Source of the DNA: Desulfovibrio sp.
Lineage (GTDB): Bacteria > Desulfobacterota > Desulfovibrionia > Desulfovibrionales > Desulfovibrionaceae
Assembly: GCA_030145055.1 (NCBI GenBank)
Contig: JAQYWK010000003.1
Span: 372,001-436,000, forward strand
DNA: 64,000 nt
Direction: 5' to 3'
Shown here: piece after piece, positions 1-64,000 of the stretch
Numbering within the stretch: position 1 is the stretch's first letter
Layout of the letters: each line of letters begins with the position of its first letter
Program-made: the position numbers and the translations under genes
Notes under the pieces: model-generated
What the model saw: only the letters and a program-made list of their open reading frames with translations
Told to the model about the DNA's origin: nothing
Databases searched by the model: none

Positions 1-626
1 ACGCCCTTCATGGAATTAAAATCCGCAACCGAGCTCTTAACGAAAAAGACATCTGCCCGGCACAAAGCATCTTCCGTTTCTCGCCATGTTCCTCGCGGAA
101 TTACCTTGTTCCAGCCGTCAGTAAAATCATCAGGAGTCATCAGTACAAAGTCTAAATCGCGCTGGACAGCCATATGCTGAAAACCATCATCCAGCACAAT
201 TAAATCAGGCTGAAAAGACGCAGTCGCCCATTTACCGGAACGCTTTCGGACAGGATCAACAATGACCCGCGCATAAGGGTTATCAGTTGCAAGCATTAAA
301 GGTTCATCACCAGACTCTTTTACTGGGGTCTCAGCAGTGACCAGACATGGAAATTTTTTGGGAGATGCACCGTATCCACGCGTAAGAAGAGCAGATTCCA
401 TTCCCTGTTTATGTGCCCATTTCAAAAGCCACCCGGATAGCGGTGTTTTTCCACTACCGCCAGACCCTATATTCCCTACGGAAACACACGGGCATGAGGG
501 ATTAAAACGACTAAAGACCCCCCTGCGAAAGAGATTAGCCCTGCACCCCATTATAGATCCGTAAACATGTCCTGCCGGAGTCAATATGGGACTGAGAATA
601 TTTTGCGCGGTACGTAAACAAGCCAT
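1..626 (-). CDS. lpxK: Tetraacyldisaccharide 4'-kinase LpxK (N-terminal part)
   Basis: The reverse strand reads in from the left edge as an open frame whose first 208 residues are present; the C-terminus lies outside the window. LpxK phosphorylates the 4' position of the lipid A disaccharide on the cytoplasmic face of the inner membrane. The family signature is visible: a P-loop SVGNIGSGGSGKTP at residues 49-62 and the DDGFQH motif at about 146-151. The start ATG at 626 is preceded by GGTGAG, a usable ribosome site. The N-terminal stretch before the P-loop is short and moderately hydrophobic, as is usual for this membrane-associated kinase. It is upstream-oriented relative to the window edge, so operon partners cannot be seen. 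Confidence 0.9.
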   Translation of the reverse strand, partial: MACLRTAQNILSPILTPAGHVYGSIMGCRANLFRRGVFSRFNPSCPCVSVGNIGSGGSGKTPLSGWLLKWAHKQGMESALLTRGYGASPKKFPCLVTAETPVKESGDEPLMLATDNPYARVIVDPVRKRSGKWATASFQPDLIVLDDGFQHMAVQRDLDFVLMTPDDFTDGWNKVIPRGTWRETEDALCRADVFFVKSSVADFNSMKG

Positions 627-644
627 TAGTTTCTCACCTGAAAA

Positions 645-674
645 ATCAAGGGGAACCTCGCGGCTCCCCTTGTT
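645..674 (-). terminator. Rho-independent terminator after the BI-1 gene
   Basis: An 11-bp stem (CAAGGGGAACC against GGCTCCCCTTG, one mismatch) with a tight loop lies between the BI-1 gene and lpxK. Read on the minus strand it is followed by ATTTTT, which places it as terminator of the gene at 772-1506. Confidence 0.7.
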
Positions 675-771
675 ACTATTAATCTCATTTTAATACAGAC
701 ACTTAAATGAACATCATATATTACAAACAATCATCTGCACCAAGTCAATTAGAGCAAATCATGCTCGCAAA

Positions 772-1506
772 TTAATTGCGTGAAGAACCCATAAATCTTA
801 GTAAGAATAAGAACAAGTTGATGAAATCAAGGTAGAGTGTCAGCGCGCCCATTATTGTTCCGCGTCTGAGAGCAACCTCATCACCTTCTGGAACATTTTC
901 GCCCATAATCCTAAGCTTCTGAGAATCGTAAGCTGTAAGACCAGCGAATACAACGACTCCAATTACGGAGATCACGAAATTCATTGCAGAACTCTGCATG
1001 AACATGTTCACAACAGAAGCAATAATAATTCCAAAAACACCCATCATCATAAAGGTGCCCATGCCAGTCAGATCTTTCTTTGTAGTAAGACCGTAAATGG
1101 ATAAAGCCGCGAACATTCCAGCTGTGACAAGGAATGTCTGAAAGATAGAAGATGCGGTGTAAGCAAGCAGAAGAACGGACAAAGTTAAGCCGTTAAGCCC
1201 ACTGTAAGCCATGAATAAACCAGTTGCAGCACTGGCAGAAAGAGTCGCGATACGGGCGCTTAAGTAGAAAACAAGCCCTATTTCACCGACGAGAGCTGCC
1301 CAGAACAGCATGGTAGGACCAGCTACTCCGGTTGTTGGATTAACTGAATAAACCATATTCAAAATGGCTGGAGTTGATGCGGTAAACCACGCAACAGCAG
1401 CAGTCATCAAAAGTCCCAAACTCATCCAATTATAAACCCCGCGCATAAAAGCGTTCAGGGCTTCCGGTTTTGTCTGAATTGAACCGGCAGAACCAAATCT
1501 AGTCAT
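772..1506 (-). CDS. BI-1/YccA (Bax inhibitor-1) family membrane protein
   Basis: This is a 244-residue integral membrane protein of the BI-1/YccA family, with about seven hydrophobic segments from residue 25 onward and the typical C-terminal end (ALTLYLDFINLFLFLLRFMG). Bacterial members are inner-membrane proteins, some of which interact with FtsH; BsYetJ-type homologues leak calcium in a pH-dependent way. A longer frame opens at 1584, but the start at 1506 (MTRFGSAGS) is chosen because GAGGAG sits just upstream of it. The extra 26 residues of the longer version are Cys-rich and unlike the family. It is followed by a terminator and appears to be a single-gene unit. The precise role here cannot be read from sequence. 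Confidence 0.85.
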   Translation of the reverse strand: MTRFGSAGSIQTKPEALNAFMRGVYNWMSLGLLMTAAVAWFTASTPAILNMVYSVNPTTGVAGPTMLFWAALVGEIGLVFYLSARIATLSASAATGLFMAYSGLNGLTLSVLLLAYTASSIFQTFLVTAGMFAALSIYGLTTKKDLTGMGTFMMMGVFGIIIASVVNMFMQSSAMNFVISVIGVVVFAGLTAYDSQKLRIMGENVPEGDEVALRRGTIMGALTLYLDFINLFLFLLRFMGSSRN

Positions 1507-1685
1507 AATTTTCTCCTCACAATTTTTATTATCCAATGAAAATAAACAGGATAGCTGACAAAAGCAGCCCCTGCCAATATTCAAAACATTCTATTTCTTC
1601 CAACCATTGTGAACAAAAGATAGTCACCTTCTTTGAAACAGGCAAGACATTTAGCTCAGAATAATCTTTTCAAGGTTAATGATCA

Positions 1686-3134
1686 CTAGTCGCTAATATG
1701 TTTTTTAAGAACAGGCACGAAAAGAGTCATCACAAGCGCAATGGCTCCAGTAACAAGGCCAATCCTCATAAATAGATCTCCATAAATAATCAGGGACTTG
1801 GTCGCATGAATGCCCCCTTGCGGAACACTTGCCATGGTTGCGATAAACCCGCCAAGCACCATAGCAACGGACTGAAACATAAACCATGCTCCCATCATAA
1901 ATCCCATAGATCTCTCAGGAGTCAAACGCGCAACCATTGCCAGCCCCAGCCCGCTGACGAGCAGCTCTCCCAAGCTTTGAAAACAGTAGCTAATAACAAG
2001 CCAGTTCCCATCAATATAACCGGTAGCATCAGCTCTATACTTAGCCACCAGCGCCAAAGTCAGAAAAGACGCACAACACATAACCATTCCAAGCGCGAAC
2101 TTACCGGGCAGAGAGAAGTCTTTTCCCGACCTATCAAGCTTAGTGTAAACAACAGCCAAAATGGGACTGAGGATCATTATCCAGAAAGGATTCAATGCCT
2201 GAAAGGTTGCAGCCTGTACGGGCATTCCAAATATTGAAAGATGAACATTTCTTGCGGCAAAAAGATTTAGCGATGTCGGCATCTGCTGATACAGTGCAAA
2301 AAACACGACAGCCTCCACCATCAAAATCAAACAGATAATTAAATTCGAACGTTCGTGAGGCTCAGCTCGGTAAATTTCCCGAATATATAGACCAGCGACA
2401 ACGACAACCGCAGTATAAAGCAGTTCGTGCGCAACAGTCAGGTGTTTCAGCAAAAGTGCTGACACTGCGGCAACAGCGATTGTCCCGATTATTGTAATAC
2501 CGCAGTTGCGAAAATGGAGAGGTTTAAAATCTGCCTCCGAACCTATCGGATCAAGTATTCTTCTAAAAATTATGTAGTTAACAACGGCAATCCCCATGCC
2601 TATGAAACAAACAAAAAAACCGGCATTCCAGCCGTATATTTCCTGTATAAACGGGCAAAGAGACATGGCCGCGAAAGAGCCGATATTGATAGCCATATAA
2701 TAAAGAGTAAAAGCCCCGTCCACTCGCGGATCACCTTTGTCATAGAGTTTTGATACAAGGGCCGAAGGATTCGCTTTAAAGAGACCATTACCCGCAATAA
2801 TTATCCCGAGAGCCGGATATAAGAACCTTTCACAGTCAATACCGAGCAACCCATACCCAATCGCAAGCACTATCGCCCCGAGAAACATGGTCCTTCGGTT
2901 ACCAAGAATTTTATCCCCGATATACCCACCAAGGCACATAAAAGCATAAACGAGAGCTGCAAATGCACTGAAAGTAGTATCCGCAAGTTCATCCGTGAAC
3001 CCCAGCTTCTTGACCATAAACAAAACCAAAAGGGCCTGCATTCCATAATATCCAAACCGTTCCCACATCTCGACAGAGAAAAGCAGGTAAAACGGCTTAG
3101 GGTGCTGAAATGGACCGGATGAGCTCTCAGACAT
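1686..3134 (-). CDS. POT-family proton-dependent di/tripeptide transporter
   Basis: The 482-residue product is a POT (PTR2) family major-facilitator transporter that imports di- and tripeptides with protons across the inner membrane. Near the N-terminus (about residues 20-32) it has the family motif ExxERFGYYG (VEMWERFGYYG). About 12-14 hydrophobic segments follow, and the region GNGLFKANPSALV around residue 120 is another conserved POT element. Length matches the bacterial DtpA/DtpB group. The start ATG at 3134 has AAGGAG upstream. It is transcribed alone between the exchanger gene and the BI-1 gene. Import of peptides fits an organism that also carries a Dpp-type system at 55.9-61.4 kb. Confidence 0.88.
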   Translation of the reverse strand: MSESSSGPFQHPKPFYLLFSVEMWERFGYYGMQALLVLFMVKKLGFTDELADTTFSAFAALVYAFMCLGGYIGDKILGNRRTMFLGAIVLAIGYGLLGIDCERFLYPALGIIIAGNGLFKANPSALVSKLYDKGDPRVDGAFTLYYMAINIGSFAAMSLCPFIQEIYGWNAGFFVCFIGMGIAVVNYIIFRRILDPIGSEADFKPLHFRNCGITIIGTIAVAAVSALLLKHLTVAHELLYTAVVVVAGLYIREIYRAEPHERSNLIICLILMVEAVVFFALYQQMPTSLNLFAARNVHLSIFGMPVQAATFQALNPFWIMILSPILAVVYTKLDRSGKDFSLPGKFALGMVMCCASFLTLALVAKYRADATGYIDGNWLVISYCFQSLGELLVSGLGLAMVARLTPERSMGFMMGAWFMFQSVAMVLGGFIATMASVPQGGIHATKSLIIYGDLFMRIGLVTGAIALVMTLFVPVLKKHISD

Positions 3135-3270
3135 AATATCTCCTTAAATGCCATAATACTGATATGTTCAATTTTATACGACAGATAACTCAAAAATGCG
3201 AGAGATTAAGAAAGCCCCCTGTAGACTTGGATCCACAGAGGGCAATTAAACAAATTAGAAAAAAACAAAT

Positions 3271-4212
3271 CTAACCCATAAAATCCTGAACCCACCTGAG
3301 TAGACTTAGTGAAATAAGTATAGCCCCTTCGGTACGCGTGACCTTCCATCCTGTACGGATGAAAATTAATACAAGCGCGACCATGCCGACCAAAATAGCC
3401 AGTCCGGGTAATGCTTCGGGAGAAACTTCAAGCGGACGCATGATACATGTCAGCCCGAGCACACCGGCAAAGTTGAAGAAATCACTACCGATCAAGTTAC
3501 CAAGCAACATTTCATTGCGTCCTTTAAGGGCCGCAGATAAACAAGTTACCAATTCAGGAAGAGATGTTCCGGCGGCAACAATTGTCATCCCGATGACCCA
3601 ATTGGATACGCCAAAATGAGTCGCAATTGCGGAGGCAGAATCAACCATAAATTCGCCGCCAAGCGCGATTGCAACAAATCCCGCAAGAAGTTTAGTATAG
3701 TCTTTCCAGTTCAGATCAACTTCTTCTTCATCCCCCTTCGGAATTCCTGCAAGAGACTTAGCAGCACGCTTGCTGTGTACAATTAAGTAAACAATATACG
3801 TTATGAGAATCGACATGAGCAGAAACCCAGCGCCGCGCCCAAGGTTTCCTGTGTAAGCAAGCCCCAGAATAAGCGCAGTGGTAGCCAGCAAAAGAGGCGT
3901 ATCACGAAAAGCAAGAGCTCGCGTGGTCGGAAGCGGTTTAATCAGAGCCATAAGCCCCAAAATGAAACCTAGATTAAAGATATTAGACCCAACTACATTA
4001 GATAAAGATATATCCGAAAGCCCTTTGAAAGCCGCAGTTGCGGTGACAAGAAACTCAGGAGCGGAAGTACCGAAAGCAACAATGGTAAGTCCGATAACAA
4101 GATCTGATACGTGGTACTTTTTAGCTATTTTAGACGCGGAATCAACAATCCAGTCCGCGCCAAACCAAAGCAGAAATATACTGATAAAAAAATAAATAGA
4201 ATGAGAAAGCAT
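3271..4212 (-). CDS. YrbG-type sodium/calcium antiporter
   Basis: This 313-residue protein belongs to the CaCA (K+-independent Na+/Ca2+ exchanger, YrbG) family. It has two inverted alpha repeats: the first contains GTSAPEFLVTATAA and VVGSNIFNLGFILG (about residues 48-90), and the second contains GTSLPELVTCLSAA and LIGSDFFNFAGVLG (about 215-255). The acidic residues in GTSxPE are the ion ligands known for the family. A hydrophilic loop rich in Asp and Glu (GDEEEVDLNWKD, about 158-170) separates the halves, and ten hydrophobic helices can be drawn. The start ATG at 4212 follows a GGAGGGG-like element. It extrudes Ca2+ using the Na+ gradient, plausible for a marine bacterium. Confidence 0.88.
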   Translation of the reverse strand: MLSHSIYFFISIFLLWFGADWIVDSASKIAKKYHVSDLVIGLTIVAFGTSAPEFLVTATAAFKGLSDISLSNVVGSNIFNLGFILGLMALIKPLPTTRALAFRDTPLLLATTALILGLAYTGNLGRGAGFLLMSILITYIVYLIVHSKRAAKSLAGIPKGDEEEVDLNWKDYTKLLAGFVAIALGGEFMVDSASAIATHFGVSNWVIGMTIVAAGTSLPELVTCLSAALKGRNEMLLGNLIGSDFFNFAGVLGLTCIMRPLEVSPEALPGLAILVGMVALVLIFIRTGWKVTRTEGAILISLSLLRWVQDFMG

Positions 4213-4251
4213 TAACCCCTCCGGGAATGAAGAAAGTATACAGTATAAAGA

Positions 4252-5349
4252 TTAGTAATTATTTCTACGTTTTGATTTTTCAAGCTCAATCTTTTCGACT
4301 CTAAACTTATCCCGTCCTATTTTCCACCCTTTTAGCCCATCAATGTTTGGCCCTGCAAAAACGACTTCAGTTTCTTTTGACGGAACAACAGAAACTTCGC
4401 TTTTCCCCTCTGGCCCAACAACTTCAACGACTACTTCCCCGTCTTCATTACGAGCCTTCGCTGAAAATGCAGCGGTAAATGCGGCGGCAGAAAGGATATC
4501 CTGTTCAGACCATGGCTCGCCATGGAGACTGCGCCCTAAACTGAGCGGGCCAGTGAAATCTCTTACTTCAAAAGTGTAATCATTTTCGCGAACTAAAGAT
4601 TCTAAGAGCTCGTTATCCGCCTGATTTCTACCGACAGCCAACAGCTTATTGCCAGCCCAGTACTGCCTTCCTGCAAGCACGAGCTTGTAGAAATTAATAT
4701 CAGGGGTTTCGAGATTTTTGAGCAAAGGTAAAATTCGAGCTGTATTTTCGTATTCTGTAAGTTTGCAACCGCCCGCAGGAGTTGGAATTACGGTAAATCC
4801 GTAATGTTTCGCCAGCGCAAGCTGATCTTTACGTCCGCGTCCACTGATGCGTGGAAGTTTTTCTCTATCCACCAAGCCGGATGATTCAACAGGGGTTATG
4901 GTCTGCGTTTTTGCACAAAGCGGACGCAAAAGCAGGTCCTTAACATCAGCATCATTTTTAATGGAATTAAGTGATTCCTGACGTTGAGACATTGGCCGTT
5001 GTCCGAGTACTTCACCGGAAATGATGAATTTAGCACCAAACGGTTCCATCATGGCGCGTGCATGGCGAATCATCATAATCTTACAGTCAACACAAGGATT
5101 AATCAGCTTACCCATGCCATGAGCTGGAACATCAAGCATCATTTGTATGTATTGCTCACTGATATCGACAGGCATAATCTCCACACCGTAAAGATCCTGC
5201 CATTCTTCAATTTTCTCAGGATTGCCGAAAAACGGCGTGATGAAGTGAAGTCCGAGAACTTTGAGTCCCTGATCCTGAATAACCTTGCATGCTAATATAC
5301 TATCGAGGCCCCCTGAAAAAAGGGCTAGTGCGTCATATTGTTTGTTCAT
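4252..5349 (-). CDS. PP-loop ATPase, ThiI/MnmA-like tRNA thiolation enzyme
   Basis: The product has an ATP-pyrophosphatase P-loop near the N-terminus (ALALFSGGLDSILACKVI), which adenylates a substrate before sulfur transfer, as in ThiI and MnmA. A conserved NPCVDCKI Cys pair follows at about residue 85, and GGCKLTEYE at about 195 provides a third Cys. The C-terminal 150 residues resemble no domain I can name. A TTG start at 5385 would add twelve residues; I choose the ATG at 5349 (MNKQYDALALFSGG) because the PP-loop normally begins close to the start, although the upstream GAAGG is poorly spaced. Related deltaproteobacterial genes are annotated as tRNA 4-thiouridine or 2-thiouridine enzymes. 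The exact modified base is uncertain. Confidence 0.7.
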   Translation of the reverse strand: MNKQYDALALFSGGLDSILACKVIQDQGLKVLGLHFITPFFGNPEKIEEWQDLYGVEIMPVDISEQYIQMMLDVPAHGMGKLINPCVDCKIMMIRHARAMMEPFGAKFIISGEVLGQRPMSQRQESLNSIKNDADVKDLLLRPLCAKTQTITPVESSGLVDREKLPRISGRGRKDQLALAKHYGFTVIPTPAGGCKLTEYENTARILPLLKNLETPDINFYKLVLAGRQYWAGNKLLAVGRNQADNELLESLVRENDYTFEVRDFTGPLSLGRSLHGEPWSEQDILSAAAFTAAFSAKARNEDGEVVVEVVGPEGKSEVSVVPSKETEVVFAGPNIDGLKGWKIGRDKFRVEKIELEKSKRRNNY

Positions 5350-5633
5350 AGGGGCGGCAGTACCTTCATTTTTTATAAACTGCAACCGCTGTATAACGTA
5401 CCTCTACCTTATAAAAGAACCGTTAAGCGGCCCATTATAAGAAATATTTTCAACGATTTTAGATCGAATAATATTTTTTATATGAACGTTAAAGATTGCG
5501 TTATTTACGCCGATTTGGTATCGAAGGCAGTTGCTTGATGTGGATACCGCATCCCGCCCGAAAGGGTTCTTGTGCATGTGACAATCACTTGAAAAAAATG
5601 CGCCAAAACATCTAAGCCAAAACTGGAGAAAAC

Positions 5634-6740
5634 ATGAGTAGAAAATCAGCAAATCCCGCAGAACTTCGCAAGGAAGCCCTGAATACAGCACTTACCACCA
5701 TTGAACGCAAGTTCGGTAAGGGCTCTATCATGCGCCTTGACTCTGGAGCTATACAAGCCATCCCCGTTATCCCAACAGGATCCATCAGCCTTGACCTAGC
5801 TCTCGGCATCGGCGGTATTCCTAAAGGTAGAGTCACGGAAGTTTACGGACCTGAATCATCAGGTAAAACAACGCTGGCCCTGCATGTAATTGCAGAATGT
5901 CAGAAAAACGGCGGTACCGCTGCCTTCGTTGATGCGGAACATGCTCTTGATGTTAAGTATGCTCAGAGACTCGGAGTTAATACCGATGAACTTCTCATCT
6001 CTCAGCCTGATTACGGTGAGCAAGCACTGGAAATAACCGATCTGCTGGTCCGCTCAAGCGCAGTAGATATCGTTGTTATTGACTCCGTTGCCGCGCTTAT
6101 CCCGCAGGCCGAGCTAGAAGGAAACATGGGTGAAACTCAAGTTGGCGGACAGGCAAGACTTATGTCTCATGCCCTCAGAAAACTAACAGGAACTATCCAC
6201 AAATCTAATTCGGTTGTACTTTTCATCAACCAGATCCGCATGAAGATCGGCATGGCTGGATACGGTAACCCGGAAACAACTTCCGGTGGTAATGCCCTCA
6301 AATTCTACGCATCAGTACGTTTTGATATCCGCAGAATCCAGACCCTCAAAGACAAAGAGGAAGTCTACGGTTCCCGCACACGAATCAAGATTGTTAAAAA
6401 TAAAGTTGCACCGCCATTCAGAGAAGCACTTGTTGACATCTTATATGGTACAGGGATGTCTCGCGAAGGCGAAATTATTGACCTCGGTGTAGATTATGGA
6501 ATCATTGACAAGAGCGGCGCATGGTACGCTTACGGTTCTGAAAGACTTGGACAGGGTAAAGAAAATGTTCGTCAGTTCTTGATGGACACCCCTGTAATGC
6601 GCCAGGAAATTGAAGATAAAATCCTTGTTCATCTCGGAATGAAAGAAGCTCCTGAAGAAGCTCCCAAAAAAGCTACGAAAGAGACTACAAAAGCAACTAC
6701 AAAAGCAGAGAAGGTTGACGAAGCCACTCCTGACGAGTAG
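5634..6740 (+). CDS. recA: Recombinase RecA
   Basis: This is RecA, the ATP-dependent strand-exchange protein that also promotes LexA self-cleavage. The 368-residue product shows the Walker A motif GPESSGKTT at residues 72-80, Walker [10 protein letters not shown], the L2-region sequence [19 protein letters not shown] and the conserved KVAPPF element. The C-terminal tail is a Lys/Glu/Thr-rich repeat ([16 protein letters not shown]), usual for RecA tails. The start ATG is preceded by GGAG. I saw no E. coli-type SOS box in the 280 bp upstream. A strong terminator follows and alaS lies downstream with its own ribosome site. Confidence 0.98.
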
Positions 6741-6768
6741 AGCCTTTTGGCCCGACTTTAGATTAATC

Positions 6769-6790
6769 ACCCCGGCCACCCGGGGTTTTA
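6769..6790 (+). terminator. Rho-independent terminator after recA
   Basis: A GC stem (CCCCGG, loop CCAC, CCGGGG) at 6770-6785 is followed by TTTT, 30 bases after the recA stop codon. Confidence 0.85.
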
Positions 6791-6892
6791 CGAATAAAAG
6801 CCGCAAATATAAACCAGAACTAGTTCTAAAAATGTTTATTTTATGTAACATTACATAGTTCTAAGGCATTAGAGTTTTTACGGAGACAGCCC

Positions 6893-9535
6893 ATGAAGGC
6901 CAGCGAAATAAGAGAAAGATTCCTAAAATTTTTCAAGGAAAACGAGCATACTATTGTAAGCAGTTCTTCTTTGGTTCCTAAAGATGATCCAACCCTGCTC
7001 TTTACTAATGCAGGAATGGTTCAGTTCAAGAAGACTTTTCTTGGACAGGAAAAGAGAGAATATGTCCGCGCAACTTCATCTCAGAAGTGTTTACGCGTAG
7101 GAGGCAAGCATAACGATCTCGAAAATGTAGGCCGTACCGCTCGCCATCATACTTTCTTTGAAATGCTGGGCAATTTTTCTTTTGGCGACTACTTTAAAGA
7201 AGACGCCATCAAATTTTGCTGGAAATTCCTTACTGAGGAATTGAAACTCCCTAAAGACAAGCTATACATTACGATATTTAATGACGATGATGAAGCTGGA
7301 GAAATCTGGAAAAGAGCCGTCAACGTTTCTCCTGACCGGATTTTCAAACTAGGTGAAAAAGAAAACTTCTGGACCATGGGCGATACTGGCCCTTGCGGTC
7401 CATGTTCAGAAGTCCATATTGATCAGGGCGAAAACATGAGCTGTGGTCCCAATTGCGGGATCGGAAAATGCGACTGCGACCGCTATCTTGAAATATGGAA
7501 CCTCGTTTTCATGCAGTACGACCAAGATGAAAAAGGCAACCGTGTGCCGCTTCCACGCCCATCCATTGATACAGGAATGGGCCTTGAGCGCATAACTGCT
7601 GTTTGTCAGGGCGTGCAGTCTAACTACGAAACAGACCTCTTTCAGCCTATGATCCAAGCTGTGGCAAAGAAAGCTGGTGTGAAATATAAAGACGACAAAG
7701 AAATAGATACAGCGTTGCAGGTCATTGCCGACCACTCCCGCTCTATCGCATTTCTAATAACTGATCAGATCCTCCCTTCAAACGAAGGTCGGGGTTACGT
7801 ACTCCGCCGTTTGATCAGACGAGCATTCCGCTTCGGTCGTCTTCTCGGGCTAACAGATCCCTTCCTCCACGAGACAGTCAGAATGGTTGTCGCGGACATG
7901 GGCGGACAGTTCCCCGAACTTAAAGACAACAAAGATTTCATGGCCCGTATGGTCCGTGAAGAAGAAGAAAGATTTAGCCAGACTCTCGACAAAGGCCTCA
8001 TCATTCTCGAAGACGAGATGGAAGCCCTTAGAAACGATGGTAAAAATACAATTTCCGGAGAGCTAGCATTCAAGCTTTATGACACTTTCGGATTCCCGCT
8101 TGATATCGTTAACGATGTCACCGAAAAGCACGGATTCACTGTTGATGAAGTTGGCTTTAAAGCGGCTATGCTTGAGCAGAAAACCCGCGCGAAGAAAGCT
8201 TGGAAAGGTTCTGGCGAAAAGGACGCTGCGGCTATTTTCCGCACTGTTCTTGAAGCAGGGCTCAAAAATCAATTCACTGGTTATGGTGAACTGGTAACTG
8301 AATCCCGAATCGTTAATCTCCTCACGGAAGAAGGTCAGCACACTGAGCGCATTACACAAGGCGAAGGCGGTTGGCTGATCACTGCGGCGACTCCTTTCTA
8401 TGGCGAGTCCGGTGGACAGATGGGCGATTCAGGCCAAGTCGGAACCATGACGGGGAATGCCGATATACTGGAATCAGTTAAGGCTTCTCAAGATTTGACC
8501 GCTTGTAAAATTTTTGTGAACGAAGGCGAGCTTCTTCTCGATCAGGAAGCAAAGCTGGAAGTAAATGATGAAATCAGAGTAGCAACTGAGCGTAACCACA
8601 CAGCGACTCACCTGCTCCATGCCTCCCTAAGAAAGATTCTCGGGGACCATGTAAAGCAGTCTGGTTCACTGGTTGGTCCAAACAGGCTCCGCTTTGACTT
8701 TACTCATATTGCAGCCATGACACCTGAAGAAGTCAGGCAAGTTGAAAATGAGGTGAACCGCGCCATTCTGGCATCAACAGCTGTTGATGTACAGGAACTA
8801 ACCAGCAAAGAAGCTGTTGAAAAAGGCGCTACCGCACTGTTTGGTGAAAAATACGGAGATGTCGTTAGAGTTGTCGACATTGCCGGAGAAAGCATGGAAC
8901 TTTGCGGTGGTACACACATAAAAACAACTGGCGAGGCCGGAACATTCGTGATCCTATCCGAATCAGGCGTTGCTGCGGGCATACGCCGCATTGAAGCAGC
9001 TACAGGCTGGAACTCACTCGCGTTCTTACAAGGACAGCGTGACGAGCTAAGCAAATCTCAGAACATACTGAGAGCTGCTCCCGGTCAGCTTGCAGATAAA
9101 ATCGCAGCCTTGGTTGCACAAACCAAAGAACTGACCCGTAAGAACGATCAGTTGCAGGCTAAGCTTGCTTCTGGTGCTGGTGCGGATCTTATGGGTTCTG
9201 TTGAAGAAATTGGCGGCATTAAAGTTATTGCAGCCAAACTTGAAGTGACAAATGTTAAAGCCCTGCGCGATCAAACTGATGCACTGAAATCCAAACTGGA
9301 TTCCGGTATCATTTGTCTGATGGCCGAGGTTGAAGATAATAAAGTTTCCCTGATCATTGCAGTGACCAAAGACCTGACAAGTAGGTTTAAGGCTGGTGCA
9401 CTGATCAAACCCGTTGCAGCAGAGGTAGGCGGCGGTGGCGGCGGCAGGCCAGACATGGCACAGGCCGGTGGTACCGATCCAAAAGGAATTGATAAGGCTT
9501 TAGCTACCCTCAAGAAGGTTATTGCCGAATCTTAA
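6893..9535 (+). CDS. alaS: Alanyl-tRNA synthetase AlaS
   Basis: The 880-residue product is a full-length class II alanyl-tRNA synthetase. The catalytic core carries [15 protein letters not shown] (motif region near residue 38) and motif 3-like GMGLERI at about 230. The editing domain has both zinc-ligand elements: H569-x3-H573 (NHTATHLLH) and the CGGTH motif starting at C671. The C-terminal DHHA1 (C-Ala) part ends in a glycine run ([15 protein letters not shown]), which is characteristic. ACGGAG precedes the start. recA next to alaS is a common deltaproteobacterial order. The insert [15 protein letters not shown] near residue 185 is a Cys cluster found in many AlaS proteins. Confidence 0.98.
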
Positions 9536-9562
9536 ATAAAACCGGGAAGAGACTATTTGCTC

Positions 9563-9592
9563 TTGACAGCAAACGAACATTATATGTATAAG
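9563..9592 (+). promoter_or_regulatory. Sigma-70-type promoter of rplM-rpsI
   Basis: A perfect TTGACA (-35, 9563-9568) lies 18 bases ahead of TATAAG (9587-9592), 38 bases before the rplM start. The context (short gap after alaS) supports it as promoter of the ribosomal protein pair. Confidence 0.75.
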
Positions 9593-9629
9593 TCCCATTC
9601 CCCGATTCTACGTAAAGGAGCATTTTTAA

Positions 9630-10058
9630 ATGAAAACATATATTCCAAAGAGTGAAGACATCAGCCGTGAATGGTACGTTGTTGATGCAACCGACATGGT
9701 ACTTGGCCGTCTGGCAACAAGAATCGCTACAAAGCTCAGAGGCAAGGACAAAGCAATGTTCACACCTCACGCTGACACTGGCGACTTCGTCATCGTTCTT
9801 AACGCTGACAAAATCAGAGTTACAGGCAACAAGCTGGATCAGAAGACTTACTACAAGCACACAAATCACCCTGGCGGAATCAAATCCAGGACTTTGAAAG
9901 AAATGCTTGAGAGAAAACCTGAAGCAGTTATCGAAATTGCTGTACGCGGCATGCTTCCTAAGAGTAGCCTCGGCAGAAAGATGCTTACTAAGCTTAAAAT
10001 TTACACGGGTACTGAGCATCCTCACGAAGCACAGCTTCCTAAGCCTTTCGAATTCTAA
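9630..10058 (+). CDS. rplM: 50S ribosomal protein L13
   Basis: The 142-residue product is ribosomal protein L13, with the N-terminal [29 protein letters not shown] and central [18 protein letters not shown] typical of the family. L13 is an early-assembling protein of the large subunit. It has an AAAGGAG ribosome site and a clear upstream promoter. It is followed 18 bases later by rpsI, the universal L13-S9 pair. Confidence 0.98.
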
Positions 10059-10076
10059 TTACAGGTGGATAAAAAA

Positions 10077-10469
10077 ATGAGCCAAGATTTTAATTACGGT
10101 ACTGGTAAAAGAAAGAATGCTGTAGCACGCACTCGCATGTACGCAGGTACAGGCGTGATCACAGTCAACGGCAGACCTTACGAAGATTACTTTCCTCGTA
10201 AAACTCTGCAGATGATTGTTCAGCAGCCTCTTAAATTAACAAAGTTCGTCGGCAAATTTGACATCACAGTCAATGCTGATGGCGGCGGAGTAGCTGGTCA
10301 GGCACAGGCTGTCAGACACGGCATTTCCCGCGCTCTTCTCGCTATGGACCCTGAGCTTCGTCCTCTTCTTAAACGTGCAGGTCTTCTGACTCGTGATGCT
10401 CGTAAGAAAGAACGTAAGAAACCAGGTCAGCCAGGCGCACGCGCAAAGTACCAGTATTCAAAACGTTAA
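10077..10469 (+). CDS. rpsI: 30S ribosomal protein S9
   Basis: The product is ribosomal protein S9, 130 residues, ending in the invariant SKR C-terminus (KYQYSKR) whose last Arg contacts P-site tRNA. A frame-compatible GTG exists at 10065, but it is part of the ribosome-binding GGTGG; the ATG at 10077 (MSQDFNYGTGKRKNAVART) gives the normal S9 length. It is co-transcribed with rplM and followed by a strong terminator. Confidence 0.97.
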   Translation: MSQDFNYGTGKRKNAVARTRMYAGTGVITVNGRPYEDYFPRKTLQMIVQQPLKLTKFVGKFDITVNADGGGVAGQAQAVRHGISRALLAMDPELRPLLKRAGLLTRDARKKERKKPGQPGARAKYQYSKR

Positions 10470-10500
10470 GTCATACAACGACTTATATACGTCTTTATTT

Positions 10501-10532
10501 GGGCGGAATCGTTTATTCGATTCCGCCTTTTC
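10501..10532 (+). terminator. Rho-independent terminator after rpsI
   Basis: A ten-bp stem (GGCGGAATCG, loop TTTATT, CGATTCCGCC) at 10502-10527 is followed by TTTT. Confidence 0.9.
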
Positions 10533-10795
10533 TAGCGTTGTACAGTAAGACAATTAGCAAAAAAGTTTAAAAGCAGTTTCATACATTCAGAATAACAAGA
10601 CAAATACAAGAATACAGAACCTGCTAAATTGTAAGATTTAAATACCATTAATTAACAAACATCAACAATTCTAAATACATAATTTTCTAATTTACTATTT
10701 AAAAGATTCTATAACAATTAAGCACTAGTAAATGTTGTGAAAAAATTATATCCAATACGAGTTGTTGAATAAATTAGTAACAAAGCAGTAGCAAT

Positions 10796-12049
10796 ATGAA
10801 CTCTGGTAATGTCCCACTCTACGACAAAATATTTTTTGCCCGGCAGCCAATTCTACAGCCGGACCAATCTCTGTGGGGATATGAACTTTTCTTCCGCAAC
10901 AGCAGTTCTGCAACAACCGCAATTATATCTGATGACTACAAGGCAACTCTAAATGTTGCTGCAGATTCCTGTTCAACTCCAGGTGAAGAACTTCCTAGCG
11001 ACGTAAAATTAGTTATCAATTTTTCTCATAAATCCATTGTCGAAAAAATACCTTATTCGCTACCTGCAAAGAATACTGTTGTTCAAATTCCAGAGATGAC
11101 TCCGCCAACACCAAATCTTATTAAATCTTTGCAAGAGCTCGCTCACGACGGGTATACAATTGCAATTGATGATTTTGAAGGACGTCCGCAAGGCGAACTT
11201 TTTATAAACTACGCAGACGTAGCAATTGTCGACATTAAATCAGCGACAGAAGAAAGCTTACATAAAATCCACTGCATAGCACAAAAAGCAGGCGTTAAGT
11301 TAATAGCAAAACGCGTTGAAGACATGTCCCACTTTCAATTGGCTCAGAAATTCGGATTTGCATTTTTTCAAGGATTTTATTTCAAACGGCCTGAAAATAT
11401 CGCTGGCAGGAAACTACGTCCCAGTGAAATAGTCAGATTAAAACTTTTCAAACTCATCGAAGATCCAGCTCAAGATTTTACTGCACTAGCAAAAGCTTTG
11501 CAAAACGATGTTTCCATCAGCTACAGGCTCCTGACTCTGCTGAACTCACCTACTTTCGGATTCAAGCAAAAAATAACTTCTATAAAACAAGCCATCGTAT
11601 TAGCGGGATGGACACTTATAAAGAACTGGTTACGGGTTATCCTTCTTACCGACTTGACCTCAAGTGGCAAGAGTTCCGAACTACCACAGCTGGCCACTCA
11701 GCGCGCAAAATTTCTTGAATTAGTTACAGCAGAATCCAAAAACAAATTACAGCCTGAATCAATGTTTTTGCTGGGACTGTTTTCTCTGCTTGAAGCAATG
11801 TTTGACATGCCTATGGCATCAGTTACCAAATATTTACCTCTGGAAGCCGACCTCCGCGCAGCACTATGTGGGGAAGAAAACGACTACCATAAGTATCTGA
11901 ATTTAATTACTCATTTCGAAGAGGCTCAGTGGGACGAACTTGAAGAATCGATCCTGAAACTCGGACTTAACCCAGTGTCCGTTTCTCGGAGTTATTACGA
12001 CTCAACACGCTGGGCAAATGGTTTCTTCCAGACTCCAGGTTCCGCGTAA
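10796..12049 (+). CDS. EAL-like and HDOD domain signalling protein (YuxH type)
   Basis: The 417-residue protein combines an N-terminal EAL-like fold with a C-terminal HDOD domain. The first part begins FFARQPILQPDQSLWGYELFFRN, where E-L-F replaces the catalytic E-A-L, and has IAIDDFEGRP at about residue 122. The second part (about 215-410) has the HDOD landmarks SISYRLLTLLNSPTFGF and SIKQAIVLAGW. Proteins of this architecture are usually non-catalytic cyclic-di-GMP-related or regulatory scaffolds. There is no clear ribosome site before the ATG (GTAGCAAT). The 264-bp gap upstream is very AT-rich and should hold the promoter. The downstream kinase starts 16 bases after its stop. Confidence 0.8.
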   Translation: MNSGNVPLYDKIFFARQPILQPDQSLWGYELFFRNSSSATTAIISDDYKATLNVAADSCSTPGEELPSDVKLVINFSHKSIVEKIPYSLPAKNTVVQIPEMTPPTPNLIKSLQELAHDGYTIAIDDFEGRPQGELFINYADVAIVDIKSATEESLHKIHCIAQKAGVKLIAKRVEDMSHFQLAQKFGFAFFQGFYFKRPENIAGRKLRPSEIVRLKLFKLIEDPAQDFTALAKALQNDVSISYRLLTLLNSPTFGFKQKITSIKQAIVLAGWTLIKNWLRVILLTDLTSSGKSSELPQLATQRAKFLELVTAESKNKLQPESMFLLGLFSLLEAMFDMPMASVTKYLPLEADLRAALCGEENDYHKYLNLITHFEEAQWDELEESILKLGLNPVSVSRSYYDSTRWANGFFQTPGSA

Positions 12050-12064
12050 GCTGTTGGAGGGTAT

Positions 12065-13480
12065 ATGAAAGACTGTTGTTCTGTTGGTTCTCATAGCAAT
12101 CTCAATATTTTGATTGCGGGTAAAAATCCGCAACTACATTCATTAACACTTGAACTTCATAATCAAGGTCACTCCGTCTCCATAGCAAAATTTGCTAGAG
12201 AGACTCTTTTTATTTATGCGAGCCAACAACCGGATCTAATCCTATTCGGTGAATTTGAAGATACCTTCGAAACGTTCTCATCAATACGTGATATAAATCC
12301 TGCATCAAATGCTCTTTTTTTATTAGACGTAAATAAACCGGAAGAATTCGAACCCCTTTTTGAATTTCAAAATGTTTCATATCTTTCTTCCACAGCGTCC
12401 ATATCTGACATCATCTCACATATTTCAAAATATCAGAAAGAAATCGCCCGTCAAAAAGAAATCAAAGACAACTCCAAACTTTACGATTTGATTCTACAAG
12501 GGTTGCCATTTCCAGCGCTACTGATATGTGCTTGTACCAATAAAACTATTTTAGCAAACAAATCTGCTCTTAAAACGCTTCCGATCAAGGATTCAGATTC
12601 TATAGTTCCCTTTATTCCATTTCTTGCTGAAGAAGTGCGCAATAATCTTTTCACCGATCAAGAAGCGTATCGCATCCACTCACTTAAATCCGTTTTTGCT
12701 TATGATCGTTTTTGGGATCTGACCATTGAACAAGTCGCGCCATCTGTGTTCTTACTTCTATCTCTAGATGTAACGGACCAGCGCAGACAGCTCCAAATCA
12801 GAGAAGAAATGGAGCGTATAGCGCGCCACGATTTGAGATCGCCTACTGCGACCATTGTAGGAATGTCGCGAATACTCGAAACAGAAGCCGATATTAATGA
12901 AGAATATCAGCCTCTAGCTAAAATTGTCCGCACCACAAGCGAACGAATGATTCGTCAGATTGATACATCTTTGACCCTTATCAGGCTCGAAACTGGATCA
13001 CTTGTTGCTGACGCACATCCATTTAATATTTTTAGAGCGATTACGGCTGCTATCGGTGACGTAAGCCAAATCGTTGAAGAGAAGAAACTTAAGATCGAGT
13101 GCTACCTCGACGATACTCCCTTACAGGATGAATGCCCGGTGGTCTGCTACGGAGAAGCATCCCTTATCATCACCATGTTCTCTAATCTGATTAAAAACGC
13201 GGCTGAAGCGGCTCCGAATGATAGCATTATTAAAGTAACTATGCGGGACAAAGACAATCAGATAGTTACAACAATTCATAATCTGGGCGAAGTCCCCGAA
13301 TCCATTAAGAACAGCTTCTTTGACCGTTATGCAACTCATGGGAAAAAGAATGGAACAGGACTTGGCACATATAGCTCAAAGCTAATCGTCATGGCCTCAG
13401 GCGGGGATCTTTCTTTTACCAGTTCATTAAGTCAGGGAACAACTCTTACTGCCACTCTCCCTAAACCTCCCGAAAACTAG
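12065..13480 (+). CDS. Histidine kinase with degenerate receiver domain
   Basis: The 471-residue protein has a receiver-like N-terminus (about 12-130), a PAS-like middle (about 140-235), a HisKA domain with the phosphoacceptor in RIARHDLRSPTATIVGMSR (about 255-272), and a C-terminal ATPase domain (N box NLIKNAAEAAP, G2 box GTGLGTYSSKL). The receiver lacks the acidic pocket (LNILIAGKNPQL) and the phosphorylatable Asp (PDLILFGEFED has Gly there), so it is a pseudo-receiver. The G1 box reads HNLGEVP instead of DxGxG, a departure that may weaken nucleotide binding. It has no membrane segment and is therefore cytoplasmic. GGAGG precedes the ATG. It sits between the EAL-HDOD gene and a radical SAM gene with gaps of 15-18 bases, which indicates an operon. 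Confidence 0.8.
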   Translation: MKDCCSVGSHSNLNILIAGKNPQLHSLTLELHNQGHSVSIAKFARETLFIYASQQPDLILFGEFEDTFETFSSIRDINPASNALFLLDVNKPEEFEPLFEFQNVSYLSSTASISDIISHISKYQKEIARQKEIKDNSKLYDLILQGLPFPALLICACTNKTILANKSALKTLPIKDSDSIVPFIPFLAEEVRNNLFTDQEAYRIHSLKSVFAYDRFWDLTIEQVAPSVFLLLSLDVTDQRRQLQIREEMERIARHDLRSPTATIVGMSRILETEADINEEYQPLAKIVRTTSERMIRQIDTSLTLIRLETGSLVADAHPFNIFRAITAAIGDVSQIVEEKKLKIECYLDDTPLQDECPVVCYGEASLIITMFSNLIKNAAEAAPNDSIIKVTMRDKDNQIVTTIHNLGEVPESIKNSFFDRYATHGKKNGTGLGTYSSKLIVMASGGDLSFTSSLSQGTTLTATLPKPPEN

Positions 13481-13498
13481 AACAGGAATTAACAACAA

Positions 13499-14761
13499 AT
13501 GCCTTCTAAAAAGAAACCGCGCCCACTACTCGTATACGCGGACAAAGACGGACAAATATTCGATCATCCAGAACTTGAAATGATATGTCGCCGAGGCGAT
13601 GAATTATCACAGCCTAAGCCAGAAGAATATATCCCACTTCCACCTGACAGCGAATTTTTTCTGCTACCCGGAAGAATCCCTATCGGCCTTGATCCTGAAA
13701 CAGGTGAAGTTGTTGAAATTGAAGGGACAGCGGTTGCGGCGTTTGCCTGCCCCGGTCTTACTCTGACCGGACTTGCCGCTTATGGAAACACTGACGATGC
13801 TCCGGTTTTGCCAATGTTTTCTTACGGAGCTGTTGGTTTTGCAAATGGCAGATTCTGGATCACTGCAAAAGTAGTCGATGAAGATAAAAGACAGGTTTTT
13901 ACCAAAATTCCACGACAAAAAATAGATTCAGGTGCAAAACGTCTTATGAAAGATATGCCTGAAAATCGTCTGGTCCGCCATCTAGCAACCTGCGCGCTGA
14001 CTTACGGCTGTCCGGCCGCTCAGAACCTTGCCCTAGGCAGATTTGAGGCTCCCCTTCCAACCTCGCAAACCTGTAATGCGCGTTGCATCGGTTGCATATC
14101 CGAACAACCCGAAGAATCTGGATTTCCATCCACGCAGGAACGAATCAAATTTACACCGACAGCCGACGAAGTAACTGAAATAATGCACTACCACGCCAAA
14201 CGCGAATCGAGACCTATATTCTCATTCGGTCAGGGTTGCGAGGGTGAGCCATTAACTGAAGCAAAGTTACTGACAGAATCAATTCGCAAATATAGATCAG
14301 AAGGCGGCAAGGGAACCGTTAACATAAACACTAACGGATCTTTAACTGCCGCAATACAACCCCTTGCTGAAGCTGGACTGACATCTATAAGAGTCAGTAT
14401 GAACAGCTTTCTTGAGCCAGTGTACAATGCGTACTACCGCCCGAAAGGGTATAAATTTGAAGATGTTATTGCTACAATATTTGAAGCTAAGAAACATGGC
14501 ATACATGTTTCGCTTAATTATCTGTTCTTCCCGGGAGTGAATGACACCGAGAACGAAACGAATGCACTGATTAAGGCTGTAAAGGAATCAGAGCTTGATT
14601 TTATACAGCTACGCAATCTAAATATTGACCCAGACCTATACATGGAACTTGTAGAGCAATACGATTTCGGCCCCGGAATGGGCTTCAATAATTTCCGCAA
14701 ACGCATTAAAAAAGAATGTCCGTGGATAAAATTTGGTTATTTCAATCCATTCTTGGGTTAA
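13499..14761 (+). CDS. Radical SAM protein of unknown function
   Basis: The 420-residue protein has the radical SAM iron-sulfur motif C192-x3-C196-x2-C199 (QTCNARCIGCISEQ), unusually far from the N-terminus. A 190-residue N-terminal extension begins KKKPRPLLVYADKDGQIFDHPELEM and resembles no domain I can name. The barrel that follows contains FSFGQGCEGEPL, a GGE-like SAM-binding segment, and INTNGSLTAA and SMNSFLEPVYNAYYRP. It is last in the EAL-HDOD/kinase operon, 18 bases after the kinase. Similar annotations exist across Desulfovibrionales, but I know of no assigned substrate. A terminator follows. Confidence 0.75.
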   Translation: MPSKKKPRPLLVYADKDGQIFDHPELEMICRRGDELSQPKPEEYIPLPPDSEFFLLPGRIPIGLDPETGEVVEIEGTAVAAFACPGLTLTGLAAYGNTDDAPVLPMFSYGAVGFANGRFWITAKVVDEDKRQVFTKIPRQKIDSGAKRLMKDMPENRLVRHLATCALTYGCPAAQNLALGRFEAPLPTSQTCNARCIGCISEQPEESGFPSTQERIKFTPTADEVTEIMHYHAKRESRPIFSFGQGCEGEPLTEAKLLTESIRKYRSEGGKGTVNINTNGSLTAAIQPLAEAGLTSIRVSMNSFLEPVYNAYYRPKGYKFEDVIATIFEAKKHGIHVSLNYLFFPGVNDTENETNALIKAVKESELDFIQLRNLNIDPDLYMELVEQYDFGPGMGFNNFRKRIKKECPWIKFGYFNPFLG

Positions 14762-14810
14762 GAACGGCCCACGGGATGGAATTGAAAACACCCAACCAAA
14801 GCATCAAACA

Positions 14811-14847
14811 ACCGTCAGAATTGCATAAAGATTCTGGCGGTTTTTTA
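14811..14847 (+). terminator. Rho-independent terminator after the radical SAM gene
   Basis: An 11-bp stem (ACCGTCAGAAT with ATTCTGGCGGT, one G-U pair) is followed by six T. Confidence 0.9.
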
Positions 14848-14884
14848 GTTTTCAGACGCCAGCCACAGGTGTATGTAGTAATTT

Positions 14885-16990
14885 ATGAATAAGCGCCGCT
14901 TCCACATTTTTATTATCGCAATCCTGCTAATGCTGGTTATGCCGCATAATGCTAACTCAAAAGAGTCAAGCAACTTCGGTGTTAACTATCAGTTTAACGT
15001 AGACTTACCAAAAGCGGGCCTATCCGGGATATTAAAAGGATATCTTGTCCATATTCAAAATAACAATTTCAGATTCGAGGGAAATTTCAACCCCGAACGA
15101 TCTCCACTTAGAAGCGGCCCTATCCGCATTCGTACAGAACTAAGCTTAGAAAAAGACAGTGTTGCTTTCCGTAAACTCTCAATTCGCATTGCAAGCCTAC
15201 ACCTAAATATTCCCGAACTTGAACTGCACAACCCGAACATATCGATAACCGGTAACGGTGTTTTTTTTACGGAAAATAAAACGGCCAATTTCACCGACCT
15301 TAAAATAAAAGTCGGAAACCTCCCCATAATAAGTGCAGGCTTAAATTATTCTCCAAAATCAGATGGAACTCTTTCCTTAAATATTTTTGATCCACTTCCT
15401 CTACTGCAGGAGATTGCGGAAAAAATTCTAGGAGAAGCCGCCTCAAAATGGGAAAAAGAGGGTAAACTAGATCTGTCACTAAGTGTGGCCAAGATTAATT
15501 CAGCTCCAGAACCTAAACTTTTAGTTAATTTCGAAAATCTTTCAGCTAGTTCTCCAGACGGATTATACCTTGTGGACAGCCTCTCTGGATCACTAAAATC
15601 ATCTCTGCCACTTGATGATTCAAAAATTAGCGCAGTATTTAATATTAATACAGGTGAAGCTCTCTTTAACACCCTTTACCTAGACCTCAACAAGAACCCG
15701 CTAAAAGCAGCCATTCTCGCTACCCTACCTAATCGTGATGGTGCCATTTCATCAAAAATTGATGTTAACTGGCAAGATATGGGTAGTGTCAAAATCGCTA
15801 CTAGAATTAATACTGCTAAAAAAAGATTACGCTACTCAGGTACTGCAGACATTAATATTCCGTATTTAGGACGTCCATTTAAAACACTAATAGCCGACCC
15901 TTTTTCCCTTGCTGATCTATCTGCGAACGGGACTATAAACCTAACCTGTAAGTTCAACGGCTCACCTTCTGAGGCTATCATTAAGGGGATTGTCGGCCTC
16001 ACAAAAGGCAGCTTCCATTCCTCCGACATAGAATCTAGAAACGTTTCAACTGAACTTCCATTTGCAATTGTACTTGGTAATGACTTTCTGCCGCAGACAA
16101 GCGATAAGATTAAAAAAACAACACAGGGAACAATCCGCCTCGGAGAAGTCCGCGCAGGACCACTGGTTTTAAAAAATTTCAACATTCCATTATCTGTATC
16201 TTCAAACGAAGTTATTTTTGGGGAAATACCATTAATTGCTCTAAGCGGAGGGCAGCTCAAACTTGTCGATGTTCAGGCAGAAAATCCGTTTTCAAAGGAC
16301 TTTGTTTTGAGCGGTAAACTGAATTTGAGAGATGTTAACCTTTTACCATTATCACCTCCTTCGCTTCCTGTGGACGGAATCCTCAACGGAGATTTGCAAT
16401 TCTGGCTTCTTGCAAAGACCTTCTCCACCGAAGGCTCCTTTTATGGTAAGGTTTACGGTGGGGACATGGAAGTTTCTGAAATTTTCGCTGAAAACCCATT
16501 TTCTAAATCCAGACAATATGGTGCGGATTTCAAAGTTAATAATTTAAAACTTATCCCTTTAAGTAAGGCCCTAGACATAGGACGAATTACAGGAAGGATG
16601 AATCTTGACCTGACAGATTTAGTTGTTGCATATGACCAGCCTGCAGAATTTAAACTTATCGCAGTTTCCATACCAGACGCTGATTCAGATCAGGAAATAA
16701 GTTTGAAAGCTGTTAACACATTGTCCGTAATCGGGACAGGGTCGGGCTTAACGGGGGCCGGGGTTGGACTTTTTTCGCAGTTTTTCCGCCAATTCAGTTA
16801 TGCAGGGCTTGGCCTTGAGTGTACTTTAAACAATGACTTATTTAAAATTAGAGGGTTGATCAGAGAGGATGGAATCGAGTATATTATTAAGAAGCCGCCA
16901 TTGTTCGGCATAAATGTCATCAACAGCAACCCTGAAAATCTTATTAGCTTCTCAGACATGCTTAAGAGACTAAAAAGAATTTCAGAGTAG
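14885..16990 (+). CDS. YdbH-like AsmA-type intermembrane lipid-transport protein
   Basis: The 701-residue protein begins with a signal anchor (RRFHIFIIAILLMLVMPHNANS) and continues as long beta-rich repeats with alternating hydrophobic residues, as in AsmA/TamB/YdbH bridge proteins. The C-terminal 250 residues (GILNGDLQFWLLAKTFSTEGSFYGKVYGG through NPENLISFSDMLKRLKRI) resemble the YdbH (PF11739) C-terminal region. In E. coli YdbH works with the lipoprotein YnbE, aided by YdbL, to bridge the inner and outer membranes and move phospholipids. The next gene here is a YdbL-type lipoprotein, which supports the assignment. The ATG follows GTATGTAGTAATTT, a weak ribosome site. Assignment is by topology and context, so moderately sure. 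Confidence 0.7.
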   Translation: MNKRRFHIFIIAILLMLVMPHNANSKESSNFGVNYQFNVDLPKAGLSGILKGYLVHIQNNNFRFEGNFNPERSPLRSGPIRIRTELSLEKDSVAFRKLSIRIASLHLNIPELELHNPNISITGNGVFFTENKTANFTDLKIKVGNLPIISAGLNYSPKSDGTLSLNIFDPLPLLQEIAEKILGEAASKWEKEGKLDLSLSVAKINSAPEPKLLVNFENLSASSPDGLYLVDSLSGSLKSSLPLDDSKISAVFNINTGEALFNTLYLDLNKNPLKAAILATLPNRDGAISSKIDVNWQDMGSVKIATRINTAKKRLRYSGTADINIPYLGRPFKTLIADPFSLADLSANGTINLTCKFNGSPSEAIIKGIVGLTKGSFHSSDIESRNVSTELPFAIVLGNDFLPQTSDKIKKTTQGTIRLGEVRAGPLVLKNFNIPLSVSSNEVIFGEIPLIALSGGQLKLVDVQAENPFSKDFVLSGKLNLRDVNLLPLSPPSLPVDGILNGDLQFWLLAKTFSTEGSFYGKVYGGDMEVSEIFAENPFSKSRQYGADFKVNNLKLIPLSKALDIGRITGRMNLDLTDLVVAYDQPAEFKLIAVSIPDADSDQEISLKAVNTLSVIGTGSGLTGAGVGLFSQFFRQFSYAGLGLECTLNNDLFKIRGLIREDGIEYIIKKPPLFGINVINSNPENLISFSDMLKRLKRISE

Positions 16991-17018
16991 CCCAAAAATA
17001 ATTTTACAGGAGATTATC

Positions 17019-17618
17019 ATGTTAAAAAAAACCGCACAGGTTTTAACTTTAATGACTTTATTTGCGTTTGCTGCATGTGTCACGGTCAATATCTACTTCC
17101 CAGCTGCGCAGGTGGAAAAAGCCGCAGAAGATATTGTCGATGATGTTTATGGGACCAGTCAAGACCCAGCTAAAACTAATGGGGATAGCTCAGCCCTGCC
17201 ATCATTTTTAGCAATGCTCGCGCCATCTAATGCTCATGCACAAAGCGTAACAACTTCAGATATAGAAGGTCTGAAAAAATCAAATTCGGCAATCAGGGGA
17301 CTTAAGCAGAGTATAGCTGCAACTCATCAGAAGCTCATACCCTATTACAACGCTGGAAATATCGGCATCGACAATAAAGGATTGCTCAAATTCAGATCCA
17401 ATGACGGCCTGAAAGTATCCGACAAGGCAAATGTTCGCAGACTGGTCGCTCAAGATAACAAAACCAGAAAAGAACTATACGCTGAAGTCGCAACATCAAT
17501 GAACATACCCGGCAGTGAAATTGAAAAAATAACTAATATTTTCACTGATGTTTGGCAAAAGAAAGCGCCCGCAGGCTGGTGGATTCAAGATGCATCCGGA
17601 AACTGGAAACAGAAATAA
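17019..17618 (+). CDS. YdbL/DUF1318-type lipoprotein, possible YnbE-YdbL fusion
   Basis: The 199-residue product begins with a lipoprotein signal (lipobox FAAC at residues 17-20), and the acylated Cys is followed by VTVNIYFPAAQVEKAAEDIVDDVYG. After a Ser/Ala-rich linker (about 50-80), the C-terminal part matches the DUF1318/YdbL pattern: NSAIRGLKQSIAATHQKL, then RKELYAEVATSMNIP and the closing APAGWWIQDASGNWKQK. In E. coli YnbE (a small lipoprotein) and YdbL (a periplasmic protein) are separate; here a lipobox and a YdbL domain occupy one chain. It is 28 bases after the YdbH-like gene with AGGAG upstream of its ATG, so the two are co-transcribed. A terminator follows directly. Confidence 0.72.
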   Translation: MLKKTAQVLTLMTLFAFAACVTVNIYFPAAQVEKAAEDIVDDVYGTSQDPAKTNGDSSALPSFLAMLAPSNAHAQSVTTSDIEGLKKSNSAIRGLKQSIAATHQKLIPYYNAGNIGIDNKGLLKFRSNDGLKVSDKANVRRLVAQDNKTRKELYAEVATSMNIPGSEIEKITNIFTDVWQKKAPAGWWIQDASGNWKQK

Positions 17619-17636
17619 CGTCAATAAAACCAAATA

Positions 17637-17676
17637 AAGAAAGCCCTGAAATTAATATTTCAGGGCTTTCTTATTA
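17637..17676. terminator. Bidirectional terminator between the YdbL-type gene and purM
   Basis: A 14-bp perfect stem (GAAAGCCCTGAAAT and its complement, loop TAAT) at 17639-17670 has TTATT on the plus side and TTTATTT on the minus side. It serves two convergent genes. Confidence 0.88.
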
Positions 17677-17704
17677 GAACAAAATAAATGTGAACTGAAT
17701 CGGA

Positions 17705-18751
17705 CTAGAAGTTAACGTTCACCTGCTCAGAATCACCATCGCGAGCAATAGTTTCGCCAATCTTCCATGAATTGATATTCATGCCACGCAATCTGTTAAG
17801 CACATCTTCTTCTCTGTCTTTCTTTACAATCATGATGTAGCCGACACCGCAGTTAAAAATCTGCAGCATTTCAGGCCAGCTCAGATTGCCCTGCTCTTTC
17901 ATCCAATTAAAGACAGGGAGAACATCCCATGATCCAAAATTAATCTCAGCTGTTACCTGATTAGGTAAAACTCTCGGCAGGTTATCGTAAAAACCGCCGC
18001 CAGTTACGTGAATCATTCCTTTGATATCAATATCACGGGAAAGACTACGTACAACATCTGCATAAATTTTTGTCGGCGTCATAAGCGCTTCGCCGATCTT
18101 AGTATCTGTTCCAGGAAGAAGATCATCAGCGGTCAGACCAGATTCATCATACAACTTGCGAACTAAAGAATACCCATTAGAATGGATACCTGAAGACGCC
18201 AGTCCGATAATGGAGTCACCGATTGTGATAGAGGAACCATCAACAATATTCATATTATCAACCATACCGACACAGAAGCCGGACAGGTCATATTCTCCGT
18301 CAGCGTAAAAACCAGGCATTTCTGCGGTTTCTCCGCCCAGAAGAGCACATCCAGAAATCTTACATCCTTCAACTATTCCGGAGAGCACTTCTTCAGCCAC
18401 GCCGGTTTCAAGCTTTCCAGTTGCAAAATAATCCAGAAAAAATAAAGGCTTAGCACCTTGAACAAGTATATCATTAACGCTCATAGCCACAAGATCAATA
18501 CCAATGGTATCGTGCTTGCCCAAAGCGAAAGCGAGTTTTAATTTTGTGCCCACTCCGTCGGCTCCAGCCACGAGAACGGGTTCGTCCATCTGGGTCAGGT
18601 CAAGCTTGAAAAGCCCGCCGAAACCACCAATGTCCGTAACCACACCTTTAGTAAAAGTGGAACCCACCATACCTTTAATGCGACCTATGAAATCATTTGC
18701 CGCGTCGATATCAACACCGGCGGCCTTGTAAGCATCAGAACGACTTGCCAT
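17705..18751 (-). CDS. purM: Phosphoribosylformylglycinamidine cyclo-ligase (AIR synthetase)
   Basis: The 348-residue product is PurM, which closes formylglycinamidine ribonucleotide to aminoimidazole ribonucleotide with ATP in purine synthesis. Landmarks include YKAAGVDIDAANDFIGRIK at the N-terminus, VAGADGVGTKLKLAF, the substrate-binding GIDLVAMSVNDILVQGAKPLFFLDYFATG and LLGGETAEMPGFY, plus HVTGGGFYDNLPRVLP near residue 250. GGAG precedes the ATG at 18751. It is a monocistronic minus-strand gene with its own upstream region of 300 bp shared with a divergent small gene. Confidence 0.97.
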   Translation of the reverse strand: MASRSDAYKAAGVDIDAANDFIGRIKGMVGSTFTKGVVTDIGGFGGLFKLDLTQMDEPVLVAGADGVGTKLKLAFALGKHDTIGIDLVAMSVNDILVQGAKPLFFLDYFATGKLETGVAEEVLSGIVEGCKISGCALLGGETAEMPGFYADGEYDLSGFCVGMVDNMNIVDGSSITIGDSIIGLASSGIHSNGYSLVRKLYDESGLTADDLLPGTDTKIGEALMTPTKIYADVVRSLSRDIDIKGMIHVTGGGFYDNLPRVLPNQVTAEINFGSWDVLPVFNWMKEQGNLSWPEMLQIFNCGVGYIMIVKKDREEDVLNRLRGMNINSWKIGETIARDGDSEQVNVNF

Positions 18752-19054
18752 ATATTTATCTCCTAATAATCTCTTTAAGAAGTGATTGTATATGCTTAAA
18801 TCGACAAGATTTCAAGGAACATCAGCCCTCTTTATGCCGAAATATTCACCGTTAAGGACCGCAGCTTGCATCATCTGATAAGGCTGATTATTAAACTTCA
18901 AACACGTGAAGTATCAGAAAAAGCAACACAACAATCATCAAACAAAATGCATTAATTACAAATGCTTATATACTATCGCAACGTAATGTTTCAAGTAAAA
19001 TAAGCAGGTGTCATTTTTCAAACAGTCTGATATACTATTACACGGAGAAATATC
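18752..19054. other. Divergent intergenic region purM / small exported protein
   Basis: This AT-rich gap holds the 5' regions of two divergent genes. A TATACT hexamer at about 19031-19036 lies 20 bases before the small gene and is a candidate -10 element with no good -35. I see no riboswitch or clear inverted repeat. Confidence 0.35.
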
Positions 19055-19321
19055 ATGTACAAGAAAAGTTTATTATTCTTATTTATTATTTTGAGTCTGA
19101 CTTTTGTAAGTACTGCTTTCGCAGGTACAAAATTTATTAATAAAGACACGGCTAAAGACCGTGAAAATATTACGATGGGTACCAGCGGAAAGAGCAACGA
19201 CATTTCCATAAAGTCCAGCAATAAATCAAATATTATGAGCACTAAACCAAAAGAAAAAAAAGATGAAGAAATAGACCAGAATATAGGTCCGATCCTCATC
19301 GTTCCAAAAATAGAACCATAG
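19055..19321 (+). CDS. Small exported protein of unknown function
   Basis: The 88-residue product has a clear Sec signal peptide (YKKSLLFLFIILSLTFVSTAFA, cleavage probably after AFA at residue 23), followed by about 65 polar residues rich in Lys, Ser, Asn and Asp with no predicted fold. ACGGAG precedes the ATG by seven bases. The stop is 12 bases before the AmrS-type gene, so the two are probably co-transcribed. It is not a lipoprotein and has no cysteines. I do not recognise it. Confidence 0.6.
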   Translation: MYKKSLLFLFIILSLTFVSTAFAGTKFINKDTAKDRENITMGTSGKSNDISIKSSNKSNIMSTKPKEKKDEEIDQNIGPILIVPKIEP

Positions 19322-19333
19322 GGACAACAAATA

Positions 19334-20365
19334 ATGCTACATCCTGCTCGGCTCTGGAAACAACTTAAAAACAATAAAGTTCAATGCCGCCTTTGTAACC
19401 ATTTTTGTGTCATCAAACCTGATGATCACGGAATATGCGGAGTGAGACAAAATGTTGATGGCTCACTTTTTACCAAAACATACGATCTGGTTGCGGCAAT
19501 AAATATCGATCCCGTTGAAAAAAAGCCGCTATACCATTTCCTACCGGGAAGCGATACTTTCTCCCTTGGTACGCAAGGGTGTAATTTCGGCTGTGAATTC
19601 TGCCAAAATGCATCATTATCACAGCATCCGAAGTCCGGACGCGCTGTTACAGGCCAAAAAGCCACGCCGGAGACGCTTGTCGAAGCGGCTCTTGCTCACA
19701 ACTGCCGATCAATCTCTTATACATATTCAGAACCTACTATTTTCTTCGAACTGATGCAGGATACCGCAAAACTGGCTCACGAAAAAGGTTTGAAGAACAT
19801 CATGGTCTCAAACGGATTCCAAAGCCCAGAATGCCTTGACGAACTTGGCCCCCTCATTGATGCAGCGAACATTGACCTTAAGAGCTTTAACAACAATTTC
19901 TATAAAGACATATGCAAAGGTAGCCTCAACCCCGTGCTCAAAACCCTGAAGCACATAAAAAGGCTAGGATGGTGGTTAGAAGTAACAACCCTGCTTATTC
20001 CCGGTAAGAATGATGACATGTCTGAAATAAAACAAATGGCCAAATTCCTAGCAAACGAACTTGGTGAAGAGGTCCCGTGGCACATTTCGCGGTTTCATCC
20101 AGACTACATGATGCAGGACCTCGCGGTAACTCCCATGAAATCCCTTGCTCTTGCTCGAAAAGCAGGAACAGATGCAGGACTGAATTATGTATATATCGGT
20201 AATGTCTCCGATAATGAATCGTCCACAACCTTCTGCCCATCCTGTAAAAAAGAAATTATCAGCCGCCTTGGCTTTTCTATGGAAAATAAAGGGGTTGAAA
20301 ATGGAATGTGCAAGTACTGTGGAACCCACGCCAATGGAGTTTTCGGAAAAGAACAGCTTAAGTAA
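19334..20365 (+). CDS. amrS: AmrS-type radical SAM enzyme (AmmeMemoRadiSam system)
   Basis: The 343-residue enzyme carries the radical SAM motif C83-x3-C87-x2-C90 (GCNFGCEFCQNASLSQ), the pyruvate-formate-lyase-activating-enzyme-like arrangement of the AmmeMemoRadiSam group. Extra Cys clusters flank the barrel: CRLCNHFC and CGVRQ near the N-terminus and CPSCKKE and CKYCG near the C-terminus, the last two looking like a zinc ribbon. Conserved segments include SYTYSEPTIFFEL, NIDLKSFNNNFYK and WHISRFHPDY. Members occur next to or with AMMECR1 and Memo proteins; those partners are not in this window. Its reaction has not been established to my knowledge. Confidence 0.85.
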   Translation: MLHPARLWKQLKNNKVQCRLCNHFCVIKPDDHGICGVRQNVDGSLFTKTYDLVAAINIDPVEKKPLYHFLPGSDTFSLGTQGCNFGCEFCQNASLSQHPKSGRAVTGQKATPETLVEAALAHNCRSISYTYSEPTIFFELMQDTAKLAHEKGLKNIMVSNGFQSPECLDELGPLIDAANIDLKSFNNNFYKDICKGSLNPVLKTLKHIKRLGWWLEVTTLLIPGKNDDMSEIKQMAKFLANELGEEVPWHISRFHPDYMMQDLAVTPMKSLALARKAGTDAGLNYVYIGNVSDNESSTTFCPSCKKEIISRLGFSMENKGVENGMCKYCGTHANGVFGKEQLK

Positions 20366-20451
20366 CAAATCAGAGTGCCCTCCTAACACCCTGTAATAAC
20401 TGAACGCACGCAAAAAGAAAGAAAATAAACGTAAATTATCTTAAAAAAAGC

Positions 20452-20480
20452 TTGCCAAGCAAATGGGTTTAAACTATCCC
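20452..20480 (+). promoter_or_regulatory. Promoter of tRNA-Pro copy 1
   Basis: TTGCCA (20452-20457) and TATCCC (20475-20480) are separated by 17 bases. In copy 2 the hexamers lie at the same aligned positions while the spacer has diverged, which is what selection on a promoter would leave. Confidence 0.55.
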
Positions 20481-20520
20481 CTCTCTTGTGCACAGCGCTA
20501 GTGCAGCAAATTACATCAGT

Positions 20521-20597
20521 CGGGGCGTGGCGCAGTTTGGTAGCGCGCCTGCTTTGGGAGCAGGATGCCGGGAGTTCGAATCTCTTCGCCCCGACCA
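20521..20597 (+). tRNA. tRNA-Pro, anticodon UGG (copy 1)
   Basis: The 77-base gene folds as a cloverleaf: acceptor CGGGGCG pairs with CGCCCCG, D stem GCGC/GCGC, anticodon stem CCTGC/GCAGG with loop TTTGGGA (TGG at 20555-20557), T arm GGGAG-TTCGAAT-CTCTT with G-U pairs, and an encoded CCA. It is identical to the copy at 24553. Confidence 0.97.
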
Positions 20598-20608
20598 CTG
20601 AGAATACA

Positions 20609-20641
20609 AAGGGTTAACTAAGAAATTAGTTGACCCTTTTT
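20609..20641 (+). terminator. Terminator of tRNA-Pro copy 1
   Basis: A 13-bp stem (AAGGGTTAACTAA with TTAGTTGACCCTT, one G-U) is followed by TTTTT. It belongs to a family of near-identical hairpins seen at 21372, 24641 and 32563. Confidence 0.88.
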
Positions 20642-20642
20642 C

Positions 20643-20801
20643 TTATGGTAAGCTTTTTAGATATTTGGTGTAAGAATCATCCTCGTCACAAATACTACTC
20701 AAATCCATCCGCATCCTTCTGGTCAAGTTGTTCACTGCATTTCTAGTCTTCATGCCCACAAATTTATTAAATTCCTCAAGTGTACCTCCGAATTTAGCCA
20801 T
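20643..20801 (-). CDS. Small 52-residue ORF beside tRNA-Pro
   Basis: A minus-strand frame starting MAKFGGTLEEFNKFVGMKTR encodes 52 residues, ending in YLKSLP. Its ATG at 20801 is preceded by AAAGGTGG at proper spacing, a strong ribosome site. Its stop codon lies inside the right edge of the duplicated tRNA block. The basic, helical-looking sequence (RNAVNNLTRRMRM) could be a nucleic-acid-binding fragment, but I do not recognise it. It may be the surviving end of a mobile-element gene or a true small gene. Confidence 0.45.
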   Translation of the reverse strand: MAKFGGTLEEFNKFVGMKTRNAVNNLTRRMRMDLSSICDEDDSYTKYLKSLP

Positions 20802-20908
20802 CACCACCTTTGTTTTTTGGCAACTACATATACACTATACCTATGCAGATTGATTATGTTATGACGCTGTTAGTTTATGAATAATCGTATAGATCATAAG
20901 GAGCGACT

Positions 20909-21259
20909 ATGATTAATTTTCTATTTGTGCTGAGCAAAAATGAGAATGAAGCGGCTACCCGTTGTTTTCAATTTGCAAAAATTGCTCATGCTAAGGGACA
21001 TCATGTTGATATGTTTTTCATTGATGGCGGTGTGGAATGGGCTGTTTCCAGAAACGACCTGACCCAAAAGACTCTTACCGGAGATTGCCCGCAGGACTAT
21101 CTGCCATACTTGATAGAAAATGAAGTTAAGGTAGGCGTATGCACACCATGTGCGAACAATCGCGGACTAGATGAAGCAGCCTTCCATTCTAACATGCAGT
21201 TAGACGGTGGTCCTCACCTGATAGATATGGCATCGGAAGCGAAGGTCTTCAATTTCTAA
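20909..21259 (+). CDS. DsrE/YchN-family protein
   Basis: The 116-residue product has the DsrE-like fold signature: beta-strand FLFVLSKNENEAATRCFQFAKIA, HVDMFFIDGGVEWAV, and a Cys pair at VGVCTPCANNRG near residue 73. DsrE-type proteins are small cytoplasmic sulfur-carrier or oligomeric proteins; the CxxC-type pair here (C-T-P-C) could carry sulfur, which is inference. AAGGAG precedes the ATG. The gene is alone between the 52-residue ORF and the tungstate transporter. Sulfur transfer may relate to pterin-cofactor sulfuration for the nearby formate dehydrogenase, but no direct link is visible. Confidence 0.8.
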   Translation: MINFLFVLSKNENEAATRCFQFAKIAHAKGHHVDMFFIDGGVEWAVSRNDLTQKTLTGDCPQDYLPYLIENEVKVGVCTPCANNRGLDEAAFHSNMQLDGGPHLIDMASEAKVFNF

Positions 21260-21371
21260 CAACTGTTCCCAACTAATATTTTTTTAATAATTTCAATGAT
21301 CATATGCCGCGATACTGCTTTACTAGTAAGATCTTGAAAGTTCGAATATTTTCACCTCAATGACATCCATT

Positions 21372-21407
21372 AAAGGGTTAACTAAGAAATTAGTTAACCC
21401 TTTTTTT
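21372..21407 (+). terminator. Terminator of the tRNA-Pro hairpin family
   Basis: The same stem as at the tRNA-Pro genes (AAGGGTTAACTAA and complement, loop GAAA-like) is followed by seven T. It lies 110 bases after the DsrE-like gene. Confidence 0.85.
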
Positions 21408-21486
21408 GTGGAGCCCCTAGCAGTTCTAAAACAATCATATCGTCTAGCAAAATACGTTTAAATTTGAAAACAAGTAACAACAATGA

Positions 21487-21515
21487 TTGACAATAATTCC
21501 CCTACGAAATATACG
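21487..21515 (+). promoter_or_regulatory. Promoter of wtpABC
   Basis: A perfect TTGACA (21487-21492) is 17 bases from TATACG (21510-21515), 48 bases ahead of the wtpA start. Confidence 0.7.
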
Positions 21516-21563
21516 GCTTTTATACATGTCAAATAATATATAATACCTTTAATTGGAGCGAAT

Positions 21564-22541
21564 ATGCGTTTATTATCACTCGGAGTTTCACTCATCATGC
21601 TTTCACTTATTTCTGCTGTACCAGCATTTGCCGCTGAAGATATTAGTGGTGATGTAATCATGTTCCATGCCGGAAGCCTTTCCGTCCCTCTAGCAAAAAT
21701 GGAAAAAGAATTTGAAGCTATGCACCCCGGAGTTGACATCAAAAGAGAGGCTGGTGGTTCTACCAAAATGGCTCGTATGATTTCCGAAGTGGGCAAGCCT
21801 GCGGACATTATGGCTTCTGCCGACTACGTAGTTATTGATAAGAACCTTATCCCCAAATATGCTGATTTCAACATACGCTTTGCTACAAACCAGCTTGTTC
21901 TCTGTTATACAGACAGCAGCAAATTCGCTTCAGAAGTTAATGCTGACAACTGGTATGAGATCCTTCAAAAGCCTGGAGTAATATGGGGACATTCTGATCC
22001 AAACCTTGATCCTTGCGGATACCGCAGTGTTATGGTTCTACAACTGGCTGAAAAGTTCTACAACAGCCCAGGTCTTTACGACAAACTTGTTTCAATCCGC
22101 AAAAAAGAGTGGGTTCGCCCCAAATCTGTAGAGCTCATTTCCCTGCTTAAAACAGGTAACATGGACTACGCATGGGAATACCTTTCCGTCGCAGTTCAGC
22201 ATGGCTTGAAATACATCACTCTTAATAAGCACATCAACCTTTCCGACTACAAATATAACAAGTTCTACGAACAGGCTAAAGTAACCGTAAGCGGTAAAAA
22301 GCCCGGCACAACTATCGTCCGTACCGGTAAATCCATTACTTACGGCATCACTGAGCTTAAAGATGCACCTAACAAGCCTGCGGCAACAGCATTTATGGCT
22401 TACATGCTTTCTCCCGAAGGCGGCCTTAAAATCCTGAAGGAAATGGGACAGCCTCCCTTTAATCCTGCGATTATTCCAGACAAAGCAATGCTCAAAAACA
22501 TGCCTGAATCCTTGCAGAAACTCGTTAAAGTAAAAAAATAA
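21564..22541 (+). CDS. wtpA: Tungstate/molybdate ABC transporter, binding protein
   Basis: The 325-residue periplasmic protein has a Sec signal (cleavage probably after AFA, residue 24) and the WtpA-type motif [21 protein letters not shown]. It also has [20 protein letters not shown] and [11 protein letters not shown], all typical of the WtpA/ModA-like group that binds tungstate and molybdate. GGAG precedes the ATG. The downstream genes encode the matching permease and ATPase. Its position 6 kb from a formate dehydrogenase that needs tungsten or molybdenum supports oxyanion supply. Tungstate preference is inferred from family and context, not from a visible residue. Confidence 0.87.
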
Positions 22542-22555
22542 TCATCTCACAAGAA

Positions 22556-22589
22556 CTGAAAGCCGGACGTAATTTCGTCCGGCTTTCAG
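22556..22589 (+). terminator. Intercistronic hairpin between wtpA and wtpB
   Basis: A 14-bp perfect stem (CTGAAAGCCGGACG and complement, loop TAATTT) is followed only by TTTAG. It is weak as a terminator and better read as an attenuating or mRNA-protecting hairpin that raises binding-protein over permease yield. Confidence 0.6.
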
Positions 22590-22600
22590 TTTAGTACCTT

Positions 22601-23389
22601 ATGAAAAAATTTCACAACATTTCTGCAAGTTATATCATCTCTGGCTTCCTAGTTCTCGGCTTTATCCTCCTCCCACTAAGCCAGTTAATATTTGGATCAA
22701 GCCTTAAAGAAATAACCGAAACCATCATGGATAAGGATGTCCGCGAAGCAATCATTCGTAGTATGGCCTGCTCCGGCCTTGCAGCAATAATAGCTTTTGC
22801 CATAGGCACTCCCTTTGCGTTCCTTCTGGCTCGGAATAATTTCAGAGGAAAAGAAATACTTAATTCCATAATCGACTTGCCAATCATGATCCCGCATCCT
22901 GTTATCGGCATCGCCCTATTGAGTATTGCCGGACGCAACCACTGGATAGGGCAAAGACTGTTGGATTTCGGAATCCGCCTCATGGGAACATCCACAGGAA
23001 TTGTGGCGGTTCTGCTATTTGTCGGACTGCCCTTTTATATAAATGCTGCGCGTGATGGTTTTGAAAGTGTCCCGGAACGGCTAGAAAAAGCGGCCCGTAC
23101 TCTCGGAGCAAGCAGAAGCCAGACATTCCTTCGAGTCACATTTCCACTGGCATGGAAATACCTTCTCACAGGAATGATCATGTGTATGGCGCGTGCACTC
23201 AGCGAATTCGGAGCAGTAGTGATTGTTGCCTATCATCCGATGGTAGCCCCAGTACTTATGTACGAACGGTTCACAGCTTACGGGCTAGCCTACTCCCGTC
23301 CTGTGGCAATTTGGCTCATTTTCATTTCACTCATTCTGTTTGCAGCACTCAGACTTCTTTCAAGAGGATTAAGGGGTAACGAAGCATGA
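22601..23389 (+). CDS. wtpB: Tungstate ABC transporter permease
   Basis: The 262-residue integral membrane protein has six hydrophobic segments and the ABC permease EAA-loop (EKAARTLGASRSQTFLRVTFPLAWKYLLTG, about 165-195). ALSEFGAVVIVAYHPMVAPV near 205 is typical of ModB/WtpB permeases. It forms the channel fed by the wtpA product. No good ribosome site precedes the ATG, and a hairpin lies just upstream. Its stop overlaps the wtpC start by four bases (ATGA), indicating translational coupling. Confidence 0.88.
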   Translation: MKKFHNISASYIISGFLVLGFILLPLSQLIFGSSLKEITETIMDKDVREAIIRSMACSGLAAIIAFAIGTPFAFLLARNNFRGKEILNSIIDLPIMIPHPVIGIALLSIAGRNHWIGQRLLDFGIRLMGTSTGIVAVLLFVGLPFYINAARDGFESVPERLEKAARTLGASRSQTFLRVTFPLAWKYLLTGMIMCMARALSEFGAVVIVAYHPMVAPVLMYERFTAYGLAYSRPVAIWLIFISLILFAALRLLSRGLRGNEA

Positions 23390-24423
23390 TTACCATTGAG
23401 AACCTAAATATAAATCTTCCAAATTTTTCTCTTGATAATATTAACCTTCAGATAGACGAAGGTGATTTTTTTACACTACTCGGCCCTACCGGATCCGGAA
23501 AATCTGTGCTGCTGGAAACCATTGCAGGACTCATCCCGGTTTCTTCCGGATCAATTAAAATTAATCAGAATGATGTAACACGCACAGTTCCAGAAAAACG
23601 TGGTCTCTCTATTGTTTATCAGGACTATGCTCTTTTTCCGCATCTCAGTGTTAAAGACAACATTACTTTCGGAGCCAGATATAAAAATATCGGACCTGTT
23701 AAGGCGGACAAAAAAGCACTCGAACTGGCTGAAATGCTGAACATATCGCACCTGCTGGACCGCACTCCCCGAAACCTTTCCGGCGGTGAAAAACAGCGAG
23801 CATCCATAGCCCGGGCTCTACTGGTCGACCCTGCAGTTCTGCTGCTGGATGAACCTCTTTCCGCTCTTGATCCTTCTTTCAGACAGGAAGTTCAGGACTT
23901 ACTTAAATCTATTCACAGGGAAACCGGGATTACTTTTGTAATGGTCACCCACGACTTTGACGAAGCCCTCTATCTGGCGACGAATGGAGCTATCATCCAA
24001 AATGGGAAATTAATCCGCAAAGGATTAATACGGGATATTTTCAATACTCCCGGATCTGAATTTGTAGCAAATTTCGTAGGCATGACAAACATTTACAAAT
24101 GCTCTCCTGAAAATGGTTGTGTGCGCTTAGGGGGGATGCTCCTGCAATGTGAGAAACAAATAAGCAATGAAAAATGCCATATAGCATTCAGACCGGAAGA
24201 AATTATACTCGGAAATGAACTGAACGAACAAGAATCTCCGAACACCTTTGAAGCGATAATAAAAGCCATAACCATCGGAGGGTTTCATGCAAGGGTTGCT
24301 TTGGATTATGCGGGAATTGAAATTAATACCCTTGTACCCAGAAAATTAATCCTTAATGAAGCTCTTGAAACAGGGGCTAAAATAAAAGTCGCTATACCTC
24401 CTCAAAGTATACACCTTTTTTAA
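23386..24423 (+). CDS. wtpC: Tungstate ABC transporter ATP-binding protein
   Basis: The 345-residue ATPase drives the WtpAB importer. Walker A GPTGSGKS is at about residues 33-40, the signature LSGGEKQR at about 134, Walker B LLLDEPLSALD at about 155, and the switch His in MVTHDFDEAL. The C-terminal 100 residues contain CHIAFRPEEIILG and a TOBE-like segment (FEAIIKAITIGGFHARVALDYAG), the usual oxyanion-responsive part of ModC-like proteins. It starts within the wtpB stop codon. Confidence 0.9.
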   Translation: MITIENLNINLPNFSLDNINLQIDEGDFFTLLGPTGSGKSVLLETIAGLIPVSSGSIKINQNDVTRTVPEKRGLSIVYQDYALFPHLSVKDNITFGARYKNIGPVKADKKALELAEMLNISHLLDRTPRNLSGGEKQRASIARALLVDPAVLLLDEPLSALDPSFRQEVQDLLKSIHRETGITFVMVTHDFDEALYLATNGAIIQNGKLIRKGLIRDIFNTPGSEFVANFVGMTNIYKCSPENGCVRLGGMLLQCEKQISNEKCHIAFRPEEIILGNELNEQESPNTFEAIIKAITIGGFHARVALDYAGIEINTLVPRKLILNEALETGAKIKVAIPPQSIHLF

Positions 24424-24483
24424 ACATAGCCCCTATTCGAAACCTTTACTCACTCAAAACCCTATAAACAATGCAAAAAAGAC

Positions 24484-24512
24484 TTGCCAAGCATATAACT
24501 TTCAACTATCTC
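24484..24512 (+). promoter_or_regulatory. Promoter of tRNA-Pro copy 2
   Basis: TTGCCA (24484-24489) and TATCTC (24507-24512), 17-base spacer. The hexamers are positioned exactly as in copy 1. Confidence 0.55.
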
Positions 24513-24552
24513 ATCTCTTGTGCACAGCGCTAGTGCAGCAAATTACATCAGT

Positions 24553-24629
24553 CGGGGCGTGGCGCAGTTTGGTAGCGCGCCTGCTTTGGGAGCAGGATGC
24601 CGGGAGTTCGAATCTCTTCGCCCCGACCA
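24553..24629 (+). tRNA. tRNA-Pro, anticodon UGG (copy 2)
   Basis: Base-for-base identical to the tRNA at 20521, including the encoded CCA. It follows wtpC by 129 bases and has its own promoter and terminator. Confidence 0.97.
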
Positions 24630-24640
24630 CTGAGAATACA

Positions 24641-24673
24641 AAGGGTTAACTAAGAAATTAGTTAACCCTTTTT
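24641..24673 (+). terminator. Terminator of tRNA-Pro copy 2
   Basis: A 13-bp perfect stem (AAGGGTTAACTAA with its complement) and TTTTT. Confidence 0.9.
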
Positions 24674-24821
24674 CTTATGGGGAACCGGAAATTAATCTAA
24701 AATTAGACTTTATTCATTACGCTATTGCCGTATAACTTCCGTTTTTTTCTGCTAAACCTTCTCCAACGTAGCTTTATGAAAAGGCGTACCCCGACTCCAG
24801 ACTTCATATTTTTTTAATTTA

Positions 24822-24849
24822 GTTGACACTTCTTTATATTCTTATACAG
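24822..24849 (+). promoter_or_regulatory. Candidate promoter of the small membrane protein gene
   Basis: TTGACA is followed after about 16 bases by TACAGT. Downstream, at 24863-24875, is ATAAACACAACTA, a 13-mer that recurs downstream of the candidate fdhA promoter. Confidence 0.4.
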
Positions 24850-24889
24850 TTACTTAGTTAATATAAACACAACTAATATTTTCGAAATC

Positions 24890-25201
24890 ATGACTGAAGT
24901 AATAATAATTATAGCCATAGCACTTACCGTGGTCCTTTTCAGAAGAGGCAAAAGGGTAAGAAATCATCCCCCTGTCTGCAACTGTTTTGGTAATAACAAA
25001 CATACCAAACAGATACACTCAGAACTTCAAGGCTGCCTTACAGATAACTCAATCTCTTTTTACATATGCCAATGTAAGATATGCGGGGGATTAACCGGCC
25101 AACCAGTCGGTCCTTTCAACAAATTCATGGAAAAAGCTGAACCTGAAGAAATATCAGAAATACTTAACAAATTTTATAAAAACATGAAGAATCCTTTATA
25201 A
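24890..25201 (+). CDS. Small membrane-anchored Cys-containing protein
   Basis: The 103-residue frame has one N-terminal hydrophobic helix (EVIIIIAIALTVVLF, residues 3-17) followed by a basic RRGKRVR stop-transfer sequence, so the rest is probably cytoplasmic. That part holds CNCFG and YICQCKICGG, a possible metal site, and ends in EISEILNKFYKNMKN. No ribosome site is visible before the ATG, and the gene is markedly AT-rich compared with neighbours, which lowers confidence. It sits between tRNA-Pro and the FmdE-like gene and is followed by a terminator. Function unknown. Confidence 0.5.
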   Translation: MTEVIIIIAIALTVVLFRRGKRVRNHPPVCNCFGNNKHTKQIHSELQGCLTDNSISFYICQCKICGGLTGQPVGPFNKFMEKAEPEEISEILNKFYKNMKNPL

Positions 25202-25240
25202 ACAAACTCACAGTTTCTACCCCTTCAATCTCACAATATC

Positions 25241-25268
25241 AGACAGGGCAAAACTGCCCTGTCTTTTT
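25241..25268 (+). terminator. Terminator after the small Cys-containing protein gene
   Basis: A ten-bp perfect stem (AGACAGGGCA, loop AAAC, TGCCCTGTCT) is followed by TTTT. Confidence 0.9.
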
Positions 25269-25453
25269 AATTTTCATACCCTCGCACTTCCAAATCCCAC
25301 CAAACATCCTAAGAACATTACTATTCGCGAACAATATATTATGACTCCCTTTGTGCCAAAACAGCACTAATAGAGCCATGCATTGACGGCTACCCATAGA
25401 TATTCTTTATTGTGCCCATCGTGACATAATAAAGTTTATCTATGGAGACCAGC

Positions 25454-27142
25454 ATGAATCTCGAGACCGCCACAACACCAAAAACAGACATACCTGTACA
25501 TGACGATTCAATCGGAACTTATTCCTACGAAGAGTTCTTCGAAGCCGCTAGACGGTTTCACGGATATCCTGCTCCGGGTTTGATGCTTGGCGGGTACATG
25601 ATGGAAGAGGCACGCAGGCATATCCCAGAAGACACAATCTTTGATGCTATCAGTGAGACCTCATGGTGTTTACCGGACGCAGTGCAGATGCTCACTTTTT
25701 GCAGTGTAGGTAATGGCTGGCTCAAGATCAAAAATCTCGGCGTTTATGCTTTGTCACTCTACGATAAACATACAGGCAAAGGCGTCCGCATCCGTGTTGA
25801 CCCTACAAAGCTTGATGCTTGGCCTGAAGTTAAATCTTGGTTCTATAAGTTAAAGCCCAAAAAAGAGCAGGATACGGAAAAGCTGCAAGATGAGATTCGT
25901 CGTGCTGGCGCTTCTTTTTGTTCTCTTGAAACAATTCAGATGAAACCGGAAGTGATGGGCCATCGCAGTAAAGGCGGCATCACAACTTGCCCACTATGCG
26001 GAGATGCATATCCCGGTTCGTTTGGTGCAATATGTAGAGCCTGTCAGGGAGAAGGTCCGTATCTAGAGCGCGAATCAGACCAAAATTTAAAAGTCGAAAC
26101 ACTTCCTCGCGGACTTAAGTCAGTCCCTATCAGCGAAGCCGTTGGTAAAACTGCCGTACATGATATGACCCGCATTGAACCAGGTGTGAGTAAAGGACCT
26201 GAGTTCTTTAAAGATCATAATTTCAGTGCCGGAGACGTTTGTCGCCTCCAACTGATCGGGAAAAATCATATTTACGTTGACGAAGGCGACATTCCAGAAG
26301 GCGAATGGATTCACGAAAATGAAGCCGCAGAAACTTTCGGACGCATCATGTCTGGAGACGGCATCGTACAGGAAGGCCCCCCACGTGAAGGTAAAGTTAC
26401 ACTAGTAGCTGGTCAGGATGGGATTCTAGTTTCAAACGTTGATATGATGACGGGCTTTAACCTCGTACCTGACGTAATGGTCGCTGCCCGTAAAAATGGA
26501 ACTCTCGTTAAAAAAGGCACTCGCCTTGCGGGAACAAGAGCGATTCCACTTTATATTTCACGCAATAATTTTTCGAAAGCTGTCTCTTCACTGGACGGCG
26601 CACCTCTCTTTAAAATCGCCCCACTACGCAAAGCTAAAGTAGGATTACTTATCACTGGCGATGAAGTCTTTAACGGACTTATTGAAGATAAATTTGAAGC
26701 GATCATCACTGCAAAAGTGCAAGCGCTCGGCAGTGAAGTCATCACAACATTAATTGAACCGGACAACCGCGACAGCATTCGTGATGCAGCGAAAGCTCTC
26801 ATAGAAGATGGCTGCGATATGATCATCACCACAGCCGGAATGTCCGTTGACCCTGATGATGTGACCCGCCATGGATTAATGGATGCCGGAGTAACAGACT
26901 TACTCTATGGCGCTCCCGTTCTTCCCGGAACTATGCTTCTGCTCGCCCGCGCAGGCGAAGTACAGATCATCGGAGTACCAGCCTGTGCATTATTCTTTAA
27001 AAGTACCAGCCTTGATTTAGTTCTACCTCGCATGCTCGCTGGGCAATCCCTAACACGCAAAGACCTCACAGCATTCGCTGATGGCGGATATTGCATGGAA
27101 TGCAAAACCTGCACGTTCCCTAAATGCCCATTCGGAAAATAA
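25454..27142 (+). CDS. FmdE-domain / molybdopterin-binding domain fusion protein
   Basis: The 562-residue protein joins three parts. Residues about 15-150 match FmdE (subunit E-like of formylmethanofuran dehydrogenase: FEAARRFHGYPAPGLMLGGYMMEEA, then a conserved Cys in ETSWCLPDAVQ). Residues about 170-200 form a zinc-ribbon (CPLCGDAYPGSFGAICRACQG). The C-terminal part (about 230-545) is MoeA/MoCF-like, with VGLLITGDEVFNG and GCDMIITTAGMSVDPDD, and the protein ends in a Cys cluster CMECKTCTFPKCPFG. The start at 25454 is preferred to 25442 because GGAG lies six bases upstream of it. It is probably a factor handling the molybdenum/tungsten pterin cofactor for the nearby formate dehydrogenase; this is inference from domains and location. 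Confidence 0.8.
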   Translation: MNLETATTPKTDIPVHDDSIGTYSYEEFFEAARRFHGYPAPGLMLGGYMMEEARRHIPEDTIFDAISETSWCLPDAVQMLTFCSVGNGWLKIKNLGVYALSLYDKHTGKGVRIRVDPTKLDAWPEVKSWFYKLKPKKEQDTEKLQDEIRRAGASFCSLETIQMKPEVMGHRSKGGITTCPLCGDAYPGSFGAICRACQGEGPYLERESDQNLKVETLPRGLKSVPISEAVGKTAVHDMTRIEPGVSKGPEFFKDHNFSAGDVCRLQLIGKNHIYVDEGDIPEGEWIHENEAAETFGRIMSGDGIVQEGPPREGKVTLVAGQDGILVSNVDMMTGFNLVPDVMVAARKNGTLVKKGTRLAGTRAIPLYISRNNFSKAVSSLDGAPLFKIAPLRKAKVGLLITGDEVFNGLIEDKFEAIITAKVQALGSEVITTLIEPDNRDSIRDAAKALIEDGCDMIITTAGMSVDPDDVTRHGLMDAGVTDLLYGAPVLPGTMLLLARAGEVQIIGVPACALFFKSTSLDLVLPRMLAGQSLTRKDLTAFADGGYCMECKTCTFPKCPFGK

Positions 27143-27152
27143 GGAGAATGAA

Positions 27153-27572
27153 ATGCAAGAAGTCACAGCTAATCCAGAGTTTGAATACTTAAATAATCAG
27201 CCCGCGATAGATTCGCATAGCCCTACAATCCGCCTTCACCTTTGGCTTGAAGGTGGAGAAGGAGTCTTCTTTGGCTACGGGCGGCTACTCCTTCTAGATA
27301 AGATAGAACAATGCGGTTCTTTGAAAAAGGCTTCCGAAGCGATGGGTATGTCCTATAGGGCTGCGTGGGGGAAGATCAAACAGACCGAACAGGTTCTTGG
27401 TTTTCAACTGATTGAGCGGGTTGGAAGTAGGCGCAGCGGTTACCGTTTGACTGGAGCCGGACGACTCGTGCGGGACAAATATTTTGAGTGGTTCAGAAAA
27501 GTCGAAAGCGATGCTCGTGCGCGTGCCGACGAAATTTTTCCGTGGCGTTCAAAAAGCTTCGGAGAAGCTTGA
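27153..27572 (+). CDS. ModE-type one-domain DNA-binding regulator
   Basis: The 139-residue product is a LysR-like winged-helix protein of the ModE N-terminal type: GYGRLLLLDKIEQCGSLKKASEAMGMSYRAAWGKIKQTEQVLGFQLIERV, with RRSGYRLTGAGRLVRDKY following. It lacks the C-terminal molybdate-binding Mop/TOBE repeats of full ModE, so metal sensing would have to come from elsewhere. The start at 27153 follows AAGGAG; the longer in-frame version overlaps the upstream gene and is rejected. It is ten bases after the FmdE-like gene and 140 bases ahead of fdhA, a natural local regulator of molybdenum/tungsten genes. Confidence 0.85.
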   Translation: MQEVTANPEFEYLNNQPAIDSHSPTIRLHLWLEGGEGVFFGYGRLLLLDKIEQCGSLKKASEAMGMSYRAAWGKIKQTEQVLGFQLIERVGSRRSGYRLTGAGRLVRDKYFEWFRKVESDARARADEIFPWRSKSFGEA

Positions 27573-27609
27573 CGCCCTCATATGTGTTTTTATTAACATA
27601 TTGGAATCA

Positions 27610-27657
27610 TTGACTTTATTTTAATAGTATTCTTCTATGCGAGAATAAACACAACTA
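27610..27657 (+). promoter_or_regulatory. Candidate fdhA promoter with 13-base shared element
   Basis: TTGACT at 27610-27615 is followed 17 bases later by TTCTAT. The element ATAAACACAACTA (27645-27657) matches 24863-24875 exactly. In the same leader, CGCTATATGC near 27671 resembles half of a ModE-type site. Confidence 0.4.
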
Positions 27658-27714
27658 TCAGACGGATGCTCGCTATATGCAGTTATTTGTCAGGTACAAA
27701 CGCGGAGGTTCCCC

Positions 27715-30700
27715 ATGAATATTTCACGGCGCGGCTTTATGAAGCTTGCCGGGGTAGGAGTGGCAAGCATCAGTTTAAGCCAACTGGGATTAGATTTATC
27801 CCCAGTTCAGGCTTATGCCGCCGGACTTAAAATAGAAGGGGCTCAAGAAGTCATCTCTATTTGTCCATTCTGTGCGGTCAGCTGTCACTTTATCGCCCAC
27901 GTCAAAGACGGTAAAATTGTCAGTACTGAAGGCGATCCAGATTACCCGGTCAGTGAAGGTTCTCTCTGTGCAAAAGGCGCAGCAATGCTCTCCATGCACA
28001 ACAGTCACCACAGATTGCAGAAACCTAAATATCGTGCTCCTTACAGCGATAAATGGGTAGAAAAAGAGTGGGATTGGGTGCTTGATAGAATTGCTCAAAA
28101 CGTTAAAAAAACTCGCGATAAAGACTTCAAAACCCACAATGCTAAGGGGCAGGAAGTTAACCGTGTAGAATCAATCTTTCATCTCGGTTCATCCCAGATG
28201 GATAACGAAGAATGTGCACTAGTCCATCAGGGCGTGCGCGGTCTTGGCCTGGTGCATTTCGATCATCAGGCAAGGATCTGACACAGCGCAACAGTTGCGG
28301 CTCTGGCAGAGTCGTTCGGGCGTGGTGCGATGACAAACCACTGGTGTGATATTGAGAATGCAGATTCTATCATGATTATTGGTAGTAATGCAGCAGAACA
28401 TCATCCAATTTCATTTAAATGGGTCCTTCGGGCCAAAGACAAGGGCGCCACTGTTATGCATGTGGACCCTAAATTCTCCCGTACTTCCGCGAGAAGTGAT
28501 TTCCATGTACCTCTCCGTTCCGGTACAGATATTCCGTTCATGGGCGGAATGATTAATTACGTTCTCTCCAACAAACTCTACTTTAAAGAGTATGTTGCAA
28601 ATAACACAAATGCTGCTTTCATCGTAGGTAAAGATTACAAGTTCAAAGACGGCTTGTTTTCCGGCTATGATAAAAAAACACGTACATACGACAAGTCAAA
28701 ATGGGCTTTCGAGCTTGATGACAAAGGTGTACCAAAGCGCGATCCTTCATTGAAAGATCCTCGCTGTGTTTTCCAGATGCTTAAGAAGCATTACTCACGC
28801 TACTCTCTTGATAATGTATCTAAGACAACAGGCGTAACCGAAGAGAATCTTCTTAAAGTTTATAAGACTTTTGCAGCGACTGGTAAGAAAGATAAAGCTG
28901 GAACCATCATGTACGCTTTGGGTTGGACCCAGCATACTGTCGGTGTACAGAATATCCGCACCAGTGCGATGCTTCAGCTTCTTCTCGGTAACATCGGTAT
29001 TGCCGGTGGGGGTATCAACGCATTGCGCGGTGAGCCTAATGTTCAGGGTTCTACTGACCATTGTATTCTGTGGCACATTCTACCCGGATACCTTCCTATG
29101 CCTAAAGCTAGCATGCCTACCTTTGAAGCATACACCAAAGCTACCACCCCTGTTAGCCATGACCCAGAAAGTGCTAACTGGTGGCAGCATAAGCCTAAAT
29201 ACATGGCAAGTTTGCTTAAATCATGGCGCGGCGATAACGCTACTGCCAAGAATGGTTTCGCTTATAAAATGTTGCCTAAAGCAGATGATGGTGAAGATTA
29301 CTCATACATCTTCCTATTTGACCGCATGTACAAAAATGAAATTCGCGGTGGATTCGTTTTCGGTACAAACCCCGCTCAGAGTGTGCCGAACTCGAACAAA
29401 GCCCGCAAAGGTCTAGATAATCTGGACTGGCTGGTTGTTGCAGAACTGCATCACACTGAGACATCAGATAACTGGCATCGTCCAGGTATCGACCCTCTTA
29501 AAAATAAGACGGAAGTATTCCTTCTTCCTTCCGCTCAGCGTGCTGAAAAAGCAGGTTCCATCAGTAACAGTGGTCGTTGGCTACTGTGGCATTATGAAGC
29601 TTGTAAACCAATGGGCGAAAGCAGAAGTATGGGCAACATATACGTGGATATTATTAACCGCGTTCGTGGACTATACAGTGCTAAAAATGGTGCATATCCA
29701 GATCCTATCCTGACACTCGACTGGCCTTCCTTCTATGACGCAGAAGATATGGCTCAGCGCATCAACGGCAGGTTCACTAAGGATGTTGAATTCAAAGGCA
29801 AGAAATACAAAAAAGGACAGCAGGTTCCTTCATTTGTAGCACTTGGTGATGATGGTTCAACTTCAAGCCTGAACTGGCTGTATTCTGGAAGTTACACTGA
29901 AGAAGGTGGTAATAAAGCTAAACGCCGCGATCTATCACAGACTCCAATGCAGGCGAAAATCGGCTTATTCCCGAACTTCGCATGGTGTTGGCCTGTTAAC
30001 CGCCGCATCCTTTATAACCGTGCCTCAGTTGATGCCAACGGTAAGCCTTGGAACCCAGCAAAAGCTGTTATCGAATGGAACGGCAAGAAGTGGGAAGGCG
30101 ATGTTCCTGATGGTGGATGGCCACCAAATGCAACTGGTAAAGGACGTTATCCATTTATCATGCGCAAAGAAGGACACGGACAGTTGTACGGCCCCGGCCT
30201 GCAAGACGGTCCTTTCCCTGATCATTATGAGCCAGTGGAAACTCCGATCACAAGTCATCCGTTCTCTAAACAGCTGAGTAGCCCTTGCTACAAAAGCGTG
30301 AAGAGCGACATGGATAAGCTTGCAAAACCGGGTGATAAACGATTCCCGATCGTTCTTACCACTTACAGCATGACAGAGCATTGGTGTGGTGGCGGTGAAA
30401 CCCGTAACGTACCAACACTCCTAGAAGCTGAACCGCAGCTTTATGTTGAAATGAGCCCGGAACTAGCCAAAGAAAAAGGCATCGACAACGGCGAAGTTGT
30501 TGTCGTGGAAAGTATCCGCGGTAAAGTTGAAGCTGTTGCAATGGTTACTGTTCGCATGACTCCATTCAAAGTTAAGGGCAAAATTATCCACGAAGTGGGT
30601 ATGCCGTTCTGCTTTGGTTGGACCACAAAAGGAGTTGGCGACGCAACCAACCGTCTGACTCCTGCTGTAGGTGATCCAAATACTACTATTCCTGAGTATA

Positions 30701-30753
30701 AGGCCTGTCTTGTTAATGTTAGCAAGGCTAAAAAAGTCACAGAGCTTGTGTAA
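27715..30753 (+). CDS. fdhA: Formate dehydrogenase alpha subunit, selenocysteine-containing (TAT-exported)
   Basis: One gene is read through an in-frame TGA at 28279-28281, giving 1012 residues. The TGA is residue 189, inside a conserved context: GVRGLGLVHFDHQARI before it and HSATVAALAESFGRGAM after. The N-terminus has a twin-arginine signal (ISRRGFMKLAG) and the [4Fe-4S] ligands C50, C53, C57 and C85 (CPFCAVSCHF and LCAKG). The size and the bis-pterin-guanine-dinucleotide fold with Sec as metal ligand match Desulfovibrio periplasmic W/Mo FdhA. It oxidises formate to CO2. The next gene encodes the Fe-S partner. GGAGG precedes the ATG. Treating it as two separate ORFs would be an annotation error. 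Confidence 0.95.
28279..28325 (+). promoter_or_regulatory. Selenocysteine UGA and bacterial SECIS region
   Basis: The UGA is followed by CAC, as in E. coli fdhF, and within about 20 bases by TTGC-GGCTCTG-GCAG, a short stem with a loop in which GGCTCTG replaces the E. coli GGUCU. This placement fits a SelB-binding hairpin inside the coding region. No folding was computed. selC, selA and selB are not in the window. Confidence 0.7.
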
Positions 30754-30766
30754 TTTGCAACTAAGC

Positions 30767-30782
30767 CGGGTCAGCAGACCCG
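30767..30782 (+). terminator. Intercistronic hairpin between fdhA and fdhB
   Basis: A six-bp stem (CGGGTC, loop AGCA, GACCCG) with no T-run. It probably tunes the mRNA rather than ending it. Confidence 0.45.
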
Positions 30783-30800
30783 TCCGATACGGAGTAAAAA

Positions 30801-31535
30801 ATGCCTAAAGCATTCTTTGTCGATACATCGAGATGTACGGCTTGTCGCGGTTGCCAGATAGCCTGTAAGGAATGGCACGATCTACCTACGACAGCTACAA
30901 AACAAAACGGAACACATCAGAATCCACCTGATTTGAACGCTTCAACTTATAAATTGGTACGTTTCAGCGAGCATCGCATAGACGGCAAGGTCGAGTGGTA
31001 TTTCTTCCCCGACCAGTGTCGCCATTGCCTTGATGCTCCTTGTCTGGAAGTTGCCAATGGTTACGTGGAAGGTGCCGTTATTCAGGACAAAAAAACTGGT
31101 GCTATTATCTATACTGATCGCTGCAAGCAATTGAAAGAAGATGAGTGTGAAGAAGTTACCGAAGCTTGTCCTTACAACGTTCCACGCCGTAATACTGGAA
31201 CTGGAATGATGATGAAATGCGATATGTGTATTGATCGTCAGCAGGCAGGACTTATACCTATGTGTGTAAAAACTTGCCCGACAGGAACCATGAACTACGG
31301 CGACCGCGCTGACATGTTAGCGATGGCTGAGAAAACTCTTGTGAAAGTCAAAAAAGAATACCCAAGAGCCTCAATCGTCGATGCTAAAGATGTTAACATT
31401 GTCTACCTGATTCAGGATACGCCAGAACGCTACTACGAGTTCGTAACGGCTGATAATTCAGCTGTAGGCCTGCCTATGTCTCGCAAGAACTTCCTTGCCG
31501 GCATGACTAAGCCCGCAAAGCGCATCTTCGGATAG
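30801..31535 (+). CDS. fdhB: Formate dehydrogenase beta (four-cluster iron-sulfur) subunit
   Basis: The 244-residue product is the electron-transfer subunit of FdhAB. Four ferredoxin-type Cys groups can be read: CTACRGCQIACKEW near residue 12, CRHCLDAPCLEV near 74, a DRCKQLKEDECEEVTEACPYN element near 111, and CDMCIDRQQAGLIPMCVKTCPTG near 138. It has no membrane helix, so the complex is the soluble periplasmic type that passes electrons to cytochrome c3 rather than to quinone. It has no signal of its own and presumably travels with FdhA through the TAT path. It lies 47 bases after fdhA; a GC hairpin with TTTT follows. Confidence 0.93.
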   Translation: MPKAFFVDTSRCTACRGCQIACKEWHDLPTTATKQNGTHQNPPDLNASTYKLVRFSEHRIDGKVEWYFFPDQCRHCLDAPCLEVANGYVEGAVIQDKKTGAIIYTDRCKQLKEDECEEVTEACPYNVPRRNTGTGMMMKCDMCIDRQQAGLIPMCVKTCPTGTMNYGDRADMLAMAEKTLVKVKKEYPRASIVDAKDVNIVYLIQDTPERYYEFVTADNSAVGLPMSRKNFLAGMTKPAKRIFG

Positions 31536-31547
31536 TCGAATCATAAA

Positions 31548-31580
31548 CCCGGGGCCTGAATTTATTCGGGCCCCGTTTTA
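31548..31580 (+). terminator. Terminator or attenuator between fdhB and fdhE
   Basis: A GC stem (CGGGGCC with GGGCCCCG, loop TGAATTTATTC) is followed by TTTT. fdhE begins 18 bases later, so some readthrough or a separate start for fdhE is expected. Confidence 0.7.
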
Positions 31581-31597
31581 AGCAGGAGTAGATTTTT

Positions 31598-32521
31598 ATG
31601 GAAATTATTCAGACCCCCTCAGCCAGTAAGCACGATGTACTAACTGGACTCCTTGCTTTGCGTGAGAAAACTCCCGCTTTAGAAAATATTTTTGATGCTT
31701 TTAGTCCACTGCTAAAAGCGCAGGAAGATGGGCGCATTCTACTTGAAAAGTGGAGTGATTTTGAAATCCCTGAAGCTGACGCACTACGCTTTGAACAGGG
31801 AGTGCCTATTCTAGCTGGTATGGATATGCCTAACCTAGGAAACTTTTTTCCAGAAATTTTTTGGACAATGACCACTGCTCTTGCCAAAGGAATGCCCGCA
31901 ATAGCAGATAAAGTTACAGCTATAATTGATGCCCTGAAAGATTCAGATAGCCTCAATGAATTAGCAAGATCCGTGTGGGAAGAAGATAACAACGCTATCG
32001 AAGTTTTTGCTAAAGATGCAAATGTTGATATCGCAATACTCACAATTCTAGGATCACTTTCGCTCAAGCCTTTCATGAATCGTATGAAAGATGAAGCCGC
32101 AGTAGAAATCGAGAACATGTTTTGGAATAAAGGATATTGCCCGATCTGCGGCTGTTTCCCAGACATGTCATTACTTAAGAAGCAATTAACCGAAAACGCA
32201 GAATACATGGCAGGCCACGGCGGACAACGCTGGATGCATTGCTCATGCTGTGATCACCAATGGCGCATCAAACGAAATATTTGCCCATGGTGTGATAGCG
32301 AAGATTATAAAAAGCTGAGCTATCTTCAATCCGAAGAAACAAAAACAGAGCGTGCGGATATTTGCGATACCTGCAAACGATACTACGTCACCATCGACAC
32401 CCGCGATTTAACAGAAATGCCTGATCCGCGCATCGCGCCGCTAAGTTTAGTGCATCTTGACGTTAAGGCGCAGGAAGAAGGTTATGAACCTATGGCTGAG
32501 ACTTTGTGGAATTCTTTGTAG
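31598..32521 (+). CDS. fdhE: Formate dehydrogenase accessory protein FdhE
   Basis: The 307-residue product is an FdhE-family maturation factor, needed for active formate dehydrogenase but not part of the enzyme. The C-terminal half has the family's rubredoxin-like Cys pairs: CPICGCFPDM, CSCCDHQWRI, CPWCDSEDYKK and CDTCKRYYVTIDTR, all close together around residues 185-275. The N-terminal half is helical with no cysteines. AGGAG precedes the ATG. Its position directly after fdhAB is the usual order in Desulfovibrionales. A hairpin of the tRNA-Pro type terminates the unit. Confidence 0.9.
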   Translation: MEIIQTPSASKHDVLTGLLALREKTPALENIFDAFSPLLKAQEDGRILLEKWSDFEIPEADALRFEQGVPILAGMDMPNLGNFFPEIFWTMTTALAKGMPAIADKVTAIIDALKDSDSLNELARSVWEEDNNAIEVFAKDANVDIAILTILGSLSLKPFMNRMKDEAAVEIENMFWNKGYCPICGCFPDMSLLKKQLTENAEYMAGHGGQRWMHCSCCDHQWRIKRNICPWCDSEDYKKLSYLQSEETKTERADICDTCKRYYVTIDTRDLTEMPDPRIAPLSLVHLDVKAQEEGYEPMAETLWNSL

Positions 32522-32562
32522 GGGATTTGATGGGATAAGGGTAATTGGAAAGAGATAAAAAG

Positions 32563-32594
32563 AGGGTTAACTAAGGGATTAGTTAGCCCTTTTC
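32563..32594 (+). terminator. Terminator after fdhE (tRNA-Pro hairpin family)
   Basis: A 12-bp stem (AGGGTTAACTAA with TTAGTTAGCCCT, one G-U, loop GGGA) is followed by TTTT. The sequence is almost the same as the tRNA-Pro terminators. Confidence 0.85.
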
Positions 32595-32651
32595 TATGGT
32601 TCTACACCAAACAAAACCAGTTCTTAAGAAAGATGGCCCACAAACATAAAT

Positions 32652-32843
32652 TTAGTTGTTTTTTAAGGTATATAAAACAGCATCGTCTTGTTCCATATGA
32701 ATAATTCCTAGCCCCGACGCAATTCTATAGCTCATAGTAATTAGCCTGCCATCGACCTTACCATCCCCCTCAATGTATATAATTTTACGATTTTGACCAC
32801 ACGGGATACGATATGAAAATACTGGTTGTTGACTACGACCTTG
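32652..32843 (-). pseudogene. Possible minus-strand coding remnant
   Basis: A minus-strand frame of 63 codons without a start codon reads as protein-like sequence (SYRIPCGQNRKIIYIEGDGK, then MSYRIASGLGIIHMEQDDAV, LYTLKNN, stop). It is cut off on the right by a stop codon. It may be the end of a decayed gene; I do not recognise it. Low confidence. Confidence 0.25.
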
Positions 32844-33007
32844 TCAGCAGAGCTAAGAGGGCGAACCATTTCGATAAGATCAAAAAAGTCTCTCAACACA
32901 TTTTAATATCAGCACCAATGTCAATGCTATAATCATTTCTCGTGGTCAAAACCTTGTAAGAGATCTATTTAAATACTTTTATCACATCAGAAACAGTCAA
33001 CTTTCTT
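32813..33007 (+). pseudogene. Decayed CheY-type response regulator
   Basis: An ATG at 32813 opens MKILVVDYDLVSRAKRANHF, the receiver N-terminus (LVVDxD pocket with one Asp changed to Tyr), but it stops at 32930-32932 after 39 residues. In the next frame the reading continues ISTNVNAIIISRGQNLVRDL and FKYFYHIRNSQLS to a stop at about 33005-33007, similar to the second half of a receiver. No conserved phosphorylation Asp or Lys region remains intact. This is best read as a truncated, frameshifted regulator lying ahead of the BvgS-like kinase, perhaps its former partner. Confidence 0.6.
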
Positions 33008-33118
33008 AAGCGATAGTTATTTATTTTACATCTTGGCTATGATATTCTTCCCAAGTACTAAAGAGCCAAATTATGTCATGATATAAAGTTGATATCTAAA
33101 CTTTCAAAGAAGAAATAT

Positions 33119-35401
33119 ATGATAAAAGCAAGTGCCGAAATTACAATGCAAAATAAATATTATAAGCATTATTGCTTTATAATATTATGTGTTTTTTTCT
33201 TAATTATTTCCGCCAAATCTTCATTTGGAGCTACGCAGGAGCAAGTTAGCAAAGTAGATAATATCGAAGTTGAATCCATCAAAAAGCGAATTCAGCTTTC
33301 TGATGCAGAACTCACCTGGCTCACAAAAAATCAAGAAGTAATCATACGAGTTGGAGATTGGCCTCCGTTTATGATGACTGAAAATGGAGTGTCAGGAATC
33401 GCCATAGACTATCTCGACATTATATCCAAAGTACACAACATCAAATTCAAATATATCACTCAAAAAGATATTTCATGGCCCATGGCTTTAAAAGAGATTC
33501 AAGAGCGTAAAGGTGTAGATATGGTTCCCGCCATTCAACCCACCGCTGACCGTAAAAAATATATGGATTTCACGGTACCATATCAAACATTGCCATGGGT
33601 TATAGTAACACGTAGCGATGCTGATTTTGTAGGAGGGTTGGAAGATCTCGAAACAAAAAAAGTTTGTGTACAAGAACGATTCATCCTGCAAAAACAAATT
33701 GAAAAAGAATATCCCTCATTCAATTTACAAATAATAAAAACCCGTACCCCCACGCTGGACTCACTTAAAGAGGTCGCGACCGGCGAATCGTACGCTACCA
33801 TCAATGCCCTTCCTGTGGTTGCTTACTTTATCCGGCACTATGGGCTTTCAAATCTTAAAGTAGCAGCCCCCGCGAAATTCAACGATCTTGAATTAACTAT
33901 GGGAATTCGCAGTGATTGGCCCGAACTGACTTCACTCATTTCAAAAACAGTCCAAGCCATGTCTCGCGAAAATGTAGATGCAATACAAAACACGTGGCTA
34001 TCAGTCCAATACGAACAAGGTTTCAACCCTAAAGAAGTAAAGCGCTGGGCACTTCTTGGAACGGCATTCTTTGCTCTCATTATTATCTTGTTCACGATAA
34101 TGAATCGGACGCTTAAAAGACAGGTTGCGCAACGCACTAAAGCCCTTGAGGCTGAACTGGAAGAGAGAAAACGCGTTCAACAGCACCTTAAATCTAGTGA
34201 AGAACGATATGATATGGCCCTCCGCGCAGTAAGTGACGGACTTTGGGATTGGGACTTAAAAACAAACAATGTTTATTTTAGCCCTCGATATTTTGAAATG
34301 CTTGGCTATGAGTCTAATGATTTACCACAAGCCTATGAAACATGGGCCATGCTGTTGCACCCTGAGGACAGAGAGCGAGCCGAAAAGGTTGTAAAAACTT
34401 ACATAAAAAATTTCTCTAAAAACGACCGTAACACTTTTTTTTCGCTAGAGTTCAGGATGAGAACAAAAGATGGCCAATGGAAATGGATTTTAAGCCGCGG
34501 CAAAGTTGCAGTTACAGCTGAGGACGGAACACCGCTAAGGTTAATCGGCACCCATGTGGATATAACTGAGCAAAAAAAGACCGCACAAGTAATGGTTCAA
34601 ACTGAGAAGATGATGTCTGTTGGCGGCTTGGCAGCCGGCATGGCGCATGAAATTAACAATCCTCTTGCAGGAATACTAGGAGCTGTTCAAAATATTAAAA
34701 ATCGTATTTATACGGATATTGAAAAAAACACGTCTGCGGCAAAAGAATGCGACACGGATTTGGAACACATTAGAAAATACTTCGCTCACCGGGGAATAAC
34801 TTCTATGCTTGAAAGTATTCAAACAGCAGGAGTGCGTGCCTCAACAATAGTACAGAATATGCTTCAGTTCAGCCGGAAAAGTAACAAGAATATTGAGTTC
34901 CATAACCTTGCTGTTCTTTTAGATAAAACAGTAGAATTAGCCGCCAGCGATTATAGTTTAAAAAACGATTACGATTTTAAAAAAGTCATAATCAAACGAG
35001 AGTATGAACCTGAAGTGGCAAAAATATGCTGCCTCGGCAATGAGATACAACAAGTTTTTTTGAATATCCTGAAAAATGGAGCTGAAGCGATGGCGGGAAA
35101 AAATTATACAACAACATCCCCCATGTTCTTACTTAGAGTTAAAAACGGTGAGAATGAAATAATAGTCGAAATTGAAGACAACGGCCCAGGCATGGATGAA
35201 GAAGTCAGAAAAAGAATCTTCGATCCATTTTATACCACAAAGGATGTTGGCAAAGGCACAGGATTGGGACTATCAGTTTCATATTTTATTATCACGGAAC
35301 AACACAGTGGTACGATGGAAGTCGAATCAACTTTAGGAATGAACACCAAATTCATCATAAGGCTCCCTATGGGGGGGGGGCATCTAAAACACACCCACTA
35401 A
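33119..35401 (+). CDS. BvgS-like sensor histidine kinase with periplasmic SBP3 domain
   Basis: The protein of about 760 residues starts with a signal-like segment (YKHYCFIILCVFFLIISAKSSFG) and a periplasmic amino-acid-binding-type SBP_bac_3 domain (NQEVIIRVGDWPPFMMTENG, then GVDMVPAIQPTADRKKYMDFT). It continues with a membrane helix (WALLGTAFFALIIILFTIM), a PAS domain (about 365-490), a HisKA site at MAAGMAHEINNPLAGILGA (H-box) and a full ATPase domain (NILKNGAEAMAG, DNGPGMDEE, GKGTGLGLS). A TTG start at 33089 gives ten more residues; I take the ATG at 33119, but 33146 is possible. The ten-G run at 35371-35380 lies in the last few codons. Confidence 0.75.
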   Translation: MIKASAEITMQNKYYKHYCFIILCVFFLIISAKSSFGATQEQVSKVDNIEVESIKKRIQLSDAELTWLTKNQEVIIRVGDWPPFMMTENGVSGIAIDYLDIISKVHNIKFKYITQKDISWPMALKEIQERKGVDMVPAIQPTADRKKYMDFTVPYQTLPWVIVTRSDADFVGGLEDLETKKVCVQERFILQKQIEKEYPSFNLQIIKTRTPTLDSLKEVATGESYATINALPVVAYFIRHYGLSNLKVAAPAKFNDLELTMGIRSDWPELTSLISKTVQAMSRENVDAIQNTWLSVQYEQGFNPKEVKRWALLGTAFFALIIILFTIMNRTLKRQVAQRTKALEAELEERKRVQQHLKSSEERYDMALRAVSDGLWDWDLKTNNVYFSPRYFEMLGYESNDLPQAYETWAMLLHPEDRERAEKVVKTYIKNFSKNDRNTFFSLEFRMRTKDGQWKWILSRGKVAVTAEDGTPLRLIGTHVDITEQKKTAQVMVQTEKMMSVGGLAAGMAHEINNPLAGILGAVQNIKNRIYTDIEKNTSAAKECDTDLEHIRKYFAHRGITSMLESIQTAGVRASTIVQNMLQFSRKSNKNIEFHNLAVLLDKTVELAASDYSLKNDYDFKKVIIKREYEPEVAKICCLGNEIQQVFLNILKNGAEAMAGKNYTTTSPMFLLRVKNGENEIIVEIEDNGPGMDEEVRKRIFDPFYTTKDVGKGTGLGLSVSYFIITEQHSGTMEVESTLGMNTKFIIRLPMGGGHLKHTH

Positions 35402-35676
35402 CATCTTAATTCCAAACCAAATCAGCCCCGTCAAACAATAGATTATTCGCAAATAATTAACGGGAGACGATATAAAAACACGCATCTATCCCCAAAAAAC
35501 TTAGTTCAGCAGTTTTAGCTACTTATTTAAGTTTCCCTCTCCCACTTTATAAAACAAGTCACATCCCCATTTTTTTCTCCAACAAGTAATATCTAATCGT
35601 TCTGCTTTGTGGCAAAATACAGCCTCAAAACAAAACGAACCTTCCCCTCTGGGAATTATTAAAAAAGGACACAGAT

Positions 35677-35835
35677 ATGTGGGGAATATATTCAGCTCTC
35701 AAGGCCGCTTTTAAGCAGAAGCGCAAATGCCCACGATGTGGGCATATTCAGCTCGTTGATATTGCGCATAAAAACAAATCAAAAAAGTGCTCAAAATGCG
35801 GAGAGAATATCCCCGTACCCAAGACCCAAATATAA
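35677..35835 (+). CDS. 52-residue zinc-ribbon protein
   Basis: A short gene absent from long-ORF lists: MWGIYSALKAAFKQKRKCPR starts it, with C-P-R-C-G at residues 18-22 and C-S-K-C-G at 38-42, a complete four-Cys zinc ribbon. AAAAGGA precedes the ATG at proper spacing. A bidirectional hairpin terminator follows 110 bases later. Such small zinc-ribbon proteins are common and of unknown function; it is probably cytoplasmic. Confidence 0.6.
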   Translation: MWGIYSALKAAFKQKRKCPRCGHIQLVDIAHKNKSKKCSKCGENIPVPKTQI

Positions 35836-35942
35836 CTCATTGACGCGGTCCTACAACCATGAGTTTTTCTTTTCCAGCTGCATCTTCCTTTAATTCACTC
35901 GCCCTTTATAAAAATACGCGAATAGCCATTTAACCAAACAAC

Positions 35943-35977
35943 AAAAAGCTCACGAATATTACATTCGTGAGCTTTTT
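35943..35977. terminator. Bidirectional terminator between the zinc-ribbon and EF-hand genes
   Basis: A 13-bp stem (AAAGCTCACGAAT and complement) has T-runs on both strands and serves convergent genes. Confidence 0.88.
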
Positions 35978-36020
35978 ACTTTTCCGCAATAGCGAAGTCT
36001 TATCTATAGAGCAAAGTAAA

Positions 36021-36848
36021 CTAAACAACTGCCCCTTGAGATCCCGTGTAAGCTTCGTTATTCTGTTCCTGATATGCGCGCATAGCCATTCTTGTTAGCG
36101 CAGACTGACCGTCAACTTCGCCGGCCCGACCCATGGGACCTTGGCCGCCTTGTCCTTGCCCCTCAGTTTGTCCGAAAACGCCAGCGAGACTCTGGTCACC
36201 ATCTGTGAAAGCCTGTCGCAATTCTTCAGTTGAAACTACTCCATCCTGATTCAAATCATACTCATCATATTCAACTTCGCTGTCGCTATCTGACTCCGAA
36301 GAAGATGAAGACGGGGTAGAACTTGCGGCGGCGCTAGAAACTTCTGCCCCTGGCGGTGGTGGAGGTGGTCCCATCGCGGACTCCAACTCTTCACCTGAAA
36401 TATTGCCATCACTATCGCCATCTAACACATTGAACAGATCTTCGGATAGGCCACTTTCTTCCATGCTAATCTGACTGTCACCGTCTAAATCAAGCTCATC
36501 CATGAAAGAATCAAGCATGTCACCCTGTCCGCCCTTGCCTCCGCCACCCTGCATCATAGTGCTTAGCTCGCCCATCCGCGCCTTTTCTTCGTGGCGCCTT
36601 TCCATATCGGCTAAGACTTCTTCTTCTGAAACCTGACTATCACCATCTGTATCAACAGAGGCAAACATGTCTTCGCTCATACTTGATTCTTCAAGACTGA
36701 GCAGGCCGTTTCCGTCTCCATCTTTCTTTTCAAATATCGAGCTTACTAAATCTTCCTTGCTCCCGCCCTCACGCGCCTCGCGCATTTTGGACATCATATC
36801 GGGAGACATGCCCGAATTCATGTAACTACCAACACCGAAAATACTCAT
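36021..36848 (-). CDS. EF-hand calcium-binding protein A (tandem pair)
   Basis: The 275-residue acidic protein carries five EF-hand-type loops: DGDGNGLLSLEE, DTDGDSQVSEEE, DLDGDSQISMEE, DGDSDGNISGEE and DLNQDGVVSTEE, at roughly residues 43, 66, 123, 145 and 200. Between the fourth and fifth is a low-complexity stretch (PPPPPPG then Ser/Ala/Asp-rich). No signal peptide is visible at the N-terminus. The start at 36848 is chosen because AAGGAGG lies six bases before it, while the ATG at 36854 abuts it. Its homologue is immediately upstream on the same strand. It likely binds Ca2+; the target is unknown. Confidence 0.75.
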   Translation of the reverse strand: MSIFGVGSYMNSGMSPDMMSKMREAREGGSKEDLVSSIFEKKDGDGNGLLSLEESSMSEDMFASVDTDGDSQVSEEEVLADMERRHEEKARMGELSTMMQGGGGKGGQGDMLDSFMDELDLDGDSQISMEESGLSEDLFNVLDGDSDGNISGEELESAMGPPPPPPGAEVSSAAASSTPSSSSSESDSDSEVEYDEYDLNQDGVVSTEELRQAFTDGDQSLAGVFGQTEGQGQGGQGPMGRAGEVDGQSALTRMAMRAYQEQNNEAYTGSQGAVV

Positions 36849-36985
36849 GACCATCCTCCTTGCTCAAATTTACCAATAAAAAGGTGGCAAAAAGTGCCAC
36901 ATTTATTCCTGATTAAAATATGAGCAAGATGCGTCCCACATTATATTAAGAAAAATTAAGAACTCTAAAGACGATAATATAAAAA

Positions 36986-37025
36986 ATAGGGCTTCCCAGA
37001 TCAAACTGGAAAGCCCTATTATCAT
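36986..37025 (-). terminator. Terminator after EF-hand protein B gene
   Basis: A 15-bp stem with one mismatch (AATAGGGCTT, then CCAG against CTGG, then AAGCCCTATT) has a T-run on the minus strand. It separates the two EF-hand genes into separate units. Confidence 0.75.
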
Positions 37026-37077
37026 AAGCTTTTAATAGAAGTAGATTGTTTTATTAATTCTTATAAAAATTTAAACT

Positions 37078-37887
37078 TTATATCATTGCACTCTGCGAAC
37101 CGATATATTGTTCACTCATCTGGTTATGATATCCTCGCATAGCCCTTTGAGTCATTGCGGATTGCTGACCTCCAAAATCATTTAATGAAGGTCCATTCTC
37201 TCTCATTTCTCTAACGCGTGCGCCATTGGCACTGAAAAGCCCTTCAACACTCTGACTACCCTGACCCGCAGCTTCTTTAATCTCGGCTTCCGAGACAATT
37301 CCATCCTTATTCAGGTCATATTCGTCAAACTCTTCTTCTTTATCAGAGCTCCCTTTTCCACCACCTGATCCAGAAGGGTTTTGCAAACCGGCAATCTCGC
37401 CCATAGATTCTTTAAGTTCTTGACCTGAAATTTTTCCGTCACCATCTACGTCAAGAACCTGAAAAAGTTCTTCGCTTAGACCGCTTTCTTCTAGGTTAAT
37501 CAAACTATCGTCATCGAGATCAAGAGCATCAACGAGAGACTCAGCGTTAGTGTCATGATTTGCATACTGCTTTAGGCCTTTACCACCGCCCTGCATCATC
37601 ATGCTGAGTTCGCCCATAAACGCCTTTTCAGCATGCCGCTTTGCCACATCACCTAAAACGTCTTCTGAATTCCGACCATCACCATCTGTATCAACAGAGG
37701 CAAACATGTCTTTGCCCATGCCGGCTTCTTTAATACGGGCTAATCCGTTTTTTTCTCCATCTTTCTTTCCAGATATCGCACCGACAAAACCGTCCCGATC
37801 CCCGCCTTCGCGCGACTCACGCATTTTAAACATCATATATGGGGACATCCCCGAATTTGTATAACTGTCAACACCAGAAATACTCAT
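37078..37887 (-). CDS. EF-hand calcium-binding protein B (tandem pair)
   Basis: The 269-residue product is a paralogue of the neighbouring EF-hand protein: both begin MSI-GV-SY-NSGMSP and end in QxxYxGSQxA-(V/I). Intact loops are DTDGDGRNSEDV-like, DVDGDGKISGQE and DLNKDGIVSEAE. The first loop (DGEKNGLARIKE) and the third (DLDDDSLINLEE) have lost or changed ligands. This suggests that B has diverged towards fewer calcium sites. AAGGAGG precedes the ATG at 37887. The pair arose by duplication; the retained ends suggest a shared N- and C-terminal function, perhaps binding a partner. Confidence 0.75.
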   Translation of the reverse strand: MSISGVDSYTNSGMSPYMMFKMRESREGGDRDGFVGAISGKKDGEKNGLARIKEAGMGKDMFASVDTDGDGRNSEDVLGDVAKRHAEKAFMGELSMMMQGGGKGLKQYANHDTNAESLVDALDLDDDSLINLEESGLSEELFQVLDVDGDGKISGQELKESMGEIAGLQNPSGSGGGKGSSDKEEEFDEYDLNKDGIVSEAEIKEAAGQGSQSVEGLFSANGARVREMRENGPSLNDFGGQQSAMTQRAMRGYHNQMSEQYIGSQSAMI

Positions 37888-38146
37888 GCCTGTCCTCCTT
37901 ACTTCCCGTTAACTAAGAATAGGGGCAAAAAATGCCGCGTTTATCCCAGATTAGAATATCTGCAAGATGCATCCCATATTTTGGTAAGAAAACTATAAAG
38001 GTTCATGTCACATCATAACCAATGATAGACCCGTCCCACTAATTATGATTAAATAGTTAAGAATAAAAATGTTGTTCATTTCACTACATAAGATAACATC
38101 AACCTATTTTTGCAGAATGTTACCACTAAACAGGGAAAAATAAGTT

Positions 38147-40030
38147 ATGGATAACAACGCATACGACTCTCACTCCTTGGAGCCAAAAACTAATACCACA
38201 TGGCTACCGATCTTTATTGGAGTGCTACTCTTTACTTTGACCTTGGTCTTCTGGTGGACACTAAGAGAAGCGGATCGCACAGATACTAGAAACCTTGTGA
38301 AGCAACATGCCGACAAACTTTCAGCCGATATTCAAGCTGATCTTCGCTCCAGAATCCCAGCTTTACAACGTATTGTGGGCAGATGGGAATTTAATGGAGG
38401 AACATCTAAGGCTAGTTTTCTCGACGATGCAGGGCATTACATTCACGACTTACCGGGGTTCCAAGCTATAGGATGGGTCGACAAAAATTTCCGTGTTACG
38501 TGGATTGTTCCGTTAATGGGGAATGAACAGGCCGTTGGGCTAGATCTAGGTTTTGAAAAAAACAGACACATATCTCTCGAAAAAGCAAAAATGAGCAAAG
38601 CTCCAACAATGACGGACACCATTGAACTGGTCCAAGGTGGCAAGGGGTTTATTGTATATTTCCCGATATATGTTAATCAGACTTTTAATGGCTTCATCTC
38701 CGCAGTTTTCAGAACACAGCCATGGTTGGACCACATATTTAGAACAGAAGACACATTCAATGATTACAATTATTTCGGCGTAAATGTAGAAATAAACGGA
38801 GCCTCTATTTACAAACCGAAAGGGTGGGATGAGCTTCAGGAAGATCCTTTTGATGAAACTACATCCGCTGTAATTATGGACCACCAATTTACTATCACGT
38901 GCCGCCCTACTCAATTGTTCATAGATCACCATCATAAAAGTTATCATCCCTCAATAGTCTTATTTGTTGGAACAATTCTGACGCTTCTTATTTCTTTTGT
39001 AGTCCACTTACTCCAAAAAACATCTGCAGAAGCGTGGCGAACATATTCAGCTCGGAAAACATTAGAATTCGAAGTGCAAAACCACGAAAAGACAACAAAA
39101 GAGCTTCAGCATGCATCTGCCCGATTAACTTTGGCCGCAAAAGCCGGGAAAATCGGTATATGGGTTTGGGATATTGCTGCGGGCACTCTGACATGGAATG
39201 ATAGAATGTTTGAGCTATATGATATTCCGCCTGACATTAACCCCAACTACGAAACGTGGCGTGGATCTCTTCATCCTGAAGATGCTGACGAAGCTGACAC
39301 CAAACTTAAAGACGCTGTCGAAGGCAAAGGAACTTTTGATACGGAATTCCGTATTATAAATTCGAGCGGAGAAATCAAATATATTCACGCTGCAGCAAAA
39401 GTAGAACGCGACGCAACGAATAATCCAATACGTGTAACTGGCGTAAACTGGGATGTTACAAACCAGAAAGAAACCGAAGAACAAATACGTCACATGGCCA
39501 CACACGATGTCCTGACAGGTTTACCAACTCTAAAACTTGCCAAAGACCGAGTAGGTATGGCCTTTGCCATAGCCCAGCGTAAAGAATTGCTGACGGCAGT
39601 AATGTTCGTCGACCTTGATGGCTTCAAAAATGTTAACGACACACTAGGGCATGATGCCGGAGATGCTGTACTGCAAGAAACAGCCAAGAGACTGCTTTCA
39701 TGCGTGAGAAAAGTAGATACAGTCGCCAGAATTGGCGGCGATGAATTCTTGATTGTTTTAAATGAGCTAAATTCTAAACAAGATATGGAAACTATTGCCG
39801 GAAAAATTGTTACATCTATAGCAATACCATTTATTCATAAAAGCAACCAAGTCACCGTGGGAGCTAGCGTAGGAATAGCTGTATGCACAGCATCCTGTGC
39901 GAAAAATGACATCGAAAGGCTTATTAAGGAAGCTGACGAAGCTATGTATTCCATCAAAAAAACCGGTAAAAATGGATATGCTTTTGCTGAGTCTGAATAT
40001 TTAAATACGGATGAAAACGCTGACATATAA
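38147..40030 (+). CDS. CHASE-PAS-GGDEF membrane diguanylate cyclase
   Basis: The 627-residue protein has a first membrane helix (WLPIFIGVLLFTLTLVFWWTL), a periplasmic CHASE-type domain (about 60-250: FLDDAGHYIHDLPGFQAIGWVD then PIYVNQTFNGFISAVFRTQPW), a second helix (IVLFVGTILTLLISFVVHLL), a PAS domain (about 325-440) and a GGDEF domain. The catalytic GGDEF begins at residue 530, and an RxxD inhibition site (RKVD) lies five residues upstream, so it should synthesise cyclic-di-GMP and be product-inhibited. MATHDVLTGLPTLKLAKDR is the usual domain start. No clear ribosome site precedes the ATG (GGGAAAAATAAGTT). Confidence 0.9.
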   Translation: MDNNAYDSHSLEPKTNTTWLPIFIGVLLFTLTLVFWWTLREADRTDTRNLVKQHADKLSADIQADLRSRIPALQRIVGRWEFNGGTSKASFLDDAGHYIHDLPGFQAIGWVDKNFRVTWIVPLMGNEQAVGLDLGFEKNRHISLEKAKMSKAPTMTDTIELVQGGKGFIVYFPIYVNQTFNGFISAVFRTQPWLDHIFRTEDTFNDYNYFGVNVEINGASIYKPKGWDELQEDPFDETTSAVIMDHQFTITCRPTQLFIDHHHKSYHPSIVLFVGTILTLLISFVVHLLQKTSAEAWRTYSARKTLEFEVQNHEKTTKELQHASARLTLAAKAGKIGIWVWDIAAGTLTWNDRMFELYDIPPDINPNYETWRGSLHPEDADEADTKLKDAVEGKGTFDTEFRIINSSGEIKYIHAAAKVERDATNNPIRVTGVNWDVTNQKETEEQIRHMATHDVLTGLPTLKLAKDRVGMAFAIAQRKELLTAVMFVDLDGFKNVNDTLGHDAGDAVLQETAKRLLSCVRKVDTVARIGGDEFLIVLNELNSKQDMETIAGKIVTSIAIPFIHKSNQVTVGASVGIAVCTASCAKNDIERLIKEADEAMYSIKKTGKNGYAFAESEYLNTDENADI

Positions 40031-40060
40031 CTAAAAATATAACGACGTCTGCTGTACGAG

Positions 40061-40101
40061 AATAGGCTGGTTAACTTAATTGTTAGCCAGCCTATTTTTC
40101 T
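40061..40101 (+). terminator. Terminator after the GGDEF gene
   Basis: A 15-bp stem (AATAGGCTGGTTAAC with GTTAGCCAGCCTATT, one G-U) is followed by TTTTT. The GGTTAAC core recurs in other terminators of the window. Confidence 0.9.
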
Positions 40102-40276
40102 TTCTACTGCCCCCCTCTCGAGATACAAATTTACTCTCACCAATAGCCGAGGGCACTCAATAGACATAAGCATATTAATTTGACATTAACCTATATTAAA
40201 ACTAACTAGCAATATCTATTCAGCTATCAAAGTATTCTTTAAACATAATCCAACTAACAAAAAGGAAGAAATACTA

Positions 40277-40798
40277 ATGAACCTTAAAACAATATCACTT
40301 CTGCTATCAATAGGACTAATCTTATTTGGAGCGAGCGGTTGCTCGGTATACATGGCTGCAAATCAAGATGATGCAAAAGAAATGTCTATCATAACCGAAG
40401 GTCAGCCGAGATCTGTTATGCTAGGAGAATTCGGACAACCAGTCAGCACCGTTAATAGAGCTGATGGAACTGTTGAGTATGATGTCTTTTCATTTAGAGA
40501 TGGATATTCAGGCGGAGCGAAAGCCGGGAGAGCGCTGTTCCATGGAGTTGCGGATGTATTCACATTGGGCTTGTGGGAAGTTATAGGTACTCCCGTTGAA
40601 GCTGTCGCAAATGGTGATCAAATGTCGTACAAAATATTCTATGATGAACACGGAGAGGTCTCAAATATTGTCCCCCTCTCAAAAGATGCACAGAAATATG
40701 ATAGAAAACGGACAGGGCGCGCAGCCCCACAAACAACTCAATCCGCAGCGAACACGCAAAAGACTGAGGGTTTAAAACAAGAAAGCCACTCAAACTAA
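40277..40798 (+). CDS. Predicted lipoprotein of unknown function
   Basis: The 173-residue product has a lipoprotein signal with lipobox ASGC (Cys22) followed by SVYMAANQDD. The middle has a Gly-Gln-Pro element (LGEFGQPVSTVNRADGTVEYDVFSF) reminiscent of BamE/SmpA-type small outer-membrane lipoproteins, and a Gly/Ala-rich hydrophobic stretch (AGRALFHGVADVFTLGLWEVIGTPVEAV, about 80-107). Its C-terminal tail is polar and low-complexity. AAGGAAG precedes the ATG. It stands alone between two terminators. I do not recognise its function; a beta-barrel-assembly-like role is only a guess. Confidence 0.65.
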   Translation: MNLKTISLLLSIGLILFGASGCSVYMAANQDDAKEMSIITEGQPRSVMLGEFGQPVSTVNRADGTVEYDVFSFRDGYSGGAKAGRALFHGVADVFTLGLWEVIGTPVEAVANGDQMSYKIFYDEHGEVSNIVPLSKDAQKYDRKRTGRAAPQTTQSAANTQKTEGLKQESHSN

Positions 40799-40840
40799 TC
40801 ACACGCTATAGAAAACAAATTACCCTGCTCCCTCAAAAAA

Positions 40841-40881
40841 ACAGGCTGGTTAACAATCAAGTTAACCAGCCTGTTTTTTTA
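40841..40881 (+). terminator. Terminator after the lipoprotein gene
   Basis: A 14-bp perfect stem (ACAGGCTGGTTAAC and complement, loop AATCAA) is followed by seven T. Confidence 0.92.
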
Positions 40882-41248
40882 GATTGTTCCGCATCATAAA
40901 CCGTTAGAATTTAGTCCCTACCAACAACGCAAAAAAGCGACTAATTAGTGTGTAATTACTTTTTTCAAGTGTTTTTAGAGACAAAATAAAATAAAATATC
41001 AGCCAAAACCTTAAAAAAATGATCAACGATCCCTTTGAGATACTAGAACTCTCTAGTGAGATAAAATCTAAGTATAGCGATCCGATATTTTTTTTAACAA
41101 AGTACATATTATTAAATCAATAAAATCCATCAGCCCAGTATTTTTAACAGTTAAGACTATTATTTTTTGCTTACCGCAGGTTTTATCACAGACTATTTAA
41201 CCCTTAAATAGAGGGCAAAAAAGAGTAGTGTTTTTTTCTTATATCCCC
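40882..41248 (+). other. AT-rich region upstream of hmcA
   Basis: This gene-free stretch is strongly AT-rich. A 67-codon minus-strand frame in it has no good ribosome site and looks like a composition effect. A perfect inverted repeat CTATTTAA-ccc-TTAAATAG at 41193-41211 lies about 40 bases before the hmc -35 and may be an operator. Confidence 0.5.
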
Positions 41249-41249
41249 C

Positions 41250-41279
41250 TTGACGAGATCGCAAATAATAACATACCTA
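41250..41279 (+). promoter_or_regulatory. hmcA: Candidate hmc promoter
   Basis: TTGACG (41250-41255) is a good -35, but the -10 (TACCTA, 41274-41279, spacer 18) is weak. This fits a regulated promoter needing an activator or relief by a repressor. Confidence 0.45.
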
Positions 41280-41286
41280 ACGAGCA

Positions 41287-41340
41287 GGTAAAATTACCCA
41301 TCAAGTCGGGAGGTATTAATACCTCCTACATAGATAGGTA
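41287..41340. promoter_or_regulatory. Three GGTA motifs at 25-base period (candidate hmc operator)
   Basis: GGTAAAATTACC (41287-41298) and GGTATTAATACC (41312-41323, inside the 18-base perfect palindrome 41309-41326) both have GGTA-N4-TACC symmetry. A third GGTA half-site starts at 41337. The three start positions are exactly 25 bases apart, just downstream of the candidate promoter. Confidence 0.5.
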
Positions 41341-41360
41341 ATGAGGCGCGTCGAATCGAT

Positions 41361-41424
41361 GTGCCCGGGTTTTTTATAATGCTGACTGCTCCCGCTGAGG
41401 GAATATGAGTCGGCGGGACCCGGA
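41361..41424 (+). promoter_or_regulatory. Structured hmc leader RNA (nested hairpin)
   Basis: Three nested stems can be drawn: outer CCGGGT (41365-41370) with ACCCGG (41418-41423), middle CTGACT (41382-41387) with AGTCGG (41408-41413), inner TCCC (41390-41393) with GGGA (41399-41402). A T-run lies inside the outer stem, not after it. It matches no riboswitch class I know. Confidence 0.5.
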
Positions 41425-41502
41425 AAACACGAGGCGAGGCAACGAAGGGAGTGTAGCATACAGCTGCATAGTCCAATGCTTTGAGAGAGGGGAATCGAAA
41501 TT

Positions 41503-43167
41503 ATGGCAAACGGAAAAAAATTATTGCGATTGTCCAGTATTCTACTCGTCCTTGCTGGGGTGCTCGGCTTCCATATGGAAGCTATGAGCATGGTAGGAAC
41601 CCCGCAGGCCGAAGGCAAACAGCGTCCTGATCTTATTATGATCGACGATATTGCTGCTCAGGGAAAACTGGAATTGCCCGCAGTCGTGTTTTTGCACGAT
41701 GCACACACCAAGGCGGTAGCAGAACAGGGTAAAGACTGTACTGCATGTCACCAAAAAAACAAGGATGTCACTTCACTCAAATTCATGAGATATGAAGACG
41801 GCACTCCAGACGAACTCAAGGAAATTTATCACAACGGCTGTATCAGCTGTCACGTGAAGGATGCCGCTGCAGGCAAGAAAACCGGCCCTCAGGTCGGCGA
41901 ATGTCGCAGTTGTCACCAAGCTGACCCTGAGTACAAAGCGGAACGCGCTAAAGCGAGCATGGATAACACCTTGCATTTCCGTCATTGGGACTCAAAAATC
42001 ATCAAGAATGATGCAGGTCAGGAAACAAACTGTGGAAGCTGTCACCACGAATACAATGAGCAGAGCAAAAAGCTCGTATACGTGAAAGGACAAGAAGAAA
42101 GCTGTACTGTTTGCCACACCGCCAAACCTGAAGGTGATGTCAAACTGAACACTTCTGAAGCTTTCCACGGCCAGTGTGTAACCTGTCACATGGAATTAGC
42201 AACAGCCAAAGCCAAGAAATTCGGCCCAGTACAGTGTGCCGGATGTCATGGCCTTGCTGAAGCAGCAGACATTAAAGCTGACGACGCTCAGTTGCTGAAA
42301 AAGATAGGCGGAGTTTTACCTCGTCTACCTAGAAAACAGCCTGATGCTGTCCTTCTGACTGCTCCGGCTCCAAAAGATGCATCCGCCAAGACTGAAGTCA
42401 AAGGCAAAATGTATCCGGTAGCTTTCAATCACAAAGCTCACGAAAATAACACAGAATCCTGTGGATCTTGTCACCACCAGACTCTTAAAAAATCCTGCTC
42501 CGAATGTCACACCGCGCAGGGTTCTAAAGAAGGTGCTTACATTACTCTCGATAAAGCAATGCATAACCCAGACAGCGCACAGAGCTGTGTAGGTTGTCAT
42601 GCTCTTAAACAGAAAGATCCTAACTGTGCCGGCTGTCATGAATTGATGGCTAAAAAGACCATTCAGTCAGAAGCGACTTGCGCTGTCTGTCATGAAGTAC
42701 CTCAAAATGATACTGACCCAGCAACTCTAGAAGCCTCCGCCAAGGCAGATGTTGCAGCAGCTCTTATCATTGAGAGACCTACTTCCCCGACAATGCTTGA
42801 TACTGCTGACATTCCTGAATTCGTAAACATTGATGTAATGTCCAACGAATACAAGGCTAGCAAGCTTCCTCACCGTAAGATTGTCCTCACTTTAGTTGAG
42901 AACATGAAAGGCAACTCCTTAGCTAATACGTTCCACAGCACACCGTTGACTGTCTGTGCAAGCTGTCACCACAACAGCCCAGCATCTAAGACTCCTCCAA
43001 CTTGTGCAAGCTGTCACGCCAACGCGTCACAGAAGACCAAAGACGGACGTCCAGCACTTAAGGCAGCCTATCACGGCCAGTGTATGACATGTCATGAAAG
43101 CATGGAACTTAAGAAGCCTGTTTCCACTGACTGTTCATCCTGTCACGAACCGAAAAAGAACGGCTAG
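41503..43167 (+). CDS. hmcA: Sixteen-heme periplasmic cytochrome c HmcA
   Basis: The 554-residue protein has a Sec signal (KKLLRLSSILLVLAGVLGFHMEAMS) and exactly sixteen CxxCH motifs, from CTACH at about residue 79 to CSSCH near the C-terminus. This number identifies it as HmcA, the high-molecular-weight cytochrome of Desulfovibrio. It accepts electrons from periplasmic hydrogenases and formate dehydrogenase through cytochrome c3 and passes them to the membrane-bound HmcB-F. A gap without hemes separates motifs 7 and 8 (residues about 250-315). The 620-bp upstream region has palindromes and a leader structure. AGGGGAA precedes the ATG. It is the first gene of hmcABCDEF. Confidence 0.96.
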   Translation: MANGKKLLRLSSILLVLAGVLGFHMEAMSMVGTPQAEGKQRPDLIMIDDIAAQGKLELPAVVFLHDAHTKAVAEQGKDCTACHQKNKDVTSLKFMRYEDGTPDELKEIYHNGCISCHVKDAAAGKKTGPQVGECRSCHQADPEYKAERAKASMDNTLHFRHWDSKIIKNDAGQETNCGSCHHEYNEQSKKLVYVKGQEESCTVCHTAKPEGDVKLNTSEAFHGQCVTCHMELATAKAKKFGPVQCAGCHGLAEAADIKADDAQLLKKIGGVLPRLPRKQPDAVLLTAPAPKDASAKTEVKGKMYPVAFNHKAHENNTESCGSCHHQTLKKSCSECHTAQGSKEGAYITLDKAMHNPDSAQSCVGCHALKQKDPNCAGCHELMAKKTIQSEATCAVCHEVPQNDTDPATLEASAKADVAAALIIERPTSPTMLDTADIPEFVNIDVMSNEYKASKLPHRKIVLTLVENMKGNSLANTFHSTPLTVCASCHHNSPASKTPPTCASCHANASQKTKDGRPALKAAYHGQCMTCHESMELKKPVSTDCSSCHEPKKNG

Positions 43168-43186
43168 CCCGAAGGAGAACTGATAA

Positions 43187-44242
43187 ATGTTACGCAGAAC
43201 ATTCCTCGGAATGCTAGGCACAGCCTGTGTGGGAGCCTCAATTCCTGGTGTAGCTTCGGCTAGTAAGGAATTTACCGGTCACCCCGGCAGCAACGGCGTT
43301 CTTTTTGACGCCACGCGCTGCATAGGTTGTCGCAAATGTGAAGAAGCCTGTAATAAAGTCAACGACTTGCCCGTTCCGGACAAGAAGTATGATGACTTAA
43401 CAGTGCTCGACACTAAACGCAGAACCGATGCCAAGACTCTTACTGTAGTCAATAAATACAAGGCCGATAAAGGCCCTCTATTCCGCAAGTCGCAGTGTAA
43501 CCACTGTTTGGAGCCAGCATGTGCTTCAGCTTGTTTCGTAAAAGCATTCAAAAAACTGCCTAACGGCGCTGTCGTCTATGACGAATCAGTCTGTGTAGGT
43601 TGTCGCTACTGTATGGTAGCATGCCCATTCTCAATACCAGCTTACGAATACGACGAGCCTCTTACTCCTAGAGTAATGAAGTGTACCATGTGTGCGCCTC
43701 GCTTAGCTGAAGGCAAATTGCCTGGCTGTGTTGAGTCTTGTCCTAAAGAAGCCCTAGTTTACGGCGAAAGAGATGAACTCATCAAAATCGCTCGCAAACG
43801 TATTGAACGCAATCCCGACCGTTACGTTGATCACCTTTACGGTGAGAAAGAAATGGGCGGAACCAGCTGGCTTTACCTCTCTGGAGTACCTTTCACTGAG
43901 ATCGGAATGCGCGAAGATTTGGGAACCAAATCTGCACCTGAACTCACTGCAGGCGCACTAGCTTCTGTACCTATGGTTGCCGGCCTCTGGCCTGTGCTTC
44001 TCGGTGGTATCTACGCTATCAGCAAACGCAAAGACAAAGTTGCTAATGAAGAGAAGAAAGAAGCGGTTGCTAACGCTATTGCCAAGGCAAGCGAACAGGC
44101 AGAAAAGACCCTTTCTGAAGCCCTTTCAAAGGCTGATGTCGCTAACAAGCGTCAGATCGAAGTAGAGGTCAAGAAAGCTGTTGAAGACGCTCTGACTCCT
44201 AAAGAAGAAGAGTCTGACGAAAACAGCGAGGGGGAATCCTAA
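43187..44242 (+). CDS. hmcB: Hmc complex iron-sulfur protein HmcB
   Basis: The 351-residue protein begins with a twin-arginine-like signal ([24 protein letters not shown]), which fits a periplasmic ferredoxin domain. Cys clusters for four [4Fe-4S] centers are visible: [13 protein letters not shown] near residue 45, [14 protein letters not shown] near 103, [13 protein letters not shown] near 137, and [24 protein letters not shown] near 168. A membrane segment ([19 protein letters not shown], about 263-282) anchors it. A long charged tail ([18 protein letters not shown] and [10 protein letters not shown]) looks coiled-coil. Its last base pair overlaps the hmcC start (TAATG). Confidence 0.94.
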
Positions 44243-45414
44243 TGTCGAATCCAGGCAATCCAGGATCTAAATCAAACCTCACCGCATTCAATGTAATTGC
44301 AGGCGCAATCATTGTTATGGGTCTGGTCATTACTGTTCTCAGATTCACTAAAGGCCTCGGCGCTGTCACCAATCTTGATGACAACAACCCTTGGGGACTT
44401 TGGATCGGATTTGACTTGCTCTGTGGTGTTGCACTTGCAGCTGGTGGTTACACAACCTCCGCAGCATGTTACATCTTCGGACTTAAACGCTTTCACTCCG
44501 CAGTCCGTCCGGCAATTCTAACCGCCTTTCTTGGATACGCTCTGGTTGTATTTGCTCTGCAGTATGACCTTGGTCGTCCTTGGCGTTTGCCGTACCCAAT
44601 CTTTGTCCAGCAGGGAACAACATCACTGCTCTTCGAAGTTGGTTTATGCGTAATGTTATATTTGACAGTACTGTTTATCGAGTTCACTCCAGCCATGTTC
44701 GAATGGCTAGGCATGAAGAAAATCAGATCCGTTGTAGTCAAATTGACTCTGGCTCTAACCATCTTCGGCGTAGTGCTCTCAACTCTGCATCAGTCCTCCT
44801 TGGGAGCACTGTACACAATCGCACCATCTAAGTTGCACCCATTATGGTACTCAACTTATCTGCCAGTGTTCTTCTTTGTGTCCAGTATCGCAGCAGGTCT
44901 TTCAATGGTAATCTTCGAAGGAACCCTTTCCCATAAGAAGCTGCACCGCATGATGGATGAGGAATACCTCAAACACCACGACGGAGTTGTTCTTGGATTC
45001 GGTAAAGCAGCATCTTTGGTGCTCTTCGGATACTTCGCCATTAAAATGATCGGACTGGCATATGCCAACAACTGGCATTACCTGACTTCAGGCTACGGCT
45101 TGTGGTTCATGGTAGAAATGCTCGGTTTTGTTGCATTGCCGTGTTTCCTCTACGCTGTCGGTGTACGTGAAAAGAATTTGGGCCTTATCAAGAAAGCAGC
45201 GATTATAACTGTTCTCGGTATCGTTCTTAACAGATTCAACGTTTCACTTGTCGCGTTTAACTACCACCTGCCTTCATCTGAAAGGTACTTCCCTACCATG
45301 ATGGAGATCGGAATCTCTGTCTTCGTAGTCACTCTCGGTGTGGTTATCTTCCGTTTCATTACCACTCGGATGCCTATTTTCCACGAGCATCCTGACTACA
45401 AGGGCGAACACTAG
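44242..45414 (+). CDS. hmcC: Hmc complex NrfD-like membrane protein HmcC
   Basis: The 390-residue product is an NrfD/PsrC-type integral membrane protein with ten hydrophobic segments. Conserved patterns include NPWGLWIGFDLLCGVALAAGGYTTSA and QYDLGRPWRLPYP in the N-terminal half and LPSSERYFPTMMEIGISVFVVTLGVV in the C-terminal half. Family members exchange electrons with quinones without carrying cofactors. It follows hmcB with a one-base overlap, so translation is coupled. It is the first of three membrane subunits. Confidence 0.94.
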   Translation: MSNPGNPGSKSNLTAFNVIAGAIIVMGLVITVLRFTKGLGAVTNLDDNNPWGLWIGFDLLCGVALAAGGYTTSAACYIFGLKRFHSAVRPAILTAFLGYALVVFALQYDLGRPWRLPYPIFVQQGTTSLLFEVGLCVMLYLTVLFIEFTPAMFEWLGMKKIRSVVVKLTLALTIFGVVLSTLHQSSLGALYTIAPSKLHPLWYSTYLPVFFFVSSIAAGLSMVIFEGTLSHKKLHRMMDEEYLKHHDGVVLGFGKAASLVLFGYFAIKMIGLAYANNWHYLTSGYGLWFMVEMLGFVALPCFLYAVGVREKNLGLIKKAAIITVLGIVLNRFNVSLVAFNYHLPSSERYFPTMMEIGISVFVVTLGVVIFRFITTRMPIFHEHPDYKGEH

Positions 45415-45434
45415 TCGCTGTAAGGAGAAATCAA

Positions 45435-45566
45435 ATGGAAATATTCAGCCTACAAGAGTACTACACTTTCACCAAAGGTATCGTGTACTTGCTCATGGGC
45501 GGGGCTCTTATCGGAGTTACTCTGTTCTGGCAGTTCCTGATGGGTGGCAACAACAACGACGATTAA
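45435..45566 (+). CDS. hmcD: Hmc complex small membrane subunit HmcD
   Basis: A 43-residue gene too short for usual ORF lists: MEIFSLQEYYTFTKGIVYLL at the start, then a single membrane helix (GIVYLLMGGALIGVTLFWQFLM, about 15-36) and a polar Asn/Asp tail. AAGGAG precedes the ATG. Its position between hmcC and hmcE and its size (the Desulfovibrio vulgaris HmcD has about 48 residues) identify it. It has no cofactor motif and probably has a structural role. Confidence 0.85.
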   Translation: MEIFSLQEYYTFTKGIVYLLMGGALIGVTLFWQFLMGGNNNDD

Positions 45567-45604
45567 ACTAGCAATAGTCTGATCGATACTTGAGGAGATA
45601 AAAC

Positions 45605-46282
45605 ATGTACGATTTTCTAACAGGGCCTATGCTCTGGCTGACATTCGCTGTCAGCTTCGGTGGCCTGTTGGTGCGCATCGTGCTCTACATAAAGGGCCTC
45701 AACCAGCAGCTTGACCGTGTCGCTTACCGCGCTCACATGGGTTATGGGTTGAAAGGTGCGTTTAATTCAATCATAAGCTTCCTGAACCCTGTAGGGGCAC
45801 GCCTCTGGAGGATTCGTCCAGGATTCGCACTGATGTTCTTTGTATTCCATATTGGGATCGTGATCACACCGATTTTCCTGATCGCCCATAATGTAATGCT
45901 ACAAGAGAACCTCGGTTTCAGCCTGCCAGCTCTACCAACATGTGTAGCTGACATCCTGACTTGGGCAGCAGTCGTAGCCGGTCTATTATTGACATTGCGC
46001 CGCGTTGCTTTCCCTGAAGTAAGAATTCTAACTACTGGCTATGATTACCTGATGATGGTGATAACTCTAGCTCCTTTCGTAACTGGCCTTTTGGCTAGAT
46101 ACGGAGTCGGTGACTATCAGTTCTGGCTTACTGCCCACATCATCACTGGTGAAATTTGGTTGTTGAGCCTGCCCTTCACTAAGCTCAGCCACGTTGTTCT
46201 GTTTTTCATGTCCCGCGCACAGCTCGGAATGGATTACGGTATCAAACGCGGTGGCATGAAGGGTTCCTCGATGTCCTGGTAA
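45605..46282 (+). CDS. hmcE: Hmc complex membrane subunit HmcE
   Basis: The 225-residue product has five or six hydrophobic helices and several His residues placed in helices (FVFHIGIVITPIF, LTAHIITGEIW, FTKLSHVVLFFM). It resembles the NarI/DsrM-type cytochrome b-like subunits and can bind heme b. GAGGAG precedes the ATG. It lies 38 bases after hmcD and 39 before hmcF in the same operon. Confidence 0.92.
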   Translation: MYDFLTGPMLWLTFAVSFGGLLVRIVLYIKGLNQQLDRVAYRAHMGYGLKGAFNSIISFLNPVGARLWRIRPGFALMFFVFHIGIVITPIFLIAHNVMLQENLGFSLPALPTCVADILTWAAVVAGLLLTLRRVAFPEVRILTTGYDYLMMVITLAPFVTGLLARYGVGDYQFWLTAHIITGEIWLLSLPFTKLSHVVLFFMSRAQLGMDYGIKRGGMKGSSMSW

Positions 46283-46321
46283 CAGGAACCGATTCATTCA
46301 GACTCATAGAGGAGAAGCACA

Positions 46322-47716
46322 ATGCCTGAAGGAATATTATGTAATAAGACCCCGATTAAAACAGATGAGCAGCTTAAGCTGGTTCTTTCTGATAGTCGCG
46401 GTACTAAATACTACGCAGAGATGTTAGAGTTGGAAGTCGATTCCGACGCTCTCTGGGCGCTAATACAGAAGACAATGAAATCCAGGACCAAAACCTGGTT
46501 TGAAATCTGTGCCCATTGCGGACTCTGCGCCAATAGTTGTTTTCTATATCAAGTTAATGGTCGGATTCCTCAGCAGGTTCCGTCTTACAAGATTCAGTCA
46601 ACACTTGGCGAAATTGTTAAAAAGAAAGGTAAAGTTACCAACGAATTCATGCGTCACTGCATGGACGTAGCATGGTCACAATGTACATGTTGTAACCGTT
46701 GCGGCATGTACTGCCCGCACGGAATCGACATGGGTGTCATGTTCGGTTACTTACGCGGCCTTCTTTACTCTCAGGGATTCGTTCCTTGGGAACTTAAAAT
46801 CGGTTCCGGTATGCATCGCGTTTATCGCGCGCAGATGGACGTTACCACTGAAGATTGGGTTGAAACCTGTGAGTGGATGGCGGAAGAAACCGAAGAAGAA
46901 TGGCCAGGTCTTGAAATTCCCGTGGACAAGCAGAATGCAGACATCATGTATACCTGCAATGCCCGCGAACCTAAACATTACCCTGAAGATGTAGCTGAAG
47001 CAGCTATTCTCTTCCACGTAGCCGGTGAAAACTGGACAGTACCTTCAGAGGGTTGGGAACAAACTTCCCTTTCCATGTTTGCTGGAGACTGGGAATGTTG
47101 TAAGGATAATGTACAGAACGTATACGATGCCATTGAACGCTTGAACCCTAAGCGCGCAACAGGCACCGAATGCGGACATGCACATCGTGCGACTGTAATC
47201 GAAGGACCATACTGGACAGGTCGTCCAGACGGTCTGCCTCCTGTTCCATACATTCATTATGTGGAATGGCTGGCTGAAGCACTTCGCACAGGCAAGCTCA
47301 AAATTGATCCTGCAAAAAGAATCAAAGAGCCTGTCACATTACAGGATTCCTGTAACTACGTGCGTAACCAGGGACTTAAAGATGTAACTAGAGAAATCAT
47401 CAGTTATATAGTTGAGCCTGGATACTTCGTTGAAATGTCGCCGACCAAAGAACACAACTACTGCTGTGGCGGTGGTGGCGGATTCAACGGAATCGGCATG
47501 TACCGCGAACAGCGTAACGTTGCTCTACGTACAAAGATGGATCAGATTCTCGACACCGGCTGTAAGCTGGTTATTGCTCCTTGTCATAACTGCTGGGATG
47601 CCATTCGAGATCTTGAGGAAGAGTATGAGATCGGAATTCGCTGGTCCTTCCTTAAGCCCCTGATCATTGGTATGTTGGATGTGCCTGAGCATATGTTGCC
47701 AAAGGACGAAGAGTAA
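46322..47716 (+). CDS. hmcF: Hmc complex HdrD-like iron-sulfur subunit HmcF
   Basis: The 464-residue cytoplasmic subunit has two N-terminal ferredoxin clusters ([12 protein letters not shown] near residue 63 and [14 protein letters not shown] near 121) followed by CCG-type (HdrD) Cys domains. The first has a CNAREPKHY element and ECCKDN; the second has [10 protein letters not shown] and the hallmark [12 protein letters not shown] near residue 380. Such domains hold a noncubane [4Fe-4S] or similar center. It is thought to deliver electrons to cytoplasmic sulfate reduction partners. It ends the hmc structural operon; a Usp gene follows at 47775. Confidence 0.95.
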
Positions 47717-47774
47717 CTCCGACCTTTATTGGCAAGAGTGTAGCATCAACAGTCCGCAACTAACGAGGTGTCAC

Positions 47775-48668
47775 ATGTTTAAGAAAATTATATTGGCCAC
47801 GACAGGTTCCCCGGCAAGCTTCGGCGCTGCCCGTGTAGCTTTCGATATGGCTAAAAGATACGGTTCGGAAGTAACGATCTTCCATGTTCTGGGAGTGCCT
47901 ACAAAGGCTTTCTCTCACGTAGTAAATGATGTCCGTACTGGTGAAGAAGTTGAAGTGGATGCAGATTATCTAGCTTGGGTTGAAGAAGAACTCAAGACCA
48001 CTTACGCTAAACAATTCGCTGGTGCTGAAAATGCCAAAATAGTGCTCGCAACCGGAATGCCGCCACGCGAAATTCTGCGCGAAGCACGTAGTCAGGATGC
48101 TGACCTTATCGTTATGGGCGCAAGCTCAGGCGATAGCGCGAAGTACCAGAGAGGATATCCTGGAAGCACACTACAGAAAGTAGCCAAGGCAGCTCGCTGC
48201 CCTGTTCTTACTGTACACCGTGAGTCCGCATCCTACTGGGGCGGCTTCTCCAACATCCTATTTGGAACGGACTTCTCTAAGCAGGCAACAAGCGCATTTA
48301 AATTTGCTCTTAACACTGCCCGCGAACTAGACTGCGACCTGACCATTTTCCACGCGCTGGATATCAGTGGTAAGGTTCTTGATCAGGATCAGATTGAAGA
48401 ACAACTTATTGTCGCCCGTAAACGTATCCGCGCAACTTACGTTCCGCAGATGGGTGATTTTAAGAACTTCGATATCGAAGTCTGGGAAGGAGCTCCTTAC
48501 GTGGAAATCGTCAAGCTTGCTCGTGAAAAGCAAGTGGACCTGATCGTTATGGCCCATCACGCACACGAACTTGATGCAGAAAAAGCAAAAATCGGTTCCA
48601 CGGTGGAACAGGTTATTGTTAGAGCTAACTGCCCGGTAGTCAGCGTCAGCAAGCCGGACAAAGTTTAA
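47775..48668 (+). CDS. Tandem universal stress protein
   Basis: The 297-residue product contains two UspA domains in one chain: residues 1-147 ending ADLIVMGASSGDSAKYQRGYPGSTLQKVAKAARCPVLTV, and 148-297 with VDLIVMAHHAHELDAEKAKIGSTVEQVIVRANCPVVSV. Both have the G-2x-G-9x-G(S/T)-like nucleotide-binding end (GxxxxxxxxxGST). The true start is the ATG at 47775 (MFKKIILATTGSP), with GAGGTG upstream; a longer frame overlapping hmcF is rejected. It sits 58 bases after hmcF with no terminator between, so it is probably co-transcribed with hmc and may sense the energy state. Confidence 0.88.
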   Translation: MFKKIILATTGSPASFGAARVAFDMAKRYGSEVTIFHVLGVPTKAFSHVVNDVRTGEEVEVDADYLAWVEEELKTTYAKQFAGAENAKIVLATGMPPREILREARSQDADLIVMGASSGDSAKYQRGYPGSTLQKVAKAARCPVLTVHRESASYWGGFSNILFGTDFSKQATSAFKFALNTARELDCDLTIFHALDISGKVLDQDQIEEQLIVARKRIRATYVPQMGDFKNFDIEVWEGAPYVEIVKLAREKQVDLIVMAHHAHELDAEKAKIGSTVEQVIVRANCPVVSVSKPDKV

Positions 48669-48680
48669 TACAATCACTAT

Positions 48681-48713
48681 CCGCATCCGGCTAATTTCGG
48701 ACGGATGCGGAAT
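48681..48713 (+). terminator. Hairpin after the Usp gene
   Basis: A nine-bp stem (CCGCATCCG with CGGATGCGG) is followed by AATTTAAT, not a clear T-run. It may be a leaky terminator before the first receiver gene. Confidence 0.5.
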
Positions 48714-48756
48714 TTAATATTTGCCTGTTAATTCTAGCTTCACCAGGAGGATTATT

Positions 48757-49110
48757 ATGTCTAAGAAGATTTTAATCGTCGATGACGACCAGGAAATTCG
48801 TTCTTACTTGAGCGAACTATTCGGGGACAACGGATATGAAACCGTTACAGCTGAAGATGGTAAAATAGCTACTGAAGTTGCCGAAAAGGAAAATCCAGAT
48901 TTAATCACACTTGATCTGGAAATGCCGAACGAATGGGGCCCACGCTTCTACCGCAAGCTGTCCCAAAACGAAAAACTAAAAAGAACTCCTGTTATCGTAA
49001 TCAGTGGTCTTAATGCCAACCAGTATGCAATTCCTAAAGCGATTGCGACGCTGACTAAGCCATTTGATGCAGATCAATTAATCGCGATTGTTAAAGAAAC
49101 AATCGGCTAA
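48757..49110 (+). CDS. Receiver-only response regulator, Rrf1-like (first copy)
   Basis: The 117-residue protein is a receiver domain with no output domain: acidic pocket ILIVDDDQE, phosphoacceptor Asp in LITLDLEMP, Thr/Ser switch VIVISG, Lys in LTKPFD. After the phosphorylation site it reads NEWGPRFYRKLSQ, where most receivers have MDG, a group-specific variation. The start at 48757 has AGGAGG. It is the first of two such genes, 40% of whose residues vary, in the position of rrf1 downstream of the hmc operon of Desulfovibrio vulgaris. Homologous function (control of hmc) is likely but not proved. Confidence 0.82.
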   Translation: MSKKILIVDDDQEIRSYLSELFGDNGYETVTAEDGKIATEVAEKENPDLITLDLEMPNEWGPRFYRKLSQNEKLKRTPVIVISGLNANQYAIPKAIATLTKPFDADQLIAIVKETIG

Positions 49111-49129
49111 CTGCTCAAAATAAACGATC

Positions 49130-49161
49130 CGGCCGGTTTGTAACACGCTACAAGCCGGCCG
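49130..49161 (+). terminator. Intercistronic hairpin between the two receiver genes
   Basis: A 13-bp stem (CGGCCGGTTTGTA with TACAAGCCGGCCG, one G-U) with no T-run. It likely shapes relative expression of the paralogues. Confidence 0.55.
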
Positions 49162-49249
49162 ATTTACATTGATAGGGCTCACTGGTAAGCTACCGCTTTT
49201 CTCCATCGTGGGAGACAACTCCCGTCAATTAAACTCACAGGTGATAAGC

Positions 49250-49609
49250 ATGCCCAAAAAAATAATGGTCGTTGATGACGATCCAGACATCGTCGATTAC
49301 TTAGTTAACGTTTTCGAAGACCACGGATACCTTACTTGCCGAGCTTCAGATGGCATTACAGCATACGATGTAGCCATGGCTGAAAATCCGGATTTAATTA
49401 CTCTTGATCTCGAGATGCCTCATGAATGGGGTCCTCGTTTTTATCGCAGATTAACGCTAGAAGAACAATTTTCAGACATACCTGTTATCGTCATTAGCGG
49501 TTTATCGGGCATTCATCTGGCAATAAAACGAGCTGTTGCCACAATAAAAAAACCTTTTGACCCGACTGACGTTATCGAAATCGTCAGAAAGGCTCTCGGT
49601 GATGCTTAG
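49250..49609 (+). CDS. Receiver-only response regulator, Rrf1-like (second copy)
   Basis: The 119-residue product parallels the upstream gene: KIMVVDDDPDIVDYLVNVFEDHGY, phosphoacceptor in LITLDLEMPHEWGPRFYRRL, and KKPFDPTDVIEIVRKAL. It has the same EWGPRFYR signature, indicating a local duplication. CAGGTGAT precedes the ATG at 49250; the longer frame to 49169 has no ribosome site. It lies just before the REC-PAS-PAS kinase (26 bases), which may phosphorylate it. Confidence 0.82.
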   Translation: MPKKIMVVDDDPDIVDYLVNVFEDHGYLTCRASDGITAYDVAMAENPDLITLDLEMPHEWGPRFYRRLTLEEQFSDIPVIVISGLSGIHLAIKRAVATIKKPFDPTDVIEIVRKALGDA

Positions 49610-49635
49610 CAGCTTTATGTTTTTGGAGGATAAGG

Positions 49636-51549
49636 ATGGACAGCAAAAAACTAATTCTCGTAGATGACGAAGAAGGCATTAGACGCTTTCTCGGACTCAC
49701 ACTTGTAGATCTTGGATATACAGTTAAAACCGCCGAAAACGGTCAAGCTGCGCTAGAACTCCTTAAGACCTTCACCCCATCTATTATTCTCACTGACATA
49801 AAAATGCCAATGATGGACGGCATTGAGCTGCTTAAAACCGTTAAACTTCAATCCCCTGAAATTGAAGTCATCATGCTTACCGGACACGGGGACCTAGACC
49901 TCGCCATTGAATCTCTCAAATTTGATGCAGCTGACTTCATAACCAAACCAATTAACGACAAAGTACTTGAAATATCCTTGGAGCGTACGCTGGAAAAAAT
50001 CCAGATGAAAAGTAAGCTTCGTGAATATACCGTGAATCTTGAACGATTGGTTGATGAGAAAACTCAGCGCATAGTAGAACTTGAACGCCAAAACGCAGCG
50101 TGTCAGGTCATTGAGGGTTTAAGCGGAGCCCTTACAAGCGCTTCAAATGAAATGGAATCAGGATCAGGTCTTTTTAATGAACTCCCCTGCCTTGTATCCA
50201 TTCATAATAGGTATCTTGAAATTGTATCCGCGAACCAGCTGCTAAAAGATCGCCTCGGAGATGTTGTCGGGCTAAATAGCTTTGATATATACTCCGACCG
50301 CACTTCTGCTGGAAACGCCTGCCCAGTTCAAAAAACATTTGAGACAGGCAAAGGACAAAGAAGTAAAGAAACTTTCCTGACTAAAGACGGCGAAGAAATA
50401 CCAGTTACAGTATACACAGCTCCAATTGCCAATAAAGAAGGTGAAATTGAGCTTGTCCTTGATATTTCTGTAGATATGACAGAATTACAGCGCCTTAAAG
50501 ATGAATTGTTAACAACACAGCACAAGTTTGAGCGTCTTTTCGATGAATCCCCATGTTATATTTCGGTACAGAATAAAGATTTTACCATAGCTGAAGTTAA
50601 CCGCAGATTTAAAGAAGATTTCGAAGATATCACTGGTTCTCACTGCTATAAAACCTACAAGCGAAGTAATGAACCCTGCGTAGAATGCCCAGTCAAACTA
50701 ACTTTTGGCGACGGTGAATCACATCAGATGGAAACAGTGGTTACAACCAAAAAAGGCGAGCAAAAAAACGTTCTGGTCTGGTCTTCCCCCATACGTGATG
50801 CATATGGAAACATTAATCAGGTAATGGAAATGTCCACCGACATCACGGAAATCCGACGTTTACAGGATCACCTTACATCACTTGGGTTCATGCTCGGTTC
50901 CATGTCCCATGGTGTTAAGGGAATGCTGACAGCATTGGACGGAGGCATCTACAGACTTGAATCAGGACTACGTAAAAATGATCAGGATCGCATAGACTCA
51001 GCAACAAAAGCACTGAAAAGCACTGTAAACCGCGTTAAAAAGATGGTGCTGGATATTCTCTACTATGCCAAATCTCGTGAACTTGAGATGGAAACAGTCG
51101 ATGCCAGCAGCTTCCTTACCGATACAGCTTCACTCGTTGCTATCAAGGCTAAAAATGCGGGTGTAACTTTCATTCAGGATATCCCCGACAATCTCGGCCC
51201 GATCAAAATTGATTCCAGCGCGATGTCCGCTACGCTCGTGAACTTTCTTGAGAATGGTGTCGACGCTTGCGAAAATCCTATTGAACGCAAAGATTACTCT
51301 TTAAGCTTCTCAGCGGCACGGAGCGATAATAATCTTGTTATCAAGATCACCGACACAGGCATGGGCATGGACCAAGAGACTGCTAACAAGATCTTTACAT
51401 TGTTCTTTTCCTCAAAAGGGAAAAAGGGGACTGGCATTGGTCTTTTCATATCAAATCAAACCATTGAAAAACACAATGGGAAGATATTAGTAGATTCAGA
51501 ATTAGGTAAAGGAACCAGCTTCACAATCACTATACCCTGTAATATTTGA
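49636..51549 (+). CDS. REC-PAS-PAS histidine kinase
   Basis: The 637-residue cytoplasmic kinase begins with an intact receiver (LILVDDEEG, Asp in ILTDIKMPMMDG, KP at about residue 107), then a short coiled region (RLVDEKTQRIVELERQ), two PAS domains (about 165-285 and 295-410) and a kinase core. Its H-box is atypical: GSMSHGVKGMLTALDG instead of HELRxP. The ATPase domain has NFLENGVDACE, DTGMGMD and GTGIGLFIS. The second PAS holds a CxxC-type cluster (GSHCYKTYKRSNEPCVECPV). GGAGG precedes the ATG. It belongs to the hmc-downstream regulator block. Confidence 0.85.
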   Translation: MDSKKLILVDDEEGIRRFLGLTLVDLGYTVKTAENGQAALELLKTFTPSIILTDIKMPMMDGIELLKTVKLQSPEIEVIMLTGHGDLDLAIESLKFDAADFITKPINDKVLEISLERTLEKIQMKSKLREYTVNLERLVDEKTQRIVELERQNAACQVIEGLSGALTSASNEMESGSGLFNELPCLVSIHNRYLEIVSANQLLKDRLGDVVGLNSFDIYSDRTSAGNACPVQKTFETGKGQRSKETFLTKDGEEIPVTVYTAPIANKEGEIELVLDISVDMTELQRLKDELLTTQHKFERLFDESPCYISVQNKDFTIAEVNRRFKEDFEDITGSHCYKTYKRSNEPCVECPVKLTFGDGESHQMETVVTTKKGEQKNVLVWSSPIRDAYGNINQVMEMSTDITEIRRLQDHLTSLGFMLGSMSHGVKGMLTALDGGIYRLESGLRKNDQDRIDSATKALKSTVNRVKKMVLDILYYAKSRELEMETVDASSFLTDTASLVAIKAKNAGVTFIQDIPDNLGPIKIDSSAMSATLVNFLENGVDACENPIERKDYSLSFSAARSDNNLVIKITDTGMGMDQETANKIFTLFFSSKGKKGTGIGLFISNQTIEKHNGKILVDSELGKGTSFTITIPCNI

Positions 51550-51744
51550 AAATATTATTAATCATTTCTGACTAAACCTGAGTAAGTTGATCGTTGTAAT
51601 CAACGGTGGATGCATCCTTTTCCATAGGCTGATTTATTTATAAATGACTGTTCAGCCTCTTTCATTCTCTTCTGCATCCTGCTATTGGGCTACTGTTAAC
51701 ACAGGTATTTTAGACAATTCAACACAGATCTGAGACATATATTC

Positions 51745-52176
51745 ATGAAACTAACTACGCGAAGCAGATACGGTGCGCGGCTATTATTAGATATAGCCCT
51801 ACACTCCCAAAATGGCCCTGTTCCAAGCAAAGACTCGGCCAGACGCGAAAAAATTTCTCTTAAATACTTAGAAAAAATCCTAAAAAGGCTCAAAGAAGGC
51901 GGATTCATAAAAGGAAAACGTGGCCCCAATGGTGGCAATATTCTCCTTCTTAAGCCCGAAGATATATCAATTGGAGCCATTGCTCAGATTTTAGACGGCC
52001 AGGATAAAATTTTAGATTGTGTGGGAGATGAGACGGCCTGTCCACGTTCAGCGGTTTGTTTACGACGCTCTATATGGGACGATGCAAATCAGGCAATGTA
52101 CAAAATGCTCGACTCTTACTCTCTGGCAGACCTAATGAAAGACGCTTACCTCTGCCCTGCCGAAAGGATGGAATAG
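51745..52176 (+). CDS. rrf2: Rrf2-family iron-sulfur transcription regulator
   Basis: The 143-residue product is an Rrf2/IscR-type winged-helix protein: MKLTTRSRYGARLLLDIALH, SLKYLEKILKRLKEGGFIKGKRGPNGG (wing), then C92-x6-C99-x5-C105 (DCVGDETACPRSAVC), the spacing that holds an Fe-S cluster. Family knowledge: Rrf2 was first described downstream of hmc in Desulfovibrio vulgaris, where it represses that operon. The TATATTC region before the ATG has no strong ribosome site. It is followed 43 bases later by the heme-motif sensor kinase, so the two are probably one unit. Confidence 0.9.
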   Translation: MKLTTRSRYGARLLLDIALHSQNGPVPSKDSARREKISLKYLEKILKRLKEGGFIKGKRGPNGGNILLLKPEDISIGAIAQILDGQDKILDCVGDETACPRSAVCLRRSIWDDANQAMYKMLDSYSLADLMKDAYLCPAERME

Positions 52177-52218
52177 CACACCGGTTCACGGATCGGACAA
52201 CCTAAGGGAGGCCGTGTC

Positions 52219-54501
52219 GTGTTCAAGAGATTTAGCGAAAGTTTAATCATGAAAATGATTCTATCAGGAGGAATTATACTTCTCCTGAGTGTAATGTTCT
52301 GGACAAGCTTCAACGTGGTCTTTTTCAAAAAAAATGTCACAGAGAATGTGATGTCTGACATTGCGATGCTGTCAGACACTGTTCTACTCAGCCTCCACTA
52401 CGCCATGATGCTCGACTCGAAAGAGGACATCAAAGAAGATATCAACAACATCAGTAAGCAGCGTGAAATTAAAAGCATCCGCATATATAATAAAAAAGGG
52501 CGCATTGTTTTCTCCAACAAGCCTGAAGAAGTTAATGCTATTGTCGACTTAAAAACGCCCTCATGCTGGACCTGCCACCAATACGACCCGATTCCCGCGA
52601 CCATGAGTTTAGCGCAGCGCAGCCGAATGCGAGCAGTCGACGGAGAAAAATCCATAAGCATCATGACACCCATTACCAATTCCATGGGATGTGCACCCGG
52701 ACCTTGTCATATCCACTCTACCGACGAACGTCTTCTAGGTCTGTTAGAGATGGAAGTTTCTACAGAAAAGAAAAGCGCCATGATTCTCACATTTGAGCAA
52801 TCAAATATTACCATTGCCATGATTGTTTTTATTGCAACATTCGCAGCACTTTTCATTTACGCTTATAATTTTATTTTTAAACCTATTCGAAAATTGATTG
52901 CAGCGACTAAAGGCATCGGTGCAGGAAAAGAATTTGAAGTTATTGAACTTGATCAAACAGATGAAATTGGAGCCCTTTCAGATGCATTCAATATGATGGG
53001 GCGACAAGTTCAAGAAAAACACAACGAACTGCGCGAACAAAAAGAAGAATATCGCGATCTTTTTCATAATGTTCCATGCCTTGTAAGCGTCGTTGATCTC
53101 AACTTTAAGGTTATTCGTCATAACAAAGCTTACGAAGAACACTTCGGCAAACCTGCCGGAAGGCATTGCTACCAGATAAACAAAGACCGTGATCAAAAAT
53201 GTGTAGAATGCCCGGTTGAAAGAACTTTTTTCGATCTCACATCACACATGAGTGAGGAATCAGGTCTTTCTAAAAATGGAGATCCTATCCATTGGATTGT
53301 CTACACTTCACCTATCAAGAACCGCTCTGGCAAAATTATCGCAGCCATGGAAATGATGCTCGATATCACCCCACGTAAGAAACTTGAAGAGCGTCTGGCC
53401 ATTTCTGAGGAACGCTACCACGCCATATTTGACTCCATTCCCGGTGCAGTCTTTGTGCTTGATGCTAACACATTAGAGATTTTAAACTGCAATGATCATG
53501 TTGCCGAAATATACGGATATTCTTCTACTGAAATATTAGGTAAACCCTTCACTGAGCTATTTCGTGAAGATGAAAAATCTGATTACAGTCATCTTGTTAC
53601 AATCAAGAAAGAGATAGGCCCATGCACACAGCTAACTAAATTTAACAAACAATTATACGTGATGATGCGCATTTCTCCAGCTCAGTTTCTTGATAACAAG
53701 GCGCTGATTGTTACCTGCAGTGATGTCACTAAAAAGCTCGAAGCTGAACAGCAACTCATTCAGGCCAGCAAAATGACTACGCTTGGAGAGATGGCTTCCG
53801 GCGTTGCGCATGAACTGAATCAACCGCTCGCGATTTTAAAAACAATAAGCAATCTGCTCATGCGTAAAGTATCCCGCGGGCAAGTTGTAGATCCAGAAAT
53901 ATTAAACGAAATGGCTGAAGGAATTGATTCACACGTTGACCGTGCAAGTAAGATTATCGAGCATATGCGCGAATTCGGGCGCAAATCCGATCTGCGAACC
54001 ATGCCGGTACAGGTTAACGATGTGTTAACTCGTGGATTCGAATTCTTCAGTCAACAACTACGAGTTCGTAATATTGATGTTGTTTGGGATCTTGATGACA
54101 ATCTCCCTCTGATCATGGCTGACTCAAACCGACTTGAGCAAGTGGTTATCAACCTGCTAATCAATGCCAGAGATGCGATTGAAGATCATTGGGAAAAAAG
54201 TTGTCCCTTGTCAAAAGACAAGAAAGTTTACCTCACAACGTACCACACAAGAACAAGAGTAATTATAGATATTTGCGATACAGGGGGAGGTATACCTGAA
54301 ACCATCCAAGACAAGCTGTTCGATCCATTCTTCACAACCAAAGATGTGGGAAAAGGCACCGGACTGGGGCTATCCATATCATATGGTATAGTCCAGGATT
54401 ACAAAGGAACAATTCAAGCTTCATCAAAAGAAGGTGCAGGCGCCTGCTTCACAATTGCGTTCCCGCGTGAAGATATTGATGGAAAAAGTATTTCTGAGTA
54501 G
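52219..54501 (+). CDS. Sensor histidine kinase with diheme c-type periplasmic domain
   Basis: The 760-residue kinase has two membrane helices (residues about 13-34 and 198-222) enclosing a periplasmic domain that contains C116-W-T-C119-H120 and C158-x4-C163-H164 (CAPGPCH). The first is a standard c-type heme motif and the second the CX4CH form known from cytochrome c3. A HAMP domain follows (PIRKLIAATKGIGAGKEF), then a Cys-containing PAS (GRHCYQINKDRDQKCVECPV, about 310), a second PAS (about 390-500), and HisKA (MASGVAHELNQPLAI) with a full ATPase domain (DTGGGIPE, GKGTGLGLS). The start is GTG with GGGAGG upstream. It directly follows rrf2. Confidence 0.85.
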   Translation: MFKRFSESLIMKMILSGGIILLLSVMFWTSFNVVFFKKNVTENVMSDIAMLSDTVLLSLHYAMMLDSKEDIKEDINNISKQREIKSIRIYNKKGRIVFSNKPEEVNAIVDLKTPSCWTCHQYDPIPATMSLAQRSRMRAVDGEKSISIMTPITNSMGCAPGPCHIHSTDERLLGLLEMEVSTEKKSAMILTFEQSNITIAMIVFIATFAALFIYAYNFIFKPIRKLIAATKGIGAGKEFEVIELDQTDEIGALSDAFNMMGRQVQEKHNELREQKEEYRDLFHNVPCLVSVVDLNFKVIRHNKAYEEHFGKPAGRHCYQINKDRDQKCVECPVERTFFDLTSHMSEESGLSKNGDPIHWIVYTSPIKNRSGKIIAAMEMMLDITPRKKLEERLAISEERYHAIFDSIPGAVFVLDANTLEILNCNDHVAEIYGYSSTEILGKPFTELFREDEKSDYSHLVTIKKEIGPCTQLTKFNKQLYVMMRISPAQFLDNKALIVTCSDVTKKLEAEQQLIQASKMTTLGEMASGVAHELNQPLAILKTISNLLMRKVSRGQVVDPEILNEMAEGIDSHVDRASKIIEHMREFGRKSDLRTMPVQVNDVLTRGFEFFSQQLRVRNIDVVWDLDDNLPLIMADSNRLEQVVINLLINARDAIEDHWEKSCPLSKDKKVYLTTYHTRTRVIIDICDTGGGIPETIQDKLFDPFFTTKDVGKGTGLGLSISYGIVQDYKGTIQASSKEGAGACFTIAFPREDIDGKSISE

Positions 54502-54549
54502 GTTGCCCCTTCAAACGCAAACCACGCCTTAGACTCAGGAGATTTCATC

Positions 54550-55188
54550 ATGCTTGATTTCGTAATTGAACCCATAAATTTCATAATAGCATTCATCAAC
54601 GCCATGGGGCTTGGCGAACAGGTATCCATTGCCACCGGACTTATTTATATTGTGCTAAGCGTCCGACAGAATGCTCTATGCTGGCCGTTCGGCATTGTAA
54701 GCGTTGCGATATGGATGGTCGTTGTATTCCAAGGAAAGTTATACTCAGATGCATTCTTGCAGTTCATATATGTCGTTCTAGGGTTCTACGGCTGGTATCA
54801 ATGGGTTCGCGGAGGGGATGGTCACGAACCGCTTAAAGTACGAAAGATTGATCGTAAGTTATCATGTCGTTTAGCCATAATCGGACTTCTGACCTTCATA
54901 CCACTCGGATATGTTTCAGAAAATTATCTTGGAGCATCGTTCCCATGGTGGGATGCTCTGACAACGGTCATCAGCCTTATTGCCCAATACCTGCTCGCGA
55001 AAAAATACCTCGAAAACTGGCTCCTATGGATTACCGCAGACACAATGTATATCGTCATTTATTATCTCAAAGGATGGACCGGATATAGCGGCTTAATGAC
55101 GGTCTACACCATCATGGCTATTATCGGTTTCGCGCAGTGGCTCAAATCATATAAAGTAGATAGATCGGTAGAATGCCAACCCGCATAG
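54550..55188 (+). CDS. pnuC: Nicotinamide riboside transporter PnuC
   Basis: The 212-residue membrane protein has seven hydrophobic helices and PnuC landmarks: IATGLIYIVLSVRQNALCWPFGIVSV near residue 30, YSDAFLQFIYVVLGFYGWYQW near 70 and WITADTMYIVIYYLKG near 158. It imports nicotinamide riboside by facilitated diffusion, driven by intracellular phosphorylation. GGAG precedes the ATG. Its last 16 bases overlap the next gene, a predicted kinase, which completes the import-and-trap pair. Confidence 0.9.
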   Translation: MLDFVIEPINFIIAFINAMGLGEQVSIATGLIYIVLSVRQNALCWPFGIVSVAIWMVVVFQGKLYSDAFLQFIYVVLGFYGWYQWVRGGDGHEPLKVRKIDRKLSCRLAIIGLLTFIPLGYVSENYLGASFPWWDALTTVISLIAQYLLAKKYLENWLLWITADTMYIVIYYLKGWTGYSGLMTVYTIMAIIGFAQWLKSYKVDRSVECQPA

Positions 55189-55703
55189 TTATTCTAGGCT
55201 CAGAATCCACCGGTAAAACAACGCTCGCGGCAAAACTTGCTGAATATTTCAAAGTGGATTTCGCAAAGGAATACCTGCGAGAATATTTTGAAATGAAAAA
55301 AGGAATTCTCACGATTGAAGACGCCATTCCCATTGCAATGGGCCAGCTAGAAAATGAACGCGAGCTTGAAACAAAAGGGGATTACCCTCTTATCTGCGAT
55401 ACCGACATAATCTCATCGATCGTTTATTCTAAATATTACTTTGGCGAATGTCCGGCATGGATAGAAGATCAATTCAGCAAAAGAAGCCGCACTCACTACT
55501 TACTTTGCGACATAGACGTCCCATGGGTTGCAGATGGGCAGCGCGACAAACCAGAGGAAAGAGAACATATGCAAAATCTTTTCTTGAACGAACTGCGCGC
55601 AAAAAACATGTCATTCGACATTATCTCCGGGGACATAGAAACCAGAGTAAAAAGGTCTGTAAGTATCATCAGTGATTTATTAAAAACAAACCTCCCTGAT
55701 TGA
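55173..55703 (+). CDS. NadR-like nicotinamide riboside kinase
   Basis: The 176-residue protein is a P-loop kinase (IVILGSESTGKTTLAAKL, residues 5-22) resembling the C-terminal kinase domain of NadR; the nucleotidyltransferase domain is absent. Conserved segments include FAKEYLREYFEMKK, ICDTDIISSIVYSKYYFG and HYLLCDIDVPWVADGQRD. It would phosphorylate incoming nicotinamide riboside to NMN. Its start lies 16 bases inside pnuC, strongly suggesting translational coupling and a common role in NAD salvage. Confidence 0.85.
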   Translation: MPTRIVILGSESTGKTTLAAKLAEYFKVDFAKEYLREYFEMKKGILTIEDAIPIAMGQLENERELETKGDYPLICDTDIISSIVYSKYYFGECPAWIEDQFSKRSRTHYLLCDIDVPWVADGQRDKPEEREHMQNLFLNELRAKNMSFDIISGDIETRVKRSVSIISDLLKTNLPD

Positions 55704-55856
55704 TTAATCAATAATTCACTCATAATAACCGATTAAAGAGAATTTTATACGGCAAATATTGCGCGTTGCTTAATATTCACCCGTATTTTCTTGATTTGAT
55801 AACCTTTCTGTGTCATCCTTAATTGACTTCATCTGAAGATCAATAAGGAGATTATA

Positions 55857-57428
55857 ATGCGAAAAAAATTATTGCTGACTTTAGCAATCGTGGCGTGTTT
55901 TGCGATCGGAGCAACAGTTGCTCAGGCCAAAACACTGACTCTGGGCCTCAAGGGAGAACCTACTTCTCTTGATCCTCACTTTCACAACGTATCAGCCAAT
56001 AATATGCAGGCTCTGTATATCTTTGACAAGCTTATCCGTCAGGATAACAGACAAAAACTCCAGCCAGGTCTTGCAGTGTCCTGGACACCTGTTTCTGACA
56101 AAATTTGGGAATTCAAACTCCGTAAGGGCGTAAAATTTCATGACGGTTCTCCATTCACAGCTGAAGATGTAAAATTCACACTTGAACGTATTCCTAATGT
56201 TCCCAATAGTCCTTCTTCTTTCACAGGATTTGTAAGCACAATCAAAAATATTGATATCGTAGATGCTAACACTATCCGCTTCACTACAGAACAACCTTCA
56301 CCACTTTTGCCAAGACAATTGGCAGCATTCACCATTATTTCCAAAAAGAACGCTGAAGGCGCATCCACTGCAGACTTCAACTCAGGTAAAGCTGCAATCG
56401 GAACCGGGCCTTACTCTCTAGTAAAATGGGACCGTGGCGACAAAATCACATACAAACGCAATGATGCATACTGGGGAGAGAAGCTCCCATGGGATGAAAT
56501 CGTCGTTAGGCCTATCACTAATGACGGAACTCGCGTTGCAGCACTTAAATCTGGCGACGTAGACCTTATCAACTTTGTGCCTCCAGCCGATGTTAAACAT
56601 CTCGAAAAAGATTCCAAAATTCACCTTTCTGAGTCTCCTTCTACTCGTCTCATTTACCTGCACCTTGACTCTGACCGTGATGACTCCCCTACCGTCACAG
56701 GTAATAACGGCGAAAAGATTAAGAATCCTCTGAAAGACCCACGTGTACGTAAAGCTATTTCTAAAGCTATCAACCGCAAAGCTATTGCAGCACGCATCAT
56801 GGACGGCCTTGCTGTTCCTGCAAGCCAGATGGTTCCAGATGGCTACGAAGGAACAAGCACAAGACTTATGCCTGAAGCGTACGATCCTAAAGGCGCAAAG
56901 AAATTGCTTGCGAAAGCAGGTTACCCTGATGGATTCAAAATCATCATCCACGGCCCTAATGACCGTTATGTAAACGATTCTGATATCGCTCAGGCAGTTG
57001 CTCAGATGCTCACCAAAATCGGTATTAAAACCGAGGTTAGCACAATGCCTAAGAGTGTTTACTTCGGTAGAGCTTCCAAACTGGAATTCAGCCTCATGCT
57101 ATTAGGCTGGGCAACAGATACTGGCGAACAATCTAACTGCCTAGCATCTTTGCTTCATACTTACGATGCAGAGAAAGGTTTCGGCTCAGCCAACCGCGGT
57201 CGCTACTCTAACGAGCTGCTTGACTCAACACTCGAAGAAGCTCTTGTCACAGTTGATAATGACAAGCACAACAACTTGATCATCAAAGCTACTGAAATTG
57301 GTATCGGCGAGACCGGAATCGTTCCTATTCACTACCAGGTGAACGTATGGGGAATGAAGAAAGGACTCGATTACAATGGCCGCACAGATGGTTACACAAT
57401 CCCGCGCGAAATCGTTTCAGGAAAATAA
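55857..57428 (+). CDS. ABC peptide/nickel-type transporter, binding protein
   Basis: The 523-residue periplasmic protein has a Sec signal (RKKLLLTLAIVACFAIGATVAQA, cleavage after AQA at residue 24) and the family 5 pattern LKGEPTSLDPHFHNVSANNMQALYIFDKLIRQD, WEFKLRKGVKFHDGSPFTAEDV and AAIGTGPYSLVKWDRGDKITYKRNDAYWG. It collects short peptides, or another solute, for the DppBCDF-like complex downstream. AAGGAG precedes the ATG. The 150-bp gap before it probably holds the promoter. A hairpin after the gene reduces downstream expression. Specificity cannot be read from sequence. Confidence 0.88.
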   Translation: MRKKLLLTLAIVACFAIGATVAQAKTLTLGLKGEPTSLDPHFHNVSANNMQALYIFDKLIRQDNRQKLQPGLAVSWTPVSDKIWEFKLRKGVKFHDGSPFTAEDVKFTLERIPNVPNSPSSFTGFVSTIKNIDIVDANTIRFTTEQPSPLLPRQLAAFTIISKKNAEGASTADFNSGKAAIGTGPYSLVKWDRGDKITYKRNDAYWGEKLPWDEIVVRPITNDGTRVAALKSGDVDLINFVPPADVKHLEKDSKIHLSESPSTRLIYLHLDSDRDDSPTVTGNNGEKIKNPLKDPRVRKAISKAINRKAIAARIMDGLAVPASQMVPDGYEGTSTRLMPEAYDPKGAKKLLAKAGYPDGFKIIIHGPNDRYVNDSDIAQAVAQMLTKIGIKTEVSTMPKSVYFGRASKLEFSLMLLGWATDTGEQSNCLASLLHTYDAEKGFGSANRGRYSNELLDSTLEEALVTVDNDKHNNLIIKATEIGIGETGIVPIHYQVNVWGMKKGLDYNGRTDGYTIPREIVSGK

Positions 57429-57454
57429 CAATTCAAATAACAGAATAAACTTGA

Positions 57455-57480
57455 GGGGCGTACTTGTACGCCCCTTTTGT
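57455..57480 (+). terminator. Attenuator-like terminator between binding protein and permease
   Basis: A nine-bp perfect stem (GGGGCGTAC, loop TT, GTACGCCCC) is followed by TTTT, so only a share of transcripts would continue into the permease gene. Confidence 0.75.
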
Positions 57481-57499
57481 AGTGGAGCGATAGCCCTTT

Positions 57500-58474
57500 A
57501 TGCTCGCATTTTTGATTCGTAGAATTTCACAAAGCGTCATGGTGCTGCTTGTTATGTCAGTGCTAGTCTTCGTGGGTGTCTTTTATATAGGTAACCCCAT
57601 CGACATTTTGATTGCACCAGATGCAACTCCTGCTGAATATGCACGCGCAGTAAAAGAACTGGGTCTTGATAAACCCATGCTCGACCAATACTGGATATTT
57701 TTAAAAGACGCAGTGCACGGTGATCTCGGTAATTCCTTTGTATATAATGAGCCTGCACTAAAGCTTATTTTACAAAGAATGCCCGCCACAATGGAACTTG
57801 CGGTAACAGCAATGCTCATGGCGGTCTTTATTGGTATACCGCTGGGAATGCTCGCGGGAATCAAGCACGACACAATGCTTGGCCGATCCATTATGCGCTT
57901 TTCAATTTTAGGATTCAGTCTACCCACGTTCTGGGTGGGGCTTATGTTCATCATTCTTTTTTCCGTTCAACTGGGCTGGCTGCCTTCCGGCGGTCGAGGG
58001 ACCACGGTTGAACTGCTGGGAGTTCCCGTAAGTTTTCTTACATGGGACGGCATACAGCACTTAATTCTCCCGGCCATGAACCTCGCACTTTTCAAAACTT
58101 CGCTGGCCATACGGCTCAGCAGAGCCGGAGTTCAAGAGAATTTACAAATGGACTATGTTAAATTCGCCAAAGCAAAAGGGTTATCAAACACCAGAATCAT
58201 CGGCTTACATGTCATGAAGAATATTATGATACCGGTCATTACGGTTCTGGGCATGGAGTTCGGTGGACTTATCGCTTTTGCCGTTGTTACTGAGACTATT
58301 TTTTCATGGCCCGGCATGGGTAAACTGGTCATCGACTCAATCGGAGTGTTGGACCGTCCTGTAATCGTTGCATACCTGCTGATTACCGTGACGATGTTCA
58401 TCATCATCAACCTACTCGTTGACATCATCTACTCCATACTGGATCCCAGAGTTCGTCTGGGCGACCACAATTAG
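57500..58474 (+). CDS. ABC peptide transporter permease, DppB-like
   Basis: The 324-residue permease begins with a hydrophobic helix (FLIRRISQSVMVLLVMSVLVFVGVFYIG) and a periplasmic loop (AEYARAVKELGLDKPMLDQYWIFLKDAVHGDLG). The EAA-like loop reads VQENLQMDYVKFAKAKGLSNTRIIGLHVMKNIMIPVITVLG at about 210-250. Six membrane segments are expected. It is paired with the next gene and belongs to the same transporter. Confidence 0.9.
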   Translation: MLAFLIRRISQSVMVLLVMSVLVFVGVFYIGNPIDILIAPDATPAEYARAVKELGLDKPMLDQYWIFLKDAVHGDLGNSFVYNEPALKLILQRMPATMELAVTAMLMAVFIGIPLGMLAGIKHDTMLGRSIMRFSILGFSLPTFWVGLMFIILFSVQLGWLPSGGRGTTVELLGVPVSFLTWDGIQHLILPAMNLALFKTSLAIRLSRAGVQENLQMDYVKFAKAKGLSNTRIIGLHVMKNIMIPVITVLGMEFGGLIAFAVVTETIFSWPGMGKLVIDSIGVLDRPVIVAYLLITVTMFIIINLLVDIIYSILDPRVRLGDHN

Positions 58475-58483
58475 GATCAAAAT

Positions 58484-59431
58484 ATGGCAGACATAAACGA
58501 AGTGAAACAGCCGGATTTTAACTCAGTGCAAGGCGATGGCGTCTTACCCGTGAAAGAAGAATCCTTGCTGGTACAATCACTCAAAGAATATTTTGAAAGC
58601 AAAACAGCAGCCATCGGACTAATAATTCTAACGGTGATGATTGTAGTGGCTCTTCTTGCGCCTTACATTTCTCCGCAGAATCCATACGATTTGATGAGCA
58701 TAGACATCATGGATTCCAAGCTCGAGCCTGGAAGCAAAACCATGGACGAGTCTACCACCTTTGTTCTGGGTACAGACAGCCAGGGTCGCGACATGCTCAG
58801 CTCCATTCTTTATGGACTTCGCATCAGTCTCGGAGTCGGCGTACTCAGTACAGTAATCGCTCTTATCATCGGATCAATTATCGGGCTGTGGGCCTCATTT
58901 ATAGGAGGCCGGACCGACTCATTCATTATGCGGGTAGTTGACCTGCAACTGAGTTTTCCAGCAATTCTGGTAGCACTCATACTGCTGGCCGTACTTGGTA
59001 AGGGCATTGATAAAATCATCCTGTCTTTGGTCATTGTACAATGGGCGTATTACGCCCGCGCCATACGCAGTAATGTTTTGGTAGAACGACGAAAAGAATA
59101 TGTTGAAGCGGCAAAATGCCTTGGATTACCGCAACGTCGGATAATGTTCGGACACGTTTTACCCAACTGTACGCCAGAATTAATTGTTATATCCACAGTA
59201 AAAGTTGCAGGAGCCATCGCGCTTGAAGCGACTTTGTCTTTCCTTGGACTCGGGATGCCCATCACTGAACCTTCTCTAGGTCTGCTGATTGCAAACGGCT
59301 ATAAGTACATGCAAAGTGGGTACTACTGGATCAGCTTCTACCCGGGTGTTGCTCTGCTCATTCTGATTGTAAGTATTAACCTCGTGGGTGACAGACTACG
59401 CGACGTATTGAATCCGAGGCTAAAAAAATGA
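58484..59431 (+). CDS. ABC peptide transporter permease, DppC-like
   Basis: The 315-residue protein starts with a long hydrophilic N-terminus (about 40 residues), then a membrane helix (AAIGLIILTVMIVVALLAPYI), the DppC signature FVLGTDSQGRDMLSSILYGLRISLGVGVLS and the EAA loop EYVEAAKCLGLPQRRIMFGHVLPNCTPELIV. Its stop overlaps the next gene by four bases (ATGA). Confidence 0.9.
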   Translation: MADINEVKQPDFNSVQGDGVLPVKEESLLVQSLKEYFESKTAAIGLIILTVMIVVALLAPYISPQNPYDLMSIDIMDSKLEPGSKTMDESTTFVLGTDSQGRDMLSSILYGLRISLGVGVLSTVIALIIGSIIGLWASFIGGRTDSFIMRVVDLQLSFPAILVALILLAVLGKGIDKIILSLVIVQWAYYARAIRSNVLVERRKEYVEAAKCLGLPQRRIMFGHVLPNCTPELIVISTVKVAGAIALEATLSFLGLGMPITEPSLGLLIANGYKYMQSGYYWISFYPGVALLILIVSINLVGDRLRDVLNPRLKK

Positions 59432-60390
59432 GCAATGAATTACTCGACATTAAAAAACTGGAAACATTTTTCTACACCCGCGCAGGCATTGCTAAGGCCG
59501 TCAACGGTATATCTTTAAGCGTTGATAAAGGTGAAATAGTTGGTATTGTAGGAGAGTCTGGTTCCGGTAAATCCGTAACAGGATTCTCGATCATGGGGCT
59601 TGTTGACCCTCCCGGAGAAATTGCGGGTGGCAGTATCAAGTTTAAGGGTGAAGAAATCATCGGGCAGACCGAAGAAGAATGGCGCTCATTCAGAGGAGCC
59701 AAGGTCTCCATGATTTTTCAGGACCCGATGATGACTCTGAACCCTGTTCTTCGTATCGATACTCAGATGATTGAAGCCATTCGTGCCCATGAGAAAGTAA
59801 GCAAGAAAGAAGCTAGAAGACGATGTGTTGAAACTCTCGCAATGGTCGGAATACCTTCACCTGCGGAGCGGATTAAATCATATCCGCACCAGTTTTCAGG
59901 AGGAATGAGGCAGCGAGTGGCAATCGCCATCGGCCTTCTAAACAAGCCCGACCTGATTATCGCAGATGAACCGACAACAGCTCTGGATGTTACCATTCAG
60001 GGACAGATTCTATCTGAAATGCAGACTCTCTGTCGTAAGACAGGCATGGCGCTAATCTGGATTACACACGACCTGACAGTTATTGCCGGACTGGCGCACA
60101 AAGTAGCTGTTATGTACGCGGGCAAAATCATCGAATCAGGCAATGTTCAAGAAGTTCTGGACGAACCATTACACCCATATACTCACGGACTGATAGGCTC
60201 TGTACCGAGCCGAAATAAACGAGGCCAACCTCTTTATCAGATTCCGGGAATGACCCCTTCACTGATTAATATACCTGAAGGCTGTTCATTCCGCATGCGC
60301 TGTCCGCACGCGGACGAAATATGCATGAAAGAACCGGATGAAACAATTTCTGACAACGGACGCATGGTTCGTTGCCACCACCCTCTTTAA
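59428..60390 (+). CDS. ABC peptide transporter ATPase, DppD-like
   Basis: The 320-residue ATPase shows Walker A GESGSGKS (about 39-46), Q-loop MIFQDPMMTLNP, signature FSGGMRQRV, Walker B LIIADEPTTALDV and ITHDLTVIAG. The C-terminal Cys-rich tail (EGCSFRMRCPHADEICMKE and RCHHP) is the oligopeptide-type Fe-S/metal tail (oligo_HPY). Overlaps the preceding permease gene by four bases, so it is translated together with it. Confidence 0.92.
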   Translation: MSNELLDIKKLETFFYTRAGIAKAVNGISLSVDKGEIVGIVGESGSGKSVTGFSIMGLVDPPGEIAGGSIKFKGEEIIGQTEEEWRSFRGAKVSMIFQDPMMTLNPVLRIDTQMIEAIRAHEKVSKKEARRRCVETLAMVGIPSPAERIKSYPHQFSGGMRQRVAIAIGLLNKPDLIIADEPTTALDVTIQGQILSEMQTLCRKTGMALIWITHDLTVIAGLAHKVAVMYAGKIIESGNVQEVLDEPLHPYTHGLIGSVPSRNKRGQPLYQIPGMTPSLINIPEGCSFRMRCPHADEICMKEPDETISDNGRMVRCHHPL

Positions 60391-60420
60391 GCTAAGCCTG
60401 CACCAACAAATGGACGTTAT

Positions 60421-61425
60421 ATGAGTGATGACAAGACCCCTTTTATCAGCTGTAAAAACCTCAGCCGAGTATTCGTTAAAAAGCTCGACTTTGCAGGGAA
60501 AATAGCAAGAACCCTCGGTTCTAAAATTCGTGAAGAAAAAGTTCAGGCTGTCGATAGTGTCGATCTAGATGTTATGCCCGGCGAAGTTCTGGGACTAGTA
60601 GGCGAGTCCGGCTGTGGAAAGTCTACGCTAGGACGGATGCTTTGTGGAATTCTACCTTCTTCTAACGGGGACATTTTCTATAAAGGCAATAATGTTAAAA
60701 AGATGTCTACTAAAGAGGCGCTACACTACGCCATAAACGTTCAAATGATTTTTCAAGACCCATATGCGTCACTAAATCCGCGCAAAAGGGTAAATCAGAT
60801 TATTGGCGAAGCTCCGCTATACCATGGGTTGACCACAAAGAAAGATCTCGATTCATATCTGGAAGACGTAATGCTGCGTTGCGGCCTTGATCCAACTTAT
60901 AAGAATCGCTACCCGCATCAATTTTCAGGTGGCCAGCGTCAACGGATAGGTATTGCAAGGGCTATGGCTGTTCAGCCGGAATGTCTGGTTTGTGATGAAT
61001 CTGTTGCTGCGCTAGATGTGTCTATTCAGGCCCAGATTTTGAATCTCTTTATGGACCTACGCAAAGAACTGAATTTAACATGTTTATTTATCAGTCATGA
61101 TTTAGGCGTTGTAGAGCATATTTCAGATCGCATAGCAGTTATGTATCTAGGTAGAATAGTTGAGATAGCATCAGTTGAAAAACTTTTCAGCGAGCCATTC
61201 CATCCATATACACAAGCGCTTCTAAATGAAGTGCCAAGGCTGGATAAAAGAGATGTTGATTTCGCACCCCTGAAAGGAGAAATACCCTCACCTCTTGATC
61301 CACCAGAAGGATGTCACTTTCACCCACGCTGTGCTCACGCAATGGACATATGCAGAAAAGTAATTCCAGAAATTAAAGAGACCGCTCCGGGCCACAAAAC
61401 CCGATGTCATCTTGCAGATGTATAA
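60421..61425 (+). CDS. ABC peptide transporter ATPase, DppF-like
   Basis: The 334-residue partner ATPase has Walker A GESGCGKS near residue 62, Q-loop [16 protein letters not shown], signature [10 protein letters not shown], Walker [14 protein letters not shown] (Ser for Pro in DEP) and [12 protein letters not shown]. The tail [16 protein letters not shown] is the same oligo_HPY type. The gap from the previous gene is 30 bases. A terminator follows, ending the five-gene importer operon. Confidence 0.92.
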
Positions 61426-61499
61426 GCTAAAAACATTTAGGTTGATGTATACACCCGACATACGATCATCCTTTTGAGCATATTATATTGCTCTGAAAA

Positions 61500-61530
61500 A
61501 AAGGGAACCTGTTTACAGGTTCCCTTTTCA
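61500..61530. terminator. Bidirectional terminator after the DppF-like gene
   Basis: An 11-bp stem (AAGGGAACCTG, loop TTTA, CAGGTTCCCTT) at 61501-61526 is followed by TTTT; the minus-strand side is flanked by A-runs, so it also works for the convergent flavodoxin gene. Confidence 0.9.
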
Positions 61531-61555
61531 ATTTCTAATATGCGTAGTTTTATTT

Positions 61556-62353
61556 TTAACTAACAAAGATTTCAGGTTCGCGCCGCTCAACACAATTTGT
61601 TGCTAGCCATTTGGAAATTTCTAAAATACGAGGAACTTCCATTTTTCTCGAGTCATAAGTGCAAACTTTTACACACGCGCAACACAATATACAATTATCA
61701 GAATCGGTTATTACGTCTGATCCAACAGTTATTGCCCCCGTCGGACAAACTCTTTCACATGCTCCGCACAGCTCGCAATCTTCCTGCGAAAATGGAGTTA
61801 CAACTTCACGATGAACTCGCTCTTTGTAAGGGGCATTCCCCGGCACTTTTAGTTTGGTCCCAATTGGTAAGGTGTTGCTTACAAAATTAGCAGCCAACTC
61901 TTTTCCAAAAGATTTGGCTTTTTCAATATCTACCGCATCGGGCCTTCCCATAGCAACTGGCGTAACTTTAGTCGAATAAGAATGTTCACCAATAAAAGCA
62001 GCTGCTCCAACAGGCTTAAACCCAGCAGCTTCCGCCAAATCAGTCAGCTCAAGCAATGCATCTTCGTAAGCTCTGTTTCCATAAACAACCACAGTAACTA
62101 CGGGAACTCCATCTCCTTTAAGGGATTTTAACCTATCAAGGACTATAGCAGGCAAACGCCCAGCATAAACGGGAGATCCGATAATGACCAAATCATCCTT
62201 CGTACAATTTAAATCAACTGCAATGCCTTCATCTTTAGTCACATCACAAACGGTTAAATCTTCTGCTCCAATTCCTTCCGCAACAGCGTCAAGTATGCGC
62301 CTAGTGGTTCTAGTTGGAGAAAAACAGATTAACCTCAGTTTAGAACAAGCCAT
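61556..62353 (-). CDS. EFR1-type flavodoxin and diferredoxin protein
   Basis: The 265-residue protein has an N-terminal flavodoxin-like domain (FSPTRTTRRILDAVAEGIG as the FMN phosphate loop, then VIIGSPVYAGRLP) and two C-terminal [4Fe-4S] clusters (CELCGACERVCPTGAI and CILCCACVKVCTYDSRK). This matches the EFR1 family of cytoplasmic electron carriers. The ATG at 62353 (MACSKLRL) follows AGGGG; a TTG six bases upstream is not needed. The partner is unknown. It sits next to a transaldolase-like gene on the same strand, but a 75-bp gap separates them. Confidence 0.85.
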   Translation of the reverse strand: MACSKLRLICFSPTRTTRRILDAVAEGIGAEDLTVCDVTKDEGIAVDLNCTKDDLVIIGSPVYAGRLPAIVLDRLKSLKGDGVPVVTVVVYGNRAYEDALLELTDLAEAAGFKPVGAAAFIGEHSYSTKVTPVAMGRPDAVDIEKAKSFGKELAANFVSNTLPIGTKLKVPGNAPYKERVHREVVTPFSQEDCELCGACERVCPTGAITVGSDVITDSDNCILCCACVKVCTYDSRKMEVPRILEISKWLATNCVERREPEIFVS

Positions 62354-62435
62354 AAACAACCCCTAAATACCATGCCATGCTAAAAAAACACCGGACGTCA
62401 AAATTGCTGTCCGGCCTAAAATATATCTATAATAA

Positions 62436-63080
62436 CTATTTTGTTAAACTGTCCCAGTCCGCTTTAAAAGAAGCCAGCCCCTGATCTGTGAGTGGATGCT
62501 TAGCAAGCTCACTAATTACTTTATATGGAATAGTCGCCACGTCTGCGCCGATTAATGCTGAATCAAGGACATGGAGCGGATTACGAATGGACGCAACCAA
62601 GATCTTGGTCGGAAATTCGTAGTTATCAAAAATTGTTCTAATCTGAGAAATAAGCTCCATGCCATCGTGAGAGATTCCATCAAGCCTTCCAACGAAAGGA
62701 CTAACATAAGTCGCACCAGCCTTTGCGGCGAGTAGAGCCTGTAAAGGAGAAAACACGAGTGTTACATTAGTTTTCATACCCTTTTTATACAAAACCTTAG
62801 TCGCAACCAATCCCTCGGATGTTAAAGGAACTTTGATCACAACATTTTCACCAAATGAGGCTAAATCTTCGGCTTCCGCTATCATTTCTTCAGCAGTTTC
62901 ACCCATAACTTCGAGACTGACGGGCCCTGTAACTTCGTCACAAATCAGCTGAGCCTGCTGACGCCAATCCCCGCCCTCGCGAGAAAGAAGAGTTGGATTT
63001 GTGGTCACTCCGTCAAGAAGACCTTGTTTTTGCGCATTTCTGATTTCAACAATATTCGCGGTATCTAAAAAAAATTCCAT
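62436..63080 (-). CDS. talC: Transaldolase-like protein TalC/fructose-6-phosphate aldolase type
   Basis: The 214-residue product is a small transaldolase (MipB/TalC subfamily): [33 protein letters not shown], and the Schiff-base Lys83 in [12 protein letters not shown]. Downstream are [28 protein letters not shown] and [30 protein letters not shown]. It takes part in the non-oxidative pentose phosphate path. Without tests, transaldolase and fructose-6-phosphate aldolase cannot be separated. AGGAG precedes the ATG at 63080. Confidence 0.92.
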
Positions 63081-63317
63081 ATTTTCTCCTGCTCAAATAT
63101 AAAAATAGAGCCATAAAAAATCTCACATTGCGATAACTCCAAGCCCACATCAATTTAATTCACGCACTGTTTTCATATCTCAAATGTGCAATGAGCAAAA
63201 GTACTATCTTCGAAACTTGCTAGAAGTATAACATCCTTCAACCACACGATATTATGCAACTATACGCAAAAATCACAAATTAAAAATAGCAGATGTATGT
63301 TCATTTATCACATTTCG

Positions 63318-63346
63318 TTGACAATAATTGTTGAAGTGCGTAAACA
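63318..63346 (+). promoter_or_regulatory. Promoter of the trp leader
   Basis: A perfect TTGACA (63318-63323) is 17 bases from TAAACA (63341-63346). An inverted repeat covers the -10. Confidence 0.7.
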
Positions 63347-63356
63347 CTTACGCACT
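63335..63356. promoter_or_regulatory. Candidate repressor operator over the trp promoter
   Basis: Arms AGTGCGTAA and TTACGCACT, 9 bp each with no mismatch, are separated by ACAC. The site overlaps the -10 and the start region, as expected of a tryptophan repressor operator; it does not match the E. coli TrpR box. Confidence 0.6.
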
Positions 63357-63410
63357 ATGAACGTATCTTATTCAAGTTTTTATATTTTCAATTGGTGGTG
63401 GCGCATTTAA
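63357..63410 (+). CDS. trpL: trp leader peptide with three Trp codons
   Basis: A 17-residue frame, MNVSYSSFYIFNWWWRI, has three consecutive TGG codons (63393-63401) and ends ten codons before an alternative-hairpin region. No strong ribosome site is visible, but leader peptides of this kind work with weak ones. Its composition is explained only by attenuation control of a tryptophan gene. The start lies at or just after the predicted transcription start region, so the 5' leader is very short. Confidence 0.85.
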   Translation: MNVSYSSFYIFNWWWRI

Positions 63411-63497
63411 TGCGTCGCGTGTAAGTTACGTTCTACAAAAAGTAACTAACAAAAAGTTTTTATAACCGCGACAGTGTAGACTGATCGCGGTTTTTTA
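63402..63497 (+). promoter_or_regulatory. trp attenuator (antiterminator and terminator)
   Basis: The terminator is AACCGCGA (63464-63471) with TCGCGGTT (63485-63492) followed by T. The antiterminator is GTCGCG (63414-63419) with CGCGAC (63467-63472), using the same bases. A pause stem CGCA (63402-63405) with TGCG (63411-63414) competes with it. Ribosome stalling on the three Trp codons would free the antiterminator. Confidence 0.78.
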
Positions 63498-63541
63498 TTA
63501 TCTGCGACACACTGTCTAAAAAGAGATTCAGGAGAGAAAAA

Positions 63542-64000
63542 ATGACTGACAATGCAACAATCAGTGCAGACGGTTTTTTTGGAGAATACGGCGGACAATT
63601 CGTTCCCGAACCGCTCATTCCTATCCTCAATGAGCTTGCCGATACTTATAACAAATACAAAGATGACACTGAATTCAAGCGGGAATTTGAATACTACCTT
63701 GCAAAGTACTCAGGCCGTCCTACCCCACTATACTTATGTTCCAATCTGACCCGCGAACTTGGCGGAGCTAAAATATATCTCAAACGCGAAGACTTAAACC
63801 ACCTTGGCGCACATAAAGTAAACAACACCCTCGGCCAAATCTTACTTGCTAAACGCATGGGCAAAAAGAAAATTATAGCCGAAACAGGCGCAGGTCAGCA
63901 CGGCGTAGCAACAGCAGCCACAGCGGCACTCATGGGTATGGAATGCACCATTTACATGGGCGCAGTGGATGTTGAAAGACAGAAGCTGAATGTATTCCGT
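63542..64000 (+). CDS. trpB: Tryptophan synthase beta chain (N-terminal part)
   Basis: The first 153 residues of TrpB are present; the rest lies beyond the right edge. [20 protein letters not shown] opens the protein, [12 protein letters not shown] gives the substrate-side loop and the PLP Lys is K92 in [28 protein letters not shown] is the following glycine loop. AGGAGAG precedes the ATG. It is the first gene after a trp leader and attenuator, so it is directly controlled by tryptophan supply. Confidence 0.97.

Follow-up and report, generated by a model that had tools for sequence, protein, structure and literature searches.

Two c-type heme motifs in a histidine kinase encoded beside hmc and linked to electron-transfer complexes in Desulfovibrio and its relatives

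The window analysed here, a stretch of 64,000 nucleotides from Desulfovibrio sp. (contig JAQYWK010000003.1, positions 372,001 to 436,000), carries an hmc operon and, downstream of it on the same strand, a series of genes with predicted regulatory functions including a histidine kinase gene. The features concerned are the following, with positions counted from the first letter of the window:

41249-41329, + strand: CTTGAC box and three dyads before hmcA, TACCTAACGAGCAGGTA (41274), GGTAAAATTACC (41287) and GGTATTAATACC (41312); candidate operator
41503-47716, + strand: hmcA (41503-43167), hmcB (43187-44242), hmcC (44242-45414), hmcE (45605-46282) and hmcF (46322-47716)
47775-48668, + strand: universal stress protein, start taken at the Met before FKKIILATTG
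48757-49110, + strand: receiver-only protein 1, DVU0259 family, start taken at the Met before SKKILIVDDD
49250-49609, + strand: receiver-only protein 2, DVU0259 family, start taken at the Met before KKIMVVDDD
49636-51549, + strand: receiver-PAS-PAS-HATPase protein, counterpart of the REC-HATPase protein beside many relatives of the kinase
51745-52176, + strand: Rrf2-family regulator with the cysteine pattern CVGDETACPRSAVC (PF02082 119 bits, TIGR00738 120 bits, above cut-off)
52219-54501, + strand: histidine kinase, 760 amino acids, GTG start with AGGGAGG just upstream; domain order from Pfam and a predicted model: periplasmic Cache-like domain with two heme motifs, HAMP, two PAS stretches, HisKA, HATPase_c
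52564-52578, + strand: heme motif 1, CWTCH, kinase residues 116-120
52690-52710, + strand: heme motif 2, CAPGPCH, residues 158-164, with His 166 (CHxH) to 52716
52873-53013, + strand: HAMP domain of the kinase, residues 219-265 (Pfam)

HmcA (683.5 bits), HmcB (547.1), HmcE (362.3) and HmcF (926.6) all score above their NCBIfam equivalog cut-offs; the scan covered these four genes, and hmcC was named from its position and its relatives. The roughly 190 bases between hmcC and hmcE (45415-45604) leave room where a small hmcD could lie. Elsewhere in the window, two adjoining genes on the reverse strand (36021-36854 and 37078-37887) code for similar acidic proteins in which EF-hand-like DxDxDG stretches were seen by eye.

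The kinase exceeds the Pfam cut-offs for both HisKA (38.6 bits) and HATPase_c (77.2 bits), and in the predicted model long helices at residues 9-65 and 183-234 flank its periplasmic domain. The open reading frame, Pfam and the model agree with an earlier sequence-only reading of this DNA, which placed a periplasmic domain with both motifs between two membrane helices and ahead of HAMP; the gap between rrf2 and the kinase gene, given there as 43 bases, is in fact 42 (52177-52218). A further cysteine pattern, HCY-x9-10-CVECPV, was seen by eye in the kinase (53167-53211, residues 317-331) and in the second PAS domain of the protein encoded at 49636-51549, and is possibly a second, cytoplasmic redox or metal site in these PAS domains.

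Residues 41-185 of the kinase hold exactly four cysteines, all of them inside the two motifs, and four histidines (60, 120, 164 and 166). The CX4CH spacing of motif 2 is a known heme form in cytochrome c3. Both motifs arose together at a frequency of 6e-5 in 100,000 shuffles of this segment, and conservation provides a stronger test. Of 58 related genomes, among them that of the window, 29 each contributed one sensor relative (E 2.3e-40 or better), and both motifs with H166 are present in 29 of 29, the window's own protein being one of them; motif 2 has an X4 spacing in 25 of these, X3 in two and X5 in two. Five weaker second copies (one each in G016, G020 and G025 and two in G030; L182, L183, L185-L187) likewise have two motifs. 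In G030 a stretch bearing the two-motif kinase is present twice, in opposite orientations (L182 and L183). Named genomes were scanned with a peptide pattern around LHYAMMLDSK, which holds no heme motif, and among the best 80 of 127 relatives found in this way all 80 loci have both motifs and CHxH, with X4 in motif 2 in 73 and X3 in seven. The motifs, on whose conservation in orthologues the sequence-only reading had staked its heme claim, are thus kept in both sets. Across the phylum, 69 of 198 genomes match the kinase at E <= 1e-20 and 57 reach E 1e-45; every one of 30 loci taken from the latter range (L137-L166) has two motifs. In an alignment of 76 sequences C116, C119, H120, N154, C158, C163, H164 and H166 are invariant and H60 nearly so, being Asn or Asp in some close relatives. 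Shuffling and conservation combined rule out a chance origin of the motifs. A CcmE gene is present as well.

The predicted model of the sensor domain is Cache-like (mean pLDDT 82.6), with motif 1 inside a short helix between strands 2 and 3 and motif 2 on the loop that leads into the last strand. Foldseek gave nine matches at E <= 0.001: WalK (crystal structures and an integrative model), two chemoreceptor models (both integrative), GSU0935 (3b42) and KinD. The search of structure databases, proposed earlier as a way of finding a known diheme sensor fold, points for the modelled domain to a single Cache fold like those of WalK and GSU0935, the latter being a one-heme sensor. A single-sequence search for a solved relative returned unrelated chains only (E 0.36 or worse), and a profile search gave mostly HAMP matches together with weak ones to 3b42 (E 0.036) and 3b47 (E 0.15). 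GSU0935 and GSU0582 (3b42 and 3b47; PF21563) share the Cache-like fold with the kinase, as judged by structure match; unlike it, they are chemotaxis proteins without the added CXXCH, described in the available part of their report as binding one heme (PMC3460858). PF21563 is matched, weakly as a profile, by 74 of 76 family members at E <= 0.01; the kinase itself reaches 18.9 bits against a cut-off of 27, which one close orthologue (G006) exceeds.

Two other groups of heme sensors invite comparison. GSU0591 and GSU0599 of Geobacter sulfurreducens and Adeh_2011 and Adeh_3383 of Anaeromyxobacter are on record as two-motif heme sensors and, to go by the available descriptions, are like the kinase periplasmic PAS/Cache-like sensors with two CX2-4CH motifs; they differ from it in that those descriptions offer neither proof of two bound hemes nor a function or a link to Hmc, Tmc or Hdr (PMC8396549, PMC3831638). 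The kinase has two CX2-4CH motifs in one periplasmic sensor domain and in this respect fits the GSU0591/GSU0599 type. A 2026 preprint describes, in its available part, the one-heme sCache_heme family (DUF3365/Tll0287, PF11845), whose single Cache domain has its heme motif in the loop preceding the last strand, and reports that a signalling-type member binds NO (PMC12889525). The kinase shares this arrangement according to the model and Foldseek, except that the family's single motif is CXXCH and the kinase has CX4CH in that loop. The terms diheme, two heme, second heme, multiheme and CX4CH are absent from the sCache_heme text (PMC12889525). Membership of DUF3365/sCache_heme by profile was rejected: the kinase has no PF11845 match at E <= 1 and is not among the six matches in its own genome at E <= 10. 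That genome does encode two PF11845 (sCache_heme) proteins over the cut-off and a one-motif (CYHCH) sensor (G000 C1:187768-188280, C7:156518-156985 and C1:910747-911466).

Hmc and Tmc are transmembrane complexes that exchange electrons with periplasmic cytochrome c3, according to the part of the source available (PMC4215793), and the kinase gene keeps company with both. In the 58 related genomes the kinase occurs together with an hmcA over the cut-off in 28, alone in one and not at all in 29, seven of which have hmcA and 22 neither gene (Fisher 1e-8, ancestry ignored). G008, the sole kinase-less genome among 17 of the genus, is likewise without hmcA. The two genes lie within 25 kb on the same strand in 24 of the 28 genomes, the kinase preceding hmcA in three cases and following it in 21; in the remaining four they are on different contigs or far apart.

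Among the named loci (best 80 of 127) 29 are fully flanked, and 24 of these have Hmc, Tmc-like or Hdr genes near the kinase, against 2 of 60 control kinases, while a REC-HATPase protein is near in 23 of 29 against 0 of 60, the Hdr and REC-HATPase reference sequences having been taken from the cases themselves and the Fisher tests ignoring ancestry. A complex was counted when an Hmc or Tmc-like gene, or at least two of HdrA, HdrB, HdrC and MvhD, lay within about 10 kb; by this rule the other five fully flanked loci have none. The controls were 20 kinases from the window's own genome and 40 from the D. alkanivorans chromosome, drawn from the top of the kinase lists. Over all 80 named loci (best 80 of 127) a complex is found at 55 and a REC-HATPase protein also at 55; the rule for the latter needs one long match and consequently misses proteins of the window's type, with PAS domains (e.g. 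L042-L045).

Complexes adjoin the kinase in several different gene orders. Five loci that belong to other genomes of the phylum have an NtrC-type regulator beside the two-motif kinase; three of them (L301-L303) adjoin genes for a multiheme cytochrome and a cytochrome b, and two (L304 and L308) adjoin HmcB/HmcC-like genes. The same five loci encode proteins of about 280 amino acids that have the same sensor domain without a kinase and are paired with the two-motif kinase and the NtrC-type regulator:

L301, 3858-4682: kinase-less sensor-domain protein
L302, 11394-12224: kinase-less sensor-domain protein
L303, 11819-12655: kinase-less sensor-domain protein
L304, 4006-4866: kinase-less sensor-domain protein
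L308, 5179-6024: kinase-less sensor-domain protein

With conserved heme motifs and a gene placed beside electron-moving complexes in many relatives, the kinase probably measures the electron load of the cell's periplasmic carriers and adjusts the complexes. From this gene context we consider with good confidence that it regulates the neighbouring complex. As to what it senses, the redox state of the cytochrome pool appears reasonably likely, in preference to a gas. As an alternative, the two-heme domain would respond to a gas, of which NO is the likeliest, at a heme with an open position and would tune electron transfer during nitrosative or oxidative stress, with Rrf2, a relative of the NO sensor NsrR, as a second input. 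The signalling-type one-heme sCache_heme member is indeed described, in the available part of the preprint, as binding NO tightly with slow release and without the behaviour of an O2 sensor (PMC12889525), and the Rrf2 of the window matches the NsrR model, if weakly and below the cut-off. The window protein, however, has no PF11845 match, the neighbours at most fully flanked loci are electron-transfer complexes, and an added second heme with an extra invariant histidine would better fit closed, electron-carrying hemes than an open gas site. Gas sensing seems to us unlikely.

Control of hmc itself, as proposed in the sequence-only reading, gains from the linkage to hmcA in 24 of 28 genomes, from the association with Tmc-like, Hdr and other complexes and from the fusions described below, all of which suggest a regulatory role; it does not stand as a general rule, since seven of 35 genomes with hmcA are without the kinase. 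The region before hmcA offers a possible site of action. Of 17 congeners 16 have hmcA, and all 16 carry the CTTGAC box and the first dyad before it; the middle dyad occurs in a loose form in all 16 and exactly in five, and GGTATTAATACC in 15. A relative from another genus (L325) has only a diverged version of the array. In the organism's own genome the exact pair GGTAN4TACC-N8..16-GGTAN4TACC is found at a single place, before hmcA. As judged by eye, L176 has a related long palindrome before hmcA, nothing closely like the array is seen in L174 or L175, and the repeats at the Tmc/fusion loci L184, L189 and L214 are different ones, GTATG/CATAC. Rrf2 is the obvious candidate for binder of the hmcA dyads. 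The stretch upstream of rrf2 contains a conserved promoter-like element without the hmc dyads, and control of rrf2 by the same dyads as hmc was rejected on that ground.

The part that had been suggested for the nearby receiver-only proteins is plausible, and both can now be assigned to the DVU0259 family of receivers. Genes for a UspA and a CheY-like protein adjoin hmcF in D. hydrothermalis and change together with hmcA-F under pressure, according to the available part of the report (PMC4162548). A closer tie between receiver and regulator comes from 150 genomes of the order, in which at least five fusions joining an Rrf2 domain to a DVU0259-type receiver, full-length and free of stops, were found, in two genera of two families; only matches spanning the whole query without a stop were counted, and two of them were examined with Pfam:

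L189, 5280-6221, - strand: Rrf2-receiver fusion
L184, 14500-15489, + strand: Rrf2-receiver fusion
L214, 11201-12154, + strand: Rrf2-receiver fusion
L215, 11347-12345, + strand: Rrf2-receiver fusion
L216, 9573-10568, - strand: Rrf2-receiver fusion

All five are divergent from a Tmc operon bearing the two-motif kinase (in L216 the TmcB frame is in two pieces), so a joint action of receiver and Rrf2 at loci of this kind is likely. Among the 80 named loci (best 80 of 127) Rrf2 was detected at 10, each of which belongs to the 14 Hmc-linked loci, and it was found at no Hdr-linked locus; a route through Rrf2 therefore cannot be general. At hmc itself, we give the route through receiver and Rrf2 slightly better than even prospects.

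A different division of labour has to be weighed here, in which the REC-HATPase protein is the main output of the kinase and leads to targets outside the adjoining complex, and Rrf2 alone regulates hmc as an Fe-S or iron sensor. The REC-HATPase protein is the most constant neighbour of the kinase, Rrf2 is present at few of the named loci and rrf2 has its own upstream element, as described above; yet the gene orders in which complexes adjoin the kinase are several, and the fusions tie the receiver to Rrf2 at kinase-bearing Tmc loci. We regard it as quite improbable.

The origin of the two motifs may be read from one-heme relatives. In a profile comparison against ten one-motif sensors, of which nine belong to the same genus, the whole domain was aligned with 98.9% probability, a value aided by the membrane and HAMP parts common to both sides; the only CXXCH of those ten sits in the motif 2 loop. 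Its first Cys aligns to C158 and its His to H166, so that the register of motif 2 is shifted by two. Among 74 sensor rows compared, 56 two-motif and 18 one-motif, CXXCH is at the motif 2 place in 17 of the 18 one-motif rows and CX4CH in the remaining one (L281); 55 of the 56 two-motif rows have an X3-X5 motif 2, and L298 has CXXCH at both places. CHxH is found in 51 of the 56. The 74 rows are not independent: four of the 56 come from loci that entered the set twice, L137 is the window's own locus, L182 and L183 belong to a single genome as two copies, and several rows duplicate loci already in the 29-relative set. Given the CXXCH of one-heme relatives in the motif 2 loop, motif 2 looks like the older heme site and motif 1 like an addition that goes with the widening of motif 2; L298 and L281 are possible evolutionary intermediates.

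Conservation of both motifs, together with the CXXCH of one-heme relatives in the motif 2 loop, supports the two heme sites proposed earlier, and the sensor domain very probably binds two hemes. That heme sits on motif 1 only and that motif 2 (CX3-5CHxH) is a thiol/disulfide switch or metal site is very doubtful, for although a spacing from X3 to X5 inside one family is unusual for a heme site and the one-heme CXXCH His aligns to H166 rather than H164 in two alignments, one-motif rows nearly all place their CXXCH in this loop, L298 has it at both places and CX4CH is a heme form known from cytochrome c3.

Motifs, conservation, fold similarity, domain order, linkage, fusions and conserved dyads were obtained by computation, and the mechanism that would best account for them is as follows. 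The periplasmic single-Cache domain would bind two c-type hemes, at an older site (CX4CHxH) in the loop ahead of the last strand and at an added one (CXXCH) between strands 2 and 3. These hemes would swap electrons with the periplasmic pool of c-type cytochromes, and their oxidation state would alter the domain and then, via HAMP, the kinase. Phosphate would pass from the kinase to the nearby receivers, namely the REC-PAS-PAS-HATPase protein and the DVU0259-family receivers. Where the complex is Hmc or Tmc, receiver and Rrf2 would act on its promoter, and the amount of complex would follow the electron load of the cytochrome pool. The steps that we infer are the attachment of heme, the redox nature of the signal, the path taken by phosphate, the binding of the dyads by Rrf2 and the direction of the response. 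Taken as a whole, the explanation of a two-heme redox sensor setting the Hmc level through receivers and Rrf2 has, in our estimate, an even chance of being correct.

Rrf1 and Rrf2, encoded beside hmc in D. vulgaris, affect hmc expression (PMC10924467, PMC13344952). As far as the available parts of these reports go, the loci are alike in having receiver and Rrf2 proteins beside hmc; the window differs from that account by two receivers, a REC-PAS-PAS-HATPase protein and the two-heme-motif kinase, and no kinase for Rrf1 is named in those parts. In the open literature, surveyed mostly by title and abstract, we recognised no study tying a two-heme kinase to Hmc, Tmc or Hdr. The type of sensor is not new, two-motif heme sensors having already been noted in Geobacter and Anaeromyxobacter; our findings add to it the linkage of the sensor and its output module.

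More tentatively, a module widespread in Desulfobacterota can be pictured, although we would put its chances below even. A two-heme Cache kinase would read the cytochrome pool and drive DVU0259-type receivers with Rrf2 at Hmc and Tmc, fused in some genomes, so that periplasmic heme and cytoplasmic Fe-S signals are combined at one promoter; elsewhere REC-HATPase or NtrC-type partners would serve Hdr-type and Cbc-like complexes. The second heme would have come as an added CXXCH, with the old site widening to CX3-5CHxH at the same time, so that electrons would have a short path within the sensor domain. For the regulation of hmc by Rrf1 and Rrf2, the locus and its relatives offer candidates for the kinase and the operator as well as a naturally occurring Rrf2-receiver fusion, and thereby make the question directly testable. 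Our analysis also points to a way in which sulfate reducers and their relatives could adjust the amounts of their electron-transfer complexes by the periplasmic redox state.
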